From the NCBI RefSeq assembly GCF_934924865.1, contig NZ_OW235315.1, forward strand, positions 1,426,001 to 1,490,000: DNA of 64,000 bases, given 5' to 3'. Below, one piece after another: positions 1 to 64,000 of the stretch. The translations under genes and the position numbers were made by a program. The notes below the pieces were generated by a model. It worked only from the letters and a program-made list of their open reading frames with translations. It made no database searches and had not been told where the DNA came from. How positions within the stretch are numbered: position 1 is the first letter of the stretch; the number at the start of each line of letters is the position of its first letter. The stretch is from Tepidibacter aestuarii (lineage in GTDB: Bacteria; Bacillota; Clostridia; Peptostreptococcales; Peptostreptococcaceae).

Positions 1-1
1 T

Positions 2-178
2 AAATTAAATGGGTGTATAGTATTATTTATAGGAATAGGGGGTATTTTTGGAAAAGATTCAACCTATGGAATAAGAGATTTGTCTTTAGGATTAATGTTT
101 ATAAACGTAGGAGTAAAAAGTTATAAAGTATATTATATTTTAAAAAAAGGAGTCGTACTAGATTCAGCATTATATTAA
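2..178 (+). CDS. C-terminal part of a membrane protein, cut by the window start
   Basis: An open frame runs in from the left edge and stops at TAA 176-178, giving 58 residues. The first part is hydrophobic and glycine-rich (VLFIGIGGIFG, then LGLMFINVG) and the end is short and basic. I do not recognise the family. It could equally be the tail of a decayed gene, because the DNA just downstream is full of broken frames. Confidence 0.35.
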   Translation, partial: KLNGCIVLFIGIGGIFGKDSTYGIRDLSLGLMFINVGVKSYKVYYILKKGVVLDSALY

Positions 179-424
179 TGGAATAAAATTAAATCTTGGA
201 AGTTTGAAAAAAGGGGAATGAATAAAATTTCACTTAAGTTAGATAAAAAAGAATAGATTTCATTGTTTATGAAGAATATAATGAAAAAGTTGAGGCGTTA
301 TTAAATGAATATATAGTTCAAAAGAAAGATGACAATGGAATGTAACAAAGAATATACTATGGTGAGAATTCAATAGCACATAAAACTATTGTTGTACATT
401 ATAATTTAAATATCAATATGTATG

Positions 425-605
425 ATATATTTTGCAAAAGAAACAGGAGGAATATATCTAGAACCATATACCCAGTTACCTGATGATTATGATGCTAGAG
501 AAAGATCTTGGTATATAAATACTAAAAAAAGGAAATTACGTCTCAGATACATGTACAGATATGAATAATGGTGATAAAGTGATTACTGTAACAAAAGGTA
601 TTTAA
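425..605 (+). pseudogene. Remnant of a methyl-accepting chemotaxis protein sensor domain (dCache)
   Basis: Two frames joined by a shift in the A-run near 525-532 read GIYLEPYTQLPDDYDARERS, then WYINTKK, then GNYVSDTCTDMNNGDKVITV before a stop. The order PY..LP..YD.R.R.WY followed by Y..D..TG..VIT is the usual signature of the extracytoplasmic dCache domain of clostridial chemoreceptors. No membrane, HAMP or signalling domain remains, so this is a fragment with at least one frameshift. Confidence 0.6.
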
Positions 606-744
606 GAAAATGGAAAACTATAAAATTACTCATATCTTTTAAACGTATTCAACATATGCATTTAATTTCAGAGAGATTATTGAAACTGTGAGAATAAGAC
701 TATCCACTGTTGCCAAGTTATATATAACAGCCTATTGTAATAAA

Positions 745-770
745 ACAGACGCTAGTTATCTAGCGTCTGT
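745..770. terminator. Perfect stem-loop between two remnants
   Basis: ACAGACGCTAG and its exact complement CTAGCGTCTGT flank a four-base TTAT loop, an 11-bp stem. Read on the minus strand it is followed by TTTATT, so it best fits a terminator for the decayed transporter frame at 800-949. The plus side has no T-run. Confidence 0.5.
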
Positions 771-799
771 TAAAGACTCATTACCTCTAATTTTTTATG

Positions 800-949
800 C
801 TATCTTTTTCTTAACTCTTTCAATATCAATGATGTAGATATTCATACAATTGTTGCAAGATAAAGTATTGAAAAAATAATAGCATAATAATAAAATTCTG
901 CACTTCCACTTTTAAATAGACTTGCCCCTATTGCTGGTACTATAGCCTG
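800..949 (-). pseudogene. C-terminal remnant of a transporter, probably MFS
   Basis: The minus-strand frame reads QAIVPAIGASLFKSGSAEF, YYYAIIFSILYLATIV, an in-frame TGA, then ISTSLILKELRKR and TAG. One hydrophobic segment followed by a basic tail resembles the end of an MFS permease. The rest of the gene is absent upstream. The in-frame stop and truncation mark it as dead. The family call is inference from a short stretch. Confidence 0.4.
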
Positions 950-972
950 AAAAAGATCTTAAAGGTCTTTTT

Positions 973-1131
973 TTATCTAATCATATTCATATACTCATTT
1001 ATTAAAACATCTAATTGTTTACCTAAATTTATTAATTCTTCATTTTTACACAAAATATCTTCATTTAGCATTATAGAAAATATCTTTTCTTTAAGTTCAA
1101 TAATTTCTTCCTTTTTCTTTGTTAAATTCAT
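973..1131 (-). CDS. Spo0E-like aspartyl-phosphate phosphatase
   Basis: This 52-residue protein begins MNLTKKKEEIIELKEKI and carries LGKQLDVLINEY. That corresponds to the SQELDxLIxxY signature of the Spo0E family, small helical hairpins that dephosphorylate Spo0A~P or other response regulators and delay sporulation. The start was set at the ATG preceded by GGGGAAGG; a longer upstream frame lacks a usable ribosome site. The usual Ser-Gln of the signature is Gly-Lys here, so activity may differ. A second, better-conserved paralog lies 0.8 kb away at 1904-2068 on the same strand. Confidence 0.7.
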   Translation of the reverse strand: MNLTKKKEEIIELKEKIFSIMLNEDILCKNEELINLGKQLDVLINEYMNMIR

Positions 1132-1330
1132 ATTTCTACCTTCCCCTCGAAATAACACTTATATTATTTTGGTTACTTGTTTTATATATAATAATTAGAC
1201 TGTAAAAATACAAAGAAAGTTTCATAAAAGTATACAAATTTTACATATTATTCTTTAAAAAAGATATTTATTGGATAGGTGAGTTTGTATTTTCTATAAT
1301 ATACAAAATTTAAAACCTCTTGGAATCATA

Positions 1331-1742
1331 TTAGGAGGATTTATTTTTATATACTTTCAAAACTTCTAATAATGCATAAATACGAATATCTGTAAATGAT
1401 AACAAAAAGAGTATGAAGAATAGTAAGGTTAATTCTAAAATAGTACGGATTAATGCAAAAGAAATTACAAGAAAATTAGGATTAAATTTCTTATAATGAA
1501 TTAAATAAATCATAAAACTTGAAAGAACTGCATATACACCTATATCATCAGGTAAATGAGATATAGATCCATGCTTTATAGGTGTAACTCCCAAAAATCA
1601 AGAAATATGCCAAATTCATTAACTAGATGTGCTAGCATTGCTCAAAATGGAGCTATTATTAGAACAATTTTTTATCTTTTTTAAAGAGAAATAAACCAAA
1701 TATCCAAAAGAGAACAAAAAACAAAAGCCAATCTATCAACAT
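1331..1742 (-). pseudogene. Broken multi-pass membrane protein, possibly CBO0543-like
   Basis: Starting after AGGAGTAATTTTT at ATG 1742, the frame reads MLIDWLLFFVLFWIFGLF and then breaks. It continues in other frames as AHLVNEFGIFLDFW and finally HGSISHLPDDIGVYAVLSSF, FMIYLIHYKKFNPNFLVISF and two further hydrophobic helices. At least two frameshifts and one stop interrupt it. Together the pieces look like a four- or five-helix membrane protein of about 140 residues. The family assignment is a weak guess. Confidence 0.45.
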
Positions 1743-1884
1743 AAAAATTACTCCTATCACAATGAAAAATTATATTATGGGCTTTATTATTTGGAAAAAT
1801 AAAGATATTAATACGTAAAACGACTATATTGCGTATTAAATAAATTACACCGAATGCTACACGATGGATGGGTGTGGTTAATAT

Positions 1885-1905
1885 AAAAAAAGACCTAAAA
1901 GGTCT
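1885..1905 (-). terminator. Terminator of the second Spo0E-like gene
   Basis: On the minus strand AGACC-TTTTA-GGTCT is followed by a T-run, directly abutting the stop codon of the gene at 1904-2068. Confidence 0.6.
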
Positions 1906-2068
1906 AAATTGATGTAGTCATGTATATGTATTTGTTTATTAAAATATCTAACTCTTGACTCAATTTTATTAAATCTTGATTCTGATATAATATTATATTA
2001 TTTAAAGTCATAGTATCTAATTTTTTTCTCATTTCTTCAATTTCATTTTTTATTTTTATTATTTCCAT
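1904..2068 (-). CDS. Spo0E-like aspartyl-phosphate phosphatase
   Basis: This 54-residue protein starts MEIIKIKNEIEEMRKKLD and contains LSQELDILINKY, a near-perfect Spo0E-family signature in which Ser-Gln-Glu-Leu-Asp forms the phosphatase face acting on phosphorylated response regulators such as Spo0A. The ribosome site AAGGAG lies 8 bases before ATG 2068, and a terminator follows immediately. It is short enough to be missed by length-filtered gene calling. It is paralogous to the gene at 973-1131. Such genes are typically present in several copies in spore formers. Confidence 0.8.
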   Translation of the reverse strand: MEIIKIKNEIEEMRKKLDTMTLNNIILYQNQDLIKLSQELDILINKYIYMTTSI

Positions 2069-2326
2069 ATCAACACTCCTTTTAAACTTTACGACTTTAA
2101 AGATAGATAAACGTTTTAGTACTTATATACACACGAATTAAATTATACCATAAGTTACAAATTTGTCCATATAATTTTTGTTTATTACTTAACTTAATAT
2201 TTTCAACTATACCTAAAATACTGTTTTAGGATTAGTTAAGGGGCTTTTTTGTAGTTTTATTGTAAAATAATAATCAATTTATATTAAATTTATTACATAA
2301 GGGATTACCAAGATAGACAATCAAAG

Positions 2327-2539
2327 CAAGGTGAAGAGAAACAATTTAATATGGTTAAATCTAAAAATCAAGAGGTAAAGCCAAATGAATCAAATAGATA
2401 TACAGGTACTACAACAGAGAGTACAAGCTCTGATAAAGAGTAGAGTGAATACACGCCAAAGTCACCAGAGACATACGGACTTGAACAGTTATCTGAAGAG
2501 GAACTTAAAGAGTGGATGCTAGAAAACGGACTCTTTTAA
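2327..2539 (+). pseudogene. C-terminal remnant of a phage replication initiator (DnaD-like)
   Basis: The frame reads QGEEKQFNMVKSKNQEVKPN, a Thr/Ser-rich linker, an in-frame TAG, then YGLEQLSEEELKEWMLENGL and TAA. It abuts a DnaC-like fragment at 2541. An initiator or replisome organizer followed by a helicase loader is the usual phage order, and that order is the main reason for the call. There is no N-terminal domain. Confidence 0.4.
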
Positions 2540-2540
2540 A

Positions 2541-2932
2541 TGCTCAAAGTGTAAGGATAAGGAGCTAGTATATAACCCAGAGCTTGATGCCATGGAGTAT
2601 TATGAATTCAGGGAAAGAAAACCGTATGAGATAATTTTAAGAAACTCAGGGATATACGAAGCCTTTAGAAAAAAGACTTTTGATACATTTCAAGATAAGG
2701 GTAACAGTGAACTTCAAAAAACAAAGATAGCAGCTATTATGTATTGCAAACAGAGTACACAACTACAAAACAATATATCTAACTCAATAGCTTTTCTAGG
2801 TCAAGTAGGAGCGGGTAAGACTACTTATCTATTGCTATAGCTAATAACTTAATGAGCAAGAGCATAGGGGTGCTATATATGCAATACAGATACTTAAAAG
2901 GTGCTCCAATCGTAGTATCTAGCCAAAGGTAA
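2541..2932 (+). pseudogene. Phage DnaC-like helicase loader, frameshifted
   Basis: The frame opens with CSKCKDKELVY, a degenerate zinc-binding start, continues through KTFDTFQDKGNSELQKTKIA and reaches SIAFLGQVGAGKT, a Walker A motif. It then shifts frame in KTTYLL and resumes as AIANNLMSKSIGVLYMQYRY. This is the architecture of phage DnaC/IstB-like loaders that bring the replicative helicase onto the origin. The frameshift at the Walker A end and the missing C-terminus make it non-functional. It marks a prophage that has mostly decayed. Confidence 0.65.
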
Positions 2933-3025
2933 GAATATAAGTAGTGATTGTATGGCAAAATTAAGCAAATAAAAGAGATGATACTCAGCTTTACATAAAA
3001 TATGAAGTATAAAGAGGTGGTGGAT

Positions 3026-3115
3026 ATGGGAGTTTTATTTGAAGTAGTTGAGATTATTCAAAAGAGGATTGAAGAGGAAAATCATAGGCCATGGCTTGAA
3101 GTGATAGAACATTAA
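3026..3115 (+). CDS. Very small possible phage-type protein (29 residues)
   Basis: GAGGTGGTGGAT precedes ATG 3026; the product MGVLFEVVEIIQKRIEEENH ends RPWLEVIEH. It is acidic and helical. An in-frame ATG at 3002 would add eight residues. It sits downstream of the phage replication remnants. I do not recognise it. It may be a relic. Confidence 0.3.
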   Translation: MGVLFEVVEIIQKRIEEENHRPWLEVIEH

Positions 3116-3280
3116 AAAGAAACTAGTTTAAATAAAATTTAGTTCATGAAATGGAAAATAAAAATTATAATCAAAGAAAGAATATAAGTAGAAAAAGAAT
3201 ATTATAAAGAATACATACCTATTCAAAGAAAACAAGAATAAATAAGGATTACTAAATAAGCAATCCCCATTTGATAATGT

Positions 3281-3469
3281 CTATTTACCAATTAGTTGTT
3301 TTTCTGCCATTTCAACTAATTTTCTAGTGATCTGACCAGTATGATATGAAGCTAAATAGTCAGAATCTATAGAATCAGAATTAGTTACACCTAGTTCTTT
3401 ACCCATTTCAATTTTAAATTGATCTAAAGCTGATCTTGCTTCAGGAACTACAAGTTTTTTTCTTGACAT
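3281..3469 (-). CDS. Alpha/beta-type small acid-soluble spore protein
   Basis: This 62-residue protein contains VPEARSALDQFKIEMGKELG and LASYHTGQITRKLVEMAEKQ, which match the two conserved helices of alpha/beta SASPs. These proteins coat and protect DNA in the dormant spore and are degraded on germination by GPR protease, which cleaves near the conserved EI/EM site; EM is visible here in IEMGKEL. AAGGAG precedes the start. The Ser/Asp-rich loop between the helices (NSDSIDSD) is typical. Expression in the forespore under sigma-G is expected from the family, but I did not resolve a promoter. Confidence 0.9.
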   Translation of the reverse strand: MSRKKLVVPEARSALDQFKIEMGKELGVTNSDSIDSDYLASYHTGQITRKLVEMAEKQLIGK

Positions 3470-3676
3470 TAAAAAATCAACTCCTTAAATTGAGTTATAT
3501 TTAGCTGTGATTAATAGTATATCCATATTGTTTAGATTTATGAAATAATTTTAAATTTACATTTAACAGTGTGGAAGAGAGTAAGGCAATTGGCTAATGA
3601 GATTTAATTAAGTATCATAAGAATAGTAATAGTTACACGATTATTAAAAATAAAAAAAATTGCTATTAAGCAATTT

Positions 3677-4030
3677 CTAAGCTAGAGATTTTGTATCTAG
3701 AGGATCATTTCCGTATTGATTAGATCCAATAGTTCCTCTCTTGAATAATATACATAAAATTAGAAATATATTATAAATTGGAACGAGCAATAATAATGCA
3801 TATATTGAGGATTTATCTAAATCGTGTAAACGCTGAATGATAAGACAAACTATACTTAATAAGTTAAATGTGTTTATTATTTTATCAACTAGTTTGAACT
3901 GATTATAGTCAAATAGATGATACGGATATAAAGTACTTAGTACTGTAAAAAATATAATAACAGCAAAAATATTTCCGATAAAAAGACCTCGACTTAAACG
4001 ACCTTTAAGAGAAAAAAATCTATGCATCAT
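3677..4030 (-). CDS. DUF805-family inner membrane protein
   Basis: The start was placed at the ATG after AAGGAGATGAT; a longer frame upstream lacks a ribosome site. The 117-residue product begins MMHRFFSLKGRLSRGLFIG, has several hydrophobic helices and carries QRLHDLDKSS, the family's R-LHD-x-x-K-S signature, near residue 70. It ends with the conserved GTIGSNQYGNDP, equivalent to G-x-x-G-x-N-x-Y-G-x-D-P. DUF805 proteins are small membrane proteins of unknown function. The gene stands alone on the minus strand. Confidence 0.85.
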   Translation of the reverse strand: MMHRFFSLKGRLSRGLFIGNIFAVIIFFTVLSTLYPYHLFDYNQFKLVDKIINTFNLLSIVCLIIQRLHDLDKSSIYALLLLVPIYNIFLILCILFKRGTIGSNQYGNDPLDTKSLA

Positions 4031-4240
4031 ATCATCTCCTTGTTTTAAAATATATAAATACTGCATTATTATACCAAATTTAGGAATTGCATGAAAAGAG
4101 TCTATAGAACTAAAAATAAAATACATATGAAAGAAAGGGGATCTTGTAGGTTATGTAGGAGTTATGTTTTTGTTAATTGCACTATCTGATTTATAACAAT
4201 ACATTTAATATAAGTTAAATATACTTATCAAAACTAAGAT

Positions 4241-4267
4241 AAGAGATATCATAGTAAGATATCTCTT
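4241..4267. terminator. Stem-loop terminator
   Basis: AAGAGATATC and GATATCTCTT form a 10-bp stem with a seven-base loop. It lies just past the minus-strand gene ending at 4292, whose terminator it most likely is. T-rich sequence follows on both strands. Confidence 0.6.
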
Positions 4268-4291
4268 ATTATTAGAGTATTAAGATGAATA

Positions 4292-4453
4292 TTACTTTAC
4301 ACTTAGATCATTAAAAGATTTTTTATTAGTTGCAGTGGTGTTATTTATCTTTTTACTGTTAACGCTAGATTTTAAATCCATTTCATTATAAGCTGCAGCT
4401 GTATTTGCTTGATCTGATGTTAGTTTATGAGATTTTTGGAATTTATCATTCAT
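4292..4453 (-). CDS. Small hydrophilic protein of unknown function (53 residues)
   Basis: A very strong site, GAGGAGGTACTTAAC, precedes ATG 4453. The product starts MNDKFQKSHKLTSDQANTAA and is rich in Asn, Lys, Ser and Thr, with no hydrophobic core or cysteines. The composition resembles small spore or coat-associated proteins, but I see no diagnostic motif, so that remains inference. It has its own terminator. Confidence 0.6.
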   Translation of the reverse strand: MNDKFQKSHKLTSDQANTAAAYNEMDLKSSVNSKKINNTTATNKKSFNDLSVK

Positions 4454-4689
4454 GTTAAGTACCTCCTCTGTATTTTTAAAAACTTTATTATTAATTTAAC
4501 CAATTATATTGTATATAACTAAGGAATTAAATTATATTAATAGAAAAATTTCCAAAGACTAAAGTATAAATTAATAAAGTGACTAGAGAAGTACTTGAAG
4601 TTGAAGGTTTATAAGTAGAAGTTAAACCGGGGAAGTTTGAGATAAAGTTTTAGAATTATGTTTTAGTAGCAAAAATATTAAATAAAAAT

Positions 4690-5007
4690 CTAATCTTTTG
4701 ATTCTATATATTTTTCTAAAGCTCTAAAAATTATATACACAAGTTGGCAAGTGATTTTCCATAACATTAAAAAGAAATAAAAAGCTACTAAAGAACAAAT
4801 AAATCCAAATGCAAAATTAGGTTCAGATGTACCAGTAAACCATACTGGACTTTTATAATTAATACTGACCATAACAGGATTATCTATTGCAATAAAATTC
4901 CCAATAAAAAAGCTAGGGATTATTAATAAGAAAATTCCTGTATGGAATAGCTTTTCAAAAAGATTAAGTGCAGTATCTGGCTTAAATTTTAAAAATTCGT
5001 TATTTAT
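4690..5007 (-). CDS. Small two-helix membrane protein with an apparent ATA start
   Basis: The open frame extends upstream of its first ATG through NNEFLKFKPDTALNLFEKLF and a hydrophobic stretch. It reaches a codon ATA at 5005-5007 that sits 7 bases after AAGGAG, exactly where a start codon belongs. Translated from there it is 105 residues with two or three membrane segments (GIFLLIIPSFFIGNFIAI; FAFGFICSLVAFYFFLMLW). I do not recognise the family. Either ATA is used inefficiently or the gene recently lost ATG. Initiation at the internal ATG 4872 would delete the first helix. Confidence 0.5.
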   Translation of the reverse strand: MNNEFLKFKPDTALNLFEKLFHTGIFLLIIPSFFIGNFIAIDNPVMVSINYKSPVWFTGTSEPNFAFGFICSLVAFYFFLMLWKITCQLVYIIFRALEKYIESKD

Positions 5008-5124
5008 ATTAAGTCTCCTTTATATAAGATTTACAACCGAATAATACCATTAATGAAAAGATTTATCAATAGGGGGGGATACCTTGAGAGATACAAGCTA
5101 TAGAAAGAACTATAAAATGCTAAC

Positions 5125-5442
5125 AACGGGAAGGTCTTCGAAGAGGAAATAATAAAATTAAATGAAGGATATAAAAACAGAAGAATAGCATTAATACAAA
5201 AAATAGTACGCCATGGCAAGTAAAAAGATATAGACAGAGCATTAGATGATCTTAATGAGGATGAAAGAAGGATAATTAAACTAAGATACATAGATGGTCT
5301 ACAATGGTGACAGGTAGCTGGTATGGCAAAATACAGTGAAAGATGGTGCAGAGAAAAAAGAAAAGAGGTAATAGGCAAATTGGAAATAGGGTTATTTGGA
5401 GATACTTCTGTTTTAGTTACGTTTAACTTCCACATTTCTTAG
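5125..5442 (+). pseudogene. Degenerate phage late-transcription regulator (ArpU/sigma-region-4-like)
   Basis: With two stops read through (TAA after VRHGK, TGA within QWW) the frame gives KVFEEEIIKLNEGYKNRRIA, then LDDLNEDERRIIKLRYIDGL, then AGMAKYSERWCREKRKEV. DERRIIKLRY followed by a W-x-x-VA helix-turn-helix is typical of ArpU and sigma-70 region-4-like phage regulators placed just before terminase genes. The stop codons show it is dead. A second, more eroded copy with the same downstream DNA lies near 15,165. Confidence 0.6.
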
Positions 5443-5535
5443 GGGAGCCATGATATTATTGTATCATAGAGAAATGAGCTAATCTCACACAGTTAGCTAT
5501 TGAAAAAGTGAAAATTATTATATTTTTTATGTTAA

Positions 5536-5566
5536 GGCTAGGTGATTATTCATCTAGCTTTTTTTC
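5536..5566 (+). terminator. Rho-independent terminator
   Basis: GCTAGGTGA and TCATCTAGC pair (one G-T) around a TTAT loop and are followed by seven Ts. Confidence 0.65.
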
Positions 5567-5827
5567 TTAACTTAGTAAAAAAATGAAGAAAATTCTATTT
5601 TTATGTATAATTATAGAAACTAGAAGGGGGATATCACGGCTGATCGTAAATGGATTGATAAAGATACCACTTATAAATTTGATTAAAAAAAGCAACTAAA
5701 AATGGTTATGAGGATACAAGTACAAACGGGTAGATAGCTGGATAAAAAATATATAGGAAGCTATTATAGTATAAAAAGGAAAGAAGAGCTATATATAGAA
5801 TTATGTATATAGAGAGGGGTGGGATTT

Positions 5828-6130
5828 ATGAATATATATAGACTTGTTATTGAGGGAGAAGACATCAAAAATGAAAAAGTAGAAATATCTGAAGATGGAC
5901 CTATTGGGTATGGAAGACATTATAAAAAATGGATTATGAAATCAATTATATTTATGGAAAAAAAATATCCAGCTTCAGTATTAACAAAAAGACTTATTGA
6001 AATAAGTGAAAATGCATTGAAAAATGATATTAAGTATTTAGAAGATATATTATTAATACTAAAAGCGGTCAAAGAAACAGAGCAAGATGATGAAGAATAT
6101 TATGGACAGGATGAACCTGTTATTGTATAG
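5828..6130 (+). CDS. Acidic helical protein of unknown function (100 residues)
   Basis: GAGAGGGGTGGG precedes ATG 5828, which I chose over the GTG nine bases earlier because that codon lies inside the ribosome site. The product has no membrane segment or cysteine. It carries a basic central helix (HYKKWIMKSIIFMEKKYP), then a helical stretch, and ends in an acidic tail (EQDDEEYYGQDEPVIV). I do not recognise it. It lies between two phage-derived remnants, so it may be prophage cargo. Confidence 0.5.
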   Translation: MNIYRLVIEGEDIKNEKVEISEDGPIGYGRHYKKWIMKSIIFMEKKYPASVLTKRLIEISENALKNDIKYLEDILLILKAVKETEQDDEEYYGQDEPVIV

Positions 6131-6148
6131 ACTAATAGCTAATTAATG

Positions 6149-6196
6149 AAGTGAACCTCAAATGTTAGACATAAATCTAATATTTGGGGTTCACTT
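6149..6196. repeat. Short palindromic element, IS-end-like, doubling as a terminator
   Basis: The 48 bases are almost a complete palindrome: AAGTGAACCTCAAATGTTAGA faces TCTAATATTTGGGGTTCACTT around a short centre. The TG...CA ends and the ATGTTAGAC core resemble IS3-family terminal repeats joined head to head with no transposase between. A related, more diverged element lies at 19,163-19,238. It lies just past the gene ending at 6130 and could terminate it. Confidence 0.5.
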
Positions 6197-6253
6197 TATT
6201 TGTGCAAAATAAACATAAAAATCTATAAAAGCAATTAGCACTAGGTGGTGGTA

Positions 6254-6500
6254 ATGGCAAGAGTAAGAAGTCCAAATAGAGATAAAGCTAAAGAAATATA
6301 TCTTAATTCCAAAGGATTGGTGAATTTAAAAGATATAGCAGAAAAATTAGGATTAGAAGATTCTCAAATTAGAAAATGGAAAAGCCAAGACAAAAGGGAT
6401 GATGAACTAAAAAGAGCGTTACCAAAAGGTAAAAGTAACGATACTAATAAAGAACAAAAGAAAAAAGAAATTAAACAAGATAATCTATTAAAAAAAGAAA
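6254..6500 (+). pseudogene. Truncated phage terminase small subunit
   Basis: AGGTGGTGGTA precedes ATG 6254, followed by MARVRSPNRDKAKEIYLNSK, DIAEKLGLEDSQIRKWK and SQDKRDDELKRALPKG. This is the DNA-binding N-terminal domain of YqaS/phBC6A51-type terminase small subunits: M-A-R-x-R-SPNRDKA plus a helix-turn-helix. After about residue 80 (KKENIY) the frame runs into DNA that is the antisense of an intact minus-strand gene, so the C-terminal oligomerisation part and the large subunit are gone. Confidence 0.65.
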
Positions 6501-6504
6501 ACAT

Positions 6505-6819
6505 TTATTTGGATTTTAATTTTATATTCTGTATAAACTCAGAATTTATAAGTTCATTACCTTTTTTAGTTTCAATCTCAATCCAATTTTCACTTATATT
6601 AATTATTTTTCCAACTACATTTACACCAAATGTTCCTGTAGAGATATGGCAATTCTTACCTAAATACTTTTTAACTAACTCGTTTGTCATAATTATTACA
6701 CCCTTACTTTTCTTTAGTTTAGAAATTAAAGCCCTGATTATCATACGTTGCTGTGGTAAAATAACAAATAATAAAATAAATATGGGCATGTATATTGCAA
6801 TCCATACTGATATATTCAA
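6505..6819 (-). CDS. Membrane-anchored small protein with a DUF6897-like C-terminus
   Basis: The 104-residue frame has one N-terminal membrane helix (IFILLFVILPQQR), a basic linker (ISKLKKSKG) and a compact beta-rich domain with YLGKNCHISTGTFGVNVVGK and WIEIETKKGNELINSEFIQN. The C-terminal part resembles small clostridial DUF6897 proteins; that match is from memory. The start appears to be TTG 6819 after AAGGAG; an ATG nearer the ribosome site (6825) is out of frame. An internal ATG after AAGGGTG could give only the soluble domain. Function unknown. Confidence 0.55.
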   Translation of the reverse strand: MNISVWIAIYMPIFILLFVILPQQRMIIRALISKLKKSKGVIIMTNELVKKYLGKNCHISTGTFGVNVVGKIINISENWIEIETKKGNELINSEFIQNIKLKSK

Positions 6820-7042
6820 TCATATATCACTCCTTGCTTACTAAGACTTATTTCTTATAAATATTGATAGATAAACTTTGTACAATAGACTACATGATAA
6901 CTATACCGTTAATTTCTAACTCTAATTATATTATTTACATTATTTAGAAATGCATACCCCTAAATCATATAAAAGATTAATTGGTCACAGATGTTATCAT
7001 ACCTTCATATTTTATTAGTAAAGAAATGATTGAAGGTGTGAA

Positions 7043-7422
7043 ATGAAAAAAGATTTGGAACGGCTCTAAACTGTATTGATGGTAGAGTTCAAATTCCTAT
7101 AATAAAGTGGTTGAAAGAAAACTTTGGTGTTGATTATGTAGATTTAATTACAGAACCTGGAATGGATAAGGTATTATCTCAAGGACATTGGGCTGAAATT
7201 CAAAAGTTAAGAGATAAAGTTATACTTTCAATAACAGCTCATAAATCTAATGTAGCTGCTGTAGTAGGACATTATGATTGTGCTGCAAATCCTGTTAGTG
7301 ACTGTAAACATTTTTGTGATATAGTAGCATCGATATATACAGTAAAATCATGGGGCATTCCTGTTACAGTGGTTGGTCTATGGGTAGATGAATTTGGATG
7401 TGTACATGTTGTAAGTATGTAA
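7043..7422 (+). pseudogene. Carbonic-anhydrase-like protein with a frameshift at codon 3-4
   Basis: GAAGGTGTGAA precedes ATG 7043, but six As follow where seven are needed. One extra A would give MKKRFGTALNCIDGRVQIPI followed by IKWLKENFGVDYVDLITEPG and VAAVVGHYDCAANPVSDCKH. The CIDGRVQ and H-x-D-C pattern resembles the small beta-carbonic-anhydrase-like family found in clostridia (zinc ligands Cys, His, Cys). All of the body from residue 4 is intact, so this is either a very recent one-base loss, phase-variable slippage in the A-run, or a sequencing error. A terminator follows. Confidence 0.6.
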
Positions 7423-7459
7423 GTTGAAATTATCTATCATGTGTATCAAATGATTAATT

Positions 7460-7503
7460 AAAACACCGTATTATTCAGAAATGGATTTTACGGTGTTTTT
7501 AAT
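7460..7503 (+). terminator. Rho-independent terminator
   Basis: AAACACCGTA and TACGGTGTTT form a 10-bp stem followed by Ts, after the carbonic-anhydrase-like gene. Confidence 0.7.
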
Positions 7504-7985
7504 TCGTAAAACAAGCAAAAGGAAATGTAATTAAAATAAGATTTTTAGTTATTCAAAATATATTTAAATTGTGAATTAAGAAAATTAATCTTTGATTTAA
7601 AAAATAAAGTTCATGGACTAAAAGGAAAATACAAATGCCCATATTAAAAATAGTTGTTAATGTATCGCCAAATATATCTCTCAAATTTTTTTGTTCTAAG
7701 ACATTCACAATGAAAATTAGGCTTAGCTAGTGAACAATAAATAATAGATAATCCACCAAAAATTTCTATTAATTTCAGAATCATATTAAGCACCAAACTT
7801 TTTTATTAAATATAGCATATTTAAAGCTATATTAATAGAAATATGATAAAAATGTGAATATAAGTTTTTTGGAGTAAGGAGTTAGCCTAACACTAATTAG
7901 AATTTTAGTGAACAATCAATAAATGAGAGAATAAAAAGTATGAATATTCCATAATATAGTTAAAAGACAGAAAGGGGTGTTAAAC
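7504..7985. other. 480 bases without a convincing gene
   Basis: The stretch is very AT-rich. A minus-strand frame from ATG 7784 reads MILKLIEIFGGLSIIYCSLA for about 45 codons; a shift in an A-run would continue it into NLRDIFGDTLTTIFNMGICI. It may be the ghost of a small membrane protein, but its ribosome site is poor. GAAAGGGGTG at the right edge serves the next gene. Confidence 0.3.
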
Positions 7986-8087
7986 ATGACGGTATATTCA
8001 ATAGGACTAATAGCATTATGTTTAATATTAAGATTTTATATAAGTAAGGATAAATACAATGACAAAGAAAAAGAAAGTAAGTTTTAA
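7986..8087 (+). CDS. Tiny single-helix membrane protein (33 residues)
   Basis: GAAAGGGGTGTTAAAC precedes ATG 7986. The product is one hydrophobic helix (VYSIGLIALCLILRFYI) followed by a highly charged tail (SKDKYNDKEKESKF). Its last 29 bases overlap the next gene in another frame, suggesting translational coupling. The shape resembles small membrane peptides such as sporulation or type-I-toxin peptides, but I cannot assign it. Confidence 0.5.
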   Translation: MTVYSIGLIALCLILRFYISKDKYNDKEKESKF

Positions 8088-8340
8088 TAAGATAGATAAG
8101 GTAGTAATGAAGCTACCTTATACTTTATTTCTAGCAATATATTCAATTTATTATTTAGATATAGATAAATTAAAAAAGTACGTAGATTATTCTGAAGAAA
8201 CTATAAAAAGAATAGTTATATTATTTGCATATATGTTAAGTAATTACATATCTACTAAAGATATAAAGAATCATAAAGATATTAAAATGATATATTTATT
8301 TAATTTTATAGTATTTTTGATTATATTAGTGATCTCATAA
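8059..8340 (+). CDS. Small membrane protein of unknown function (93 residues)
   Basis: The basic N-terminus (MTKKKKVSFNKIDKVVMKLP) is followed by a hydrophobic helix (YTLFLAIYSIYYLDI), a charged middle and two further hydrophobic stretches, the last being FNFIVFLIILVIS at the C-terminus. It overlaps the 33-residue gene upstream by 29 bases and has only a weak AAGGA site of its own, which suggests coupled translation. A holin-like or phage-derived role is conceivable but not shown. Confidence 0.5.
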   Translation: MTKKKKVSFNKIDKVVMKLPYTLFLAIYSIYYLDIDKLKKYVDYSEETIKRIVILFAYMLSNYISTKDIKNHKDIKMIYLFNFIVFLIILVIS

Positions 8341-8403
8341 ATTACAAGAGCATAAAAGGGTTCTTTTTTATATTCAAAGATAAATATAAATATGTTTTCA
8401 TAA

Positions 8404-8429
8404 TGCACTCTTTTCAGGGTGTCTTTTTT
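8404..8429 (+). terminator. Weak rho-independent terminator
   Basis: CACTC and GGGTG (one G-T pair) enclose a short loop and are followed by six Ts. Confidence 0.45.
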
Positions 8430-8496
8430 ATGTAACGTGTTAGAGTCTGCAGAATATGGGGCGTTGTGATATGCCCATCCTAATTATAAGCATTAG

Positions 8497-8826
8497 ATGA
8501 ATAGTAATTTAAAGATGTTTAATAATAAATAGCTTGGAGAACTTAGAGTAATTAAAAATTGAGGTAAAGAATTATTTGGTACAACTGATATAGATAAAAA
8601 TGAAGAAGTGGGAGCTAGATTAGTATCATATGGAAATACAATACAGTTTCATATAACTGATATAGGTTATCAAGATCCATATTTAATATATTTTTACGGA
8701 GAACTAGAGGATGGATCACCTATACAGTTAGTTCAACATGTTAATCAAATTAGCTTTGTGTTAATTTCAATGAAAAGAAAAAATCCAGAACAGCCTAAAA
8801 AGCTAATTGGCTTTATAGGTAAATAA
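8497..8826 (+). pseudogene. DUF6173-family protein with stop codons
   Basis: The C-terminal two thirds are intact: NEEVGARLVSYGNTIQFHIT, DIGYQDPYLIYFYGELEDGS and IQLVQHVNQISFVLISMKRK. They follow the DUF6173 pattern G-x-RLVSFG-x-TIQFHVTDIGY...QLIQHVSQISFLL. Upstream in the same frame are TAG and TGA codons, and the N-terminal helical region is shortened, so full translation is impossible. The GTG at 8608 has no ribosome site. A terminator follows. Confidence 0.55.
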
Positions 8827-8842
8827 AAAATAATTAATTATC

Positions 8843-8864
8843 CAGAGCCATAGGCTCTTTTTTA
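8843..8864 (+). terminator. Rho-independent terminator
   Basis: AGAGCC-ATA-GGCTCT followed by a T-run. Confidence 0.65.
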
Positions 8865-9071
8865 TTGCAAGAAAACAATTCAAACACCAATTAGACTGAT
8901 GTTTATATTAGAAATACACTTTTAATATATTCATTAAACTTCACATGATGCACTTTATTAAGTAGTTTTTTAAAATTATAATTGTTCTCTAAATATAATT
9001 TCAAAGTTAATGAATTAATATCTTAAACAAGTCAATAATCCTATATTATGATGATTATAGGAGGTATTTTT

Positions 9072-9266
9072 ATGGGAGAAAGAAATATAGCAACAGATTA
9101 TATAATGTTTAATGGAATATCTAAAATGATAGAGCATATTAATAATATAGATGGAGAACAGTTAAATCAATTAGAGAGTTTAGAAAATTATTATACAAAA
9201 AACTATGGACATCGAGGAGAGTGCTTATTAAGAAAACTAAGCATGATAAGGAATGATCTATATTAA
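9072..9266 (+). CDS. Small helical protein, member of a two-gene local family (64 residues)
   Basis: TAGGAGGTATTTTT fixes the start at ATG 9072, not the earlier in-frame ATG at 9048. The product contains FNGISKMIEHINNIDGEQLN and GECLLRKLSMIRNDL. The gene at 15,645-15,887 encodes a clear relative (SGVSNLINNIDTLDEDEL; GECLLETLSMIKEN), and the upstream DNA of the two genes is also similar. The shared C-terminal GECLL-x-x-LSMI is the most conserved part. I do not recognise the family. Confidence 0.6.
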   Translation: MGERNIATDYIMFNGISKMIEHINNIDGEQLNQLESLENYYTKNYGHRGECLLRKLSMIRNDLY

Positions 9267-9412
9267 GTAGAACTAGAGTTACTACTTTATTATTTTAATT
9301 ATTTTCTTCTGAAATATTTTCAATCTCATTATTACCTAAAATACATCCTTTTTTTAATTGGATATGTTTGATTAATAATAGATAGAATTTTAAAAAATAC
9401 ATGTGTAAATAA

Positions 9413-9447
9413 AAATACACTATTCACAATGTGAGTAGTGTATTTTT
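9413..9447 (+). terminator. Strong stem-loop terminator
   Basis: AATACACTATTCAC and GTGAGTAGTGTATT form a 14-bp stem with one mismatch, followed by Ts. Confidence 0.7.
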
Positions 9448-9589
9448 GATGTTGATATAAAGATTCTCTGCACAGAAAATATTTATATCATAAAGCACAT
9501 AATTAGACGCGAAACCTCGAAAGCCTTTAAATTATTTTTAGATTTCACAAAGAATTAACAAAAGCATATTAATTTTAAAATTAAACTAA

Positions 9590-9745
9590 GTTTTCTACAT
9601 TAATCTTATAATAATCGATACTTACTCTATAAGTTTCGTTTTCTCAACTACTGTAAGTACTTTTTCCAGTTTCTAAAATTGTAGCAGTTTTTTTGCAGAG
9701 ATATTTTTTTCTATCTTTTAAATTTTGAAGATAGTCGGTTATCAA
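9590..9745 (-). pseudogene. Unidentified degenerate reading frame
   Basis: The minus strand reads ITDYLQNLKDRKKYLCKKTA, TILETGKSTYSS, a stop, then ENETYRVSIDYYKINVENLV before further stops. The stretch has real-protein character (beta-rich, charged) but no start or ribosome site. I do not recognise it. The rest of 9,448-9,879 shows only AT-rich DNA. Confidence 0.3.
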
Positions 9746-9879
9746 AAATTTAAGTATCAATTGGAAAATATATAATCTAAATCTAAAGACTCATAGATTG
9801 ATTTCAAGCTTTTTTTAGATTAAACTTGTGCTCTATTGAGTCAAAATAGAAATTAAGACTCCCACCAAAACTGATCTGA

Positions 9880-9939
9880 ACTGGTGGAAGTAGAGAGAAA
9901 GAAATCATGAAGTTTATGGGGGCGTGTAACTTCTTCTAA
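9880..9939 (+). pseudogene. Short C-terminal frame, possibly a transposase tail
   Basis: A 19-residue frame, TGGSREKEIMKFMGACNFF, ends at TAA 9937-9939 with only stops upstream. It lies in a locally less AT-rich island between AT-rich flanks. That base composition and the abrupt upstream end suggest the end of an insertion sequence such as an IS605-type orfB, but this is a guess. Confidence 0.25.
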
Positions 9940-10073
9940 GATTAAGGTTTTAAGGAATTACCTTATCTAAATCATTGACAAAAATTTAAAATATATAAAC
10001 AAGAGTAGGTGAAAAAAATGAGTTTAAATAAGGTTTTAAAGCGATATGGCAAAATTAGAAATCAATAAAAAAT

Positions 10074-10092
10074 GCAGGGTTAATTACCCTGC
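10074..10092 (-). terminator. Terminator overlapping the end of the next minus-strand gene
   Basis: GCAGGGT and ACCCTGC form the stem; on the minus strand six Ts follow. The stop codon of the gene at 10,084-10,275 lies inside the stem. Confidence 0.65.
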
Positions 10093-10275
10093 AAAAGTTA
10101 GATATACACCGACACCAGAAATAAAGCAACCTATAGCCATGTAGAATACAGACGCTATTTTATCTCCAACTATTTTTCTCATAACTTTAGCTTTCCTGTT
10201 TTCCCAAAAAAAAGCAGGTTTTTTAACAGTAGCTATAATTGTGTATAAACCAATTAATATAAATAGCACAGACAT
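10084..10275 (-). CDS. Small two-helix membrane protein, DUF6199/Imm17-like
   Basis: AAGGAGGTATCCAAAA precedes the ATG. The 63-residue product has a first helix (SVLFILIGLYTIIATV), a cytoplasmic-looking loop with PAFFWENRKAKVMRKIVGDK, and a second helix (ASVFYMAIGCFISGVGVYLT). The P-x-FFW motif after the first helix and a closing glycine-rich helix resemble DUF6199 (immunity-protein-17-like) proteins. That match is from memory and modest. It stands alone. Confidence 0.6.
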   Translation of the reverse strand: MSVLFILIGLYTIIATVKKPAFFWENRKAKVMRKIVGDKIASVFYMAIGCFISGVGVYLTFAG

Positions 10276-10484
10276 TTTTGGATACCTCCTTATATTTTAA
10301 CAACATTAGCAATTTTAACATTTACATACATATTATTACAATGGTTCCTAAGAACTAAGAAGTAAGTAGATGTTAAGTATATGAATATTTAGAATGCTAT
10401 TTTGTGTTTATAAAAACACAGGATTGAAATCAGATTCTCGCTCACTCAAAAAATAAAATGATAGAATAGCATAGAGGTGAGAAA

Positions 10485-11171
10485 ATGGAAAATAAGATAA
10501 TTAGTAAAATTAAGAAATTATTTGCTTTAAGTGAAAGTTCGAATGAGAATGAAGCGAAAGTAGCACTAATTAAAGCGCAAGAGCTTTTGGCAAAGCATAA
10601 GCTTTCAATTAAAGAAATTAAGGAATATCAAGATACAAAAACAAATGTAATAGAGAATAAGACGAATGTAAGTTTTACTAAAGCAAAATGGAAAGGCAGA
10701 TTAGCTTACGTTATAGCAGAAAACTTTGGATGCTATAGTTACTTTAAAACAAGGAGAAATAATACAGTTGCTTTTATGGGAAAAGATGAAGATGTAACAG
10801 TATGTACTATTGTTTTAGAGTATGCTATTGATTGCATAAATAATACTGTTAAAAAATTAAAGTATCAATATTATAAAAAATATAATACAACTAAAGGATT
10901 AGAAAATGATTATGCTCTAGGATTCATAGCAGGATTAGAAAATGCATTTGAAAAGCAAAAAATATCTAATCAACAATGGAATCTAGTATTAGTTAAAGAC
11001 CCAGCTGTAATTGATAGATATAACGATATGAAATTTAAGGGAAGCGTGAATACAAGTACAAAATTTAAAGGATTTAACCAAGTTTATGAACAAGGTGTTG
11101 AGGATGGAGAAAAATTCAGTGTAACTGATAAAATTGCAGAGGTAGAAGAAAAAATACTTATAGGTTTATAG
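10485..11171 (+). CDS. DUF2786-domain protein
   Basis: GAGGTGAGAAA precedes ATG 10485. Residues 1-45 (KIKKLFALSESSNENEAKVA, then LIKAQELLAKHKLS) match the DUF2786 domain, a short helical module with the pattern K-I-x-KL-x-ALA-x-s-x-NE-x-EA-x-x-A-x-x-kA-x-x-Lm. The remaining 180 residues form a mixed alpha/beta region containing WKGRLAYVIAENFGCYSYF and ALGFIAGLENAFEKQKIS, the C-terminal part usual in phage and mobile-element DUF2786 proteins. The function is unknown, and its presence supports a mobile origin for the area. It is intact. Confidence 0.8.
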   Translation: MENKIISKIKKLFALSESSNENEAKVALIKAQELLAKHKLSIKEIKEYQDTKTNVIENKTNVSFTKAKWKGRLAYVIAENFGCYSYFKTRRNNTVAFMGKDEDVTVCTIVLEYAIDCINNTVKKLKYQYYKKYNTTKGLENDYALGFIAGLENAFEKQKISNQQWNLVLVKDPAVIDRYNDMKFKGSVNTSTKFKGFNQVYEQGVEDGEKFSVTDKIAEVEEKILIGL

Positions 11172-11347
11172 TAACTCCTATTGCATTATTTATGCTCAAT
11201 TTATCCTATTTAATGCACGAAAATATTAAGGATTTAGGGGAATGGACGGCTGCAATATGGAGATATTATTCTTTTCCTTTTGAGGTGATTATACCTATTG
11301 TTATATGGATTTTCATTGAAATAAAAAACAAGCGAATAAAAACGTAA
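11168..11347 (+). pseudogene. C-terminal fragment of a spore-germination permease (GerAB type)
   Basis: The frame overlaps the DUF2786 gene end and reads IVTPIALFMLNLSYLMHENI, then YYSFPFEVIIPIVIWIFIEI and NKRIKT. A final membrane helix in the form PF-x-x-IIP-x-x-IWI-x-x-EIKNK is typical of GerAB-family germinant receptor permeases. Only the last one or two helices survive, with no start. Insertion of the DUF2786 gene may have displaced the rest. Confidence 0.45.
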
Positions 11348-11568
11348 TTATATTAAATAGTAATTTAAATAGAAAGAGGTGAGAGGTTGATACAAGCACA
11401 GAAATATAAGTATATATACTTTTATAACAACGAGATAATATAAGTAAAAAGCAGCATGAGTCCGATTGAATATTGAAATCATGTTGCTTAGGGGTTTGTT
11501 TTTACTGTCTACTTGACAGGGATATTTTTATGGTAGCTACCTCTTTTTTTATGCAATAAATTTCATTT

Positions 11569-11760
11569 TTATATAGAAATATCATCTTCAACTTTAATAA
11601 TCATGACATTATTATTAATGTATATATTTATAATTTCTATCTTGTACTTTTTTCTTAATTCTTCAGCTAATTTATCTTCTAACTCTCTTATAGTTTTACA
11701 TCCGTACTTAATTAAAGTTTCTTTCAAATTGTATTTTTTATAAAATAGTATTTTTCCCAT
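11569..11760 (-). CDS. Small basic protein of unknown function (63 residues)
   Basis: AAGGAGGGTTTAAA precedes ATG 11760. The product has an N-terminal basic segment (MGKILFYKKYNLKETLIKYG), a charged helix (TIRELEDKLAEELRKKYK) and a beta-rich end (IEIINIYINNNVMIIKVEDD). No cysteine, membrane helix or known motif is visible. The ribosome site and intact frame argue that it is real. Confidence 0.55.
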   Translation of the reverse strand: MGKILFYKKYNLKETLIKYGCKTIRELEDKLAEELRKKYKIEIINIYINNNVMIIKVEDDISI

Positions 11761-11969
11761 TTTAAACCCTCCTTATAAATGTAAAAATAAATATAAAAAT
11801 AAATATATGAACTATCAATATAAAATAGAACACATTTTAATTTCCAATAGATTTTGCATTTAAAATATTTTGACTTAATATCTTTTGGGCTTCTTTGCTT
11901 CCTATTATCAATTCAATTAAAACAATCCAGTATTAAATTGTAAAATAAAAAAGCATAGAATGATCTATA

Positions 11970-12232
11970 CTTAGTTATCTTAATGAACTAATAATTCTAA
12001 TTGCTCATATTCATTTATAAGTTTACGATCTACTTCCCTTACTTTTTAAGATTATCATCTATAGCATTTCCCAAAACTTAAACATATTTATTAGCCCTTG
12101 TTTCACATTCTGAACCTTCACTAATTAACAAAATTTCAAAAGTTAAAACAGTATGTTTATAATTTTTATTTTATATTGGATATATCCAAAAAAATGATCC
12201 AAAAATTAACACAACTACACTGATTATTCCTA
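11970..12232 (-). pseudogene. Decayed membrane-anchored protein
   Basis: The minus strand reads VGIISVVVLIFGSFFWIYPI, a stop, then YKHTVLTFEILLISEGSECE, TRANKYV, a stop, LGNAIDDNLKK and further stops. One N-terminal membrane helix followed by an extracytoplasmic helical domain is evident. At least three nonsense codons kill it. Family unknown. Confidence 0.4.
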
Positions 12233-12566
12233 CTTTTTTTTATCACATCTACATTATATTATATAGATATGTAATGTGTGATTCCTTTATATTCTATTGT
12301 TGTTTCATTTACAGTTACATTAATATCAAACTAACATAAATCAGATTGAGACAAGCACTTTAATAAGCTTTCTTTGTTTATACAACTTTAATCATTTGCT
12401 TAAGTTTAAAATAAATATTATTAAATTTTGAATAGGTTTATGAGAAAAAATTGTAGCTTTCAGTAAGTATAAAATGAGTATACAATTGAAAGGTAGTGAT
12501 ACGAAATATAAATAGTAGGTATTTTAAAATTCTGAATAAAAACTATTAAAAAGTATGAAAAAAATG

Positions 12567-12595
12567 TTGACTCATGGAGAAAAACCTAGTAATAT
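12567..12595 (+). promoter_or_regulatory. Promoter of the tRNA cluster
   Basis: TTGACT and TAATAT are spaced by 17 bases and lie 25 bases before the first tRNA-like sequence. This is the only good sigma-A-type promoter seen directly upstream of the cluster. Confidence 0.6.
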
Positions 12596-12619
12596 ATATA
12601 CTTGTGAGTAGCTAAATAA

Positions 12620-12692
12620 GACCTATTAGATTAGTCGGTAGAGCCCCTAATTCTTAATCAGGGTGTTCTGAGTTTTAGTATAGGATGGGTCA
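12620..12692 (+). pseudogene. Degenerate tRNA-Lys (CTT)
   Basis: The cloverleaf is recognisable: the acceptor GACCTAT pairs with ATGGGTC, the D-loop has AGTCGGTAGAGC, and the anticodon loop TTCTTAA gives CTT. The T arm is ruined. TTCGA has become TTTTA and the T stem CTGAG/ATAGG barely pairs. The anticodon stem also has a mismatch, and no CCA is encoded, unlike its Ser, Val and Glu neighbours. Confidence 0.6.
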
Positions 12693-12700
12693 ACAAATGT

Positions 12701-12789
12701 GGAGGGGTGTCCGAGTGGCTTAAGGAGCTGGTCTTGAAAACCAGTGACTCCGAAAGGGGCCGTGGGTTCAAATCCCACCTCCTCCGCCA
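12701..12789 (+). tRNA. tRNA-Ser (TGA)
   Basis: Class II tRNA with a long variable arm (GACTCCGAAAGGGGCC). The anticodon stem CTGGT/ACCAG holds loop CTTGAAA, anticodon TGA. The acceptor GGAGGGG pairs with CTCCTCC, and CCA is encoded. Confidence 0.95.
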
Positions 12790-12795
12790 ATAATT

Positions 12796-12871
12796 GGGCT
12801 CATAGCTCAGCTGGGAGAGCACCTGCCTTACAAGCAGGGGGTCACAGGTTCGAGCCCTGTTGAGCCCACCA
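12796..12871 (+). tRNA. tRNA-Val (TAC)
   Basis: A complete 76-base cloverleaf: acceptor GGGCTCA/TGAGCCC, D arm AGCTCAGCTGGGAGAGC, anticodon stem CCTGC/GCAGG with loop CTTACAA (TAC), T loop TTCGAGC, and encoded CCA. Confidence 0.95.
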
Positions 12872-12876
12872 ATTAT

Positions 12877-12952
12877 GACCTGGTAGTTGAGTTGATTAGA
12901 ATGCCAGCCTGTCACGCTGGAGGTAGAGGGTTCGATTCTTATCACCAGTTCG
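12877..12952 (+). pseudogene. Degenerate tRNA-Asp (GTC)
   Basis: The anticodon arm GCCAGCCTGTCACGCTGG is perfect for Asp GTC. However, the T stem GAGGG/CTTAT is mostly unpaired, the acceptor has a mismatch (GACCTGG/CCAGTTC), the D arm carries two changes from the usual sequence, and CCA is not encoded. A functional tRNA-Asp presumably exists elsewhere. Confidence 0.6.
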
Positions 12953-12962
12953 AAATAATCTT

Positions 12963-13037
12963 GGCCCCTTGGTCAAGCGGTTAAGACACCGCCCTTTCAC
13001 GGCGGTAACAGGGGTTCGATTCCCCTAGGGGTCACCA
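12963..13037 (+). tRNA. tRNA-Glu (TTC)
   Basis: Acceptor GGCCCCT/AGGGGTC, D arm GGTCAAGCGGTTAAGAC, anticodon stem CCGCC/GGCGG with loop CTTTCAC (TTC), T loop TTCGATT, and encoded CCA. Confidence 0.95.
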
Positions 13038-13059
13038 ATGCCAAGGATACATTAAATAA

Positions 13060-13095
13060 AACCTCAAGAATTATATTCTTGAGGTTTTTGTTTTT
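13060..13095 (+). terminator. Terminator of the tRNA cluster
   Basis: ACCTCAAGAA and TTCTTGAGGT form a 10-bp stem followed by TTTTGTTTTT. Confidence 0.85.
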
Positions 13096-13371
13096 AAAAT
13101 CAATACTGATGAAGTTCGTGTAAAATTTCTTTACTGGTTTAGATTTGTGTTCTATTATATAGATTATCATTTATGTTGTTCATCTCAATTTCTTTTTAGT
13201 AAAGAAAACATAATTGAATCTTGATAGTTATCTCTAAAATAAGCATATCAACTGACGTATTTTTGTTGCTATATAATATAATATTTTCTTGTGAAATTTC
13301 AAAAATTTCTCTATTTCTAAAAATACATTCTATTATTTTATTATTGTGCTATATTATATACTTAAGCAAGA
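13096..13371. other. Spacer with only a faint minus-strand remnant
   Basis: A minus-strand stretch reads IECIFRNREIFEISQENIIL and about 20 more residues without a start or ribosome site. Otherwise nothing beyond AT-rich spacer between the tRNA terminator and the end of rtcB. Confidence 0.3.
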
Positions 13372-14595
13372 TTAAGATTTAAAATTATATAACGGTCTAA
13401 TAACATCTATAATATTTATAGTGTCTTTTGTGTTTTCTACTATTTCTTCGATAGGCTTATAGGCCATAGGTGCTTCATCTATAGTAGATTCTCTAACCGA
13501 TGTAGTCCACACATCTTTCATAGACTCTTTGTATTCATTTATATTGAGCAATTGTTTAGCTTTACTTCGGCTCATTAATCTTCCAGCTCCATGAGGTGCA
13601 GATTCGTTCCAATCTTCATTTCCTTTTCCTGTTGCAATAATAGACCCATCTCTCATATTTATAGGAATAATTACTTTTTCATTTTTTTTAGCTGAAATGG
13701 CTCCTTTTCTAAGAATCATATTTTCTAAGTCAATGTAATTATGAATAGTTTGGAACTTGCTTAATTTTTCATATTGTAAATTTAAACATTCTTCTATAAT
13801 TCTTTTTGCCATTAGTTCTCGGTTTAGATTAGCATATTGTTGTACAATTTTCATGTCATGTAAATAATCATTCATTAATTTTCCTTTTAAATAACATAGA
13901 TCTTTAGGAATTTCACTTTCTTTGATATATTCTTTTTGTAATTGTTTTAAAGCATTTTGAATTTCTTTACGTTTACCTTGTTTTTTATAATTATTAATTA
14001 ATTTAGATTTTTCATCTTCATATTTCTCATTTAATCCATTGTGATAATCATATGCTTTGTTTTGATAATATGTTGCCACTTGTTTTCCTAAATTTCTACT
14101 TCCACTATGAACCACTAGATATTTTACATCGTTTTTATCAACATTAAGCTCTATAAAATGATTTCCAGATCCAAGGCTTCCTAAAGCTCTGTTAAATTCT
14201 TTTGCTGATTTTGGCAGATCTCTAAAGCAAATTAGATTAGATATACTATTTTTAAAATCTGTTTGTGCATGTTGATTAATAGCATATCCAAAAGGGATGT
14301 TTGTTCTAATAAATTCATCTAGTTTAGAAAACTCTAAATGAATATTTCCCAACTCTACACAGATCATGCCACAACCAATATCTACACCAACAAGATTTGG
14401 AACAATTTTATCTTGTATAGTCATTGTCGTTCCTATTGTACATCCTTTTCCTGCATGAGTATCTGGCATTATTCTTACTCTACTACCATCTATAAATTCT
14501 TGATTTAGCAAGTCAGTTATTTGATTAATGGTTTCTTGTTCAATAGTATCTATAAAAATCTTTGCAGTATTGTATTTCCCTTTGATTTCTATCAT
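13372..14595 (-). CDS. rtcB: RNA-splicing ligase RtcB
   Basis: The 407-residue protein (E. coli RtcB is about the same length) joins RNA 2',3'-cyclic phosphate or 3'-phosphate ends to 5'-OH ends with GTP and Mn2+. Visible motifs in order: PDTHAGKGCTIG near residues 44-55, VGVDIGCGM with Asp72 and Cys75 as metal ligands, LGSGNHFIEL, VVHSGSRNLGKQ, and APHGAGRLMSRS, whose His corresponds to the guanylylated nucleophile in characterised RtcB. No archease or rtcA-like gene is nearby. It converges on a tRNA cluster, which is suggestive of RNA repair but may be chance. TTGAAAGGAATG precedes the start region. Confidence 0.93.
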   Translation of the reverse strand: MIEIKGKYNTAKIFIDTIEQETINQITDLLNQEFIDGSRVRIMPDTHAGKGCTIGTTMTIQDKIVPNLVGVDIGCGMICVELGNIHLEFSKLDEFIRTNIPFGYAINQHAQTDFKNSISNLICFRDLPKSAKEFNRALGSLGSGNHFIELNVDKNDVKYLVVHSGSRNLGKQVATYYQNKAYDYHNGLNEKYEDEKSKLINNYKKQGKRKEIQNALKQLQKEYIKESEIPKDLCYLKGKLMNDYLHDMKIVQQYANLNRELMAKRIIEECLNLQYEKLSKFQTIHNYIDLENMILRKGAISAKKNEKVIIPINMRDGSIIATGKGNEDWNESAPHGAGRLMSRSKAKQLLNINEYKESMKDVWTTSVRESTIDEAPMAYKPIEEIVENTKDTINIIDVIRPLYNFKS

Positions 14596-15160
14596 GAACT
14601 TTCATTCCTTTCAACAAATAAAATTTTTTATATACCGATAAGATTATTTTAATATATATTTATGAATTGTTATATAGATATCACGTATTATTCTATTGAG
14701 TGAATTTTTTATTACAAGGTTATATTGGTTATTAACTGTAAAAAAAATACAATTGAATAAAGTGTTTAGAAATATAGATATATGAATATAATTAAAGAAT
14801 TAAAAAGGGTTTAACAAAAGGAAAATATTTTAGGAATAAGTAATTTCTATATTTCCAGGGGAAAAATAAAGATAACAACAACTATCATGGAAAAGTTAAA
14901 TCAAAAAATGGAATAGTAGTTGATCATATTGAAGTATTAGATGTGCAATGTAAAAATAAGAACAGACTATAATTAGGAATATTTAGAAAATTAAGAAAAA
15001 ATAAATATTTCTCAGGAAATAATAGAGAATAGAAACTTTAATATACTATATCTTGGGAAAATATTTTCGCGAGATATAATATATTTTGTGCAACTTAGAA
15101 AGAAACTATATATAAGAATTGGAAGGATAAACATATTAGAAAAGAAGATCCTGGAAATTT
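14596..15160. other. Gene-free stretch with phage-like debris
   Basis: No intact frame is present. Near 14,860-14,970 the plus strand gives QGKNKDNNNYHGKVKSKNGI and VVDHIEVLDVQCKNKNRL before a stop, possibly a phage gene tail. An inverted repeat TATATCT...AGATATA lies near 15,048-15,080. The stretch leads into the second phage-regulator remnant. Confidence 0.3.
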
Positions 15161-15164
15161 AGAA

Positions 15165-15260
15165 TAAGATAGATAGAATAGATAAGAAATTAGATGTTCT
15201 TATGAGGATGAAAGAAGAATAATTAAGTTGAATAGGTAGTCTACAATGGTGGTGGATTAA
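15165..15260 (+). pseudogene. Second, more eroded copy of the phage late-regulator remnant
   Basis: The DNA from GATGTTCTTATGAGGATGAA to CTACAATGGTGG aligns base for base, with small indels, to 5,240-5,320, where the same region encodes DERRIIKLRY and GLQW. Similarity continues downstream (GAGTTAATCT...TTAGCTATTGAAAAGG here versus GAGCTAATCT...TTAGCTATTGAAAAAG at about 5,471-5,508). The frame is broken by stops and indels. Confidence 0.5.
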
Positions 15261-15644
15261 TTACCACAGTTCTTAGCGAGCAATGGCAATATAATATCGT
15301 AGAAAAATGAGTTAATCTAACATAATTAGCTATTGAAAAGGTTGTAAGGTTGTTATATTCTGTCTATTAAAATAAAAGAATTGTCTAATTTAATCTTAGT
15401 AAAAAAGAAAAATATATCTTTATGTAGAAATATGCATTGAGAAGGGATGAAATTAAATAATTTAGGCTCTAATGAACTGACTCAAAAAAATTATACAAAA
15501 TAGCTCTTGAGGACTGAAGACTATATTGAACAGAGATCATTCCTTTTAACTCTAATCATTTTCTAAATATAATTTAAAGTTAAATGAATTAATAATTTGA
15601 GCAAGTCAATACTTATATATACAACAAATATAGGAGGTACTTTT

Positions 15645-15887
15645 ATGAAAAATATAAATAAAGAAGTAGATTTTTCAATATTTAGTGGAGTTTCTAACCT
15701 AATAAATAATATTGATACTTTAGATGAGGATGAACTAGAGTATTTAGAACAAATGGTAGATCATTATATAAAAAACCATGAAACACAAGGGGAGTGTTTG
15801 TTGGAAACTTTGAGTATGATAAAAGAAAATAGACATAATTATAAAAATATAAATTGTATAGAACCTAGTAATAATCAAAAAAATTAA
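15645..15887 (+). CDS. Small acidic helical protein, paralog of the gene at 9072
   Basis: TAGGAGGTACTTTT fixes the start at ATG 15645. The 80-residue product has FSIFSGVSNLINNIDTLDED and GECLLETLSMIKEN, matching the 64-residue protein at 9,072-9,266 over its whole length, then an Asn-rich tail absent from the paralog. About 50 bases upstream of each gene are also alike (GTTAA-TGAATTAAT...AAGTCAATA), so whole loci were duplicated. The function is unknown. Confidence 0.6.
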   Translation: MKNINKEVDFSIFSGVSNLINNIDTLDEDELEYLEQMVDHYIKNHETQGECLLETLSMIKENRHNYKNINCIEPSNNQKN

Positions 15888-15982
15888 AGTGGTAAAAATA
15901 ACAACATATGAAATAGAATAATTCAGCTAAAACTACATAAAATTATAGTAGCTAATTTAAACTCGATATTTTATTTTACATT

Positions 15983-16016
15983 AAAAAAGTAACTCTTAAG
16001 TGAGTTGCTTTTTTGA
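15983..16016 (+). terminator. Rho-independent terminator
   Basis: AAAAAGTAACTC and GAGTTGCTTTTT form a long stem with one mismatch, ending in Ts. Confidence 0.7.
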
Positions 16017-16146
16017 TTTTTTGAACTAAAAGCAATTGAGTTGTTTTTATACATAAATATTATATGAAAAAATAATAGTATTAATGTTTTATGCTATAAT
16101 AAATAAAATGTTATGTAGAAGTATTTAAAAATAAGGGGGAAGGTTT

Positions 16147-16986
16147 ATGAAAGCTAATATTAATAATAATGAAAATAATATTAAAGTAATAGAAAGAATG
16201 AATAATGAAAATGTGTCTATTGAAATTTTAGAATTTGAAGAATTAAGAGGTGGAAGTAATGTATCAAGTTCAATAATGCTATCTTTTATGAAAGATTCAA
16301 ATATTAAACTTAGACAAGTGAAAATAACATTAAATAATACTCAAATTAGATTAGAAGCAGGAGCTTTAAGTTACTTAAAAGGTAATATAGAAATGAATAA
16401 TAAAATTGGAGGAATTATGGGGCTTGGTAAAAAGTTCTTAAAAGGAAGTGTTACAGGAGAAACAACATTTAAGCCAAAATATTCAGGAACAGGAGAAATT
16501 TATTTAGAGCCTAGTTTCGGTCATTATGTGATTATAGAGCTTGAAAATGAAGAGGTTATTGTTGATGATGGAGTATTTTATGCTTGTGAAGATAGTGTAG
16601 AAGTTGGAGCAGCTATGCAAAAAAATGTATCATCAGCAGTGCTTGGTCAAGAGGGACTTTTTCAAACTAAACTTTGTGGAAGCGGATTTGTAGTTCTTGA
16701 AGTCCCTGTGCCTAAAGAGGAAATAATAGAGCATGAATTAAATAATGAAACACTAAAAGTAGATGGAAACTTTGCTATACTCAGAACTGGAAATATTAAT
16801 TTTACAGTTGAAACATCTTCTAAATCATTAATAGGTTCTGCAACCAGTGGAGAAGGATTATTGAATGTATTTAGAGGAACAGGAAAAGTATGGCTTATAC
16901 CAACAAAGCATGTTTATAGTAATTTAACTAATTTTGGGCTTTATGGAATGACTAATCCTGGAGGGAAATCAAATACTAAAGCATAG
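16147..16986 (+). CDS. AIM24-family protein
   Basis: AAGGGGGAAGGTTT precedes ATG 16147. From about residue 60 the 279-residue protein shows the AIM24 fold pattern: repeated beta-strands with IRLEAGALSYLKGNIEM, GEIYLEPSFGHYVIIEL, CGSGFVVLEVPVP and a final GLLNVFRGTGKVWLIPT. The N-terminal 50 residues are a variable extension rich in Asn. AIM24 homologs in bacteria are soluble proteins of unclear role; related domains occur with stress proteins. The gene is monocistronic with its own terminator and is intact, unlike much of the surrounding DNA. Confidence 0.85.
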   Translation: MKANINNNENNIKVIERMNNENVSIEILEFEELRGGSNVSSSIMLSFMKDSNIKLRQVKITLNNTQIRLEAGALSYLKGNIEMNNKIGGIMGLGKKFLKGSVTGETTFKPKYSGTGEIYLEPSFGHYVIIELENEEVIVDDGVFYACEDSVEVGAAMQKNVSSAVLGQEGLFQTKLCGSGFVVLEVPVPKEEIIEHELNNETLKVDGNFAILRTGNINFTVETSSKSLIGSATSGEGLLNVFRGTGKVWLIPTKHVYSNLTNFGLYGMTNPGGKSNTKA

Positions 16987-17057
16987 TCTTTTAAACACTA
17001 TCTGTTTTTTATTGGATATCTTTTATGCAAATTAAGTATAATAAGTTGAACTTTAAA

Positions 17058-17091
17058 TCAAAAAAGGTGATTGATTAAATCACCTTTTTTC
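17058..17091. terminator. Bidirectional terminator
   Basis: AAAAAAGGTGATT and AATCACCTTTTTT form a stem between two convergent genes, T-rich on both strands. Confidence 0.75.
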
Positions 17092-17133
17092 AAGTTATCT
17101 CAATGTATGTAATTACTTTAAACTTTGCTTTTA

Positions 17134-17361
17134 TTAAAATACTCCCAATTCTTTTTCTTTTGATGTCTTTTCTATTTCTACACATTGAATTGAATCTATG
17201 TCTATATATATCTTCTTTTTATTACCATTATCAGATATAACAATACATTCTTCTTCGAATGTAATAACGTCTTCATTATCAGCTGTTATATCTTTCCCAG
17301 TATAAAAGTTAATAATTTTAAAAGTTTCTTGTAATACTTTTTCTAATTGTTCTTTTTTCAT
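17134..17361 (-). CDS. Small acidic protein of unknown function (75 residues)
   Basis: AAAGGAGGAAAATTT precedes the ATG. An N-terminal helix (MKKEQLEKVLQETFKIINFY) is followed by an acidic beta-rich part (ITFEEECIVISDNGNKKKIY; IDIDSIQCVEIEKT). It resembles a single small domain with two cysteines and no known motif. The gene at 17,409-17,594 precedes it on the same strand by 47 bases, so they may be co-transcribed. Confidence 0.6.
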   Translation of the reverse strand: MKKEQLEKVLQETFKIINFYTGKDITADNEDVITFEEECIVISDNGNKKKIYIDIDSIQCVEIEKTSKEKELGVF

Positions 17362-17408
17362 AAATTTTCCTCCTTTATATAAATAAAAAATATATTTAAA
17401 GTTGCCTT

Positions 17409-17594
17409 TTAATTATTGTTTGCTGAAATAGATTTTGTTTCTAGTTGGATATTTTTATAGTCCTTGATAGTAGATCTTATGTAATTCTTTTGTTCAATGG
17501 ATAGATAATTAGAATTGTATTTAAGCTGATTTTCTAGTTTATCAATTGAAAAGTCTAAAGAGTTTATAAGTATTTGGAGTTTATCAGTATACAT
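17409..17594 (-). CDS. Small helical protein of unknown function (61 residues)
   Basis: The start is set at the ATG five bases after GGAGG; the in-frame ATG four codons earlier lies within that ribosome site. The product begins MYTDKLQILINSLDFSIDKL and reads as two amphipathic helices. It has no motif I recognise and is probably transcribed with the 75-residue gene downstream. Confidence 0.55.
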   Translation of the reverse strand: MYTDKLQILINSLDFSIDKLENQLKYNSNYLSIEQKNYIRSTIKDYKNIQLETKSISANNN

Positions 17595-17606
17595 AAAAAC
17601 CTCCAT

Positions 17607-17989
17607 GGCTCAATTATATATTTTGATTATGGCCATTAATTTAAATGTTATGCTTATTGTTGAAAAGTTTTTGAGGGAAAAGGGATTTATTCTTATCAAG
17701 GAATTTGAAGATACAGTTATTAAAATAGCTTGTATAAATAGAGATTAGAGGAATTAATAATATGTTTAATGATACAGAGAAATGTGGCCTGTATGTAGGT
17801 TATACAGAAGCTATATGTCTTAGAAATATAATAGGTATTCTACTTTTATAGCTTATTGTAAATAGAGTCATTGGAGATATAGTGTATTATGAAAATGAAA
17901 TGATACATAAAAAAATAGTTTATACATTTTAGAAAATATAATAAAATAGAACAGTAAAAAAACTATAGAATGTATAAGGTGAATAATTA
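17607..17989. other. Spacer with short remnant frames
   Basis: The plus strand carries MLIVEKFLREKGFILIKEFE (from about 17,651, no ribosome site) and a 29-codon frame from ATG 17762, MFNDTEKCGLYVGYTEAICL, with weak AGAGGAATTAATAAT upstream. Both stop early and look like relics. Confidence 0.3.
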
Positions 17990-18406
17990 ATGAACAACAA
18001 AGAAAATAATGTAAAAGAATTTTATCTGGATTTTTTGAATGGACATAGTTATATAATGGTAGATACAAAAAGAAATATAGTATATGAAAAGCCTTCTGGT
18101 GTATGGGAAAAAGATGATTTTAAGCTTTTTCATAAATTGTATGAAGAAAGAGTTATACCTTTATTAAAAGGAGAACCTTTTGCTATATGTAATGATGCTA
18201 TTTATTATAAAATTTCTTTAATAGAAGAAGAAATAAAAAAACATAATGAATGGCTTGCACAAAATAATTTAGCAAAAGTAGTTTTAATAGTAGGTGGGCA
18301 TGTAGAAAAAAGAGATCACCTAGAAGAAGCTAAAAATAATTTAAAACCTAAAATGGTTAATACTTTACAAGAAGCAAAAGCATGGTTAAAAGAACAAGGA
18401 TTTTAA
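17990..18406 (+). CDS. Uncharacterised soluble protein (138 residues)
   Basis: AAGGTGAATAATTA precedes ATG 17990. The product has beta-rich N-terminal sequence (YLDFLNGHSYIMVDTKRNIV), a helical centre (ISLIEEEIKKHNEWLAQNNL), then KVVLIVGGHVEKRDHLEEAK and a terminal helix TLQEAKAWLKEQGF. The alternation and final helix recall STAS/SpoIIAA-like folds, but I see no conserved phosphorylation serine motif, so the resemblance is speculative. Confidence 0.6.
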   Translation: MNNKENNVKEFYLDFLNGHSYIMVDTKRNIVYEKPSGVWEKDDFKLFHKLYEERVIPLLKGEPFAICNDAIYYKISLIEEEIKKHNEWLAQNNLAKVVLIVGGHVEKRDHLEEAKNNLKPKMVNTLQEAKAWLKEQGF

Positions 18407-18451
18407 AAAATATAGGGCTTTTAAAAATATATGATTGGAGTTTGATTTGAA

Positions 18452-18532
18452 AAAGGCACATCTATTGAAAGGTAGAGTCACAAAGCTATGGGTCTAAGGG
18501 ATTAACAATCCTATGATTGCCAGGTTGCCAGA
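18452..18532 (+). promoter_or_regulatory. Cyclic di-GMP riboswitch, GEMM-I class
   Basis: The aptamer elements appear in order: GGCA closing strand, TCTATTGAAAGGTAGA hairpin, CACAAAGCTATGGGTCTAAGG, a short hairpin, TATGATTGCCAGGTTGCC. The C-x-CAAAGC, GGGTCTAAGG and GCCAGGTTGCC blocks are diagnostic of GEMM-I. The usual GACGCAAAGC reads GTCACAAAGC, so ligand binding may be weakened. It precedes a truncated HD-GYP c-di-GMP phosphodiesterase frame, a logical but apparently decayed feedback pair. Confidence 0.85.
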
Positions 18533-18593
18533 ATATATTTTTACTCATATAAACTATAGTAAGTTTTAATATAGTAGCCTTTAGTTAATACAA

Positions 18594-18824
18594 TTGAAAC
18601 GAGATATCCTTCAAAAAAAGGTAAATTATGAAGAATACGAAACAATGAAATCTCATCCTATAATCGGAAAAGGTACTATTAAATCAAATGTTCTTTTTTC
18701 TAAAATAAGTTATTGTGTTCATTATACTCATGAACATATAGATGGTAAGGTCTACTTTGGGATAAAAGATAAAGGCATTCCAATAGAATCTAAGCTTATA
18801 ATCTACACTTGCAAATATATCTAA
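18594..18824 (+). pseudogene. Truncated HD-GYP phosphodiesterase
   Basis: The frame reads GKRDILQKKVNYEEYETMKS-HPIIGKG, then YCVHYTHEHIDGKVYFGIKD, GIPIESKLIIYTCKYI. This matches the central part of HD-GYP domains (I-x-ILxKxxxLTxEE-x-x-x-MK-x-HP...HHE-x-x-DGKGYP-x-GLKG-x-x-IPL-x-ARII). The N-terminal catalytic HD pair and everything after ARII are missing, and GYP has become VYF. It has no ribosome site. It follows the c-di-GMP riboswitch by about 60 bases. Confidence 0.65.
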
Positions 18825-18868
18825 ATATAGCATGGAAATGTACTTTATATAGCATGGAAATGTACTTT
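18825..18868 (+). repeat. Perfect 22-bp tandem duplication
   Basis: The unit beginning ATATAGCATGGAAATG and ending TACTTT is present twice in direct succession with no mismatch, right after the HD-GYP remnant. Confidence 0.8.
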
Positions 18869-18950
18869 TTCAAAATCCGTACTGTTACTTGTAGATATTA
18901 TTTAATATAAAAAGAATGAACTGGGAATGCTAAACAATGAGGTGTTGAAT

Positions 18951-19121
18951 TTGGAATTAAATTTTAAGAGGAATTTAGGCAATACAGATAGAGGTATAAG
19001 AATAACTATAGGGATAATAACAATAATGTTAGTATATGGTAATATATTAAATGGGTGGTGGGGTATACTTGCTATAATAATAGCTTTATCTCAGTTTATT
19101 GAAGGTTTTTTAGGGTATTGA
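18951..19121 (+). CDS. DUF2892-family small membrane protein
   Basis: The core KRNLGNTDRGIRITIGIITI matches the DUF2892 opening (K-x-N-V-G-x-x-DR-x-IR-x-x-xG), followed by a second helix with WWGILAIIIALSQFIEGFLG. The family consists of two-helix inner membrane proteins, sometimes fused to rhodanese (YgaP). I set the start at TTG 18951, six bases after GAGGTG. An in-frame ATG at 18927 would add eight residues but has no ribosome site. Confidence 0.75.
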   Translation: MELNFKRNLGNTDRGIRITIGIITIMLVYGNILNGWWGILAIIIALSQFIEGFLGY

Positions 19122-19162
19122 ATTATATATGATTTGATGGGGTGGTCAACCCTAAAATAGAT

Positions 19163-19238
19163 AAAGAGCCATAATGAGATGTACCCCAAATGCTAGACAA
19201 AAGTCTAATATTTGGAGGTGCACTTCACTATGGCTCTT
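19163..19238. repeat. Second palindromic IS-end-like element, acting as a terminator
   Basis: Outer arms AAAGAGCCATA and TATGGCTCTTT enclose GTACCCCAAATGCTAGACA facing TCTAATATTTGGAGGTGCAC. The inner part matches the element at 6,149-6,196. Ts follow on the plus strand and a run of A/T-rich DNA on the minus strand, so it probably ends transcription of both convergent genes. Confidence 0.55.
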
Positions 19239-19290
19239 TTTAATACAAGAAAAGAAAAATAAGTAGTTTAAAAATCAACTCATTCTTTTT

Positions 19291-19494
19291 TTATATTTTA
19301 GTAACATTTGAAGCCTGAAGCCCTTTATCTCCTTGTACTATATCTAGTGAAACATCTTGTCCTTCTTCTAAATCTTTTCTAGATCCTTTTTCTTTCACAG
19401 CAGATATATGAACAAATACATCTTCTCCTTCGTCTAAAGTAATAAACCCATATCCTTTTTCTGGATTAAACCATTTTACTACACCATTTCTCAT
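19291..19494 (-). CDS. Cold-shock protein (CspA family)
   Basis: The 67-residue protein is a single cold-shock domain. [16 protein letters not shown] holds RNP1 (KGYGFI) and [10 protein letters not shown] holds RNP2 (VFVHIS), and the ending LQASNVTKI is typical. It binds single-stranded RNA and acts as an RNA chaperone. GGAGG lies before the start. A long AT-rich leader of uncertain extent (19,495-19,966) lies upstream, as expected for csp genes controlled by mRNA structure. It is fully conserved. Confidence 0.95.
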
Positions 19495-19966
19495 TGCAAT
19501 TCCTCCATTTAGTGAAAATTATTAAAACATATAGAATTCTATTCACTTATTAATTTCTATTGATTTTTAATTTTAAAATCATATTTATTTTTTGTATTTT
19601 GGAAAATTATATACTACCTGATTTGAAAAAGATAATTTGAAATTTAATTTTGTAACATATTAATAAATGATTTTGACTATATTTTTAAAGATATATATTT
19701 AATCTGATTGGTTATTATAAAAAAAATAGTATTATTTTTTTTCGTGATTATTTCAGCTCTAATATTCTTTATTAATAAACACATCAACAGGTGAAACATG
19801 TGTTGATAAATCTTGTTACTGAAATTTTTCAATAAATGGAGTTTTTTTATAAAAGAGCCTGATTTTTATTTTTATTCAATAAACGGTCAATCTAGTTAAT
19901 ATAAATCAACTGAATTTTATGAAATAATAAGTGCAAGGGATATATATAATAAGGGGGATGATCATA
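19495..19966. other. Divergent intergenic region between csp and the SHMT-like gene
   Basis: No gene is seen. A hairpin AACACAT...ATGTGTT lies near 19,776-19,805. Both genes must be driven from here, and the csp leader probably occupies the left part. I found no recognisable T-box or glycine riboswitch. Confidence 0.4.
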
Positions 19967-21229
19967 ATGAAAACATTAAAAAGTGTAAAAGAAAAAGATA
20001 TTGAACTGTATAGAATTGTTGAAGAAGAATTTGCACGTCAAGAAGTAGGAATTGAAATGATAGCATCAGAGAGCTATGCACCAACACCAATTTTAGAGCT
20101 TCAAGGAAGTATATTAACAAATAAAACTACAGAAGGTGTGCCTGGAAAAAGATATCATGCTGGATGCGGAGTAATTGACAAGATGGAGGTTTTAGGAAAT
20201 GAAAGAGCGAAAACTTTATTTAAAGCAGAACATGCAAATATCCAACCTCACTCTGGCTCAAATGCAAATATGTGCGTCTATCAATCTATACTTAAACCTG
20301 GAGATACTGTATTAGGAATGAGCTTAGATACTGGTGGTCATTTAACCCATGGGCATAAAGCAAATTTTTCAGGTAGATTTTTTAATTTTATTCCATATGG
20401 GTTAAATAGAGAGACAGAGTTAATTGATTATGATGAAATAGAAAGATTAGCAAATGAGCATAAGCCAAAGCTTATTGTAGCAGGAGCAAGTGCTTACTCA
20501 AGAGAAATAGATTACGAAAAAATATATAATATAGCTAAATCTGTAGATGCATATTTTATGGTGGATATGGCACATATAGGTGGATTAGTTGCAGCAGAAG
20601 TACTTCCAAGTCCAGTGCCACATGCTGATTTTGTTACAAGTACTACAACAAAAACACTTGCTGGAGCTAGAGGTGGATTTGTGCTTTGCAAAGAAAAGTT
20701 TGCCAATAAGTTAGATAAAGCTACATTCCCAGGAGCACAAGGATCAGCTCATCTTCATATAATGGCAGCAAAAACGTATAATTTTAAACATGCCATGACA
20801 GAAGAATTTAGGGAGTATGCAAGACAAGTAGTAAAAAATGCACAAAAACTAGCTGAGGTTCTACAAGAGAAAGGATTTAGAATCGTATCAGGAGGAACAG
20901 ATAATCATTTAATGTTAGTAGATCTTCGTCCTAAAGATTTAACAGGAGTTCAATTAGAAAAAGCACTTGAATATGTAGGAATAACTGTAAATAAAAATAT
21001 GATTCCATTTGACCCTGAAACTTCAGTAACGACTAGTGGAATAAGAATAGGGACTACTGCAATGACTATAAAAGGGATGAAGGAAACTAACATGGAGGAA
21101 ATAGGAAATATAATTGCAGAAGTAGCGGAAAATATTGAAGATTACAAGGTGTTAGATAAAATTAAAATTAGGGTTTGTGATTTAGGAGCTAAATTCCCAT
21201 TATATCCTGGATATTTTGAATCATTTTAA
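19967..21229 (+). CDS. glyA: Serine hydroxymethyltransferase-like PLP enzyme
   Basis: AGGGGGATGATCATA sets the start at ATG 19967; the frame is open further upstream but lacks a site. The 420-residue protein follows SHMT: ASESYAPTPILELQGS, GKRYHAGCG, ANIQPHSGSNANM, and MVDMAHIGGL with Asp200 and His203. The PLP lysine, Lys229, lies in TSTTTKTLAGARGG. Known SHMTs have TTTTHKTLRGPRGG here, so the His before the lysine is Thr, and the following Arg and Pro are Ala. The expected reaction is serine plus tetrahydrofolate to glycine plus methylene-tetrahydrofolate. The altered loop suggests a different aldol substrate or a divergent subfamily. Monocistronic. Confidence 0.8.
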   Translation: MKTLKSVKEKDIELYRIVEEEFARQEVGIEMIASESYAPTPILELQGSILTNKTTEGVPGKRYHAGCGVIDKMEVLGNERAKTLFKAEHANIQPHSGSNANMCVYQSILKPGDTVLGMSLDTGGHLTHGHKANFSGRFFNFIPYGLNRETELIDYDEIERLANEHKPKLIVAGASAYSREIDYEKIYNIAKSVDAYFMVDMAHIGGLVAAEVLPSPVPHADFVTSTTTKTLAGARGGFVLCKEKFANKLDKATFPGAQGSAHLHIMAAKTYNFKHAMTEEFREYARQVVKNAQKLAEVLQEKGFRIVSGGTDNHLMLVDLRPKDLTGVQLEKALEYVGITVNKNMIPFDPETSVTTSGIRIGTTAMTIKGMKETNMEEIGNIIAEVAENIEDYKVLDKIKIRVCDLGAKFPLYPGYFESF

Positions 21230-21260
21230 AAGATAAATTTATTATTAACAATAAAAAACA

Positions 21261-21308
21261 AGTATAAAAAAGACTATACTAATTAATTAGTATAGTTTTT
21301 TTATACTT
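21261..21308 (+). terminator. Strong terminator
   Basis: AAGTATAAAAAA-GACTATACTAA pairs with TTAGTATAGT-TTTTTTATACTT, a very long stem that includes the T-run. Confidence 0.8.
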
Positions 21309-21362
21309 GAGGAAATTATATGATTTTCAAATTGTGGATAACATTGATGGAAGAACTACACT

Positions 21363-21486
21363 TGCAATTATTTTAAGCAACAGAGTCGTTAGACTTGTTG
21401 GCGTCATGAACTCATGTGAATTTTGAGAACGGAGCCTGTAGGGATCGTTGGCGGAATGAGTCAGTGCGTAGCAACTAGACGAATTT
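21363..21486. repeat. 124-bp intergenic repeat, copy 1
   Basis: This segment, from TGCAATTATTTTAAGCAAC to CAACTAGACGAATTT, recurs at 58,346-58,469 with about nine differences and no gaps. It is markedly richer in G and C than its surroundings and contains many short self-complementary pieces, such as GAGTCGTTAGAC versus GACTAGACGA, but no frame. It looks like a dispersed structured element or non-coding RNA. Confidence 0.75.
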
Positions 21487-21598
21487 TTTAATATTTAAAA
21501 TAATATTTTAATTCAAGTGTTAAGTATTATAAAATATAGATGAAATGCTGTATAATGTTGATATATGACTAAAAAATTTGGAAGGAAACAAAACTTAT

Positions 21599-23689
21599 AT
21601 GAAAAGACAAATAAGAAATACATTAAAAAAATGCATGCTTATTATAATAATATTGATCAGCTTTACATCTATTAGTAATACAGAAGAAATATTTGAAAAA
21701 CCTAAAAAAATAAAAATAACAGCTATAAGTGAATGGAAGCCTTTTAGTTATTTAGATTCAGAAGGCAATCCTAAGGGGATATTAATTGATTTTTGGAAGG
21801 CATGGGGGAAGGCTAATAATGTTGAAGTAGAATTCAACGATTCAACATGCTGGGCAGAATCGTTAGAATTTATAAAAAATGGAGAGCAAAATATACATTT
21901 AGGATTATTCTATAAGGATGATAGATCAGAATATATGGACTTTGGAAGTCCTATTATAGATCTTATGACAGGAATATATGTACAAGAAGATGTAGAAGCT
22001 TTTAATATTAGTGATGTTAAAGACTTGGGAATTGGTGTTACAGAAAAAAATTATGCTAAAAATTATCTAGAAAAAAATTATCCTGATATAAATTTATTAA
22101 TATATAAAGACCTTAATGAGGTAATGGAAGCTGTAGATAGAGGAGAAGTAAAGGCTGTTTGTGTGGACTATCATAATAATATTAGAAATATATCTTTTTA
22201 CTATCCAGAGTTGAAAGATTTTGAACTTTTACAAACAATATATACACAGCCTCTAAGGGTTGGAGTTAAAAAAGGAGAAATGGAATTATTAACTTTTATA
22301 AATGATGGAATAAAAAATATATCTGTTGCTGAAATGGAAGGTGTAAAGTCTAAGTGGGAATATATAACTATATATCTTACTAAGGAAAAAGTGAAGAACT
22401 ATATTTTAATAACAAGTATTGTTGTTATTATTTTTCTACTAATAAATACTCTCTTTTTAAAATGTAGAATTACACAAGGCGTTAAAAGACTTTCAGAAAG
22501 TGAAGAAAGTTATAAAAAGCTTGTAAAACTCTGTCCTGATGGAATATTTATTCAACAAAAAGGCAGAATCGTATTTATTAAAGAAGCTACAGTAAAAATA
22601 CTTGGACAAGATAATTATAAAGATATAATGGATAAGAGTTTTGTAGAGTTTATCCAAGATGATTGTAAAAAAAATGTTCAAGACCTTACTGATAGAGTTG
22701 AAAAATTGAATATTACTACTCCGAGATTTGAAGAAAAGCTAGTTAAGGGTGATGGAGAAGTAATTGATGTTGAAATGGCAATGAATGTAATAACTTATAA
22801 AGGAAAGAGCGCAGTTTTAACAATTATAAGAGATATTTCTCAGAGGAAAGAAAGAGAAGAGGAAAAGCAAAATATTCTTATGGAAAAATTGAAATATGAG
22901 AGATTAAAAACAGAATTTTTTTCAAATATATCACATGAGCTCAGAACTCCATTAAATATTTTATTAGGAAGTATTCAGCTTATTGACAAGGTTCCTAATG
23001 ATAATGTTTATCAACAAAGTGAATACTATAAAAAGTACTCGCCTATAATGAGGCAAAATTCATATAGATTACTTAGACTTATTAATAATCTAATAGATAT
23101 GACTAAAATAGATGCTGGATTTTTAAAAATGAATTTTGAAAATCATAATATCGTTCAAGTTGTTGAAGATATAACTATGTCAGTAGTAGAATATATAAAG
23201 AGTAAAGATATAAATATAATATTTGATACAGATGTAGAAGAAAAAATTATTATTTGTGATGCTGATAAAATTGAAAGGGTAATTCTTAATTTACTTTCTA
23301 ATTCTATTAAATTCACAAAAAAAGATGGAAGTATATTTGTAAATATATATGATAAAAATGATGTTGTCCGTATTTATGTAAGAGATACAGGAATAGGTAT
23401 TCCAAAAGAGGAACAGGAAACAATATTTGAGAGATTCAGACAAGTACATCCTTTATTAAATAGGGAAAGAGAAGGTAGCGGAATAGGGCTTTCATTGGTA
23501 AAATCAATAGTAGAAGAGCATAAAGGAAAGATATATTTAAATAGTGAATATGGTAAAGGAAGTGAATTTATTATTGAAATACCTGCTAATGTAAAAATAA
23601 AACAGGAACCTATTTTAGCAGATAAAATTTCTAGTGATGAAGGTAAAGTAGAAAAAATTAATATAGAGTTTTCTGATATATATTCATAA
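21599..23689 (+). CDS. BvgS-like sensor histidine kinase with a periplasmic-binding-type sensor
   Basis: Layout from ATG 21599: signal/membrane segment (KCMLIIIILISFTSIS), a type-3 solute-binding domain at about residues 40-250 (ISEWKPFSYLDSEGNPKGIL; YMDFGSPIIDLMTGIYVQED), a membrane helix near 262-284, a PAS domain at about 295-420, a HisKA domain with His446 in SNISHELRTPLN, and HATPase with N box NLLSNSIKF, RDTGIGIP and GSGIGLSLV. It should bind a small amino-acid-like ligand outside and phosphorylate a response regulator inside, but no regulator gene is adjacent, so it is an orphan. It has no receiver domain, unlike full BvgS hybrids. The ribosome site GGAAGG is 13 bases from the ATG; TTG 21578 is an alternative. 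Confidence 0.9.
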   Translation: MKRQIRNTLKKCMLIIIILISFTSISNTEEIFEKPKKIKITAISEWKPFSYLDSEGNPKGILIDFWKAWGKANNVEVEFNDSTCWAESLEFIKNGEQNIHLGLFYKDDRSEYMDFGSPIIDLMTGIYVQEDVEAFNISDVKDLGIGVTEKNYAKNYLEKNYPDINLLIYKDLNEVMEAVDRGEVKAVCVDYHNNIRNISFYYPELKDFELLQTIYTQPLRVGVKKGEMELLTFINDGIKNISVAEMEGVKSKWEYITIYLTKEKVKNYILITSIVVIIFLLINTLFLKCRITQGVKRLSESEESYKKLVKLCPDGIFIQQKGRIVFIKEATVKILGQDNYKDIMDKSFVEFIQDDCKKNVQDLTDRVEKLNITTPRFEEKLVKGDGEVIDVEMAMNVITYKGKSAVLTIIRDISQRKEREEEKQNILMEKLKYERLKTEFFSNISHELRTPLNILLGSIQLIDKVPNDNVYQQSEYYKKYSPIMRQNSYRLLRLINNLIDMTKIDAGFLKMNFENHNIVQVVEDITMSVVEYIKSKDINIIFDTDVEEKIIICDADKIERVILNLLSNSIKFTKKDGSIFVNIYDKNDVVRIYVRDTGIGIPKEEQETIFERFRQVHPLLNREREGSGIGLSLVKSIVEEHKGKIYLNSEYGKGSEFIIEIPANVKIKQEPILADKISSDEGKVEKINIEFSDIYS

Positions 23690-23728
23690 TTCTTTTATTG
23701 TTAAAAAATTAAATAAAAAGTATAAAGC

Positions 23729-23767
23729 AAAGATGTCTATAAACCATAGTCATCTTTTGTTTTTTTA
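23729..23767 (+). terminator. Rho-independent terminator
   Basis: AAAGATG-TCTAT and ATAGT-CATCTTT pair, followed by TTGTTTTTT. Confidence 0.7.
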
Positions 23768-23910
23768 TTTACATTACTTGGCACAATTAGTTATTCATAT
23801 CAGATTATTTTTTTGAATAACAAATATAGTTATAGACATAATAAAACAAAAGGTGTTTATATATAATAAATTACACTTAAAATATAAATTGAGTAAAGGA
23901 GAGAAAAACT

Positions 23911-24138
23911 ATGAAACACAATAAAGATGACAGAAGAGATAATGTAGATAGGATTCAATATAATATTGATAAGACTATACAAAACTTTCGTATGGCTGAA
24001 GAAATGATTGAAAAAACAAGTGATGATAAAATGAAAAAAACATTAGAAGCAAAAAATGAAAGAAGAGAAGACGCTCTTACTGGGATGAGAAGAGAAATTA
24101 AAGAAGAAGCAATAGATAAACAGAACGGATATAAATAG
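23911..24138 (+). CDS. tlp: Small acid-soluble spore protein Tlp
   Basis: AAAGGAGAGAAAAACT precedes ATG 23911. The 75-residue product has DDRRDNVDRIQYNIDKTIQN, MAEEMIEKTSD and EAKNERREDALTGMRREIKE. It matches Tlp, a minor spore protein with K/R-PDDRSDNVEKLQ at its start and AKNERR-x-x-x-x-GMR-x-EIKDEA near its end. Tlp is made in the forespore under sigma-G or sigma-F control in Bacillus. Here it has its own terminator. The full expected length is present. Confidence 0.93.
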   Translation: MKHNKDDRRDNVDRIQYNIDKTIQNFRMAEEMIEKTSDDKMKKTLEAKNERREDALTGMRREIKEEAIDKQNGYK

Positions 24139-24164
24139 AGTTCGTGCTAAGGCTTTACAAGAAT

Positions 24165-24196
24165 AAAAAGTGTCACTAAAAAGTGATACTTTTTTT
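24165..24196 (+). terminator. Terminator of tlp
   Basis: AAAAAGTGTCACT and AGTGATACTTTTT pair, followed by further Ts. Confidence 0.75.
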
Positions 24197-24337
24197 AGTT
24201 AAATAAAAAAGGAATATTACCTTTTACTGTGATTTCTCTGAAGTTGTACAAATATAATATTACCTGAGTACATAATAATTATTTAACATTAATCCATCAA
24301 ATACTTATTATTTAAATAACTTTGATATTTTTCTTGA

Positions 24338-24357
24338 TTTGTAACTTATGTTACAAA
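24338..24357. promoter_or_regulatory. HcpR-like operator upstream of hcp
   Basis: TTTGTAAC-TTAT-GTTACAAA is a perfect inverted repeat with 8-base arms, about 100 bases before hcp. GTAAC-N4-GTTAC is the half-site arrangement known for HcpR, the CRP/FNR-family regulator that activates hcp in response to NO or nitrite stress. Downstream DNA could hold the promoter (TAATAT near 24,370). Confidence 0.7.
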
Positions 24358-24460
24358 ATAAACTAGACTAATATAGTAAACTTTACTTATAGAAACACAA
24401 AACAAGAAAACTACTTGAAATGTTTATATAAAAAATGAGAAATAATAAGGAGGAAATATA

Positions 24461-26164
24461 ATGGGTATGTTTTGTTATCAATGTCAAGAGGCAGCAGGAT
24501 GTAAAGGGTGTACAGTAAGAGGTGTGTGTGGTAAAACAGAAGATGTAGCTAAAGCTCAAGATTTATTAGTTTATGTAACTAAAGGATTAGCAATAGTAAG
24601 TAATGAAGGAAGAAAGGTTGGAGTTATTGATTCTAATGTAGATAAGTATATAACGGAAAACTTATTTACAACAATAACAAATGCTAACTTTGATAGAAAT
24701 ATGATTTTAGATAGAGTAAGGGAAACTTTAAGATTAAGAGAAGGATTAAAAGTTAAAGTTACTAAAGCTGGCGGTCAAGTAGGAGAAGTAAAAATTACTG
24801 GTGGATTCTTTAAGAAATTATTAGGAATGGCATCACAGGAAGTTATAATACCTGATGCTGCTGAATGGTCAGGTAGCACAAAAACTGATTTTGATAAAAA
24901 AGCAGAAAAAGTTGGAGTACTATCAACAGAAAATGAAGATATAAGAAGTTTAAGAGAGCTTATAGTTTATGGATTAAAAGGTTTATCAGCATATATGAAA
25001 CATGCTATGAACTTACAATATAATAATGAAGAAATTCATGGATTTATGGCTAAGGCTTTAGCAGCAACACTTGATGACAGTTTAACAGCAGATGATTTAG
25101 TAGCACTTGCCATGGAAGCTGGAAAATATGGTGTTGATGGGATGGCATTACTTGACAAGGCAAATACAGGAACATACGGACATCCTGAAATAACAAAAGT
25201 TGATATTGGAGTTAGAAAAAATCCAGGTATACTAATTTCAGGCCATGATTTAAAAGATTTAGAATTACTATTGAAGCAAACAAAAGGAACAGGAGTAGAT
25301 GTGTATACTCATAGTGAAATGCTTGCAGGACAGTATTATCCAGAATTCAAAAAATACTCTCATTTTGCAGGAAATTATGGAAATGCATGGTGGAAACAAG
25401 GAGAGGAATTTGATAAATTTAATGGACCAATACTAATGACTACAAACTGTGTAGTTCCTCCAAAAGACTCATATAAGAATAGATTATTTACAACAGGAGC
25501 TTCAGGTGTACCAGGATGTAAACATATAGAAGCAAATGAGAATGGAGAAAAAGATTTTTCACAAATAATCAAAATGGCTAAAAAATGCAAAGCCCCAACT
25601 GAAATAGAAAAAGGAGAAATAGTTGGTGGATTTGCTCATAATCAAGTGCTAGCTCTTGCTGATAAAGTTGTTGATGCTGTTAAAGCTGGTGCTATAAAGA
25701 GATTCTTTGTAATGGCTGGTTGTGATGGTAGAGCAAAATCAAGAAATTACTATACAGATTTTGCTAAGGCTATACCAAAAGATACAGTAATTTTAACTGC
25801 TGGTTGTGCAAAATATAAATACAACAAGCTTGATCTAGGTGATATAGGAGGAATACCAAGAGTATTAGATGCAGGACAATGTAATGATTCATATTCATTA
25901 GTAGTTATTGCTTTAAAACTTAAAGAGGTATTTGGACTTGATGATGTTAATGAATTACCGATATCTTATAATATTGCTTGGTATGAGCAAAAGGCAGTAA
26001 TAGTATTATTATCATTACTACACTTAGGCGTTAAAAATATTCATTTAGGTCCAACATTACCAGCATTTTTATCACCAAATGTTGCTAACGTGCTAGTAGA
26101 TAATTTTGGAATTGGTGGAATTACAAATGTAGAAGATGATATAAAAATGTTTATGAAAAATTAA
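24461..26164 (+). CDS. hcp: Hybrid-cluster protein (hydroxylamine reductase)
   Basis: TAAGGAGGAAATATA precedes ATG 24461. The 567-residue protein carries the class I N-terminal cluster motif Cys5-x2-Cys8-x8-Cys17-x5-Cys23. The hybrid Fe-S-O cluster ligands follow: [41 protein letters not shown] and [10 protein letters not shown]. It reduces hydroxylamine to ammonia in vitro and acts as an NO reductase or S-nitrosylase in vivo in other anaerobes, in the cytoplasm. It is monocistronic between strong terminators. The HcpR-like palindrome upstream supports control by nitrosative stress. No hcr-type reductase partner is adjacent. Confidence 0.97.
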
Positions 26165-26218
26165 TTGTATAAAATATAAGTAAATTGAATTTGTAATAGA
26201 GCATCACTATATAACTTT

Positions 26219-26272
26219 AGCACAGCTACATGATTATCAAAATTTTAATAATCATGTAGCTGTGTTTTTTTA
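26219..26272. terminator. Terminator after hcp, probably bidirectional
   Basis: CACAGCTACATGATTAT and ATAATCATGTAGCTGTG form a perfect 17-bp stem, followed by seven Ts. Confidence 0.85.
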
Positions 26273-26332
26273 TTCTAGATAACTACTTTTTAGAATATCA
26301 AACACTTTTAATTATATATCTGTAGTTCAATC

Positions 26333-26722
26333 TTATTTCTGTAATAATTGCTTATGTTTTTCTATAAATTCATTTAAAGCCATGTTTGTAACTTGTATAA
26401 GAGAAAGGTTTTGTTCTTTTGCAATTTCTTCAAGGCCTATTTTTATATCTTCATCTACTTTAAATCCAAGAGGTGTTGGACGAAGTTTTTTTAATTTTTC
26501 ATCTATTTCTGATTTATATATAGTTTCGACTATGATTTTTTCGTTTGGGCCAGTTATATCTTCGTAAGTCCAACCATCAGGATTATATTTAGATTGCATA
26601 TCCATAAAATTTCTTTTTTTAGCTCTTAAATCTCCTGTTATATTGTCCTCGATTATGAAATACATCATTTTTTTCTTTTCTTTATAATTTTTATGTTCTT
26701 GATTTTCAAATAATATATTCAT
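26333..26722 (-). CDS. Uncharacterised protein with a ribbon-helix-helix-like C-terminus
   Basis: AAAGGGGTGGTTTA precedes ATG 26722. The 129-residue product has an N-terminal mixed region (MMYFIIEDNITGDLRAKKRN) and DGWTYEDITGPNEKIIVETI. It ends in PLGFKVDEDIKIGLEEIAKE-QNLSLIQVTNMALNEFIEKH, a strand-helix-helix pattern like a single MetJ/Arc-type DNA-binding unit. It may be a regulator or antitoxin, but no toxin gene is adjacent. An internal ATG-ATG pair at residues 19-20 is a weaker start. Confidence 0.5.
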   Translation of the reverse strand: MNILFENQEHKNYKEKKKMMYFIIEDNITGDLRAKKRNFMDMQSKYNPDGWTYEDITGPNEKIIVETIYKSEIDEKLKKLRPTPLGFKVDEDIKIGLEEIAKEQNLSLIQVTNMALNEFIEKHKQLLQK

Positions 26723-27092
26723 TAAACCACCCCTTTAGTTAATATATTATCAATCATATCATAAAAATTGGAAAATAAATACATATTTACGTTAATTTTA
26801 TAGAGTTTCTTAAATAAATATTTTTTGTTTAAGAATGGAATTGATGGTTACTTACAGACTTACCGGATTCTTTACAAGTATGTCGGAAAAAACAGATTCA
26901 AGTCTGTTAAGTTAATTTATTATCAAAAAATTGAATTAACAGCTAAAATATAGTGTTATTTCATTTTTGTTGAACATATAGATTGTTAATTCCTTTATAT
27001 GGTAAAATATAACTGAATTTATTTTATATAAAAAATAAAAATATAGATTTAAGGTATTTAAAGATAAAAAAGGATGATGGGGGGAATTAGAG
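26723..27092. other. Intergenic region without a gene
   Basis: Two overlapping hairpins occur near 26,858-26,920, one being CAGATTCAAGTCTG. The rest is AT-rich DNA serving as promoter space for the divergent genes. No promoter was assigned with confidence. Confidence 0.35.
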
Positions 27093-27701
27093 GTGGAAAA
27101 GGAGTTTTTACAAAAAGAGTTGGAAGTTTTATTTCAAGAAGCAGATAAAATAGATCAAAAGACATTAAAAATTTATAATAGAATGATAGGTAATCCCATT
27201 ACAATAGAAGAATTTTTACAAAAAACAAAAGAAGGATTAGGAAAAAAAGGATCTCAATTTATTACTTGCATAAAGATGATAGAAAAACTAAGAAAAGAAG
27301 AATTCTTTCCTTTGATGATAGAACTTGCGAGTGCATCTATAAACTCTATTCAAGTACAAACTATCTTTAAATCTACTGGATGTATACCCAAAAATATAGA
27401 GAAGTTAAGAAGTTCTATGACTGTTATTGTAAATAAAATGGAAGAACAGAAAGATACTGAAGTTCTTTTTCATGGAGGATGCTTATTATATAGAATTGTA
27501 ACGAAATGTCCTGAATTAGAAAACGAGTTGGAAAATCTTCGAGTTTATATAAGTGATAAAGAACTTCAAGATATTTTAATTAAATTTCAGAATATAGAAC
27601 GATGGGAAACGATAAATCATAGGGGAAAATCTAAGCAAGGATACTTAAAGAATGAAAAAGACTTTCTGAATTTTGCAATGAAATTTATGAAAATTCGATG
27701 A
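27093..27701 (+). CDS. Uncharacterised helical protein (202 residues)
   Basis: GATGGGGGGAATTAGAG precedes GTG 27093. The product is almost wholly helical and soluble, for example EFLQKELEVLFQEADKIDQK, GLGKKGSQFITCIKMIEKLR and KDTEVLFHGGCLLYRIVTKC. It has no signal or membrane segment and no motif I recognise. It is monocistronic and faces a convergent peroxiredoxin gene across a shared terminator. Confidence 0.6.
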   Translation: MEKEFLQKELEVLFQEADKIDQKTLKIYNRMIGNPITIEEFLQKTKEGLGKKGSQFITCIKMIEKLRKEEFFPLMIELASASINSIQVQTIFKSTGCIPKNIEKLRSSMTVIVNKMEEQKDTEVLFHGGCLLYRIVTKCPELENELENLRVYISDKELQDILIKFQNIERWETINHRGKSKQGYLKNEKDFLNFAMKFMKIR

Positions 27702-27712
27702 TTAAATAATAA

Positions 27713-27741
27713 AGCACCTGAAAAAATAACAGGTGCTCTTT
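27713..27741. terminator. Shared terminator of two convergent genes
   Basis: AGCACCTG and CAGGTGCT pair around an A-rich loop, with T-rich flanks on both strands. Confidence 0.7.
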
Positions 27742-27756
27742 GAATATTTGTATTAA

Positions 27757-28425
27757 CTAATATTTTCCTACATAATCCCAACCTATAGGAATTCCTTTTT
27801 CTCCTGGCTTCCAGTTAGCTGGAGCCCCTAAGCCAGTTTTTAAATTGTATTGTAGACCTTGTATTATTCTTAGAATTTCATTTATATTCCTTCCAACAAC
27901 TTGTGGATTAACTAGATAAGCCTGAATATTTCCATCAGGATCTATTATAAAAGCTCCTCTGTATGCGAATCCTTCTTTCCCGTTTAAAACTCCATACTTT
28001 CTAGAAACTTCTTGAGTTCTATCAGATAATAAAGGGTAGTTTATTTTTTGAGCAGAAGGAGATTCCTGCATAAAAATTTTATGAGAATAAATACTATCAG
28101 TGCTAATAGCGAGTACTTCAGTATTTAACTTTTCAAACTTATCATACGAGTCAGCAACTGCTGCAAGTTCAGTAGGTCAAACGAATGTGAAATCTGATCC
28201 ATAAAAAAATACTACTACCCATTTACCTCTATAATCTGATAATGAAACGTCTTTAGGTTCTCCATCCACTATACCCTTTAAAGTGAATTCAGGTGCAGGA
28301 TCACCTAAGTTAAAGCCTTTATCATAGTATAGAGTTTTTTTAGTACGCATATTAGATGTACGATTTTTTTTCATTGGTTTCATATATCTTTTTTGATTCA
28401 TTAAATGAAAATATGGATTGTACAT
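27757..28425 (-). CDS. prxU: Peroxiredoxin with TGA (apparent selenocysteine) at the peroxidatic position
   Basis: The frame is open from ATG 28425 (AAGGAGG eight bases upstream) to 27757 except for one TGA at 28177-28179. It falls exactly where the catalytic Cys belongs: [21 protein letters not shown], against FTFVCPTEL in AhpC/Prx proteins. Everything after it is intact and in frame: [32 protein letters not shown] and [13 protein letters not shown]. There is no cysteine in the rest of the 222 residues, and the usual resolving VCPA reads GAPA. The product would reduce peroxides with Sec and an outside thiol donor. Selenoprotein PrxU is known in Peptoclostridium acidaminophilum. A CAGC-AGTT-GCTG stem-loop 13 bases after the TGA could serve in a SECIS element. 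The basic N-terminal extension of about 33 residues is unusual. Alternative: a nonsense mutation. Confidence 0.85.
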
Positions 28426-28445
28426 ATACAATACCTCCTTGATAT

Positions 28446-28489
28446 TAGTATATTTCGGTTATATTTCTTTGCTACAATGAAATATACTA
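28446..28489. promoter_or_regulatory. Inverted repeat upstream of the peroxiredoxin gene
   Basis: TAGTATATTTC and GAAATATACTA are perfect 11-base arms 22 bases apart, between the divergent peroxiredoxin and unknown genes and just before the peroxiredoxin ribosome site. It could be an operator, for instance for a peroxide regulator, or a leader hairpin. It does not match a known box well. Confidence 0.45.
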
Positions 28490-28595
28490 TTGATTTGAAC
28501 ATGTGAAAATAGTATGATGAAATGTATGAAAAAAGGATTCAAAGTAGTATATAGTCAAAATAAAAGTCTACTAATAAAAATTGTGGAGGTAATAT

Positions 28596-29006
28596 ATGAA
28601 TATAGAAGAATTTTTAAATTTAAAAGTTGATATAAAAAAAAGAGAATCATTTGTATATAAAAATTGTTATCTATATGACTTAATAGAAAATTCTATTATG
28701 GATTCAGTTAATTTAGATATAAACAATTCTGTGTTTTCTAACATAGCTATAAGAGAGGCTGTCCATACATTTCCTGAATATAGAGAAGACGAGTATCCTG
28801 AATCAGATATTCTTGCAAAGTATGGAGTTGTAATAGAAGATAGATACGATTTAATACTATCATTTTGTTATTTAGATGATCAATATAAGTATATTAATAT
28901 ACTTAATGAATTGAGTGAGTTAAATGAAAGTGAAGCTATAACGATGCTTAATTATTATTTAGAGGAAACTTATAATAAATATCATACGGTTTTAGTGATT
29001 GATTAA
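28596..29006 (+). CDS. Uncharacterised acidic protein (136 residues)
   Basis: TGTGGAGGTAATAT precedes ATG 28596. The product is soluble and acidic: YKNCYLYDLIENSIMDSVNL, AVHTFPEYREDEYPESDILA and LNELSELNESEAITMLNYYL. No membrane segment or known motif is visible. It diverges from the peroxiredoxin gene across 170 bases and may share its regulatory repeat. Confidence 0.55.
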   Translation: MNIEEFLNLKVDIKKRESFVYKNCYLYDLIENSIMDSVNLDINNSVFSNIAIREAVHTFPEYREDEYPESDILAKYGVVIEDRYDLILSFCYLDDQYKYINILNELSELNESEAITMLNYYLEETYNKYHTVLVID

Positions 29007-29032
29007 CAATTAGTATTATAGAAGATTACAAT

Positions 29033-29070
29033 AAGCGACAGTGCACATCTACTTTAAAGCATTGTCGTTT
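29033..29070 (+). terminator. Possible terminator
   Basis: AAGCGACAGTGC and GCATTGTCGTTT pair with one or two mismatches; the T-run is weak. Confidence 0.45.
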
Positions 29071-29343
29071 AACACTATGCTTATAATTAATATAAAATCA
29101 ATACTTACTTACATAATCCTACCAAAAAAAGACCACTATCCATTCTCTAAAACTCACATAATTAGAATTAAATTGAAATAATGATATAATCAAGTTGTGA
29201 TTTCATAAGTGAAAATCCATGGCATACAAAATGGATATATTAAATATTTAAAATGGATGGAGTTGTAATTAGGTATATTGAATAAAAGCAATATATATGA
29301 AATAATATATTGAAGAATAAAAATATTAAAGGAGACATGTTTT

Positions 29344-29391
29344 ATGAAAAAATATAATTATAATGAGCTGGTAGTTAAACTTAATAAATAA
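29344..29391 (+). CDS. Possible 15-residue leader peptide before the MutS2-like gene
   Basis: AAAGGAGACATGTTTT precedes ATG 29344; the frame MKKYNYNELVVKLNK ends at TAA 29389. Its stop codon lies inside the first arm of a switchable stem described in the next entry. The good ribosome site and placement suggest a regulatory upstream frame, unless it is a relic of a lost gene start. Confidence 0.35.
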   Translation: MKKYNYNELVVKLNK

Positions 29392-29464
29392 GGAGTTTAA
29401 CTACAAATAATAATTCCTTATTTATTAAGTCAATTAGTATAAAAGACTAATAAATAAAGGAGAA
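29381..29464 (+). promoter_or_regulatory. Leader with mutually exclusive stems, one covering the MutS2-like ribosome site
   Basis: Arm A TTAATAAATAAGGA (29,381-29,394) is perfectly complementary to arm B TCCTTATTTATTAA (29,415-29,428). Arm B can also pair, with one bulged A, to arm C TAATAAATAAAGGA (29,449-29,462), which contains the ribosome site of the gene starting at 29,471. A-B pairing frees the site and B-C pairing hides it. A ribosome on the 15-codon frame, which ends within arm A, would favour B-C. The regulatory role is inference. Confidence 0.45.
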
Positions 29465-29470
29465 ATATAA

Positions 29471-31360
29471 ATGAATAAAGATACATTTGAAAAATTACAA
29501 CTAAACGAGTTAAAAGAAATAATAAAAACTTATTGTGCAACTTCACTTGGAAAAGACCTTGTAGATAAGTTATATCCTAGTGGAAATATTGATGTAGTAA
29601 AAAGAAGGTTAAATGAAAATGAAGAAGCTAGGAGTATAATACAATCTAGTAATCATATTCCTTTAGAAGGTTTATCTAATGTTAATTCAATTATAGATAA
29701 GATTGAAAAAGGAATGGTTATATACCCAGATGAACTGATACGCATGGAAGATTTTTGTAGAGGTTGTAAAAAAATAAAAAGTTTTATGATAGATAAAGAA
29801 TTTTATTCACCAACACTAAGTTCATACGCCTCAAATATAACAGAGTGTGAAAATATAGAAAGTGAAATAAAATACTGCATAAAAGGAAATAAAGTAGACT
29901 CACAAGCTAGTAAGGAACTTAAAAAAATAAGAAGAAATATAGTATTAACAGAAAGTAAAATAAAAGAAAGATTAAACAAATTCTTAACATCATCAACAAA
30001 TAAAAAGTATATTCAAGAATTTATAATAAGTAAAAGAGATGATAGGTATGTTATACCTGTAAAATCATCATATAAAAATGAGATTAGCGGAATAGTATTA
30101 GATACATCTTCAAAAGGAAATACAGTTTTTGTAGAACCAAATAGTGTATCTAAACTTAGTTTGGAACTTATTAGCTTAAAATCAGAAGAATCTGTAGAAG
30201 AATATAAAATATTATCTTATTTAACAGAACTAATATTTGGAAAAATAACACAAATAAAATTAAATATTGAGATAATAGCTGAATATGACATGGTATTTGC
30301 AAAAACTAAATACAGTCAAAATATAAATGGGGTTACACCCAAAATAAATGATATAGGTTATATAAAAATAATTAATGGAAAACATCCTCTTTTAAAAGGA
30401 GATGTTGTACCTCTTGATTTTGAAGTAGGGAAAAATTGTAGAAGCTTAATAATAACAGGACCTAATGCAGGAGGAAAAACTATTACATTAAAAACAGTAG
30501 GACTTTTGACATTAATGGTTCAGTGTGGTTTTGATATATGTGCAAGTGAAGATACTCATATGAGTGTCTTTGAAAATATATTTGTCGATATAGGTGATAA
30601 TCAGAGCATAGAAAATGCCCTTAGTACATTCTCCTCACATATAAAAAATATTGCACAAATAATGGATTTGTCAAATAAATCTACTTTGATTTTATGTGAT
30701 GAGATTGGAAGTGGAACAGAACCTAATGAAGGATCTGGCCTTGCTATTGCTATTCTTGAAGAATTCTATAAAACGGGATGTATAACAATAGCATCTACTC
30801 ATTATGGTGAAATTAAAAAATTCGCATCACTTCATCCTGAATTTGAAAATGCAGGTATGATGTTTGATAAAAATACTCTAGAACCAATATATAGGCTTAC
30901 TATAGGAACATCTGAAGATAGTAATGCACTTTTTATATCTAAGAAGATGGGAATAAAGGATAAAGTGTTAAAAAGAGCTAAAGAGTATATAAATGATAAA
31001 AACTATAATTTAGATATAGTCAAAAAAAGTAAGAAATCTTCTTCTAAAGAAACAGATACAAAAGATACATTAAGTGAAATATCTATTTATGATGTAGGGG
31101 ATAGAGTTAAGCTATTAGATAAAGATGACTTTGGAATAATCTATAAAGAGGTTGATAAATTTAACAATGTACAAGTTTTATATGATGGAGAATTTATAGA
31201 AGTTAATGTTAAAAGAATAAGACCTAATTTAAAAGCTGAGCAATTATATCCAAAAGGATACGATATAGATAGTTTATTTACAAGTTATAAAGAACGAAAA
31301 TTAGAGAAAGATATTAAAAGAGGATCTAAAAAAGCTTTAAAGATGATTTTTAAGAAATAG
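29471..31360 (+). CDS. MutS2-like ATPase without an Smr nuclease domain
   Basis: AAAGGAGAAATATAA precedes ATG 29471. The 629 residues comprise an N-terminal MutS lever/clamp region, a helical middle (about 130-240), and an ATPase domain: GPNAGGKTITLKTVG is Walker A near residue 337, then ILCDEIGSGTEPNEGSGLA is Walker B and ASTHYGEIK the H-loop. The tail holds a KOW-like stretch (YDVGDRVKLLDKDDFGIIYK) and ends KKALKMIFKK. Full MutS2 is about 780 residues and ends in an Smr endonuclease domain; that is absent here with no sign of frameshift. MutS2 relatives suppress recombination or split collided ribosomes. This short form may keep only the ATP-driven clamp. A full-length paralog may exist elsewhere. 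Confidence 0.85.
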   Translation: MNKDTFEKLQLNELKEIIKTYCATSLGKDLVDKLYPSGNIDVVKRRLNENEEARSIIQSSNHIPLEGLSNVNSIIDKIEKGMVIYPDELIRMEDFCRGCKKIKSFMIDKEFYSPTLSSYASNITECENIESEIKYCIKGNKVDSQASKELKKIRRNIVLTESKIKERLNKFLTSSTNKKYIQEFIISKRDDRYVIPVKSSYKNEISGIVLDTSSKGNTVFVEPNSVSKLSLELISLKSEESVEEYKILSYLTELIFGKITQIKLNIEIIAEYDMVFAKTKYSQNINGVTPKINDIGYIKIINGKHPLLKGDVVPLDFEVGKNCRSLIITGPNAGGKTITLKTVGLLTLMVQCGFDICASEDTHMSVFENIFVDIGDNQSIENALSTFSSHIKNIAQIMDLSNKSTLILCDEIGSGTEPNEGSGLAIAILEEFYKTGCITIASTHYGEIKKFASLHPEFENAGMMFDKNTLEPIYRLTIGTSEDSNALFISKKMGIKDKVLKRAKEYINDKNYNLDIVKKSKKSSSKETDTKDTLSEISIYDVGDRVKLLDKDDFGIIYKEVDKFNNVQVLYDGEFIEVNVKRIRPNLKAEQLYPKGYDIDSLFTSYKERKLEKDIKRGSKKALKMIFKK

Positions 31361-31404
31361 TTTAATACTAATATACCTTTGAATTGATTTTGAAGGCAAA
31401 GATT

Positions 31405-31438
31405 AAAGCTGTGGCATAAGTGCCATGGCTTTTTTTAT
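31405..31438 (+). terminator. Rho-independent terminator
   Basis: AAGCTGTGGCA-TAAG-TGCCATGGCTT (one G-T type mismatch) followed by Ts. Confidence 0.75.
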
Positions 31439-31439
31439 A

Positions 31440-31895
31440 AAAACTCTTTCGCTAGATATTTTGCTAAAAATACTGTAGCGATAAATCTAAGAGGAATTAC
31501 GCAAATTTCATTTTCTGATTCAGTAATGACAACACCATTTTCTACTTCTAAAACTAGTAGATTTAAAAAAATGCCTTCTCGCCCATTTAGGAAATTATAT
31601 ACTCTTTAACCTAAATAACATACATTATATATAGTATGAAAAAAATAAAATCTGTTCTTTCATAAATGAGTTTTTAATTTCAACTATATATTATTGGACT
31701 AATGATAATGCAATCTAGAAATTCCTAGTAGAAAAATAAATTCAAATCTTTTACCTAATTAGTAAAAATATTAATTAATATATCCCGTAATAACTTGTAA
31801 ATATTATTCTATCAATATAAAATTAATAATTATAAGTATTTTGTTTTTAAGAGATTTTATAAAAAATATAAAATTAACATAGGGGGTAATTGGGG
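31440..31895. other. Spacer with a minus-strand remnant
   Basis: A minus-strand stretch at about 31,440-31,605 reads VYNFLNGREGIFLNLLVLEV, ENGVVITESENEICVIPLRF and ATVFLAKYLAKEFL to a stop but lacks a start or ribosome site; family unknown. The remainder is AT-rich promoter space for the ammonia-lyase gene. Confidence 0.35.
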
Positions 31896-33101
31896 ATGGA
31901 TCAAAAAATAAAATATGCTAAAAACGGTATGTTAGATCGTAAAAGATCGCTTGATTTTTTATGTGATGAAGAAATAAGAAAGGCTAAAAACTTTCACGAA
32001 AGTTTTCCTCAATATACAAGAACACCTTTAGTTAAGTTAGATAATTTAGCTAAAACTTTAAATTTAGGTGGAGTATATGTAAAGGATGAATCTTACAGAT
32101 TTGATCTTAATGCATTTAAAGTACTTGGTGGATCTTTTGCAATGGGGAAATATCTTGCAGGTAAACTAGACAAGAATATATCAGAGCTTAGTTTTGAAAA
32201 GTTAACAGATGAAGAAACAAGAAAAGAATTAGGAGAAATAACTTATGTAACAGCTACTGATGGCAACCATGGTAGAGGAGTAGCTTGGACTGCAAATCAA
32301 CTTAAGCAAAAATCAGTAGTATATATGCCAAAGGGGTCTTCTTTAACTAGACTTGAAAATATAAGAAAAGAAGGATCAGATGCTAGTATAACTGATATGA
32401 ACTATGATGATGCTGTTCGTCTTGCATCTGAGGATGCTCAGAAAAATGGATGGGTAGTAGTTCAAGATACAGCTTGGGAGGGATATGAAGAAATCCCTAC
32501 TTGGATTATGCAAGGGTATGGAACTATGGCACTCGAAGCTTCTGAGCAGCTTAAAGAATACGGAGTTGAAAGACCAACACATGTATTTGTTCAGGCAGGA
32601 GTTGGATCTTTAGCAGGCGCAGTTCAAGGATACTTTGCATCAGTATATAAAGAAGATTGTCCGATTACAGTTGTTGTAGAATCAGATTTAGCTGATTGCT
32701 TATACAAATCTGCTTTAGCAGGGGATGGAAAGCCAAGGTTTGTAGGTGGAGATATGCAAACAATTATGGCAGGTCTTGCTTGTGGGGAACCTAACACTAT
32801 AGGATGGGAAGTTTTAAAATCGTACACTTCGATGTTTGTATCTTGTCCTGATTGGGTTGCTGCCAATGGAATGAGAATTTTAGGAAATCCAATTAGAGAC
32901 GATGAAAGAGTAATTTCTGGAGAATCAGGAGCAGTGTCAGCAGGTCTTGTACATGCAATAATGACAAGAGATGATATGAAGGATTTAAAAAAGCAACTTA
33001 AATTAGATGAAAGCTCAAAAATACTTTTATTCAGTACAGAAGGAGATACAGATCCTGATAAGTATAGAAGTATTGTATGGAACGGTGAGTATTCTGGTTA
33101 A
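31896..33101 (+). CDS. dpaL: Diaminopropionate ammonia-lyase
   Basis: AGGGGGTAATTGGGG precedes ATG 31896. The 401-residue protein is a fold-type II PLP enzyme: FRFDLNAFKVLGGSFA-like sequence YRFDLNAFKVLGGSFA places the PLP lysine at Lys75; TATDGNHGRGVAW is the phosphate/substrate loop; VFVQAGVGSLAGAVQ is the PLP-phosphate glycine loop; and ISGESGAVSAGL lies near the C-terminus. It converts 2,3-diaminopropionate to pyruvate and two ammonia (YgeX in E. coli). It is followed by moeA-modABC after 67 bases without a terminator, so co-transcription is possible, although the link between amino-acid breakdown and molybdenum uptake is unclear. Confidence 0.93.
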   Translation: MDQKIKYAKNGMLDRKRSLDFLCDEEIRKAKNFHESFPQYTRTPLVKLDNLAKTLNLGGVYVKDESYRFDLNAFKVLGGSFAMGKYLAGKLDKNISELSFEKLTDEETRKELGEITYVTATDGNHGRGVAWTANQLKQKSVVYMPKGSSLTRLENIRKEGSDASITDMNYDDAVRLASEDAQKNGWVVVQDTAWEGYEEIPTWIMQGYGTMALEASEQLKEYGVERPTHVFVQAGVGSLAGAVQGYFASVYKEDCPITVVVESDLADCLYKSALAGDGKPRFVGGDMQTIMAGLACGEPNTIGWEVLKSYTSMFVSCPDWVAANGMRILGNPIRDDERVISGESGAVSAGLVHAIMTRDDMKDLKKQLKLDESSKILLFSTEGDTDPDKYRSIVWNGEYSG

Positions 33102-33168
33102 AAAGGGTGGAAATTTTAAACATAAAAATAGATAAAATAATAAGAATACAAACTTAGGGGATGATACC

Positions 33169-34344
33169 ATGTGGAATTTAATTACCTTAGAAGAAGCACA
33201 CAATAGATTAGCTTGTGTGAAAGAAGGAAGTAGTGAGTATGTAAATTTAGAAGAATCTATAGATAGGATTGCATCGGAAAATATTTATTCAGATAAAAAT
33301 CTTCCTGGATTTAAAAAATCTATGTTTGATGGATATGCTGTAAAGAGTGAGGATATCTCTAAACTTGAAAGCTTAGAGATAATTGGGAACGTGACTATGG
33401 GTAAAGAACCTAAATTTACAATTAAATCAGGCCAATGTTCATATATAACAACAGGCGCTATGCTTCCAAATGGAGCTAATACCGTTGTTATGGTAGAAGA
33501 TTGTGATGTAGAAGAAAATCATATAAGAATAAATACAACTTTAAATGCATGGGATAATATAACCTTTGAAGATGAAGACTTAAAGCAAGGTGATATATTA
33601 GTTAAAAAAGGTCAAATTATAAAACCATATCATATAGCGGTATTAGCAGGGGTTGGAATAACAGATATAAAAGTTAAAAATAAGATAAACATAGGGATAA
33701 TATCTACGGGAGATGAGATAGTATCTCCTTATGATGAGTGTACTATACCGCAAATAAGGGATATAAATGGATATTATTTAGATGCACAATGTAAAACGCT
33801 TAGATGCAACTCAAAGCATTATGGAATAGCAAAAGATGATAAAATAGAATTTGAAAGATATGTTCAAGATGCCTTAAGGTATAATGATATAGTTATATTA
33901 TCAGGGGCAAGCTCTGTTGGAGCTAAGGACTATACACCTGAGATAGTTGAAAAACATGCAGATGTGTTATTTCATGGTGTGGCTATAAAACCAGGAAAAC
34001 CAACTCTTGTAGCTAAAACATCTGATAATAAGTATATAGTAGGTCTTCCAGGAAATCCTCTATCGTCAGCTGTCTCATTTAAACTTATTTTAAGCAAAAT
34101 TATAGACCAGATTTATGGAACTTGTAATAAAGAATTTAAATTAAAATATATAATGAAAGAAGATTGTATAAATAAATATAATAGGGAGTTTTATGCGCCA
34201 GCTAAGATAGAGGGAAATGAGGTTAAAGTAATTAATGTTAAGTCATCTGCCATAAGTGTTATGCTAAATATAGATGGATTTATAAAAATAGATAAGGACC
34301 AAACTATAATTAAAAAGGGTGAGGAAGTAGAAATCATAATCTAA
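33169..34344 (+). CDS. moeA: Molybdopterin molybdenumtransferase
   Basis: TAGGGGATGATACC precedes ATG 33169. The 391-residue protein shows the MoeA order: SIDRIASENIYSDKNLPGFK-like N-terminal domain, SMFDGYAVKSEDIS, GQCSYITTGAMLPNGANTVV, the central MoCF domain with IISTGDEIVSP, DINGYYLDAQ, LSGASSVGAKDY, VAIKPGKPTLVA and GLPGNPLSSAVSF, and a short C-terminal barrel. It inserts molybdate (or tungstate) into adenylylated molybdopterin in the cytoplasm. It sits directly upstream of modABC, the expected supply line. Confidence 0.95.
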   Translation: MWNLITLEEAHNRLACVKEGSSEYVNLEESIDRIASENIYSDKNLPGFKKSMFDGYAVKSEDISKLESLEIIGNVTMGKEPKFTIKSGQCSYITTGAMLPNGANTVVMVEDCDVEENHIRINTTLNAWDNITFEDEDLKQGDILVKKGQIIKPYHIAVLAGVGITDIKVKNKINIGIISTGDEIVSPYDECTIPQIRDINGYYLDAQCKTLRCNSKHYGIAKDDKIEFERYVQDALRYNDIVILSGASSVGAKDYTPEIVEKHADVLFHGVAIKPGKPTLVAKTSDNKYIVGLPGNPLSSAVSFKLILSKIIDQIYGTCNKEFKLKYIMKEDCINKYNREFYAPAKIEGNEVKVINVKSSAISVMLNIDGFIKIDKDQTIIKKGEEVEIII

Positions 34345-34358
34345 GGGGGATTAAAAAA

Positions 34359-35120
34359 ATGAATTTTAAAAAGCTTTTCTCTTTTATGTTAGTTTTATTA
34401 CTTGGATTTTCGGTAATAGGTTGTGGTGAATCTAGTACTGAAAAAAAATTAGATATTATGGTTAATGCAGGTCTTAAAAAACCCATGGGAGAACTTATTG
34501 AGAAGTATCAAAAAGAAAAAGGTGTAGTAATAAATGTAAGCTATGGAGCATCAGGAAGTCTTTATTCTCAAATACATACAGGACAACCTTGTGATATATT
34601 CTTCTCAGCTAATTATAAATATATAGATAAGATCGATAAAGAAGACAAAAGATTAAAAATGGGAAAAAATATTTTTAAAGAAAAATTAGTATTAGTTGTA
34701 TCAGAGGATGCAAAGGACAAGGTTAAATCAATACAAGATATAATTAAGGAAGATGTTACTTTAGCTATAACGGATAAAAATGCTCCGGTTGGGGTGTATT
34801 CTGAAACAGCACTTAATAATTTAGGAATGTTAGATAAGTTAAATGAACAAGAAAATATTAAAGCCAGACCATCTAATGTTGCAAACTCAGCGATGCTTAT
34901 AAGAGAAAATCAAGTAGATGCAACTTTATTATATAAAAGTACTGCTGTTATGAATGATTTATCTATAGTTGATGAAATTGATAATTCATATTCTGGGGAT
35001 ATAGTATTTGGCGTAGCACTTTTAAGTGAAGAAAATGAAGAGTTAGCTAAAGCTTTCTTAGTATATCTAGAAAATAATTACGATATGTTTGAAAAGTACG
35101 GATTGGAATTTATAAAGTAG
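34359..35120 (+). CDS. modA: Molybdate-binding lipoprotein of an ABC transporter
   Basis: AAGGGGGATTAAAAAA precedes ATG 34359. A lipoprotein signal (FSFMLVLLLGFSVIGC) puts the lipidated Cys at residue 22. The mature part has VNAGLKKPMGELIEKYQKEK, SYGASGSLYSQIHTGQPCDI and FFSANYKYIDKID, the ModA pattern in which the ASGSL serines help bind the oxyanion. It captures molybdate or tungstate outside the membrane and passes it to ModB. It abuts modB with no gap. Confidence 0.92.
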   Translation: MNFKKLFSFMLVLLLGFSVIGCGESSTEKKLDIMVNAGLKKPMGELIEKYQKEKGVVINVSYGASGSLYSQIHTGQPCDIFFSANYKYIDKIDKEDKRLKMGKNIFKEKLVLVVSEDAKDKVKSIQDIIKEDVTLAITDKNAPVGVYSETALNNLGMLDKLNEQENIKARPSNVANSAMLIRENQVDATLLYKSTAVMNDLSIVDEIDNSYSGDIVFGVALLSEENEELAKAFLVYLENNYDMFEKYGLEFIK

Positions 35121-35897
35121 ATGAAAAGAGATTATATAAAAATATTTTTTATACCATTCATACTTTTTTTAATATTTTCCCCAATATTTATGTTGATTAT
35201 TAATACAGATGTTAATGGAGTGTCAGAAATTTTAAATGATCAATACTTTTTGTATAGCGTAAGAAATACCTTAATAGCAGGTACCATAGCATCTATTATA
35301 TCAATAGTTTTTGCTTTGGGATTTGGGTACTATCATTTATTTTTTAAAGATACACTTTCTTATAAATTCATAAATGTAATAAATGAGCTTCCTGTTGTAC
35401 TGCCTCACACTGTAGCTGGACTTGCACTGCTTTTGGCATTTGGAAGAAATACAATGGGATTTATAAGTAATACAGGACTTGCTTTTTCTTTTAGTGCTTT
35501 GATTATAGGTATGGTGTTTATATCTTATCCATTTGCAGCTAGAACTTTATCTTCATCTATAGATCTTATAGATGAAAATATTATAAATGTAGCTAGAACC
35601 TTAGGTGATTCACCTCAGGAAGCATATTTTAAGATTGTTATTCCTCACATAAAAAAATCTTTGATTTCTGCGTTTTTATTATCATTTTCAAGAACAATAA
35701 GTGAATTTGCTGTTTTGATGATATTTGCAGGAAATATGCCTAGAAAAACTCAAGTTATATCTTCTTATGTTTTTACAAAAATTGAAGAAGGTGAGATAGA
35801 GTTGGCTATAACTGCGAGTATATTTTCATTGGTATTTTCATTCATATTGATATTTTTAATGAAGTTTATTGAAGGGAGAAATACGGAAAATGCTTGA
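35121..35897 (+). CDS. modB: Molybdate ABC transporter permease
   Basis: The 258-residue protein begins one base after the modA stop. It has about six membrane helices (IFFIPFILFLIFSPIFMLII at the start) and the permease EAA loop, NVARTLGDSPQEAYFKIVIP, near residue 155, which docks with the ATPase. It forms the channel of the uptake system with ModA and ModC. Its 3' end overlaps modC by 8 bases, indicating translational coupling. Confidence 0.93.
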   Translation: MKRDYIKIFFIPFILFLIFSPIFMLIINTDVNGVSEILNDQYFLYSVRNTLIAGTIASIISIVFALGFGYYHLFFKDTLSYKFINVINELPVVLPHTVAGLALLLAFGRNTMGFISNTGLAFSFSALIIGMVFISYPFAARTLSSSIDLIDENIINVARTLGDSPQEAYFKIVIPHIKKSLISAFLLSFSRTISEFAVLMIFAGNMPRKTQVISSYVFTKIEEGEIELAITASIFSLVFSFILIFLMKFIEGRNTENA

Positions 35898-36561
35898 AAT
35901 AAAGAGACTAAAAAAAATCTATAATAATAAGATAGTACTAAATGACATAAACATAAGGCTAGAGAGTGGAATTAATGTTATAGTCGGACTTAATGGAACT
36001 GGAAAGTCTACTTTATTGAAGAGTATATCTGGAATAATAAAAGTAGATAGCGGAAGAATACTATTAAAAGGAAGGGATATAACAGATCTTCCTCCAGAAA
36101 AAAGAAATATAGGTTATGTTCCACAACAACCTTATTTATTTTCTCATATGAGCATAAGAGATAACATTATGTATGGTTTAAAGAAAAAGTCCGAAATACC
36201 TGATGAGATAAAAGAAGCTGTAGAATTTTTAGGAATGGGAAAATATCTTGATTTAAAGCCTAGAGAGTTAAGCGGAGGTTATAGAAGCAGGGCCTCACTA
36301 CTTAGAGCCTTAGCTATAAAGCCTGAGCTTATGATTCTAGATGAGCCTACGAGTTCTTTAGATATATATTCAAAGCAAACTCTAATACCGTATTTTAAAA
36401 GTGTTTTAAAGCAATTTAATATACCAGCTATATATGTTACTCATGATCCTTGGGAAGGTAAGGAAATCGGTGATAACTTTATATTCTTAAGTGAAGGGAA
36501 GCTTATAAAGACTAATTCTTCTGATGAAGCTTTTCTTAGAATGAAAAAATACTTAGCATAA
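35890..36561 (+). CDS. modC: Molybdate ABC transporter ATPase, short form
   Basis: The start was set at ATG 35890, within the end of modB. Motifs: Walker A GLNGTGKST (residues about 33-41), Q-loop YVPQQPYLFSH, signature RELSGGYRSRASL, Walker B LMILDEPTSS, switch VTHDPWEG. At 223 residues it lacks the C-terminal MOP/TOBE oxyanion-sensing domains of typical 350-residue ModC. Transport is thus probably not trans-inhibited in the usual way, or the system may be of the tungstate type. The terminator stem includes its last codons and stop. Confidence 0.9.
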   Translation: MLEIKRLKKIYNNKIVLNDINIRLESGINVIVGLNGTGKSTLLKSISGIIKVDSGRILLKGRDITDLPPEKRNIGYVPQQPYLFSHMSIRDNIMYGLKKKSEIPDEIKEAVEFLGMGKYLDLKPRELSGGYRSRASLLRALAIKPELMILDEPTSSLDIYSKQTLIPYFKSVLKQFNIPAIYVTHDPWEGKEIGDNFIFLSEGKLIKTNSSDEAFLRMKKYLA

Positions 36562-36590
36562 AATTATATTTATGCTAAGTATTTTTTATT
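36549..36590 (+). terminator. Terminator of the moeA-modABC operon, overlapping modC
   Basis: ATACTTAGCATAAA and TTTATGCTAAGTAT form a 14-bp perfect stem followed by six Ts. The stem's 5' arm contains the final codons and stop of modC. Confidence 0.85.
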
Positions 36591-36708
36591 CTAATATTAA
36601 TTCATTATCATTTACCATATTTCTTATCCATTTAAATGATTTAAATCTCCATCTTATAAATTTAGTGATTTCCTCAATACCAGTAAATAAAATAAGTGGA
36701 TATACTGG
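36586..36708 (-). pseudogene. C-terminal remnant of a membrane transporter, possibly MATE type
   Basis: The minus strand reads PVYPLILFTGIEEITKFIRW, then RFKSFKWIRNMVNDNELILE and a stop. One hydrophobic start followed by a basic R-x-x-RFKS-x-KWI tail resembles the end of MATE efflux pumps. No upstream gene body or start exists. Confidence 0.35.
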
Positions 36709-36790
36709 TAGATGATGATAAATTAATGAATTTTATTAATAAGAATTTTAATAAATTATTTAGAATATATTTAAGTGAAGAGGTGATTTA

Positions 36791-38098
36791 ATGAATTCTA
36801 ATTTAGAAGGTAAGGTTATTAGAGATTGTATTCATGGAGATATATTTCTTAGTGATAATTTTTTAAAAATAATAGATACACCTGAATTTCAAAGACTTAG
36901 AAGAATTCGTCAACTTGCTATAGTCAATTTATTATTTCCATGTGCAGAACATACGAGGTTTTCTCATTGCTTAGGAACATTTCATATTATGAGAAGGATT
37001 ATAGAACATTTTGAAAAAGAGTTTGAAAATATAAATATGAGCATTGATAGTAGAGATAAGGAAGTAGCATTAGCAGCTGCATTACTTCACGATATAGGCC
37101 ATGGCCCTTTTTCACACACATTTGAGGAGATATATTCAAATAAAAGTATGAATCATGAGATGTGGACAATCAGAATAATAACAGACAAAAGTACTACTTT
37201 GAACAAAGTACTAGTAGAAAATTTTGATGAAGATTTTCCAGAAGATGTAGCACGCCTTATAGATAAATCAGCATATAAACAAAATTATTCAGATGAAAAA
37301 ATAGATTTAAACTTTATACTGTCATCTTTAGTAAGTAGCCAAATAGATGCTGATAGAATGGACTACATAATGAGAGACTCTGTTCATACAGGTGTTAGCT
37401 ATGGGAAAATTGATATATCTAGGATAATAAAATCTATGACTATAAAAAAGAATGAGAATAAATACTTTTTATGTATATATGAAAAATATTTGCCAGATAT
37501 AGAATCTTATCTTTTATCCAGATATCAAATGCATAAGGGAATATATAACCATAGCTTTAAATGTGAAATGGAAGGAGTAATAAAAAAGATATTTTTTAGA
37601 ATGAAAGAATTATTTAAATTTGGTAAGCTAAATGAATATATGATTCCAAATGGTATAATACCTATACTTACAGACAGGGAATATACATTAGAAGAATATA
37701 TATCAACAGATGATTATACTTTATTATATTTATTTAGTGAACTTAGAAGAAGTGAAGATTTGGTACTGTCCAAGTTGTGCAAATGTGTTATTGATAGAAA
37801 TAAATTCGAGCAAATAGATAATAATGAAAATATTGAGCCTTATAAATCGAAGCTAATACATGAGCTACAAGAAATAGGATATGAAGTAAAAGATTTAAAA
37901 AAAGAGTATTTTTGGTTAGAAGTTTCAAAAAATTATAGCGCTTATGAAACTAATAAGGACAATATACTTGTATATAGCAATAAAGGAAAGATAAAAGACC
38001 TAGCTGAGGTTTCAAATATAATATCTCCTAGTGTATGTGGACGAAAAACTGATATTTTTATAAATTATGATATATTAAAAAACATTAACAAAATATGA
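36791..38098 (+). CDS. HD-domain phosphohydrolase (dGTPase-like, YwfO type)
   Basis: GAAGAGGTGATTTA precedes ATG 36791. The 435-residue protein has the HD signature spread as HTRFSHCLGTFHIMRRI (about 56-72), LLHDIGHGPFSHTFEEI (about 99-115) and IDADRMDYIMRDSVHTG (about 184-200). These give the His, His-Asp and Asp metal ligands of the HD superfamily. The arrangement is that of YwfO/YdhJ-type proteins related to dNTP triphosphohydrolases. It is expected to be cytoplasmic and to cut nucleotide triphosphates; the substrate is not shown by sequence. The C-terminal third is variable. It may be co-transcribed with the next gene 69 bases downstream. Confidence 0.88.
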   Translation: MNSNLEGKVIRDCIHGDIFLSDNFLKIIDTPEFQRLRRIRQLAIVNLLFPCAEHTRFSHCLGTFHIMRRIIEHFEKEFENINMSIDSRDKEVALAAALLHDIGHGPFSHTFEEIYSNKSMNHEMWTIRIITDKSTTLNKVLVENFDEDFPEDVARLIDKSAYKQNYSDEKIDLNFILSSLVSSQIDADRMDYIMRDSVHTGVSYGKIDISRIIKSMTIKKNENKYFLCIYEKYLPDIESYLLSRYQMHKGIYNHSFKCEMEGVIKKIFFRMKELFKFGKLNEYMIPNGIIPILTDREYTLEEYISTDDYTLLYLFSELRRSEDLVLSKLCKCVIDRNKFEQIDNNENIEPYKSKLIHELQEIGYEVKDLKKEYFWLEVSKNYSAYETNKDNILVYSNKGKIKDLAEVSNIISPSVCGRKTDIFINYDILKNINKI

Positions 38099-38167
38099 TT
38101 GAAAAAGTATGTATAAATTTTACATTTAAAGGATATAGTGTAGATATTAATAAACAAGGAGGAAGTT

Positions 38168-38779
38168 ATGAATATTGATAACTACAAATATATCGATAAA
38201 AGTATAAATTATGAAATACCTATAAATGACTTAAATAATATAGTTCAACTAGTATCAGCAAATGAACAGCTTGGTTATGATTTTAATTCAAAGCAAAAAC
38301 TATTTATAGATAATATTTTTTATGATTTTTCTATGATATTTCAAAAAAATAAGTTCTATATAGATAGTGAATATGATAGAAGTATAATAGCTAAAAACAA
38401 TAAATATACTATAAAATTATTTGGAGAATCAAGAGAATATACATTATCATTTGAAAATGATAAGAAAAATTTAAAAGAATTCATACTGCATATAAATCCA
38501 AATAAATCAAAGTTTGGAATTCTATCAGAAGATTGTGGATGGTATATAAATTCAAATGGTAATGTATCTAGCTGCAAAGAAATTCAATACAATGACTGTG
38601 ATTTTTTAAAAGAAGAAATAAAAAAATTAAGATCATTAAAATATGAAAAGATAAATGCGGCTAAATATATAGAGAATCTAGATTTTAATATATCTTTATT
38701 TAAAAATAAGACCTTAGTTGGAGAATGTAAAAATTTAAAAGATGTATTTGATAAAATATCTGGCCTATCTGAAAGCTAA
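38168..38779 (+). CDS. Uncharacterised acidic protein (203 residues)
   Basis: AAGGAGGAAGTT precedes ATG 38168. The product is rich in Asn, Lys, Asp and Tyr, with alternating short strands: KYIDKSINYEIPINDLNNIV, YDFNSKQKLFIDNIFYDFSM and FGILSEDCGWYINSNGNVSS. No membrane helix, signal or known motif is visible. It follows the HD phosphohydrolase gene and may be its partner, but that is only positional. Confidence 0.55.
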   Translation: MNIDNYKYIDKSINYEIPINDLNNIVQLVSANEQLGYDFNSKQKLFIDNIFYDFSMIFQKNKFYIDSEYDRSIIAKNNKYTIKLFGESREYTLSFENDKKNLKEFILHINPNKSKFGILSEDCGWYINSNGNVSSCKEIQYNDCDFLKEEIKKLRSLKYEKINAAKYIENLDFNISLFKNKTLVGECKNLKDVFDKISGLSES

Positions 38780-38883
38780 AAATTGAGTTTTACTTTATAG
38801 GGATATTAAGCAATCACAAGCTGGATTTAATATGTTAAAATATAGTAAGTACATAATTAGGTTGAGGAAAATGGAGTGATTGT

Positions 38884-39618
38884 ATGTTTAGAACTATAAG
38901 ATGGTTTATTTATTTTTGGTATAGTTTAATATCGCTAATACCAGATGTAAAAAAGGTAAAGAAGTTAGATGAGCAAGGAGATATAGCTCAAAAAGATCAA
39001 ATAGTGTATGAAAAGGCCTCTAATTGGGCTAAAACTCTAGTCGAGTTGAGTGGAGCTAATGTAAATATTATAGGAGAAGAGAATATACCTAAAGATGAAG
39101 CTGTATTATTTGTTAGCAATCATCAGGGAAGTTTTGATATTCCAATACTGCTAGGTTTTATAAAAAAACCTAAGGCATTTGTAGCAAAGGAAGAATTAAG
39201 AAAATTTCCTTTCATAAGTAAGTGGATGGAGTATATGAATTGTATATTCTTAAATAGATCTAATAATAGAGAATCTATAAAGGCGATTAAACAAGGTATT
39301 AATAATTTGAGGCAAGGATACTCTATGGTAATATTTCCAGAGGGAACTAGAAGTGAGGATGGTAAATTAGGAGAATTTAAACCTGGGGCATTAAAGCTTG
39401 CTACTAAATCAAAAGTTAGAATAGTTCCTATTACAATAAGTGGGTCTAATAATATTATGAAAAAAGGAAGCTTTATAATAAGCCCAGCTGAGGTTGATGT
39501 TATGATTTCTAAGGCAATAGAAATTGAGGAAGGCATGGACAAGGATACGAAATCTCTTACAGAAAACATAAGAAATATTATAAATGATAATTTAGAGTAC
39601 AAGGAAAAAAATATATGA
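38884..39618 (+). CDS. plsC: 1-acyl-sn-glycerol-3-phosphate acyltransferase
   Basis: GAGGAAAATGGAGTGATTGT precedes ATG 38884. The 244-residue protein has an N-terminal membrane segment (WFIYFWYSLISLIP) and the four acyltransferase blocks: NHQGSFDIP (the H-x4-D catalytic pair near residue 79), NCIFLNRSNNRES, VIFPEGTRSEDGKL and IVPITISGSN. It adds the second acyl chain to lysophosphatidic acid at the inner membrane face. It is monocistronic with its own terminator. Confidence 0.94.
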   Translation: MFRTIRWFIYFWYSLISLIPDVKKVKKLDEQGDIAQKDQIVYEKASNWAKTLVELSGANVNIIGEENIPKDEAVLFVSNHQGSFDIPILLGFIKKPKAFVAKEELRKFPFISKWMEYMNCIFLNRSNNRESIKAIKQGINNLRQGYSMVIFPEGTRSEDGKLGEFKPGALKLATKSKVRIVPITISGSNNIMKKGSFIISPAEVDVMISKAIEIEEGMDKDTKSLTENIRNIINDNLEYKEKNI

Positions 39619-39619
39619 T

Positions 39620-39662
39620 AAAAAAACAGTCTGAAGATTAATATTTTCAGACTGTTTTTTTA
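39620..39662 (+). terminator. Terminator of plsC
   Basis: AAAAAACAGTCTGAA and TTCAGACTGTTTTTT form a perfect 15-base stem. Confidence 0.85.
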
Positions 39663-39746
39663 TTGAGTAATAAAGAAAAGATTCATTAAATATAATATAC
39701 TGTACCTTTATTATGAATAAAGAGTTTAAGTCAAGGGGGATGTTTT

Positions 39747-40457
39747 ATGTCTAAGATAATGGATATAAGAGAAGCTATTTCAAAATATGTAAAACCGGGC
39801 TGTAGCATTATGCTTGGTGGTTTTTTAGGTTGCAATACACCTTTAAGAGCTGTTGATGAAATTATAAATCAAGATATAGGTGGTTTGACAGTTATATCTA
39901 CTGTTAACTCTTTTGTGGACAGTGATATAGGGCTTTTATTCAATAAGAAACTGGTAAAAAAATTTATAGGTTCTCATATAGGAACAAATCCAACTGTGGT
40001 TAAACAGTATCAAAGCGGTGAAACTGATGTTGAGTTTTTTCCTCAGGGAACACTAATAGAAAAAATAAGATGTAAAGGAGCAGGTCTTGGAGGCGTATTA
40101 ACACCAACAGGAGTAGGTACATTAATGGAAGAAGGAAAACAAAAGTTGACTCTAGATAATAAGGAATATCTTTTAGAAACTCCACTTGGTTCAGATGTAA
40201 CTATAATAAAAGGATTTAAGGCTGATAAAATGGGGAATATCGTTTATAAAGGAACTCCTAATGCAAATCCTATTATGGCCATGGCAGGAAATATAACTAT
40301 AGCAGAAGTAGAAGAAATAGTTGAAGTAGGAGAATTAAAACCTACAGAAATAGGAACACAGGGAATATTTGTAGATGCTATTTGTTTGGGATATGACTTA
40401 AATACATACCGTGATAGAACTAGAGATATGTGTAAACGTGTTGGAATATATAAATAA
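39747..40457 (+). CDS. atoD: CoA-transferase alpha subunit
   Basis: AAGGGGGATGTTTT precedes ATG 39747. The 236-residue protein shows the family I alpha-subunit features: KPGCSIMLGGFLGCNTPLRA near the start, a central FPQGTLIEKIRCKGAGLGGV, LTPTGVGTLMEEGKQ and NPIMAMAGNITIAEVEEIVE. It forms a heteromer with the beta subunit 12 bases downstream and moves CoA between acetate, butyrate or acetoacetate and related acids, as in amino-acid or sugar fermentation. The exact acid is not evident from sequence. Confidence 0.92.
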   Translation: MSKIMDIREAISKYVKPGCSIMLGGFLGCNTPLRAVDEIINQDIGGLTVISTVNSFVDSDIGLLFNKKLVKKFIGSHIGTNPTVVKQYQSGETDVEFFPQGTLIEKIRCKGAGLGGVLTPTGVGTLMEEGKQKLTLDNKEYLLETPLGSDVTIIKGFKADKMGNIVYKGTPNANPIMAMAGNITIAEVEEIVEVGELKPTEIGTQGIFVDAICLGYDLNTYRDRTRDMCKRVGIYK

Positions 40458-40469
40458 GGAGGGAAAATT

Positions 40470-41129
40470 ATGAATCCAAAAAAAAGAATAGCTAAGAGAG
40501 CTGCTAAAGAGTTTAACGATGGAATGGTTGTGAACTTGGGATTTGGAATTCCTGTTTTATCGAGTAATTATATACCAGAAGGAGTAAATGTGACTTTACA
40601 ATCTGAAAATGGAATACTAAACTTTGGAGAAGTTGCAAAGCTTGGAGAAGAAGATCATACATTTTGTAATGCAGCAGGAATGCCAATAACTCCATTAACT
40701 GGTTGTTCTTTATTTAATTTAGATACATCATTTGCTATAATTAGAGGTGGACATGTAGATATAACTATATTAGGAGCTTTGGAAGTAGACCAGTATGGAA
40801 ATATAGCTAACTGGGCACTTGAAAATGAAAATGGTAAATATAGTCCTGGTATGGGAGGGGCAATGGACCTTTTAGTTGGAGCAAAGAAGGTTATAGCAAC
40901 TACTGTTCATACAACAAAAGAAGGTGAATCTAAAATATTAAAAAAATGCAAGCTGCCATTATCTGCACAAGGAGTAGTAGATTTGATAATAACAGAGCTT
41001 GCAGTTATGCAGGTAACAAAAGAAGGTCTTGTACTTAAGGAAATTTCACCTGATGTAACTGTTGAAGAAGTTATAAGAAAGACAGATGCAGATTTAATTA
41101 TTCCTGACAAAATAGAGATTATGGAATAA
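40470..41129 (+). CDS. atoA: CoA-transferase beta subunit
   Basis: TAAGGAGGGAAAATT precedes ATG 40470. The 219-residue protein has MVVNLGFGIPVLSSNYIPEG, the active-site SENGIL near residue 48 whose Glu forms the CoA thioester, GGHVDITILGALEVDQYGNI and SPGMGGAMDLLVGAKKVIAT. Paired with the alpha subunit upstream, it completes a family I CoA-transferase of the AtoDA/CtfAB type. The short intergenic gap indicates one operon. Confidence 0.92.
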   Translation: MNPKKRIAKRAAKEFNDGMVVNLGFGIPVLSSNYIPEGVNVTLQSENGILNFGEVAKLGEEDHTFCNAAGMPITPLTGCSLFNLDTSFAIIRGGHVDITILGALEVDQYGNIANWALENENGKYSPGMGGAMDLLVGAKKVIATTVHTTKEGESKILKKCKLPLSAQGVVDLIITELAVMQVTKEGLVLKEISPDVTVEEVIRKTDADLIIPDKIEIME

Positions 41130-41199
41130 TGAATATTATTTATATACATAATATGGTAAAATTAACTAAATTATCATTGTAAAAGGAGGCTATCAGACT

Positions 41200-41838
41200 A
41201 TGGATGATAGACAAGGAAGAGTACCATATGAGTATATAAAGGGGATATTTCAAAAAACAGACCCACAGATTATGGCTAAGCTTACAGGAAATGATTACGA
41301 TGAAGATAATAATATATTTACACTAAAGCTTATAAATAAAACTTATAAGGTAAAATATCCAAGTGGTGATACATACAATGAAAATGGTGAGGAAGTAAGT
41401 TCATATATTATAAAGATAATGATACTAAGATATCTTGTGAATGGTAAAGGAATATCTCAAACAGGAAAAGATATAACGTTCAAGGATATTAATGGAGGAC
41501 ATGTATACTATAAAAACTTTTACAATAGAACAATATCGAGACTTGCAAAGATATATGGAAATAACTTAAAAAGGTTTGAGCAGGATTTTGAAAATATAGA
41601 ATGTGAAAAGAGAAATATGGGGGATCTAGCCTATAAGTTCGAATTTTTAAAGAATGTGTTTTTTACATTTGTAGTATGGGAAGGTGATGAGGAATTTAAT
41701 CCTTCTGCAAATGTGTTGTTTGATAGCAATATAGAATACTATTTTAATGCAGAAGATTTAGCAGTTATGGTAGATATTGTAATAACATTTATAAAAAATA
41801 AAGGAAATTTACCTCTAGATTTAGGTATGTATAAATAG
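41200..41838 (+). CDS. DUF3786-family protein
   Basis: AAAAGGAGGCTATCAGACT precedes ATG 41200. The 212-residue protein has MAKLTGNDYDEDNNIFTLKL, then LINKTYKVKYPSGD, a central ILRYLVNGKGISQTGKDITF, and FEFLKNVFFTFVVWEGDEEF-NPSANVLFDSN near the C-terminus, the pattern of DUF3786 proteins found in strict anaerobes. Some members adjoin corrinoid or Fe-S enzymes; here it follows the CoA-transferase by 70 bases. Function unknown. Confidence 0.75.
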   Translation: MDDRQGRVPYEYIKGIFQKTDPQIMAKLTGNDYDEDNNIFTLKLINKTYKVKYPSGDTYNENGEEVSSYIIKIMILRYLVNGKGISQTGKDITFKDINGGHVYYKNFYNRTISRLAKIYGNNLKRFEQDFENIECEKRNMGDLAYKFEFLKNVFFTFVVWEGDEEFNPSANVLFDSNIEYYFNAEDLAVMVDIVITFIKNKGNLPLDLGMYK

Positions 41839-41849
41839 TTATTAGATAC

Positions 41850-41886
41850 AAAAAAAACCCTCCATTAAGTTGCAGCTTAATAGAGG
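41850..41886 (-). terminator. Terminator oriented on the minus strand
   Basis: On the minus strand CCTCTATTAAG-CTGCAA-CTTAATGGAGG is followed by eight Ts; on the plus strand no T-run follows. No minus-strand gene precedes it, so it may end a small RNA. It could also partly stop plus-strand transcription. Confidence 0.6.
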
Positions 41887-41992
41887 AATTTAAAAGATCT
41901 AAAAGATCCAATAAAAATAATGCAATTGAATTATAACATAGAATTTGCATGTTGAACATGGTTTTGAGTAAAAAAAATATTTAAATTTCAAA

Positions 41993-42119
41993 CAATCGTG
42001 ATTATCTAAGCTTTAACCATGATTATTGGAATTCTAACGATAATCATGATTAGAATTTGACTAAACCTCTTTATACAAAGTTGAGTGTAAATGATATAAT
42101 ATACTTGTATAAAGAGGTT
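41993..42119. promoter_or_regulatory. Nested inverted repeats and promoter before the DUF2164 gene
   Basis: AATCGTGATTATC faces GATAATCATGATT at 41,993-42,053 with related half-sites between them. Immediately after, AACCTCTTTATACAA (42,064-42,078) faces TTGTATAAAGAGGTT (42,105-42,119) as perfect 15-base arms that bracket a TATAAT at 42,095. The arrangement looks like an operator wrapped around a promoter. Confidence 0.45.
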
Positions 42120-42168
42120 ATTTTATTTAAAAAATAAAAAATTTAATGTTATAAACAAAGGAGAAAGT

Positions 42169-42396
42169 ATGGATAAAATAAATTTAAGCAAAGAGAAAAA
42201 AGCAAAAATGATTTCGTCAATAAAAAAATATTTTCAAGATGAAAGAGATGAGAATTTAGGGGATTTAGCATCTTCTATGATTTTGGATTTTTTTATTAAG
42301 GAACTTGCCTCAGAGTTTTATAATCAAGGAGTGAGTGACTCATATAAATATATGAGTGACAGATTAGAAGAATTATTTGAAATTCAAAAATATTAG
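42169..42396 (+). CDS. DUF2164-family protein
   Basis: CAAAGGAGAAAGT precedes ATG 42169. The 75-residue helical protein has INLSKEKKAKMISSIKKYFQ, DERDENLGDLASSMILDFFI and ASEFYNQGVSDSYKYMSDRL. These match DUF2164, in which E-R-x-E-x-x-G-x-L-A-x-x-x-LLDF and YNQ-x-x-x-D are conserved. Function unknown. It starts a likely three-gene unit with the DUF1653 gene and recJ. Confidence 0.85.
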   Translation: MDKINLSKEKKAKMISSIKKYFQDERDENLGDLASSMILDFFIKELASEFYNQGVSDSYKYMSDRLEELFEIQKY

Positions 42397-42420
42397 CTAG
42401 AAATTGGGGAGAAATTTAAA

Positions 42421-42654
42421 ATGAAAAGAGAATTAAAAAAAGGAAGACTATATAGACATTTTAAGAACAAATTATATCTAGTAATAGATACAGTAAAGCA
42501 CTCTGAAACACAAGAAGACATGGTACTATATAAAGCCTTATATGGGGACTATGGGCTTTTTGTAAGACCGCTTGAAATGTTTCTTGAAGAGGTTCCTGAA
42601 GGAAAAGTAAATCCTATGAATCAAAAATATAGATTTGAACTTATTGAAGATTAG
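42421..42654 (+). CDS. DUF1653-family protein
   Basis: TTGGGGAGAAATTTAAA precedes ATG 42421. The 77-residue product begins MKRELKKGRLYRHFKNKLYL, followed by VIDTVKHSETQEDMVLYKAL, YGDYGLFVRPLEMFLEEV and a closing NQKYRFEL. This is the complete DUF1653 domain (G-x-YRHFKG-x-x-Y-x-V-x-x-x-A-x-H-SET...YQALYG...RPLEMF). Role unknown. It is 19 bases from the recJ start. Confidence 0.92.
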   Translation: MKRELKKGRLYRHFKNKLYLVIDTVKHSETQEDMVLYKALYGDYGLFVRPLEMFLEEVPEGKVNPMNQKYRFELIED

Positions 42655-42673
42655 ATATATTAAGGAGGCAGTA

Positions 42674-44356
42674 ATGAACAAGATTTGGGATGTAAAAGGA
42701 GAAAAAATACAAGGGCTATCTGTAGTTGAAAGTATACTTCACTATAAAGGTATAACAGATAAAAAAGAGATAGAAGAATTTTTAAGTGATAAGCCCAAAA
42801 AAACATACGACCCATTCCTTATAAAAAATATGAAGGAAGCTGTAGACAAGATAAAATGTCATATACAAAGCGGCAATAAAATAGTTATATTTGGAGATTA
42901 CGATGTAGATGGGGTTACATCATCTGCATTGTTGGTAGAGTTTTTTTCAAATATAACTTACAATATAGATTATTATATACCGAATAGATTCTCAGAAGGA
43001 TACGGTCTTAATAAAGATGCTATAAAAAGTATTAAAGAAGATATGGAAGCAGACCTAATTATAACTGTAGACAATGGAATTAGTTCATTTGATGAAGTCA
43101 ACTATGCTAAAGAAATAGGTCTAGATATTATAGTTACAGACCACCATAATCCGCCTGAAAAGCTTCCAGAGTGTATAATAATAAATGTAAAGCAAGATGA
43201 TGATGAGTATCCATTTAAAGAACTTTGTGGATGTGGAGTAGCCTTTAAGTTAGCTCAGGCTCTTCAAAGAGAATTAGATTTACCTAGGAGTACATTATCG
43301 GCTCCACTTGACCTTGTAGCGCTTGGAACAATAGCAGACCTTGTTCCATTAGTAGATGAAAATAGAACCTTAGTTAAGTACGGTTTAAAAAATATAAATT
43401 CAAATAAAAGATTAGGTATAGCTTCTTTAAGAAAAGAAGTTGGACTTGACGATAAAGAGATAAGTGCTGGGAGAATAGGATATGTGCTGGGACCGTGTTT
43501 TAATGCTGCGGGAAGAATTGAAGATGCAAAGCTTGGAGTAAAACTTCTCTTGGAAAAAAACGAAGATGAAGCAAAAAAAGTAGCAGCCATACTTCACAAT
43601 TTAAATTCTGAAAGACAGGCTATTCAAGAAAAAGGAGAAGAATTCTGTAGGTTATTAGTAGAAACTAATTATATGAATCATGACTTTTTAGTAGTAAGAG
43701 CAGATGGAGTATCAGAAGGAGTCATAGGAATTGTTGCGGGTAGAATAAAGGATTTATTCTATAAGCCGACTTTAGTAGTAACGAAAAGTGAAGAAGGGTA
43801 TCTTAAGGGAAGTGGAAGAAGTATAAAGGGTATTAATATATATGATGAACTTGTCAATGTTTCAGATTTATTCTTGGGATTTGGAGGCCACGAAATGGCA
43901 TGTGGATTCTCGCTAGAAGAAGATAAGCTAGATGAGTTAAGAGAAAAGCTTGATAGAAGAGCTAAAAAAATAAAGGATATAGATTCAAATATATTTGTTC
44001 CAAAGCTTAATGTAATGACAGAACTTGATGCAGAACAATTGAGTGTAGAACTTATAAATGAGATATCAAAGCTTGAGCCATATGGTATGGCTAATGCAAA
44101 ACCTCTATTTATGATTAAAGATATACAGGTAAATCCTAGTTGGACTAAGGGTTGTGGAAAGAATAATGTCCATTTAAAGCTTAGTGGAAAAAAGGGAAAT
44201 ACATTCTTAAGTGGAATAGGGTTTTCACTTGCTGAAAAATATGAAGCTTTAAATAATCAAAACACTGTTGATGTAGTATTTAGTCCGGAAATTAATGAAT
44301 ACAATGGAAAAGTTAGTCCTCAGATGGTTATGGAGGATATAAAGGAATCTAAATAA
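42674..44356 (+). CDS. recJ: Single-stranded-DNA exonuclease RecJ
   Basis: TAAGGAGGCAGTA sets the start at ATG 42674, after the DUF1653 gene. The 560-residue enzyme has the DHH-family motifs: IFGDYDVDGVTSSALL (about residue 75), IITVDNGISS, IVTDHHNPPE (DHH itself), GTIADLVPLVDENR, then the DHHA1 part with GVIGIVAGRI and FGGHEMACGFS, and a C-terminal OB domain. It degrades single-stranded DNA 5' to 3' with Mn2+ or Mg2+ during mismatch repair and recombination. All catalytic Asp/His residues are present. It is followed by an extensive hairpin region. Confidence 0.95.
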   Translation: MNKIWDVKGEKIQGLSVVESILHYKGITDKKEIEEFLSDKPKKTYDPFLIKNMKEAVDKIKCHIQSGNKIVIFGDYDVDGVTSSALLVEFFSNITYNIDYYIPNRFSEGYGLNKDAIKSIKEDMEADLIITVDNGISSFDEVNYAKEIGLDIIVTDHHNPPEKLPECIIINVKQDDDEYPFKELCGCGVAFKLAQALQRELDLPRSTLSAPLDLVALGTIADLVPLVDENRTLVKYGLKNINSNKRLGIASLRKEVGLDDKEISAGRIGYVLGPCFNAAGRIEDAKLGVKLLLEKNEDEAKKVAAILHNLNSERQAIQEKGEEFCRLLVETNYMNHDFLVVRADGVSEGVIGIVAGRIKDLFYKPTLVVTKSEEGYLKGSGRSIKGINIYDELVNVSDLFLGFGGHEMACGFSLEEDKLDELREKLDRRAKKIKDIDSNIFVPKLNVMTELDAEQLSVELINEISKLEPYGMANAKPLFMIKDIQVNPSWTKGCGKNNVHLKLSGKKGNTFLSGIGFSLAEKYEALNNQNTVDVVFSPEINEYNGKVSPQMVMEDIKESK

Positions 44357-44374
44357 TTACCACAATTATATAAT

Positions 44375-44398
44375 GCTTAAGCGGACCGTTGCTTAAGC
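44375..44398. terminator. Palindromic hairpin after recJ
   Basis: GCTTAAGC occurs twice as a self-complementary arm around GGACCGTT, giving an 8-bp stem with no T-run. It may be a processing site at the edge of the long hairpin that follows. Confidence 0.4.
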
Positions 44399-44400
44399 CC

Positions 44401-44603
44401 AAAACAAAGGGTATCAAAATACCGCGAATGTATTAAATATTTTTAATAAAACTAAGAATTACATCTTATTGAATATCCTGAAAGTTCTAAACTCTCTATC
44501 GGTCAGACAACGAACTTTCTTAACGGATATTCAAACGCTGTAATGCTAGTTTTATACAAAAATATTTAAATCATTCGCTAACATTTTAATACCCTTTATT
44601 TTG
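44401..44603. repeat. Giant imperfect hairpin of about 200 bp
   Basis: The first half, from AAAGGGTAT through CGAATG, AAATATTTTT, AAAACTA, ATTACA and GAATATCC to GAAAGTTC at 44,486, is matched in order by its inverse from GAACTTTC at 44,512 back through GGATATTC, TGTAAT, TAGTTTT, AAAAATATTT and CATTCG to ATACCCTTT at 44,598. The arms are roughly 80 bases with small bulges around a loop of about 25 bases. No frame is present. It could be a MITE, a structured RNA or a replication-associated element. Confidence 0.75.
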
Positions 44604-44703
44604 TAAGTATGGTTCTTAAATTTTAGATGGATTCAAAATATCGTTAATTGATATAATATAACAAGAAAACATGACAAAAAATCTAATGGAGGAGAGAGGA
44701 AGA

Positions 44704-45789
44704 ATGAAAAAAATATTTTTACTAGCATTTATTATAGTATGTTTTACAGTTAGTCAGGTATGTGCATTCTCACCATATGTAAGCTATAATCAATATTTTA
44801 AAAGTGTAAATAAGACTGCAAAGGTTGTACTTATCGATGTGAATAATCAAACTATAAAGCCTAAGGTAGGAAGGGCTCATGGGAAAATAGCTTCTGCTGA
44901 TTCTTTAAAGAATATGTCAGATATTAAAAAAACTGCTACTAATAGAATTATAGGAGGAATAAATGGAACATACTTTAGTGCATATGATGGATCGAATCTC
45001 CCTTATGGAACGCTTATAGAAGATGGTAAAGTAGTTCATATAGGAAATTATGGTTCTGTTATAGGGTTTACTAGTGATAACAAGATGATTATAGATAACC
45101 TTAATATAAATATAGATGGATATATAAATAGTGAAAAACAATTTTATGCTTGGGGACTTAATCATCCAAGAAGTGAAAAAGATGCAATAGTTATATATAC
45201 ACAAGAATATAATGACTCTATTTCTCCAAAAGGTGCAAAGGCAGTTATGATTGAAGATGGAGTAGTTAAGTACATAGTTGAGAATCAAGATAATCTATGG
45301 GTATCTCAAAATGGATTTATAATATTGTTTAATGAAGAAGTAAAATATTTAGTAGATAGATTTAAAATAGGAGATAAAGTATCTTATAAATGTGATTTTG
45401 AGTCACAAAATATAGATCAGACTGTAGAAGGTAATGTTAAATGGGAAGATGTTACATGTGCTATAGGAGCGGGACCAAGCCTTATAATAGATGGTGAAAT
45501 AACCGCAAATGGATCACAAGAGGGATTTTGGGAAAGTAAGATAAATACGTCTCGTGCTCAAAGAAGTTTTATAGGATATACTTATGATAATAAATTTGTT
45601 ATGGGAACTGTTTCAAATGCAAATTTAAAGGAATTAGCTCAGATATGCAAAGAAATGAATCTTAAGGGAGCTATGTGTATGGATGGAGGAGCTTCATCTA
45701 GCCTTTATTATCAAGGTAAGTATATAACCTTACCTGGAAGAAATATAAATAATGCACTTGTTTTTGCTGAGGAAGTTGTGAGTCAATAG
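44704..45789 (+). CDS. Secreted phosphodiester glycosidase-family protein
   Basis: GGAGGAGAGAGGAAGA sets the start at ATG 44704. A signal peptide (KKIFLLAFIIVCFTVSQVCA) is followed by the NAGPA/phosphodiester-glycosidase fold: NRIIGGINGTYFSAYDGSNL, PYGTLIEDGKVVHIGN, AIGAGPSLIIDGEI, RSFIGYTYDNKFVMGTVSNA, and ALCMDGGASSS-type sequence AMCMDGGASSSLYYQGK near residue 325. In human NAGPA this domain removes GlcNAc from phosphodiesters; bacterial members act on envelope or exopolysaccharide phosphodiesters. It is exported and 361 residues long, a single domain without SH3 or cell-wall-binding repeats. It is monocistronic with a strong terminator. Confidence 0.87.
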   Translation: MKKIFLLAFIIVCFTVSQVCAFSPYVSYNQYFKSVNKTAKVVLIDVNNQTIKPKVGRAHGKIASADSLKNMSDIKKTATNRIIGGINGTYFSAYDGSNLPYGTLIEDGKVVHIGNYGSVIGFTSDNKMIIDNLNINIDGYINSEKQFYAWGLNHPRSEKDAIVIYTQEYNDSISPKGAKAVMIEDGVVKYIVENQDNLWVSQNGFIILFNEEVKYLVDRFKIGDKVSYKCDFESQNIDQTVEGNVKWEDVTCAIGAGPSLIIDGEITANGSQEGFWESKINTSRAQRSFIGYTYDNKFVMGTVSNANLKELAQICKEMNLKGAMCMDGGASSSLYYQGKYITLPGRNINNALVFAEEVVSQ

Positions 45790-45792
45790 AAT

Positions 45793-45840
45793 AAAAATAA
45801 GAAATGCCTAGAATCATGATTCTAGGCATTTCTTATTTTT
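45793..45840. terminator. Strong bidirectional terminator
   Basis: AAATAAGAAATGCCTAGAATC and its complement form a stem of about 21 bp between two convergent genes, with A and T runs at its base. Confidence 0.88.
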
Positions 45841-45847
45841 ATTAATA

Positions 45848-46009
45848 CTATTCCATTTCAAAACTTGCACAATCTGTTGACTCTACAGAAGTAGCATTTG
45901 GCGTATGCTTCTTAACCTCAATATGATCAAGAGTACAGTTATTAATAGCTTGAGCATGATGTTTACATTCTGTTACATCACAACCTATATGAGTATTTCC
46001 TTGGTTCAT
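45848..46009 (-). CDS. DUF1540-domain protein
   Basis: TTAGGAGGTGTATTT precedes ATG 46009. The 53-residue product reads GCDVTECKHHAQAINNCTLD, HIEVKKHTPNATSVESTDCA and SFEME. Four conserved cysteines in the order C-x-V-x-x-C-x-H-x9-C...TDCASF define DUF1540, a small probable metal-binding module of clostridia. Its role is unknown. It is convergent with the glycosidase-family gene and divergent from the hydrogenase operon. Confidence 0.88.
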   Translation of the reverse strand: MNQGNTHIGCDVTECKHHAQAINNCTLDHIEVKKHTPNATSVESTDCASFEME

Positions 46010-46179
46010 AAATACACCTCCTAAAATTGACTCAAAAATAGTATTAACTTTATGAATATATTAATTACAGGAAATTATTTACAATTAAAAACAAGTAAAT
46101 TTTATATAATAAAATGGATTAATTTATGCAAGTATAGTACTTAAATATTTTAAATTAATCGTATTTATATAGGAGAAAG

Positions 46180-46231
46180 ATGAAAAATATGGAAAAGATC
46201 AATAGATATTGACTATCAATATCTATTGATG
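46180..46231 (+). promoter_or_regulatory. Leader frame and perfect hairpin before the hydrogenase operon
   Basis: AGGAGAAAG precedes ATG 46180, starting a 10-residue frame (MKNMEKINRY) that stops at 46210-46212. The stop codon lies in a hairpin made of ATCAATAGATATTG and CAATATCTATTGAT. The first hydrogenase gene starts 80 bases later. The pair may be an attenuator or operator for the operon. A promoter is not clear. Confidence 0.4.
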
Positions 46232-46311
46232 TAGAATGTTATTTGATGAATAAAGTCAAAAGTAGCAAAAAAATGTTTAGAATGATATTTAATATCGAAG
46301 GGAGAGGTGAA

Positions 46312-47211
46312 ATGAGAATATCAAGAAGGGACTTCTTAAAATGGTGTACAGCATCAGCTGCAGCAATAGGACTAACTAAGATAGAGTTAGAAAAATTAGA
46401 AGATGTAGTTTTTGCTGCAGAATCAGCCCCACCAGTTGTTTGGCTTCAAGGATCAGGTTGTTCAGGTTGTTCTATATCATTACTGAACACAATACAAGAA
46501 ACTACAATAGATGATTTGTTAATTAACAAAATAAGCATGAAGTATCATCATAATTTAATGACTGCAGCAGGAGATCTAGCTATATCTGCTATAGATCAAA
46601 CTGTTTCACAGTATGATGGAAAATTTATATTAGTTGTTGAGGGCGCAGTTCCTACAGCTAATAATGGTACATATTGTGTTTTAACTGAAAAAGATGGACA
46701 GCCATGGACCATGCTTGATGCAGTTAAAGAATTAGGATCTAAAGCTAAGTATGTTATAGCTGCTGGGACATGTGCTTCTTTTGGGGGAGTTCCAAAAGTG
46801 GGACCAAATCCTACTGGTATTAAGAGATTAGATAAAGAAATTTTAAATGGATTAACTAAAAATAAAATAATAAACCTTCCAGGTTGTCCTGCACATCCAT
46901 ATACACTTACGAAAACAATAGTAGATTTATTGCTTTATGGTATGCCCAATTTAGATAGAGAAGGAAGACCTGAAGCATATTATAGAGAAAAAATACATGG
47001 ATTATGTCCAAGAAGAGGAACAGGTCAATCATCTCAATTAGGAGAGACCGGATGTTATAAAGGATTAGGATGCCAAGGACCCAGAACAAATAATAATTGT
47101 CCAATTAGAAAGTGGAATAATAAAGTGAATTGGTGCGTTGAATCAGGACAGCCTTGTATTTCCTGTGCATCACAAGATTTTGGAGAACAGCCAATTTACA
47201 AATTTGAATAA
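46312..47211 (+). CDS. hyaA: [NiFe] hydrogenase small subunit, Tat-exported, copy 1
   Basis: GGGAGAGGTGAA sets the start at ATG 46312. Of 299 residues, the first 40 form a Tat signal (RISRRDFLKWCTASAAAIGL, ending near VFAAES). The mature part binds three Fe-S clusters: GSGCSGCSISLL for the proximal cluster, AAGTCASFGGVPKVGPNP, LPGCPAHPYT, and the C-terminal Cys-rich CYKGLGCQG...NNCPIRKWNNKVNWC...PCISC for the medial and distal clusters. There is no C-terminal membrane anchor, so membrane contact must come from a partner. It passes electrons from the [NiFe] site of the large subunit. It begins the long hydrogenase operon. Confidence 0.95.
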   Translation: MRISRRDFLKWCTASAAAIGLTKIELEKLEDVVFAAESAPPVVWLQGSGCSGCSISLLNTIQETTIDDLLINKISMKYHHNLMTAAGDLAISAIDQTVSQYDGKFILVVEGAVPTANNGTYCVLTEKDGQPWTMLDAVKELGSKAKYVIAAGTCASFGGVPKVGPNPTGIKRLDKEILNGLTKNKIINLPGCPAHPYTLTKTIVDLLLYGMPNLDREGRPEAYYREKIHGLCPRRGTGQSSQLGETGCYKGLGCQGPRTNNNCPIRKWNNKVNWCVESGQPCISCASQDFGEQPIYKFE

Positions 47212-48391
47212 ATTATAAAGTAAGCATTAAATTTAAGTATTAACAAAACTTTAACACAAACAACACATAAATTTCATTTTTTATACTGATTCTTTAATTA
47301 TAATGAAATATAGGAAAACTTAACTATATTTTTTATAAAGGGGGACAAAAAATGAGAATATCAAGAAGAGATTTCCTAAAATGGTGTACAGCATCAGCTG
47401 CAGCTATAGGGCTAACTAAAGTTGAATTAGAAAAATTAGAAGATGTAGTTTTTGCCGCAGAATCAGCACCACCAGTTATTTGGCTTCAGGGATCAGGTTG
47501 TTCAGGTTGTTCTATATCACTACTGAACACAATACAAGAAACTACAATAGACGATTTGTTAATTAACAAAATAAGCATGAAGTATCATCATAATTTAATG
47601 ACTGCAGCAGGAGATCTAGCTATATCTGCTATAGACCAGACTGTTTCACAGTATGATGGAAAATTTATATTAGTTGTTGAGGGCGCAGTTCCTACAGCTA
47701 ATAATGGTACATATTGTGTTTTAACTGAAAAAGATGGACAGCCATGGACCATGCTTGATGCAGTTAAAGAATTAGGATCTAAAGCTAAGTATGTTATAGC
47801 TGCTGGGACATGTGCTTCTTTTGGGGGAGTTCCAAAAGTGGGACCAAATCCTACTGGTATTAAGAGATTAGATAAAGAAATTTTAAATGGATTAACTAAA
47901 AATAAAATAATAAACCTTCCAGGTTGTCCTGCACATCCATATACACTTACGAAAACAATAGTAGATTTATTGCTTTATGGTATGCCCAATTTAGATAGAG
48001 AAGGAAGACCTGAAGCATATTATAGAGAAAAAATACATGGATTATGTCCAAGAAGAGGAACAGGTCAATCATCTCAATTAGGAGAGACCGGATGTTATAA
48101 AGGATTAGGATGCCAAGGACCCAGAACAAATAATAATTGTCCAATTAGAAAGTGGAATAATAAAGTGAATTGGTGCGTTGAATCAGGACAGCCTTGTATT
48201 TCCTGTGCATCACAAGATTTTGGAGAACAGCCAATTTACAAATTTGAATAAATTATAAAGTAAGCATTAAATTTAAGTATTAACAAAACTTTAACACAAA
48301 CAACACATAAATTTCATTTTTTATACTGATTCTTTAATTATAATGAAATATAGGAAAACTTAACTATATTTTTTATAAAGGGGGACAAAAA
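47212..48391 (+). repeat. 1,040-bp tandem duplication unit in the hydrogenase small-subunit genes
   Basis: The starts of the three small-subunit genes are exactly 1,040 bases apart. The spacers 47,212-47,351 and 48,252-48,391 look identical over 140 bases. The DNA from about 46,611 to 47,351 appears identical to 47,651 to 48,391, and the 5' part of copy 2 equals that of copy 3. Such identity suggests a very recent event. Confidence 0.9.
47352..48251 (+). CDS. hyaA: [NiFe] hydrogenase small subunit, copy 2 (recombinant)
   Basis: AAAGGGGGACAAAAA precedes ATG 47352. The 299-residue protein differs from copy 1 only near the N-terminus (KVELEKL for KIELEKL; PVIWLQG for PVVWLQG). At DNA level, the first roughly 200 bases match copy 3 exactly, while everything from about 47,651 to the end, plus the following 140-bp spacer, matches copy 1. 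The gene is thus a hybrid created by unequal crossover between copies 1 and 3. All Tat and cluster motifs are intact, so it should be functional. Confidence 0.95.
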   Translation: MRISRRDFLKWCTASAAAIGLTKVELEKLEDVVFAAESAPPVIWLQGSGCSGCSISLLNTIQETTIDDLLINKISMKYHHNLMTAAGDLAISAIDQTVSQYDGKFILVVEGAVPTANNGTYCVLTEKDGQPWTMLDAVKELGSKAKYVIAAGTCASFGGVPKVGPNPTGIKRLDKEILNGLTKNKIINLPGCPAHPYTLTKTIVDLLLYGMPNLDREGRPEAYYREKIHGLCPRRGTGQSSQLGETGCYKGLGCQGPRTNNNCPIRKWNNKVNWCVESGQPCISCASQDFGEQPIYKFE

Positions 48392-49312
48392 ATGAGAATA
48401 TCAAGAAGAGATTTCCTAAAATGGTGTACAGCATCAGCTGCAGCTATAGGGCTAACTAAAGTTGAATTAGAAAAATTAGAAGATGTAGTTTTTGCCGCAG
48501 AATCAGCACCACCAGTTATTTGGCTTCAGGGATCAGGTTGTTCAGGTTGTTCTATATCACTACTGAACACAATACAAGAAACTACAATAGACGATTTATT
48601 AATTAACAAAATAAGCATGAAGTATCATCATAATTTAATGACTGCAGCAGGTGATTTAGCTATATCTGCTATAGACCAGACTGTTTCACAATATAATGGA
48701 CAATTCATATTAGTTGTTGAAGGGGCTGTTCCTACAGCTAACAATGGTATTCATTGTGTTTTAACCGAAAAAAATGGTCAACCATGGACAATGCTTGATG
48801 CAGTTAAAGAATTAGGACCTAAAGCTAAGTATGTTATAGCTGCGGGAACATGTGCTTCTTTCGGAGGAGTGGCTAAGGTAGGACCAAACCCTACTGGTAT
48901 TAAGAGATTAGATAGAGATATATTATATGGACAAACAAAAAATAGGATAATTAATCTTCCGGGTTGTCCTGTTCATCCACATACACTAACTAAAACTATA
49001 ATAGATCTTCTGTTATATGGTATGCCGAATTTAGATTCTAGGGGTAGGCCAAGAGCATTTTTTGGATATGAAATACATGAAAAATGTCCTTTTAAAGAAT
49101 ACGATGAAGTGAAAACTCTTGGAGTGACGGGTTGTTATGAAGACTTAGGGTGTAAAGGGCCTGATACGGATAATAATTGCCCTGGTAGAAAATGGAATAA
49201 TAAAGTAAATTGGTGTATTGCAGCAGGTCATATGTGTATAGGTTGTGCAGGTGAAAATTTTGCAAGTGGAGCATTTTATAAGTTTGGAAGATCAGGTGGA
49301 TATGATGATTAG
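48392..49312 (+). CDS. hyaA: [NiFe] hydrogenase small subunit, copy 3 (divergent C-terminus)
   Basis: AAAGGGGGACAAAAA precedes ATG 48392. The first 95 residues equal copy 2, but from about residue 100 it diverges (QYNGQFILVVEGAVPTANNG; KVGPNPTGIKRLDRDILYGQ). Its distal-cluster region reads HEKCPFKEYDEVKTLGVTGC, DTDNNCPGRKWNNKVNWCIA and HMCIGCAGENF, with a longer tail GAFYKFGRSGGYDD. Cluster cysteines are conserved. The different surface around the distal cluster could mean a different electron acceptor from copies 1 and 2. It lies directly upstream of the single large-subunit gene. Confidence 0.95.
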   Translation: MRISRRDFLKWCTASAAAIGLTKVELEKLEDVVFAAESAPPVIWLQGSGCSGCSISLLNTIQETTIDDLLINKISMKYHHNLMTAAGDLAISAIDQTVSQYNGQFILVVEGAVPTANNGIHCVLTEKNGQPWTMLDAVKELGPKAKYVIAAGTCASFGGVAKVGPNPTGIKRLDRDILYGQTKNRIINLPGCPVHPHTLTKTIIDLLLYGMPNLDSRGRPRAFFGYEIHEKCPFKEYDEVKTLGVTGCYEDLGCKGPDTDNNCPGRKWNNKVNWCIAAGHMCIGCAGENFASGAFYKFGRSGGYDD

Positions 49313-49383
49313 AATAAATATAACTAACTAGATTAGATAATTAGTTATAAAATTTAGTAAATTTGGAAGGAGAGATGCAAGCA

Positions 49384-50820
49384 ATGGCAACTAAAATAAA
49401 GTTAGATCCTGTAACTAGGCTTGAAGGACACTTAAAAATTGAAGTTGAAGTAGATAGCAATAATAAAGTAATAAATGCACATAGTACAGGAAATATGTTT
49501 AGAGGGTTTGAAAAAATATTAGTTGGAAGAGACCCAAGAGATGCTATACATATAACACAAAGAATATGCGGACTTTGCCCTGTAAGTCATAGTGTAGCTT
49601 CAGTAAAAGCAGTAGAAGACTCTTTTGGATATAAGCCTTCTGTTAATGCAATGTTAATGAGAAACCTTATTCTAGGCGGGAATTATTTATCTGATCATAT
49701 ATTACAATTTTATCATTTAACATTACTTGACTATGCTAAAGGACCTCAACAAAGCCCTTGGACTCCTGGCTATGATGTTGATTATAGATTAACTGATTCT
49801 GAAAATAGCGCTTTAATAAATAACTACATAAAGGCACTAGAAATAAGAAGAAAAGCTCATGAAATGACAGCTATATTCTCAGGAAAAATTCCTCATGTTA
49901 TGTCAATAGCTCCAGGTGGGGTAACTCAAAAACTTACAAGCACTAATATAGCTAAATTTAAAACTTATTTAAATGAAGTAAAATCATTTATAGATAATGA
50001 ATACATGAATGACTTAAATTTATTAGCGGATAGATATAGTGATTACTATAACATAGGAAAAGGTTGTGGGAATTTACTTACATATGGTGTATTTGATATA
50101 GATACTAACGGAAACACGTTATTCAAATCTGGAATATACAAGAATGGTGTATATAGTTCTATTGATATCTCAAAGATAAAAGAGTACGCAAAATATTCTT
50201 GGTACACTAATGATTCTGGAAATAGACATCCATCAAGTGGAAAAACAGAACCAAGTTATGGTAAAAGTGGGGCATACTCATGGCTAAAATCTCCTAGATA
50301 CAATGGGGAAGTATTTGAAGTTGGACCTCTTGCAAGAATGTTCATGAATGGAGAATATACTAGAGGTATTTCCGTAATGGATAGACATATGGCTAGAGGA
50401 CTTGAAACTAAGAAATTGGCATCAGAAATGCTTAATTGGCTTAATTCACTATCAACTTCATCAAGTAATTATACTCAATTATCACTACCTTCATCAGGAA
50501 CTGGTGTAGGACTTACAGAGGCACCAAGAGGAGCGTTAGGACACTGGCTAAACTTTAATAATCAAAGCTTAACTAATTATCAAGTACTAACTCCTACTTG
50601 CTGGAATGTTTCGCCAAGAGACGATTTTAATCAAATGGGAGCATTAGAGCAAGCATTAATCGGTGTAACAATACAAGATACAACTCAGCCAATTGAATTA
50701 TTGAGAATCGTTCACTCTTTTGACCCGTGCACAGGTTGTTCAATACATGTAATGGATTCAGAAAAAAATATTAAGTCAAAATTTGTAGTATCAACACCAA
50801 ATCCTAACGGAGCAATTTAA
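49384..50820 (+). CDS. hyaB: [NiFe] hydrogenase large subunit
   Basis: GGAAGGAGAGATGCAAGCA sets the start at ATG 49384. The 478-residue protein begins with KLDPVTRLEGHLKIEVEV. The two metal-binding motifs are L1 ITQRICGLCPVSHS (Cys62, Cys65) and L2 HSFDPCTGCSIHVM (Cys449, Cys452), whose four cysteines hold the Ni-Fe(CN)2CO site. All are Cys, not Sec. After His455 a 23-residue tail remains, to be cut off by the protease encoded next once nickel is inserted. It has no signal peptide and is expected to be carried out with a small subunit through Tat. One large subunit serves three small-subunit genes. Confidence 0.97.
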   Translation: MATKIKLDPVTRLEGHLKIEVEVDSNNKVINAHSTGNMFRGFEKILVGRDPRDAIHITQRICGLCPVSHSVASVKAVEDSFGYKPSVNAMLMRNLILGGNYLSDHILQFYHLTLLDYAKGPQQSPWTPGYDVDYRLTDSENSALINNYIKALEIRRKAHEMTAIFSGKIPHVMSIAPGGVTQKLTSTNIAKFKTYLNEVKSFIDNEYMNDLNLLADRYSDYYNIGKGCGNLLTYGVFDIDTNGNTLFKSGIYKNGVYSSIDISKIKEYAKYSWYTNDSGNRHPSSGKTEPSYGKSGAYSWLKSPRYNGEVFEVGPLARMFMNGEYTRGISVMDRHMARGLETKKLASEMLNWLNSLSTSSSNYTQLSLPSSGTGVGLTEAPRGALGHWLNFNNQSLTNYQVLTPTCWNVSPRDDFNQMGALEQALIGVTIQDTTQPIELLRIVHSFDPCTGCSIHVMDSEKNIKSKFVVSTPNPNGAI

Positions 50821-51290
50821 TGGAAAAGATAGCTGTATTAGGGATTGGAAATATACTTTTAAGAGATGATGGTATAGGAGTGCATATAATTAATGAACTT
50901 CAAAACCAAAACTTAAACAGTAATGTTGAATTAATAGACGGAGGCACCTGTATACTCGATTTATTAGGTGTATTTGTAGAAAATAATAAAGTTATAGTAG
51001 TAGACAGTTTAAAGGGAGGGCATTTGCCAGGGACTATTTATAAAGTCCCTCCCCAAGAACTAGGAAATTATATAAAAGCAAATTCATCATTACATGATGT
51101 CCAAGTATTAGATATTTTAAAAAGTGCAAATTTAATGGGACACTCTCCAGAAGTTATTATTATTGGGATAGAACCTGAAGAAATATTTTTTGACTTGAAT
51201 TTATCGGATACAATAAAAGAACAAATTCCTAAAATTATTGAAGTTGTAAAAGAAGAGATAGATAAAGAAATAGGTGAGATTAATGCATGA
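50820..51290 (+). CDS. hyaD: Hydrogenase maturation endopeptidase
   Basis: Its ATG overlaps the stop of the large-subunit gene by one base (TAATG), indicating coupling. The 156-residue protein reads VLGIGNILLRDDGIGVHIIN, IDGGTCILDLLGVF and VIVVDSLKGG, then SLHDVQVLDILK. The Glu/Asp of the usual GDEG motif appears as RDDG (Asp), followed by the conserved second Asp and a His (SLHD), the nickel-sensing ligands of HyaD/HybD/HycI proteases. It clips the C-terminal tail of the large subunit after metal insertion. Confidence 0.93.
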   Translation: MEKIAVLGIGNILLRDDGIGVHIINELQNQNLNSNVELIDGGTCILDLLGVFVENNKVIVVDSLKGGHLPGTIYKVPPQELGNYIKANSSLHDVQVLDILKSANLMGHSPEVIIIGIEPEEIFFDLNLSDTIKEQIPKIIEVVKEEIDKEIGEINA

Positions 51291-51624
51291 AGTTTCAATT
51301 ATGGGAGAAATTTTCGATGTGATTAAAGAGAATGCAGATAACCATAATCTTAAAAAAGTAAATAAAATAGTTCTAAAAATTGGAGAATTTACTTGTGTAC
51401 AAGAAAGTGCATTGAGGTTTGCTTTTGAAGCTTTTTCAAAGGACACAAAGGTTGAAGGAGCTGATTTTATAATAAATAAGATAGAAGCTAGTGCAAAGTG
51501 TGATAATTGTGAAGAACCTTTTAAAGTAAGCTTTACAAATAAAGTTTGTCCTAAGTGTAATACATTTAGCAACAATATAATTACTGGGTATGAGCTATTA
51601 TTAGATGAGATTGAAGGTGAATAA
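51283..51624 (+). CDS. hypA: Hydrogenase nickel-incorporation protein HypA
   Basis: The start at ATG 51283, within the end of hyaD, gives the invariant MHEVSIMGEI of HypA, whose N-terminal Met-His-Glu binds nickel. The zinc finger is CDNCEEPFKVSFTNKVCPKC at about residues 70-90. At 113 residues it is full length. With HypB it delivers Ni(II) to the large-subunit precursor in the cytoplasm. Confidence 0.95.
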   Translation: MHEVSIMGEIFDVIKENADNHNLKKVNKIVLKIGEFTCVQESALRFAFEAFSKDTKVEGADFIINKIEASAKCDNCEEPFKVSFTNKVCPKCNTFSNNIITGYELLLDEIEGE

Positions 51625-51625
51625 A

Positions 51626-52291
51626 ATGAAGCAAATTTTAGTCAAAAAAAATATATTTCAAAGCAATGAAGATATTGCGAATGAAAACAGAAAAATACTT
51701 TCTAAAAAAGGTATTTTTACAATAAACATGTTAGGTTCACCTGGAGCAGGTAAGACATCAGTATTAGAACAAATTATTAAGAATTTGAAAAATGAAATCA
51801 ATATGGCTGTAATAGAAGGAGATCTTTATACAGCTAAAGATGCCGAAAGGATAGAAAGCCATGGTATTGATGTTATTCAAGTTAATACAGGTGGAGCTTG
51901 CCACTTAGATGCTTCAATGGTAAAAGAAGCCATGGATAATATAGGTGTTGAAGGCTTAGATTTTCTTATTATTGAAAACGTAGGAAACCTAGTATGCCCA
52001 GCATCGTATGATTTAAGTGAAGATATAAAGATAACTGTATTAAGTATAACAGAAGGAAATGATAAGCCATTAAAGTATCCTTCAATGTTTCAAAAATCAG
52101 AAGTTCTTATAGTTAACAAAGTAGACTTATTAGAACATACTAATTTTTCAATGGATGAATTATATAAAGATATAAAGTCTTTAAATGAGAATATGAAAAT
52201 ATTTGAAGTGTCTTGTGCAACAGGAAAAGGAATTGATGAGTTATCTAAATTTTTAAAAGATAATATTGAAGAAAAAAGGAGGAAATTATAA
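51626..52291 (+). CDS. hypB: Hydrogenase nickel-incorporation GTPase HypB
   Basis: GAAGGTGAATAAA precedes ATG 51626, one base after hypA ends. The 221-residue protein has the P-loop [63 protein letters not shown] and VNKVDLL for guanine binding. The Cys and His of GACHLD and the Cys of LVCPA form the dimer metal site. It lacks the N-terminal His-rich nickel store of some HypB proteins. Its stop overlaps the tatA start by one base. Confidence 0.95.
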
Positions 52292-52464
52292 TGCCAAGTC
52301 TTGGATTACCTGAATTAGTAGTTATATTTTTCATAGCACTTTTAGTTTTCGGACCTAAAAAATTACCTGATATGGGTAGAGCATTAGGAACATCTATTAA
52401 AGAATTTAAAAAAGCAACAAAAGAAATAACGAAAGAATTAGATGAAGAAGAAAATAGCAAATAG
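52291..52464 (+). CDS. tatA: Twin-arginine translocase subunit TatA
   Basis: AAAAAGGAGGAAATTATA precedes ATG 52291, which overlaps the hypB stop. The 57-residue product has one short membrane helix ([20 protein letters not shown]), the hinge [20 protein letters not shown] and a charged amphipathic helix ending EEENSK. This is the complete TatA layout. It forms the pore component that admits folded substrates, here surely the hydrogenase small subunits with RRDFLK signals encoded in the same operon. Too short for many gene filters. Confidence 0.95.
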
Positions 52465-52487
52465 AAAGTATAAGAAGGGTGAGATAA

Positions 52488-53231
52488 ATGTCTAATGAAT
52501 TTGAAATGACCATAATAGAACATTTAGATGAATTGAGAAAGAGGATAATAATATGTATTATTTTCACTTTGATTTTTTCATCTGTAGCATATGTTAAATC
52601 AGCTTTTATAATTGATATCTTAAAGCTACCGCTGGGAGATATAGATTTGGTGTTTATTACACCTATAGAAGGATTTTTAACAAAATTAAAAGTAGCTGTT
52701 TTTGGAGGAATGGTATTAGCATCTCCAGTAATGTTTTTACAAACACTATTATTTATCTCACCTGCTATGTATAAAAAGGAAAAAATATTTTTGTTTTTAA
52801 GTTTACCATTTATAATATGTTTATTCTTTGGAGGGATATATTTTTGTTTTTCATTTATACTTCCAACAACATTAAGATTTCTTATGAGTTTTAGTAATGA
52901 TAGTATGCAGCCTATGCTCTCAGTTAATAAGTATTTTTCTTTTGTAATAATGATGACGCTTTCTATAGGACTGATATTTGAATTACCACTAGTTATGCTT
53001 TTGCTTTCTAAATTTGGAATTATAAATTATGAGATGTTAGCTAAAAAAAGAAAGTATGCTTTACTTGTTATAGTAGTTATAACGGCAATTTTGACGCCAA
53101 CTCCAGATGCATTTACACTGTTAGCAGTTTCATTACCATTGGTTGTGTTATTTGAATTGAGTTTAGGATTAATGTATTTAAATAATAAGATTATTGGCAA
53201 GAGGAGAGCAAAAGATGAACAAGATTATTAG
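52488..53231 (+). CDS. tatC: Twin-arginine translocase subunit TatC
   Basis: GAAGGGTGAGATAA precedes ATG 52488. The 247-residue protein has the N-terminal MTIIEHLDELRKRIIICIIF (the HLDELR recognition motif binding the twin-arginine signal), six membrane helices, FVFITPIEGF-type sequence LVFITPIEGFLTKLKV, and the conserved Phe-Glu-Leu-Pro (IGLIFELPLVMLLL). With TatA it makes a minimal TatAC system. Its 3' end overlaps hypF by 17 bases. Confidence 0.96.
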   Translation: MSNEFEMTIIEHLDELRKRIIICIIFTLIFSSVAYVKSAFIIDILKLPLGDIDLVFITPIEGFLTKLKVAVFGGMVLASPVMFLQTLLFISPAMYKKEKIFLFLSLPFIICLFFGGIYFCFSFILPTTLRFLMSFSNDSMQPMLSVNKYFSFVIMMTLSIGLIFELPLVMLLLSKFGIINYEMLAKKRKYALLVIVVITAILTPTPDAFTLLAVSLPLVVLFELSLGLMYLNNKIIGKRRAKDEQDY

Positions 53232-55473
53232 AAAGTATGTTTGGGTCAAAGGCATAGTTCAAGGAGTAGGGTTTAGACCATTTGTTTATAACATAGCAGT
53301 TAATAATAACCTAAATGGATGGGTTAAAAACACAAGTGAGGGTGTTTATATAGACATTGAAGGAAAAGAAGAAAATATAGATATATTTTTAGATGAATTA
53401 AAATATAAAGCTCCACCACTTTCAAAAATAAACGAAATAATAATTGAAGATAGATGTATAAAAAATTATGATGATTTTTCTATACAAAAAAGTCATGATA
53501 ATGAAAATGCCATTACATTAATATCTCCAGATGTTGCAACTTGCAAAGATTGTGAAAGAGAAATAAAGAATAATAAGGATAAAAGATATAAATATCCATT
53601 TACTAATTGTACAAATTGTGGGCCGAGATTTTCGATAATAAAGAAATTACCTTATGATAGACCAATGACAACTATGAATGATTTTAACATGTGTGATGAA
53701 TGTGAGAATGAGTATCAAAATCCTATGGATAGAAGATTTCATGCTCAACCTAATGCTTGTCCAAAATGTGGACCTGAAGTCTGGATTACAGATAAAAATG
53801 GTAATAAAATTGAAACTAAAGATTCTGTAAAAAAGACAATTTCCTTATTGAAAGAAGGAAAAATTATAGCTATAAAAGGTCTTGGTGGATTTCATTTAGC
53901 GTGTGATGCAAGTAATGAAGAAGCTATTAAGACTTTACGAAATAGAAAATTAAGACCATCAAAGCCTTTTGCGCTTATGATGCATAATATAGATACTGTA
54001 AAAGAATATTGCTATGTTAATAAAACTGAAGAATCGATTCTTAATGGAATTAAAAGACCTATATTGTTATTAGACAAGAAAAATAATATATTGCCTGAAG
54101 ATATTGCTCCTAACAATAATAAACTTGGTGTTATGCTTCCATATACACCACTACATCATCTTTTATTCGACGAGGAACTTAAATCATTAGTTATGACTAG
54201 TGCAAATGTAAGCGGTCTTCCAATAGTTTATAAAAATGATGATGCTATAAATAAATTAAACGATGTTGTAGATTACTTTTTATTACATAACAGAGAAATA
54301 AATATACCTGTAGATGATTCGGTTACAAAGGTTGTGTTAAATAAAGAAACTCTTATAAGACGTTCAAGAGGATATGCACCAGTTCCTATTAATGTTGATA
54401 ATATAAAAGAAACCTTAGCATGTGGATCACATTTAAAAAATACTTTCTGTATATCAAAAGGAGAATTCGCATTTATTAGTCAGCATATAGGTGATATGGA
54501 TAATTTAGAAACGTATGAGAATTTTGAACGAAATATTAATCACTTTAAGGATATTTATAGTATTAAACCTGAAATTATATCGTATGGTATGCACCCAGAT
54601 TTTTTATCAGTAGAATTTGCAAAAAATCAAGAAGGTAAAAAAGTTCCAGTTCAGCATCATCATGCTCATATAGCAAGTTGTATGATAGATAATAATATTG
54701 ATAAAGAAGTTATAGGACTAGCTTTTGATGGTATGGGCATTGGAACTGATGGTAAAGTATGGGGAGGAGAATTCCTTATATGTGATTATAAAAACTTTAA
54801 AAGAGTTGGTCATTTAAATTATGTAAAAATGCCAGGAGGAGATAAAGCTGTTAAAGAGCCTTGGCGAATGGCTGTAAGTTTTTTATATAAAACACATGAA
54901 GGAAATATGGATGAATATATACTCAAAAATGTACCTAATAATAATATAAGAAATATAATTACTATGATTAAAAATGATTTAAACTCTCCAGAAACATCGA
55001 GTATGGGAAGATTATTTGATGCTGTATCAGCCCTTACTGGATTAAAGAGACAAATTACGTATGAAGGAGAAGCAGCAATTAATTTAGAGTCAATTGCAGA
55101 TAAAGAAGAAAAAGGAACTTACAACTATGATATTGATTATATAAATGATACTTATATTGTTAATACAGATAATATAATAAAAAATATATTAAGTGATATT
55201 CATAATAATATATGTACGAGCATTATATCAAAGAGATTTCATAATACTGTAATATCTTTTTCTGTAGACATGTGCAAGATTATACGAGAAAAATCAGGTA
55301 TAAATTCAGTAGCATTAAGTGGAGGAGTATTCCAAAATGAAATAATTTTAAAAGGTATATATAGTGAACTTCTAAACAATGGTTTTGAAGTCTATACTCA
55401 TGGTGAGATACCTTGCAATGATGGTGGAATATCAATAGGGCAATTAGTAATTGCTAACCATAAGACAAAATAA
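53215..55473 (+). CDS. hypF: Carbamoyltransferase HypF
   Basis: GAGGAGAGCAAAAG precedes ATG 53215, inside the end of tatC. The 752 residues comprise an acylphosphatase domain (WVKGIVQGVGFRPFVYN, about 10-90), a zinc-finger pair (CKDCEREI...CTNCGPRF; CDECENEY...ACPKCGPE), a YrdC-like domain (about 200-380, AIKGLGGFHLACDA and KRPILLLDKK) and a Kae1-like C-terminal domain (VQHHHAHIASCMIDN; LAFDGMGIGTDGKVWGGEF; ALSGGVFQN). It makes the thiocyanate precursor of the Fe-CN ligands from carbamoyl phosphate and hands it to HypE. Full length. Confidence 0.97.
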   Translation: MNKIIRKYVWVKGIVQGVGFRPFVYNIAVNNNLNGWVKNTSEGVYIDIEGKEENIDIFLDELKYKAPPLSKINEIIIEDRCIKNYDDFSIQKSHDNENAITLISPDVATCKDCEREIKNNKDKRYKYPFTNCTNCGPRFSIIKKLPYDRPMTTMNDFNMCDECENEYQNPMDRRFHAQPNACPKCGPEVWITDKNGNKIETKDSVKKTISLLKEGKIIAIKGLGGFHLACDASNEEAIKTLRNRKLRPSKPFALMMHNIDTVKEYCYVNKTEESILNGIKRPILLLDKKNNILPEDIAPNNNKLGVMLPYTPLHHLLFDEELKSLVMTSANVSGLPIVYKNDDAINKLNDVVDYFLLHNREINIPVDDSVTKVVLNKETLIRRSRGYAPVPINVDNIKETLACGSHLKNTFCISKGEFAFISQHIGDMDNLETYENFERNINHFKDIYSIKPEIISYGMHPDFLSVEFAKNQEGKKVPVQHHHAHIASCMIDNNIDKEVIGLAFDGMGIGTDGKVWGGEFLICDYKNFKRVGHLNYVKMPGGDKAVKEPWRMAVSFLYKTHEGNMDEYILKNVPNNNIRNIITMIKNDLNSPETSSMGRLFDAVSALTGLKRQITYEGEAAINLESIADKEEKGTYNYDIDYINDTYIVNTDNIIKNILSDIHNNICTSIISKRFHNTVISFSVDMCKIIREKSGINSVALSGGVFQNEIILKGIYSELLNNGFEVYTHGEIPCNDGGISIGQLVIANHKTK

Positions 55474-55487
55474 GGGAGGATTAATTT

Positions 55488-55706
55488 ATGTGTGTAGCAG
55501 TTCCAGCTGAGGTTATTGAGATTAAAGAAAATGAAGCATTAGTTAATTTTGGTGGAGTAAAGAAGGCTGTAAATATAAATTTAGTAGATGATTTAAAAAT
55601 TGGAGATTATGTGTTACTTCATGCAGGGTGCGCAATGCAAAAGGTAGACAAAGAAGAAGCTGAAAAAACTTTAGAGATATTTAAAATATTATCAGAAAAT
55701 TACTAG
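55488..55706 (+). CDS. hypC: Hydrogenase assembly chaperone HypC
   Basis: AAGGGAGGATTAATTT precedes ATG 55488. The 72-residue product begins MCVAVPAEVIEIKENEALVN, with the essential Cys2 that holds the Fe(CN)2CO fragment with HypD, and continues VNFGGVKKAVNINLVDDLKI and DYVLLHAGCAMQKVDKEEA. Complete. It shuttles the iron fragment to the hydrogenase large-subunit precursor. Confidence 0.96.
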   Translation: MCVAVPAEVIEIKENEALVNFGGVKKAVNINLVDDLKIGDYVLLHAGCAMQKVDKEEAEKTLEIFKILSENY

Positions 55707-55725
55707 GGTGGAGGTGAATGTATAA

Positions 55726-56814
55726 ATGAGATATGTAAAAGAGTTTAGGAATCCATCTTTAGTTAAAAATATGATTAAAAAAATAGGATCAGATATAGAA
55801 AGAGAAATAACAATAATGGAAGTTTGTGGAACTCATACCATGTCTATTTTTAAAAGCGGAATAAGAGATTTAATACCTTCAAATATAAAACTTATTTCAG
55901 GTCCTGGATGCCCTGTATGTGTCACATCGCAGGCATATATAGACACAGCAATTGAACTAACTAAAAGAGATGATGTCATAATTACTACTTTTGGAGATAT
56001 GCTGAAAATACCAGGAAATAACAGTTCTCTTCAAAATGAGAAAGCATTGGGAAGAGATATAAGAATGGTGTATTCTCCACTAGATTCTTTAAAAATTGCA
56101 AAAGAAAATCCTGATAAAGAGGTTATTTTTTTAGCAGTAGGATTTGAAACGACTGCACCCGCAATTGCATTGAGTATAAAAATAGCTTATGAAGAAAATA
56201 TAAAAAATTATTCAATACTACAATCAATAAAAACTATGCCGGCAACTATGAAGCAGTTAGTCTTAGATGAAGATATAAAAATAGATGGGTTCTTATGCCC
56301 TGGTCATGTAAGCACTATTATAGGAGCAAAACCATATGAGTTTCTTGCAAATGAATTTGGAGTTCCTGCTGTAATAGCAGGTTTTGAATCAGGAGATATT
56401 GCGATTGGACTGTATACTCTTACAGAAATGATTAAAAATAATACGAATGAAGTTAAAAATGTGTATTCTAGATTTGTAAAATATGAAGGAAGCGAAAAAG
56501 CTATATCTAGTATATATGAGATATTTGAAGAGTCAGATGCTGTTTGGCGTGGACTTGGAAATATAAGTGGTACAGGGTTAAAATTAAAGCAAAAATATGA
56601 TTCATTTAATGCTGAAGTAAAACTGGGTATAAATCTACTTAATGATAAACCTATTAAAGGATGTATATGTGGAGACATACTAAAAGGGAAAAAGAATCCG
56701 CTACAGTGTAAATTGTTTTCAAAGGTATGTAATCCACTTAATCCTATAGGAGCATGCATGGTTTCTGAAGAAGGAACTTGTGCAGCTTATTACAAATATA
56801 AAAATATAGGATAG
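55726..56814 (+). CDS. hypD: Hydrogenase maturation protein HypD
   Basis: TAGGGTGGAGGTGAATGTATAA lies upstream of ATG 55726, 19 bases after hypC. The 362-residue Fe-S protein has MEVCGTHTMSIFKSGIRDLI with the conserved Cys, SGPGCPVCVTSQAYID, VGFETTAPAIALSI, GFLCPGHVSTIIGAKPY and the 4Fe-4S cysteines of the C-terminus (CICGDILKGKKNPLQCKLF-SKVCNP; IGACMVSEEGTCAAYY). It assembles the Fe(CN)2CO unit with HypC and HypE. Confidence 0.97.
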   Translation: MRYVKEFRNPSLVKNMIKKIGSDIEREITIMEVCGTHTMSIFKSGIRDLIPSNIKLISGPGCPVCVTSQAYIDTAIELTKRDDVIITTFGDMLKIPGNNSSLQNEKALGRDIRMVYSPLDSLKIAKENPDKEVIFLAVGFETTAPAIALSIKIAYEENIKNYSILQSIKTMPATMKQLVLDEDIKIDGFLCPGHVSTIIGAKPYEFLANEFGVPAVIAGFESGDIAIGLYTLTEMIKNNTNEVKNVYSRFVKYEGSEKAISSIYEIFEESDAVWRGLGNISGTGLKLKQKYDSFNAEVKLGINLLNDKPIKGCICGDILKGKKNPLQCKLFSKVCNPLNPIGACMVSEEGTCAAYYKYKNIG

Positions 56815-56831
56815 TATGAAGGAGTGAAAAT

Positions 56832-57836
56832 ATGAGTATTATTACATTAGGACATGGAAGTGGAGGGAAACTTACACATAATTTAATAGAAGATATTTTC
56901 TATAAATATTTTGATAATGATATTCTACTTCAAAAGAATGATTCATCTATTTTACCAAAACTAGAAGGTAAAATAGCTGTTACAACTGATTCATTTGTAA
57001 TAAATCCTATATTTTTTAATGGAGGAGATATAGGAAAACTGTCTGTTTGCGGAACTGTCAATGACTTAGCTATGAGTGGAGCTAAACCATTATATATAAC
57101 AGTTGGATTTATAATAGAAGAGGGATTTGAAATTGAGAATCTAGAAAAAATTGTTGAGTCAATTGCTATTACAGCCAAAAATGCTAATGTTAAGATTGTC
57201 GCAGGCGATACAAAGGTTGTTGAAAAAGGAAGTGCAGATAAAATTTATATAAATACAACAGGTATAGGAGTAATTGATAAAGACATATACTTAAGCGGAG
57301 AAAATGCAAAACCAGGTGACAAAATCATAATAAGTGGAAGTTTAGGAGATCATGGTGTATGCATAATGTCTAAGAGAAAAAATTTAGAGTTCGATGTATC
57401 TGTAAAAAGTGATTGTAATCTTTTAAATAAACTTATTGAAGAAATACTAGACACAAGCAATAATGTAAAAGTATTGAGAGATCCTACAAGAGGTGGATTA
57501 GCAACTACATTAAATGAATTTGCAAGTCATAGTAAAAGAAGCATTTCAATAAATGAAGAAGATATACCTGTAAAAGATGAAGTTAGAAGCATGTGTGAAA
57601 TATTAGGACTTGATCCTTTATACATTGCAAATGAAGGAAAAGTTGTTTTAATAGTATCTAAAGAAGATGCTCAAAGAGTGGTAGAAGTTATGAGAAATAA
57701 TCCTATGGGTAAAGATGCTCAGATAATTGGAGAAGTTTTAGAAGATAATAAAAAAATTGTTTCGTTAAAAACGGATATTGGTGGAACAAGATTATTAAGT
57801 ATGCCATCAGGTGAATTACTACCAAGAATATGTTAA
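56832..57836 (+). CDS. hypE: Hydrogenase maturation protein HypE
   Basis: GAAGGAGTGAAAAT precedes ATG 56832. The 334-residue protein of the PurM/AIR-synthase family shows LGHGSGGKLTHNLI, KIAVTTDSFVINPIFFNGGD, LSVCGTVNDLAMSGAKP, VAGDTKVVEKGSADKIYINT and DPTRGGLATTLNE. It ends with PRIC, whose terminal Cys accepts the carbamoyl group from HypF and is dehydrated to thiocyanate. Full length. It completes the hypFCDE set. Confidence 0.97.
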   Translation: MSIITLGHGSGGKLTHNLIEDIFYKYFDNDILLQKNDSSILPKLEGKIAVTTDSFVINPIFFNGGDIGKLSVCGTVNDLAMSGAKPLYITVGFIIEEGFEIENLEKIVESIAITAKNANVKIVAGDTKVVEKGSADKIYINTTGIGVIDKDIYLSGENAKPGDKIIISGSLGDHGVCIMSKRKNLEFDVSVKSDCNLLNKLIEEILDTSNNVKVLRDPTRGGLATTLNEFASHSKRSISINEEDIPVKDEVRSMCEILGLDPLYIANEGKVVLIVSKEDAQRVVEVMRNNPMGKDAQIIGEVLEDNKKIVSLKTDIGGTRLLSMPSGELLPRIC

Positions 57837-57868
57837 TTATATAAAATTATTTAAATGGGAGGATTAAT

Positions 57869-58228
57869 ATGTGCGGTATAGATATAGACATAATGAGAAA
57901 GTTTGATTTTATAGAATTTAGACAAGATTTATTATTTAGAAATACAGGGTTAGATAGAGTTTTATTTGAATATGAAATAACAAGAAAGCAGTATGATGAT
58001 TTGAAGGATTTAATGAACAATTATGAAGTGTTAATATCTAAAAATGAAGAAGTAAATCATAATCAATTTGAGCAAGATATATACAATATTGTTATACAAC
58101 ATAGTGGAAATACGTATTTCGTAGAGTCATTAGTATTAGAATTTTATAAACAAGGAATGTATAAAGCGGTATTTACTTCACTATACTCTCATATGGATAA
58201 ATTTAAATCATATAACTTTAATAAATAA
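57869..58228 (+). CDS. Uncharacterised protein closing the hydrogenase operon, possibly DUF1878-like
   Basis: TGGGAGGATTAATAT precedes ATG 57869. The 119-residue product is helical: MCGIDIDIMRKFDFIEFRQD, LFEYEITRKQYDDLKDLMNN and SGNTYFVESLVLEFYKQGMY. The spacing of short helices and the EYEIT-x-x-QYDDLKDL segment recall DUF1878 (YhaI-like) proteins, but the match is weak. It is the last gene before a strong terminator, so it is likely co-transcribed with hyp genes; a role in hydrogenase function is only positional. Confidence 0.6.
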   Translation: MCGIDIDIMRKFDFIEFRQDLLFRNTGLDRVLFEYEITRKQYDDLKDLMNNYEVLISKNEEVNHNQFEQDIYNIVIQHSGNTYFVESLVLEFYKQGMYKAVFTSLYSHMDKFKSYNFNK

Positions 58229-58235
58229 ACTATAT

Positions 58236-58287
58236 AAAAAATAGCTGTATCTAGAAATTATAATTTCTAGATACAGCTATTTTTTAT
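58236..58287 (+). terminator. Terminator of the hydrogenase operon
   Basis: AAAATAGCTGTATCTAGAAAT and its complement form a perfect stem of more than 20 bp that runs into Ts. It is the first strong terminator seen after 46,312, supporting one long operon. Confidence 0.9.
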
Positions 58288-58345
58288 TCTATAGGAAATT
58301 ATATAGTTTTGAATATGTGAATACCATTGTTTGAATATCTACACC

Positions 58346-58469
58346 TGCAACTATTTTAAGCAACAGAGTCGTTAGACTTGTTGGAGTCATGAACTCATGT
58401 GAATTTTGAGAACGAAGCCCGTAGGCATCGTTGGCGATATGAGTCAGTGCGAAGCGACTAGACGAATTT
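58346..58469. repeat. 124-bp intergenic repeat, copy 2
   Basis: It runs from TGCAACTATTTTAAGCAAC to GCGACTAGACGAATTT, ungapped against 21,363-21,486 with about nine substitutions. It lies between the hydrogenase terminator and the molybdenum-enzyme genes, with no coding potential. GAGTCG near its start can pair with CGACT near its end. Orientation is the same in both copies relative to the window. Confidence 0.75.
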
Positions 58470-58566
58470 CCTTAAATTGTAATTAAAATAGCTTCTAAAG
58501 CATATAATGTAATGTTTAACTAGCGTTTCAAAATATAATATTTATTGTACTTAGGGAGATGAAATT

Positions 58567-59589
58567 ATGAAGGTTGTTCCTGTTCGTGAAGCTATAGGTA
58601 TGGTGTTATGCCATGATATTACACAGATCATCCCTGGCAAGTTTAAAGGGGTTGCATTTAAAAAGGGACATGTTATACAAGGTGAGGATGTGGATAAGCT
58701 TTTAGATATTGGAAAGAGAAATATTTATGTGTGGGATCTTAAAGAGGGTTTTTTACATGAAAATGATGCTGCGATGAGAATGGCAAAAGCAGCTATAAGT
58801 AATAGGATAGATCTTACATTACCAAAAGAAGGAAAGGTTAGCTTAAAGGCAAAGCAAAAGGGTTTATTAAAGATTAATGTTAAAGCTCTTGATAAAATCA
58901 ATGACATAGAAGATACAATGTTTGCAACTCTGCATACTGATATTGTAGTAGAAAGCGAAATGGTAGTTGGAGGTACAAGAATTATTCCTCTTGTTACTGA
59001 AGAAACCAAGGTTGTACAGATAGAAGAAATATGTAAAAAAGAAGGTCCAGTAGTTGAAATTTTACCATTGAAGCCTATGAAGGTAGGTGTTATTACAACT
59101 GGAAGTGAGATATATACAGGTAGAATAAAGGACAAATTTGGACCTGTTATTATAGACAAGCTTGAAGAACTTGGAGGATGTGTTGAAAAGCAAATATTAG
59201 TATCAGATAGCGTAGATATGATTAAGGATGCAATAGATGAGCTTCTTAAACTTAAGGTTGATATGATACTTGCAACGGGAGGAATGTCTGTTGATCCAGA
59301 TGATGTTACTCCAACAGGAATAAAAAATGCTGGAGGAAATATAATTACATATGGGGCGCCAACTCTACCAGGGGCTATGTTTCTAATGGCATATATAAAT
59401 GATATTCCTATTATGGGGCTTCCAGGTTGCGTTATGTACAGTAAGAGGACTATATTTGATCTTATTTTACCTAGAGTGATGGCAGGAGAAAAAATAGATA
59501 AAAAGTCTATTAGAAGACTGGGTCATAGTGGACTATGTTGTAATTGTGATGTATGTAATTTTCCAAACTGCAGCTTTGGGAAATGGTAA
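58567..59589 (+). CDS. MoeA/MoaB-like molybdopterin-binding protein with a Cys-rich tail
   Basis: TTAGGGAGATGAAATT precedes ATG 58567. The 340-residue protein begins MKVVPVREAIGMVLCHDITQ, has a MoCF domain at about 175-310 (GVITTGSEIYTGRIKDKFGP; ILATGGMSVDPDDVTPTGIK; GAPTLPGAMFLMAY; GLPGCVMYSKRTIFDLILPR) and ends HSGLCCNCDVCNFPNCSFGK. The MoeA-like core binds molybdopterin; the six-Cys tail is typical of members encoded beside molybdenum hydroxylases and could bind metal or an Fe-S centre. It overlaps the next reading frame region by a few bases and is likely a dedicated cofactor-insertion or modifying factor for the enzyme downstream. Confidence 0.88.
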   Translation: MKVVPVREAIGMVLCHDITQIIPGKFKGVAFKKGHVIQGEDVDKLLDIGKRNIYVWDLKEGFLHENDAAMRMAKAAISNRIDLTLPKEGKVSLKAKQKGLLKINVKALDKINDIEDTMFATLHTDIVVESEMVVGGTRIIPLVTEETKVVQIEEICKKEGPVVEILPLKPMKVGVITTGSEIYTGRIKDKFGPVIIDKLEELGGCVEKQILVSDSVDMIKDAIDELLKLKVDMILATGGMSVDPDDVTPTGIKNAGGNIITYGAPTLPGAMFLMAYINDIPIMGLPGCVMYSKRTIFDLILPRVMAGEKIDKKSIRRLGHSGLCCNCDVCNFPNCSFGKW

Positions 59590-59612
59590 ATAAATCTATA
59601 GGGGGGTTACTA

Positions 59613-62333
59613 GTGTTAAAGAAAAATTTAAAAATTAATGGGGTTTTAAAAACAATAGTTGTAAGTCCAAATACTACTTTAGCTGATGTACTTAGAAAGC
59701 AGTTATTACTTACAGGTACAAAAGTAGGCTGTGGAAAAGGTGAATGTGGAGCCTGTAATGTTATTCTAAATGGCAAGGTTGCTAAAGCATGTATTGTTAG
59801 AATGAAAAGAGTTGAAAATGAATCTGAAATTATAACTATTGAAGGTATAGGATCACCAGATAATCTTCATCCAGTTCAGCTTGGATGGATGATACATGGA
59901 GCAGCTCAGTGTGGATTCTGTACACCTGGATTCATAGTTTCAGCAAAGGCTTTATTAGATGAAAATAATAATCCTACAAGAGAAGAAGTTAGAGATTGGT
60001 TCCAAAAAACTAGAAATGTATGTAGATGTACAGGATATAAGCCATTAGTTGATGCTGTAATAACTGCTTCAAAACTTATAAGAGGTGAGATAACAAAAGA
60101 AGATGTATGGTATAAACTTCCAGAAGGAGTTAGTATTTTAGGAACAGATTACGTAAGACCTTCAGCTTGTGCAAAGGTTACTGGAACTTGGGATTTTGGA
60201 GCAGACCTTGGAGTTACGCTTCCTGATGATACTCTTCATATTAAACTTGTTCAAGCTCAGGTGTCACATGCAAATATAATTTCGATAGATACTGGTGAAG
60301 CTGAAAAAATGCCAGGTGTATACAAAGTGCTTACATACAAAGATGTTAAAGGTAATAATAGAATAAATGGATTAGCTTTTCCATCTAATCTTGGAGATGG
60401 ACTTGATAGACCTATACTTTGTGATGAAAAGGTATTTCAATTTGGAGATGCTATAGCTATGGTGTTAGCAGATACTCCAACTCATGCTGAGGAGGCGTGC
60501 AGAAAAGTTAAGGTTGAGCTTGAAGAACTTCCGGCTTATATGAGTGCTCCAGAAGCTATGACAGAGGATGCTATTGAAATACATCCAGGAACACCTAATA
60601 TATACTATACAACAAATGTAGTGAAGGGTGAGGATACTGATAAGGTATTTGAAGAATGTGAATATGTAGTTGAAGATGATTTTTATGTAGGAAGACAACC
60701 ACATCTTCCAATAGAGCCTGATGTAGGATTTGCTTTCTTTGGGGACGATGGAAAGCTAAATATACATTCAAAGAGTGTAGCCCTTCATTTTCATGCTCTT
60801 ATGATAGCAGATGGTATTGGTCTTTCTCCTGATAAAATAGCTATTGTTCAAAATCCTACTGGAGGAACATTTGGATATAAATTTAGTCCGACTATTGAAG
60901 CATTATTAGCAGTTGCAGCCATGGCAACTAACAAACCAGTATACCTTGAATTTAGCATGTATCAACAGATAACTTATACAGGAAAGAGATCTCCTTTCTT
61001 CATCAATGTTAAGATGGGTGCTGATAAAGATGGAAATATTAAAGCACTTGAGAGTGACTGGAGTGTAGACCATGGGCCATATTCAGAATTTGGAGATCTT
61101 CTTACTATGAGAGGATCACAGTTTATAGGAGCTGGATACAATATAGATAATATACGAGGAGAAGGAAGAACAGTTTGTACAAATCATGCATGGGGTTCAG
61201 CTTTTAGAGGATATGGATCACCACAATCATTATTCTCATCTGAGGTTTTAATAGATGAACTTGCAGAAAAAATTGGAATGGACCCATTAGAATTTAGATA
61301 CAAGAATGTATATAGAGAAGGAAGTACAACTCCATCAGGTTGTAAGCCGGATATTATATGCTTCCCTGAAATGATAGAAAAAATGAGACCTATCTACAAT
61401 GAAGCAAAAGAAAAAGCAAAAGAAAAAAATTTAAAGTCAGAAGATAAAAAGTATGGAACAGGAGTATCTCTTCTTATTTACGGTTCTGGACTTGATGGAG
61501 CTGATAGCTCAGAAGCTTGGGCAGAGCTTATTCCTAATGGAGTTACAATCGGAAACTCATGGGAGGATCATGGTCAAGGAGCAGATATGGGAACACTTGC
61601 TATTGCCCATGAATCATTAAAGCCAATAGGAATAAAGCCTGATGACATAAAGCTTGTTATGAATGATATGAACCTTACTCCTAACAGTGGACCAGCAGGA
61701 GGAAGCCGTTCTAATGTTCTTACTGGAAATGCTACTAAGGTTGCATGTGAGAACTTATTAAAGGCAATGAAAAAGGATGATGGAACTTATAGAACTTACT
61801 CAGAAATGATTGAAGAAAACATATCTGTAAAGCATGATGGTAAATGGACTGCAGCTTGTACTGCATGTGATGTTGAGACAGGACAAGGAAATCCATTCCC
61901 ATGTTATATGTATGGCCTTTTATTAGCAGAGGTTGAAGTAGATATACAAACAGGAAAAGTTAATGTTGAAAAACTTACAATTATTTCGGATGTAGGTACT
62001 ATAGTTAATAAGCTTGTCGTAGATGGACAGATTTATGGAGGTCTTGCACAAGGAATCGGTCTTGCGCTTAGTGAAGATTTTGAGGATTTAAAGAAACATA
62101 CAACTCTTACAAAGTGCGGAATTCCTAATATAAAAGATGTAACAGATAACATAGAGCTTATTTATATGGAAACAGAGAGACCATACGGTCCATATGGAGC
62201 ATCTGGAGCAGGAGAAATGCCACTTTCAGCACCTCATGCTGCAATTATAAATGCAATATACAATGCATGTGGAGTTAGAATAACTAAGCTACCTGCACTT
62301 CCTGAGAAGGTAAAGGCTGGACTTAGTAAATAA
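59613..62333 (+). CDS. mop: Molybdenum aldehyde oxidoreductase (Mop type)
   Basis: GGGGGG six bases upstream fixes GTG 59613 as the start; ATG 59583 lies before that site. The 906-residue single-chain enzyme has a plant-type [2Fe-2S] domain with Cys40, Cys45, Cys48 and Cys60, a second [2Fe-2S] domain with Cys100, Cys103, Cys137 and Cys139, then the molybdopterin domains. These cysteine positions match those known for Desulfovibrio gigas Mop. The catalytic Glu is Glu868 in ASGAGEMPLSAPH. There is no FAD domain. It oxidises aldehydes to acids with water as oxygen donor, or may act on purines or other heterocycles. Electrons probably go to the flavin/Fe-S protein encoded next. Confidence 0.92.
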   Translation: MLKKNLKINGVLKTIVVSPNTTLADVLRKQLLLTGTKVGCGKGECGACNVILNGKVAKACIVRMKRVENESEIITIEGIGSPDNLHPVQLGWMIHGAAQCGFCTPGFIVSAKALLDENNNPTREEVRDWFQKTRNVCRCTGYKPLVDAVITASKLIRGEITKEDVWYKLPEGVSILGTDYVRPSACAKVTGTWDFGADLGVTLPDDTLHIKLVQAQVSHANIISIDTGEAEKMPGVYKVLTYKDVKGNNRINGLAFPSNLGDGLDRPILCDEKVFQFGDAIAMVLADTPTHAEEACRKVKVELEELPAYMSAPEAMTEDAIEIHPGTPNIYYTTNVVKGEDTDKVFEECEYVVEDDFYVGRQPHLPIEPDVGFAFFGDDGKLNIHSKSVALHFHALMIADGIGLSPDKIAIVQNPTGGTFGYKFSPTIEALLAVAAMATNKPVYLEFSMYQQITYTGKRSPFFINVKMGADKDGNIKALESDWSVDHGPYSEFGDLLTMRGSQFIGAGYNIDNIRGEGRTVCTNHAWGSAFRGYGSPQSLFSSEVLIDELAEKIGMDPLEFRYKNVYREGSTTPSGCKPDIICFPEMIEKMRPIYNEAKEKAKEKNLKSEDKKYGTGVSLLIYGSGLDGADSSEAWAELIPNGVTIGNSWEDHGQGADMGTLAIAHESLKPIGIKPDDIKLVMNDMNLTPNSGPAGGSRSNVLTGNATKVACENLLKAMKKDDGTYRTYSEMIEENISVKHDGKWTAACTACDVETGQGNPFPCYMYGLLLAEVEVDIQTGKVNVEKLTIISDVGTIVNKLVVDGQIYGGLAQGIGLALSEDFEDLKKHTTLTKCGIPNIKDVTDNIELIYMETERPYGPYGASGAGEMPLSAPHAAIINAIYNACGVRITKLPALPEKVKAGLSK

Positions 62334-62342
62334 GGATTTTTT

Positions 62343-62376
62343 AAGAACCTAAAGTAATGTTACTTTAGGTTCTTTT
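62343..62376 (+). terminator. Hairpin within the aldehyde oxidoreductase operon
   Basis: AAGAACCTAAAGTAA and TTACTTTAGGTTCTT form a stem of about 15 bp with a T-rich end. It may partly terminate transcription, lowering expression of the next gene. Confidence 0.65.
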
Positions 62377-62403
62377 CAAAAATATTTAAAAGGGGATAAG
62401 CTT

Positions 62404-64000
62404 ATGGATCTTGAAAAGCTGCTTGCAACAGAGAACCTCTGTATAAACGATAATTTAGCACCATGTATAGCCTCGTGTCCTATTCATGTTGATGTAAAGG
62501 GTTTTATTGAGCAAATACAAAAAGGTGATTTTAAGAGTGCATATAAGATTCTTCAAAAAAGGATGCCTATGGCTAAAATAATAGCTAGAGTCTGTGATCA
62601 TCCATGCTATGACTCTTGTGTTAGGAATAATAAAGGGGGATCAGTTTTAATAAGTGACCTTGAAAAAGCTGTTGTAGAGTATGGAGCAAATGCAAAAATA
62701 AAGAAGCTACCAATTCGTGATAATTATAAAAATGTTGCAATTGTAGGTGGCGGAATTAGTGGTTTAACATGTGCAATAGACCTTAGAAGCAAGGGTTATT
62801 CAGTAACTATATTTGAAAAAGATAATACATTAGGCGGAAGATTAAGAGAAAAAGATGAAGATATAATACCAAGTAGTATTCTTAAAGAGGAAATTGATAA
62901 TATACAAAAATCAGGAGTACAAATAAAAAAAGGAATGATTATATCAAACGTTGACATAGATAAATTAAAATCTGATTATAAGGCTATATATATAGGAACA
63001 GGAGATTGGGATGAAAAACTAGATGTAGATAATACAACCTTTCAAACTCAAACTGAAGGAGTATTTTGTGGAGGAAGAATTGTAACAGGAAATGAATCTA
63101 TAATTTTATCTGTTTCAACAGGAAGAAGAGCAGCTATTTCTATTGATAGATATATTAATAAAAAATCTCTTGTGGCCCTTAGAGATAATGAAGTCCCATA
63201 TAAGACAAAATTAAAGGTTGATACAAAAAATATTAATGATTATAAGCAAGTAGAAATCAATACAAAGGATGATGCTATTTTAGAAGCAAAAAGATGCATA
63301 TCGTGTGAGTGTCATAAATGTTACAAGGCATGCTCACACCTTCAATATGAAAAAATAGACCCAAAGGCATATATAAGAAAGATTAATCAAAATGAAAGAG
63401 TTATACTTGGAGACCGTTACGCTAATAAGACTATAAATTCTTGTATGCTATGTGGATTATGTAAAACTGAGTGTCCAAGCAATATTGATATGAGCGAGAT
63501 AATAAGAGAAACAAGAAAAAGCATGGTTCAAAAAGAAAAGATGCCATTATCAGCTCATGACTTTGCCCTAAAGGATATGGAATTTAACAATAGTGATTAT
63601 TTTACTCTTTTAAGGCACCAACCAAATATGAATGAAAGTAAGTTTTTATTTTTCCCAGGATGCCAGCTTTGTGGATCATATCCAAAATATGTACAAAAAT
63701 CATATGATTATTTAATACAAAACCTTGATGGTGGCATAGGACTTTACCTTGGTTGCTGTGGAGCTCCTGGAGAATGGGCAGGAAGAGAAGATTTATTTGA
63801 AGAATCAATGAAAAATATTTCAAGATCATGGGAATCAATGGGTAAGCCAACTATTATAGTTGCATGCTCAACGTGCTATTACATATTAAAAAAATATCTT
63901 CCACATATAGAATTAGTTACACTATGGGAAGTTTTCAATGAAAAGGGAGTAAATGATGAGATAAAAAATCATAAAATAAAAAATTTAGTTATGCATGATT
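62404..64000 (+). CDS. Flavin/Fe-S oxidoreductase with CCG (HdrB-like) domain, cut by the window end
   Basis: AAAAGGGGATAAGCTT precedes ATG 62404; the frame is open to the window edge (532 residues so far). An N-terminal GltD-like Fe-S region (CIASCPIHVDVKGFIEQIQK; CDHPCYDSCVRNN) is followed by an FAD-binding fold (NVAIVGGGISGLTCAIDL), a Cys cluster (CISCECHKCYKAC), a second ferredoxin-like motif (CMLCGLCKTECPSNIDM) and a CCG domain (FFPGCQLCGSYP; LYLGCCGAPGEWAG; VACSTCYYIL). CCG domains bind special 4Fe-4S clusters in heterodisulfide reductases. It is a plausible electron partner for the aldehyde oxidoreductase, linking it to NAD(P), ferredoxin or a thiol pool. Confidence 0.85.
   Translation, partial: MDLEKLLATENLCINDNLAPCIASCPIHVDVKGFIEQIQKGDFKSAYKILQKRMPMAKIIARVCDHPCYDSCVRNNKGGSVLISDLEKAVVEYGANAKIKKLPIRDNYKNVAIVGGGISGLTCAIDLRSKGYSVTIFEKDNTLGGRLREKDEDIIPSSILKEEIDNIQKSGVQIKKGMIISNVDIDKLKSDYKAIYIGTGDWDEKLDVDNTTFQTQTEGVFCGGRIVTGNESIILSVSTGRRAAISIDRYINKKSLVALRDNEVPYKTKLKVDTKNINDYKQVEINTKDDAILEAKRCISCECHKCYKACSHLQYEKIDPKAYIRKINQNERVILGDRYANKTINSCMLCGLCKTECPSNIDMSEIIRETRKSMVQKEKMPLSAHDFALKDMEFNNSDYFTLLRHQPNMNESKFLFFPGCQLCGSYPKYVQKSYDYLIQNLDGGIGLYLGCCGAPGEWAGREDLFEESMKNISRSWESMGKPTIIVACSTCYYILKKYLPHIELVTLWEVFNEKGVNDEIKNHKIKNLVMHD

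Follow-up and report, generated by a model that had tools for sequence, protein, structure and literature searches.

The 64,000-nucleotide stretch of the Tepidibacter aestuarii genome analyzed here (the window) contains a peroxiredoxin gene on its minus strand whose reading frame is interrupted once, by a TGA at codon 83 in the context FTFV-U-PTEL (Table 1). A preliminary description of this DNA had reported the TGA, at the position of the peroxidatic Cys, as the sole interruption of the frame, and translation bears this out; the description had not stated the strand, and the plus strand at 27757..28425 contains numerous stops. The protein matches the PF00578 (AhpC/TSA) profile over the whole domain with 146.7 bits (curated cut-off, 26). 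In an AlphaFold2 model the mean pLDDT is 85.7, with most of the core above 90 and residues 1-30 at a mean of 45-47. As described earlier, the whole chain contains no Cys, and the place of the resolving Cys in solved 2-Cys enzymes is taken by Ala201, which supports the earlier proposal of an enzyme working with one Sec. At the active site, Thr80, U83, and Arg156 are present, and Gly76 replaces the Pro in the first place of the signature; Arg156, which we take to be the active-site Arg, is invariant in 42 aligned proteins, and Thr80 is found in at least 90% of them.

Table 1. Features of the Sec-peroxiredoxin locus, in window coordinates
Feature	Position	Strand	Remarks
Sec-peroxiredoxin CDS	27757..28425	-	222 residues; stop TAG 27757-27759
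Shine-Dalgarno AAGGAGG	28434..28440	-	8 nt upstream of ATG; read by eye, then scored
N-terminal extension, residues 1-37	28315..28425	-	Tyr/Asn-rich in the family; low model confidence; dN/dS 0.44-0.82
Gly76 codon, place of Pro in PxxxTxxC	28198..28200	-	Alignment
Thr80 codon, Thr of TxxC/U	28186..28188	-	Alignment
TGA, predicted to be read as Sec83, peroxidatic position	28177..28179	-	Translation and comparison with homologues
bSECIS-type hairpin CAGC-AGUU-GCUG	28152..28163	-	17 nt from TGA to loop
Arg156 codon, probable active-site Arg	27958..27960	-	Invariant in 42 aligned proteins
Ala201 codon, place of C-terminal resolving Cys	27823..27825	-	Alignment with solved enzymes
8-bp inverted repeat AGCACCTG/CAGGTGCT, possible terminator	27713..27737	unstranded	Just past the stop; found by eye, absent from the scan results

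The flanking ORFs at 27093-27701 (202 aa) and 28596-29006 (136 aa) match no Pfam family. The 136-aa ORF is shared with two other Tepidibacter-type genomes, and a few other neighbors recur in one Tepidibacter-type relative; at orthologue loci outside the genus, none of the other neighbors of the window gene was matched. A scan for the sigma-70 consensus returned 8 matches vs 5.8 expected, which is near chance. In comparisons of the window gene with those of Tepidibacter mesophilus and a second relative (G003), dN/dS was 0.03-0.07 from residue 38 to the TGA and 0.07-0.09 after the TGA, in line with the earlier remark that the stop-free stretch after the TGA is well conserved, and was higher in the N-terminal extension (Table 1). 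These ratios indicate that purifying selection acts on the gene on both sides of the TGA.

To place the TGA among homologues, we used the best 80 of the 195 loci returned by a protein-similarity search of the genome collection. The codon at the peroxidatic position was TGA in 14 and TGC or TGT in 66 of these 80 loci. Because the TGA occurs in 14 of these loci and the sequence after it in the window gene is under constraint, its presence is not a matter of chance. All eight distinct genes with the N-terminal extension that were found without requiring a TGA (the window gene, L018, L103, L019, L020, L105, L106, and L107) carry it; five further extended genes (L188, L190, L191, L193, and L194) came from a search pattern that includes the TGA and hence do not count as evidence for its conservation. 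Among the 15 closest database proteins (P0002-P0016), the Sec position is occupied by Trp in 14 and by Cys in one (P0010), and the Trp in the 14 would reflect TGA read under code 4. P0010, which falls within the Sec clade and bears Cys, has retained the AAVA that the hairpin encodes in its relatives, and is likely a Sec-to-Cys reversion. Four database records (P0017, P0018, P0023, and P0033) begin downstream of the Sec position, and three more of 123-136 aa (P0021, P0025, and P0029) have the same downstream-only appearance by length and coverage.

Folding of the bases after the TGA, which the preliminary description had proposed as a check for a bSECIS, was unremarkable for the single sequence (170 of 200 shuffles folded as well), whereas comparison between genes revealed a conserved and covarying hairpin. 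RNAalifold on 10 sequences gave one 4-bp stem with the loop AGUU, 17 nt after the UGA. Of 40 TGA-peroxiredoxins, 33 have a hairpin of the form CNGC-AGUU-GCNG and 7 lack it, whereas it occurs in none of the 81 Cys-peroxiredoxins compared. Pair 18-27 of alignment A2 (32 sequences) is AU in 23, GC in 5, UA in 3, and GU in 1 with 0 unpaired, and its covariation score of 0.218 was reached by none of 500 shuffles; the remaining three pairs are invariant and, hence, uninformative on covariation. The third bases of the four hairpin codons are identical in a mean of 7.5 of 8 sequences vs 4.86 of 8 at 28 other fourfold sites, one of which reaches 7 of 8. We note that conservation of the hairpin region may in part act at the protein level.

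According to passages of PMC13188914, the bSECIS model has a loop of 3-9 nt with a G in loop bases 1-2, a stem of 4-16 bp, a loop located 16-37 nt after the UGA, and an energy of at most -7.5 kcal/mol. The window hairpin agrees with the rules for loop (AGUU), stem (4 bp), G (second base), and spacing (17 nt); its energy of -5.3 kcal/mol (-6.8 for a 53-nt piece) falls short of the limit. Taking the best hairpin per gene that satisfies the rules, the mean was -7.8 in TGA genes vs -4.3 in Cys genes (p 8e-8). An Rfam scan of 26500-29500 gave matches far below gathering scores and, thus, no family for the hairpin. A 26-base pattern consisting of the TGA and the start of the hairpin had 62 matches, spread over 57 of the 297 genomes that were sampled from the order, while the reversed control gave 0, and a peroxiredoxin context was seen at each of the 40 pattern loci inspected (L157-L196, which include copies of earlier loci); the earlier statement that such proteins are known from a few clostridia was therefore an understatement. 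The same hairpin together with a TGA-peroxiredoxin was also seen in four loci (L041, L084, L088, and L093) of MAGs labelled Desulfobacterales, Deltaproteobacteria, Cloacimonadota, and Spirochaetes, which suggests transfer, an old origin, or mis-binned contigs.

All four genes of the Sec machinery, for which a search had been recommended, are present in the window's own genome (G000, two contigs). selC scored 72.2 bits (cut-off, 47) with the anticodon TCA, and selB 383 bits (cut-off, 242); selA and selD adjoin selB and were named from translation and position, not by profile. SelD itself has an in-frame TGA (MTTSAG-U); its gene (L017 14234-13197, minus strand) is called short by plain ORF finding. 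The genome also encodes two further TGA-peroxiredoxins, L101 (G000:C1:3026734) and L099 (G000:C1:2351340), as well as one Cys-peroxiredoxin and one weak match. L101 has the context FTPV-U-GTE, retains a C-terminal Cys, and is without the CNGC-AGUU-GCNG hairpin.

These observations bear on whether the TGA is a sense codon. In a decayed gene, the TGA would be a true stop, giving a pseudogene or a product in two pieces, and indeed the standard code ends the frame after codon 82 and the downstream-only public records (P0021, P0025, and P0029 probably among them) fit such a picture. However, purifying selection flanks the TGA on both sides, all extended genes recovered without a TGA requirement have the TGA, the hairpin is specific to TGA genes, the genome has the full Sec machinery, and the short records look like start calls forced by the TGA, so that we regard decay as highly improbable. 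We consider it just as far-fetched that read-through places some other residue (Trp, for example) at the TGA or that the TGA stands erroneously for TGT/TGC. While Trp is what 14 of the 15 closest database proteins display, this residue probably stems from code 4, Trp would be unable to act as the peroxidatic residue, the one remaining protein has Cys at this position, and the TGA is common to independent genomes. Instead, the conserved TGA, the sel machinery, the TGA-specific hairpin, and the purifying selection after the TGA make it very probable that the gene encodes a one-Sec peroxiredoxin in which UGA codon 83 is decoded by the cell's own SelA, SelB, SelC, and SelD by means of the short hairpin. 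Weighing against this are the low stability of the window hairpin, its absence from seven TGA genes, the invariance of three of its four pairs, and the loss of the signature Pro. The earlier description as a probable selenoprotein is likewise supported by the machinery, the retention of the TGA in orthologues, and the covarying hairpin.

From features that can be read in the sequences themselves (conserved TGA, hairpin, homology, clade, and machinery), we infer Sec insertion, peroxidase activity, and the type of reductant as follows. The hairpin, with its loop 17 nt downstream, would direct the insertion of Sec at UGA codon 83 by SelA/SelB/SelC/SelD. The selenolate, aided by Thr80 and Arg156, would attack the peroxide and be converted to Se-OH. 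Because there is no Cys in the chain, Se-OH would need to be reduced by an outside thiol, possibly thioredoxin, glutaredoxin, or a small thiol.

In the comparison with PrxU that had been suggested, the hairpin is shared, but the window protein misses the family cut-off and falls in a separate clade. Against NCBIfam NF040737, which we take to be the family called PrxU, the window protein scored 190.3 bits (cut-off, 270), five database relatives 157-191, and L099 185, so that none of the seven clade members scanned attained the cut-off, while the positive control L091 scored 394.9. We therefore rejected the assignment of the window protein to PrxU. A tree built from 74 chosen proteins places the window clade, with a support of 99/95, apart from the PrxU clade; the former comprises 13 extended TGA genes, four unextended TGA paralogues, and 14 Trp-read and one Cys database proteins. 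Two further TGA groups (L109/L138 and L101/L140/L141) are placed among Cys proteins. The tree is rooted at the midpoint and is compatible with one or two origins of Sec for the two clades that share the hairpin.

The position seven residues before Sec is Gly in 11 and Pro in 29 of 40 TGA genes vs Pro in all 79 Cys genes. The 11 Gly genes are ten of the window clade and L084, and database members of the clade also have Ala, Ser, Thr, or Pro at this position; in passages of PMC13188914, PxxxTxxU is called highly conserved in Sec-peroxiredoxins. The extension, previously put at about 33 residues and described as basic, is 37 residues long. In 20 proteins, it contains 17% Tyr and 11% Asn vs 5% and 5% in the core, and the first 40 residues of five PrxU-type proteins contain no Tyr. 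Its net charge is +9, +5, and +9 in the Tepidibacter-type members and nearer neutral in most others, so that the strongly basic character holds for the window protein and its nearest relatives but not family-wide. Similarly, although the window protein does combine a Cys-free chain and a basic extension, this combination is not a mark of the family. Absence of Cys is not shared family-wide, since the extension includes a Cys in 4 of 13 extended genes for which DNA was available. These comparisons support that the window clade is distinct from PrxU and is marked by Gly in place of the signature Pro and, mostly, by a Tyr/Asn-rich extension. We found neither this clade nor a spore selenoprotein in the open-licence PMC papers searched.

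Upstream regions were scored for SigK-like promoters, with a -10 element that we presumed to be CATANNNTA. The SigK promoters of C. difficile have AC at -35, according to passages of PMC3789822. The window's own upstream region scored 6 of 8, which is at chance (277 of 300 shuffles as good). Summed over eight orthologues, the score was 54 vs a shuffled mean of 48.4 (reached in 0 of 300), and this was carried by five orthologues outside Tepidibacter. Sites with a score of at least 7 of 8 were found in 10 of 11 orthologue upstream regions, including five new orthologues, vs 2 of 35 upstream regions of PrxU genes as controls (Fisher 1.7e-7); this p value is optimistic, as five sigma patterns were tried, the lineages are related, and upstream G+C is 25% in the orthologues vs 29% in PrxU genes. 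For this set, 16 locus ids were skipped as copies, genes with <110 bases upstream were dropped, and so were those sharing an identical 30-mer downstream of the TGA, by which L103 stands for both the window gene and L018. When other genes from these genomes served as controls, the background was higher than with PrxU genes, as 6 of 41 scored at least 7 (means 5.8 and 6.05). Patterns for SigE, SigG, SigF, and SigA gave no clear separation from PrxU, the lowest uncorrected p being 0.025 (SigE). Three of four upstream regions of the unextended paralogues scored 5, 5, and 6 of 8, although one of them (L192) scored 7 when a different start was chosen.

All 12 sampled genomes with an extended gene had a spoIVA match (which in G080 consists of two overlapping pieces that contain stops) vs 5 of 45 other pattern-positive genomes; the carriers span four families, and phylogeny may explain the contrast. 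A search for yabG was positive in 9 of these 12 genomes. By eye, the region upstream of cotJ provided no useful SigK template. Gene starts resembling MYNP(Y/F) occur at three places in the genome besides the window gene, none of them evidently a coat protein gene, and the reversed pattern gave four matches. No sporulation gene was identified among the seven neighbors scanned, three of which gave no family.

During these searches, we noticed that yabG, which encodes a sporulation protease, is divided into two pieces, matching profile positions 1-230 and 226-280 and separated by about 3-12 kb, in 8 of the 297 genomes of the order: L208 1086-2495 (G158), L209 3053-4504 (G080), and L210 1789-3219 (G121), as well as in G096, G130, G139, G149, and G166. 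The first piece is followed by a gene for a large serine recombinase in L208 (by Pfam) and in L209 and L210 (by sequence likeness), and the arrangement looks like a skin-type intervening element. In G132 (C28:23887-134153), the two pieces of a split spoIVA (profile positions 1-404 and 400-492) lie about 109 kb apart, possibly because of another such element.

Taken together, it is plausible that the Sec-peroxiredoxin is a spore-associated selenoprotein. More specifically, we tentatively propose, as a possibility rather than a probability, that the clade represents a spore-coat selenoprotein synthesized by the mother cell at a late stage of sporulation, that the Tyr-rich tail carries it on the spore, and that Sec dispenses with the signature Pro. 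The same enzyme could, like PrxU, be an ordinary antioxidant of vegetative cells that is unconnected with the spore, a reading that falls just short of an even chance. It would account for the chance-level SigK score of the window promoter region and for neighbors among which no sporulation gene was recognized, and the different taxonomy of carriers and PrxU holders may underlie the distribution of spoIVA; the high frequency of SigK-like sites in orthologue vs PrxU upstream regions and the presence of spoIVA in every sampled carrier argue against it. That the protein is mainly a redox sensor or an oxidative cross-linker, for example via dityrosine, instead of a peroxide scavenger would fit with Gly at the signature Pro in TGA genes and with the Tyr content of the extension, but is unlikely given that the Thr, the Arg, and the overall Prx sequence are retained. 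If the link to sporulation is true, selenium would be tied to the spore.

One system for comparison lies in the same genome. L099 (G000:C1:2351340-2351879), an unextended Sec paralogue, is 56% identical to the window protein and shares U-PTEL, Gly for Pro, and the hairpin, but is without the N-terminal extension; in the tree, the L099 group is sister to the rest of the window clade. With the 2-Cys AhpC/Prx1 enzymes, among which the best 60 of 144 solved relatives matched at E 3e-52 to about 3e-37, the window protein has the fold family and the active-site Thr and Arg in common, while it differs in having Sec for Cys, Gly for Pro, and no resolving Cys. A precedent for a peroxiredoxin domain in a SigK-made coat protein is CotE of Clostridioides difficile, which passages of PMC3789822 describe as a spore-coat peroxiredoxin-chitinase made late in sporulation under SigK. 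Unlike CotE, the window protein has 222 aa and no chitinase family in the Pfam scan; in many genomes of the same family, a Cys-type match falls in a frame of about 580-710 aa, and we take these frames to be CotE-like from their length.

PrxU was reportedly first described by Sohling et al. in 2001 in Eubacterium (Peptoclostridium) acidaminophilum. Like PrxU, the window protein is of the AhpC/TSA type with predicted Sec at the peroxidatic position, and its gene has the CNGC-AGUU-GCNG hairpin 17 nt after the TGA; also, the PrxU-type genes compared here encode no C-terminal resolving Cys. The occurrence of this hairpin in PrxU-type genes and its absence from the 81 Cys genes suggest an RNA signal that dictates protein sequence (Ala-Val-Ala). 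The window clade, several public records of which begin after the TGA, would be a second clade of Sec-peroxiredoxins defined by sequence and would provide a natural test of whether Sec relaxes the requirement for the Pro that is invariant in the 79 Cys relatives compared. It is set apart from PrxU by U-PTEL in the window protein vs U-ATE, Gly vs Pro in the signature, and a Tyr-rich vs a Tyr-free N-terminus.
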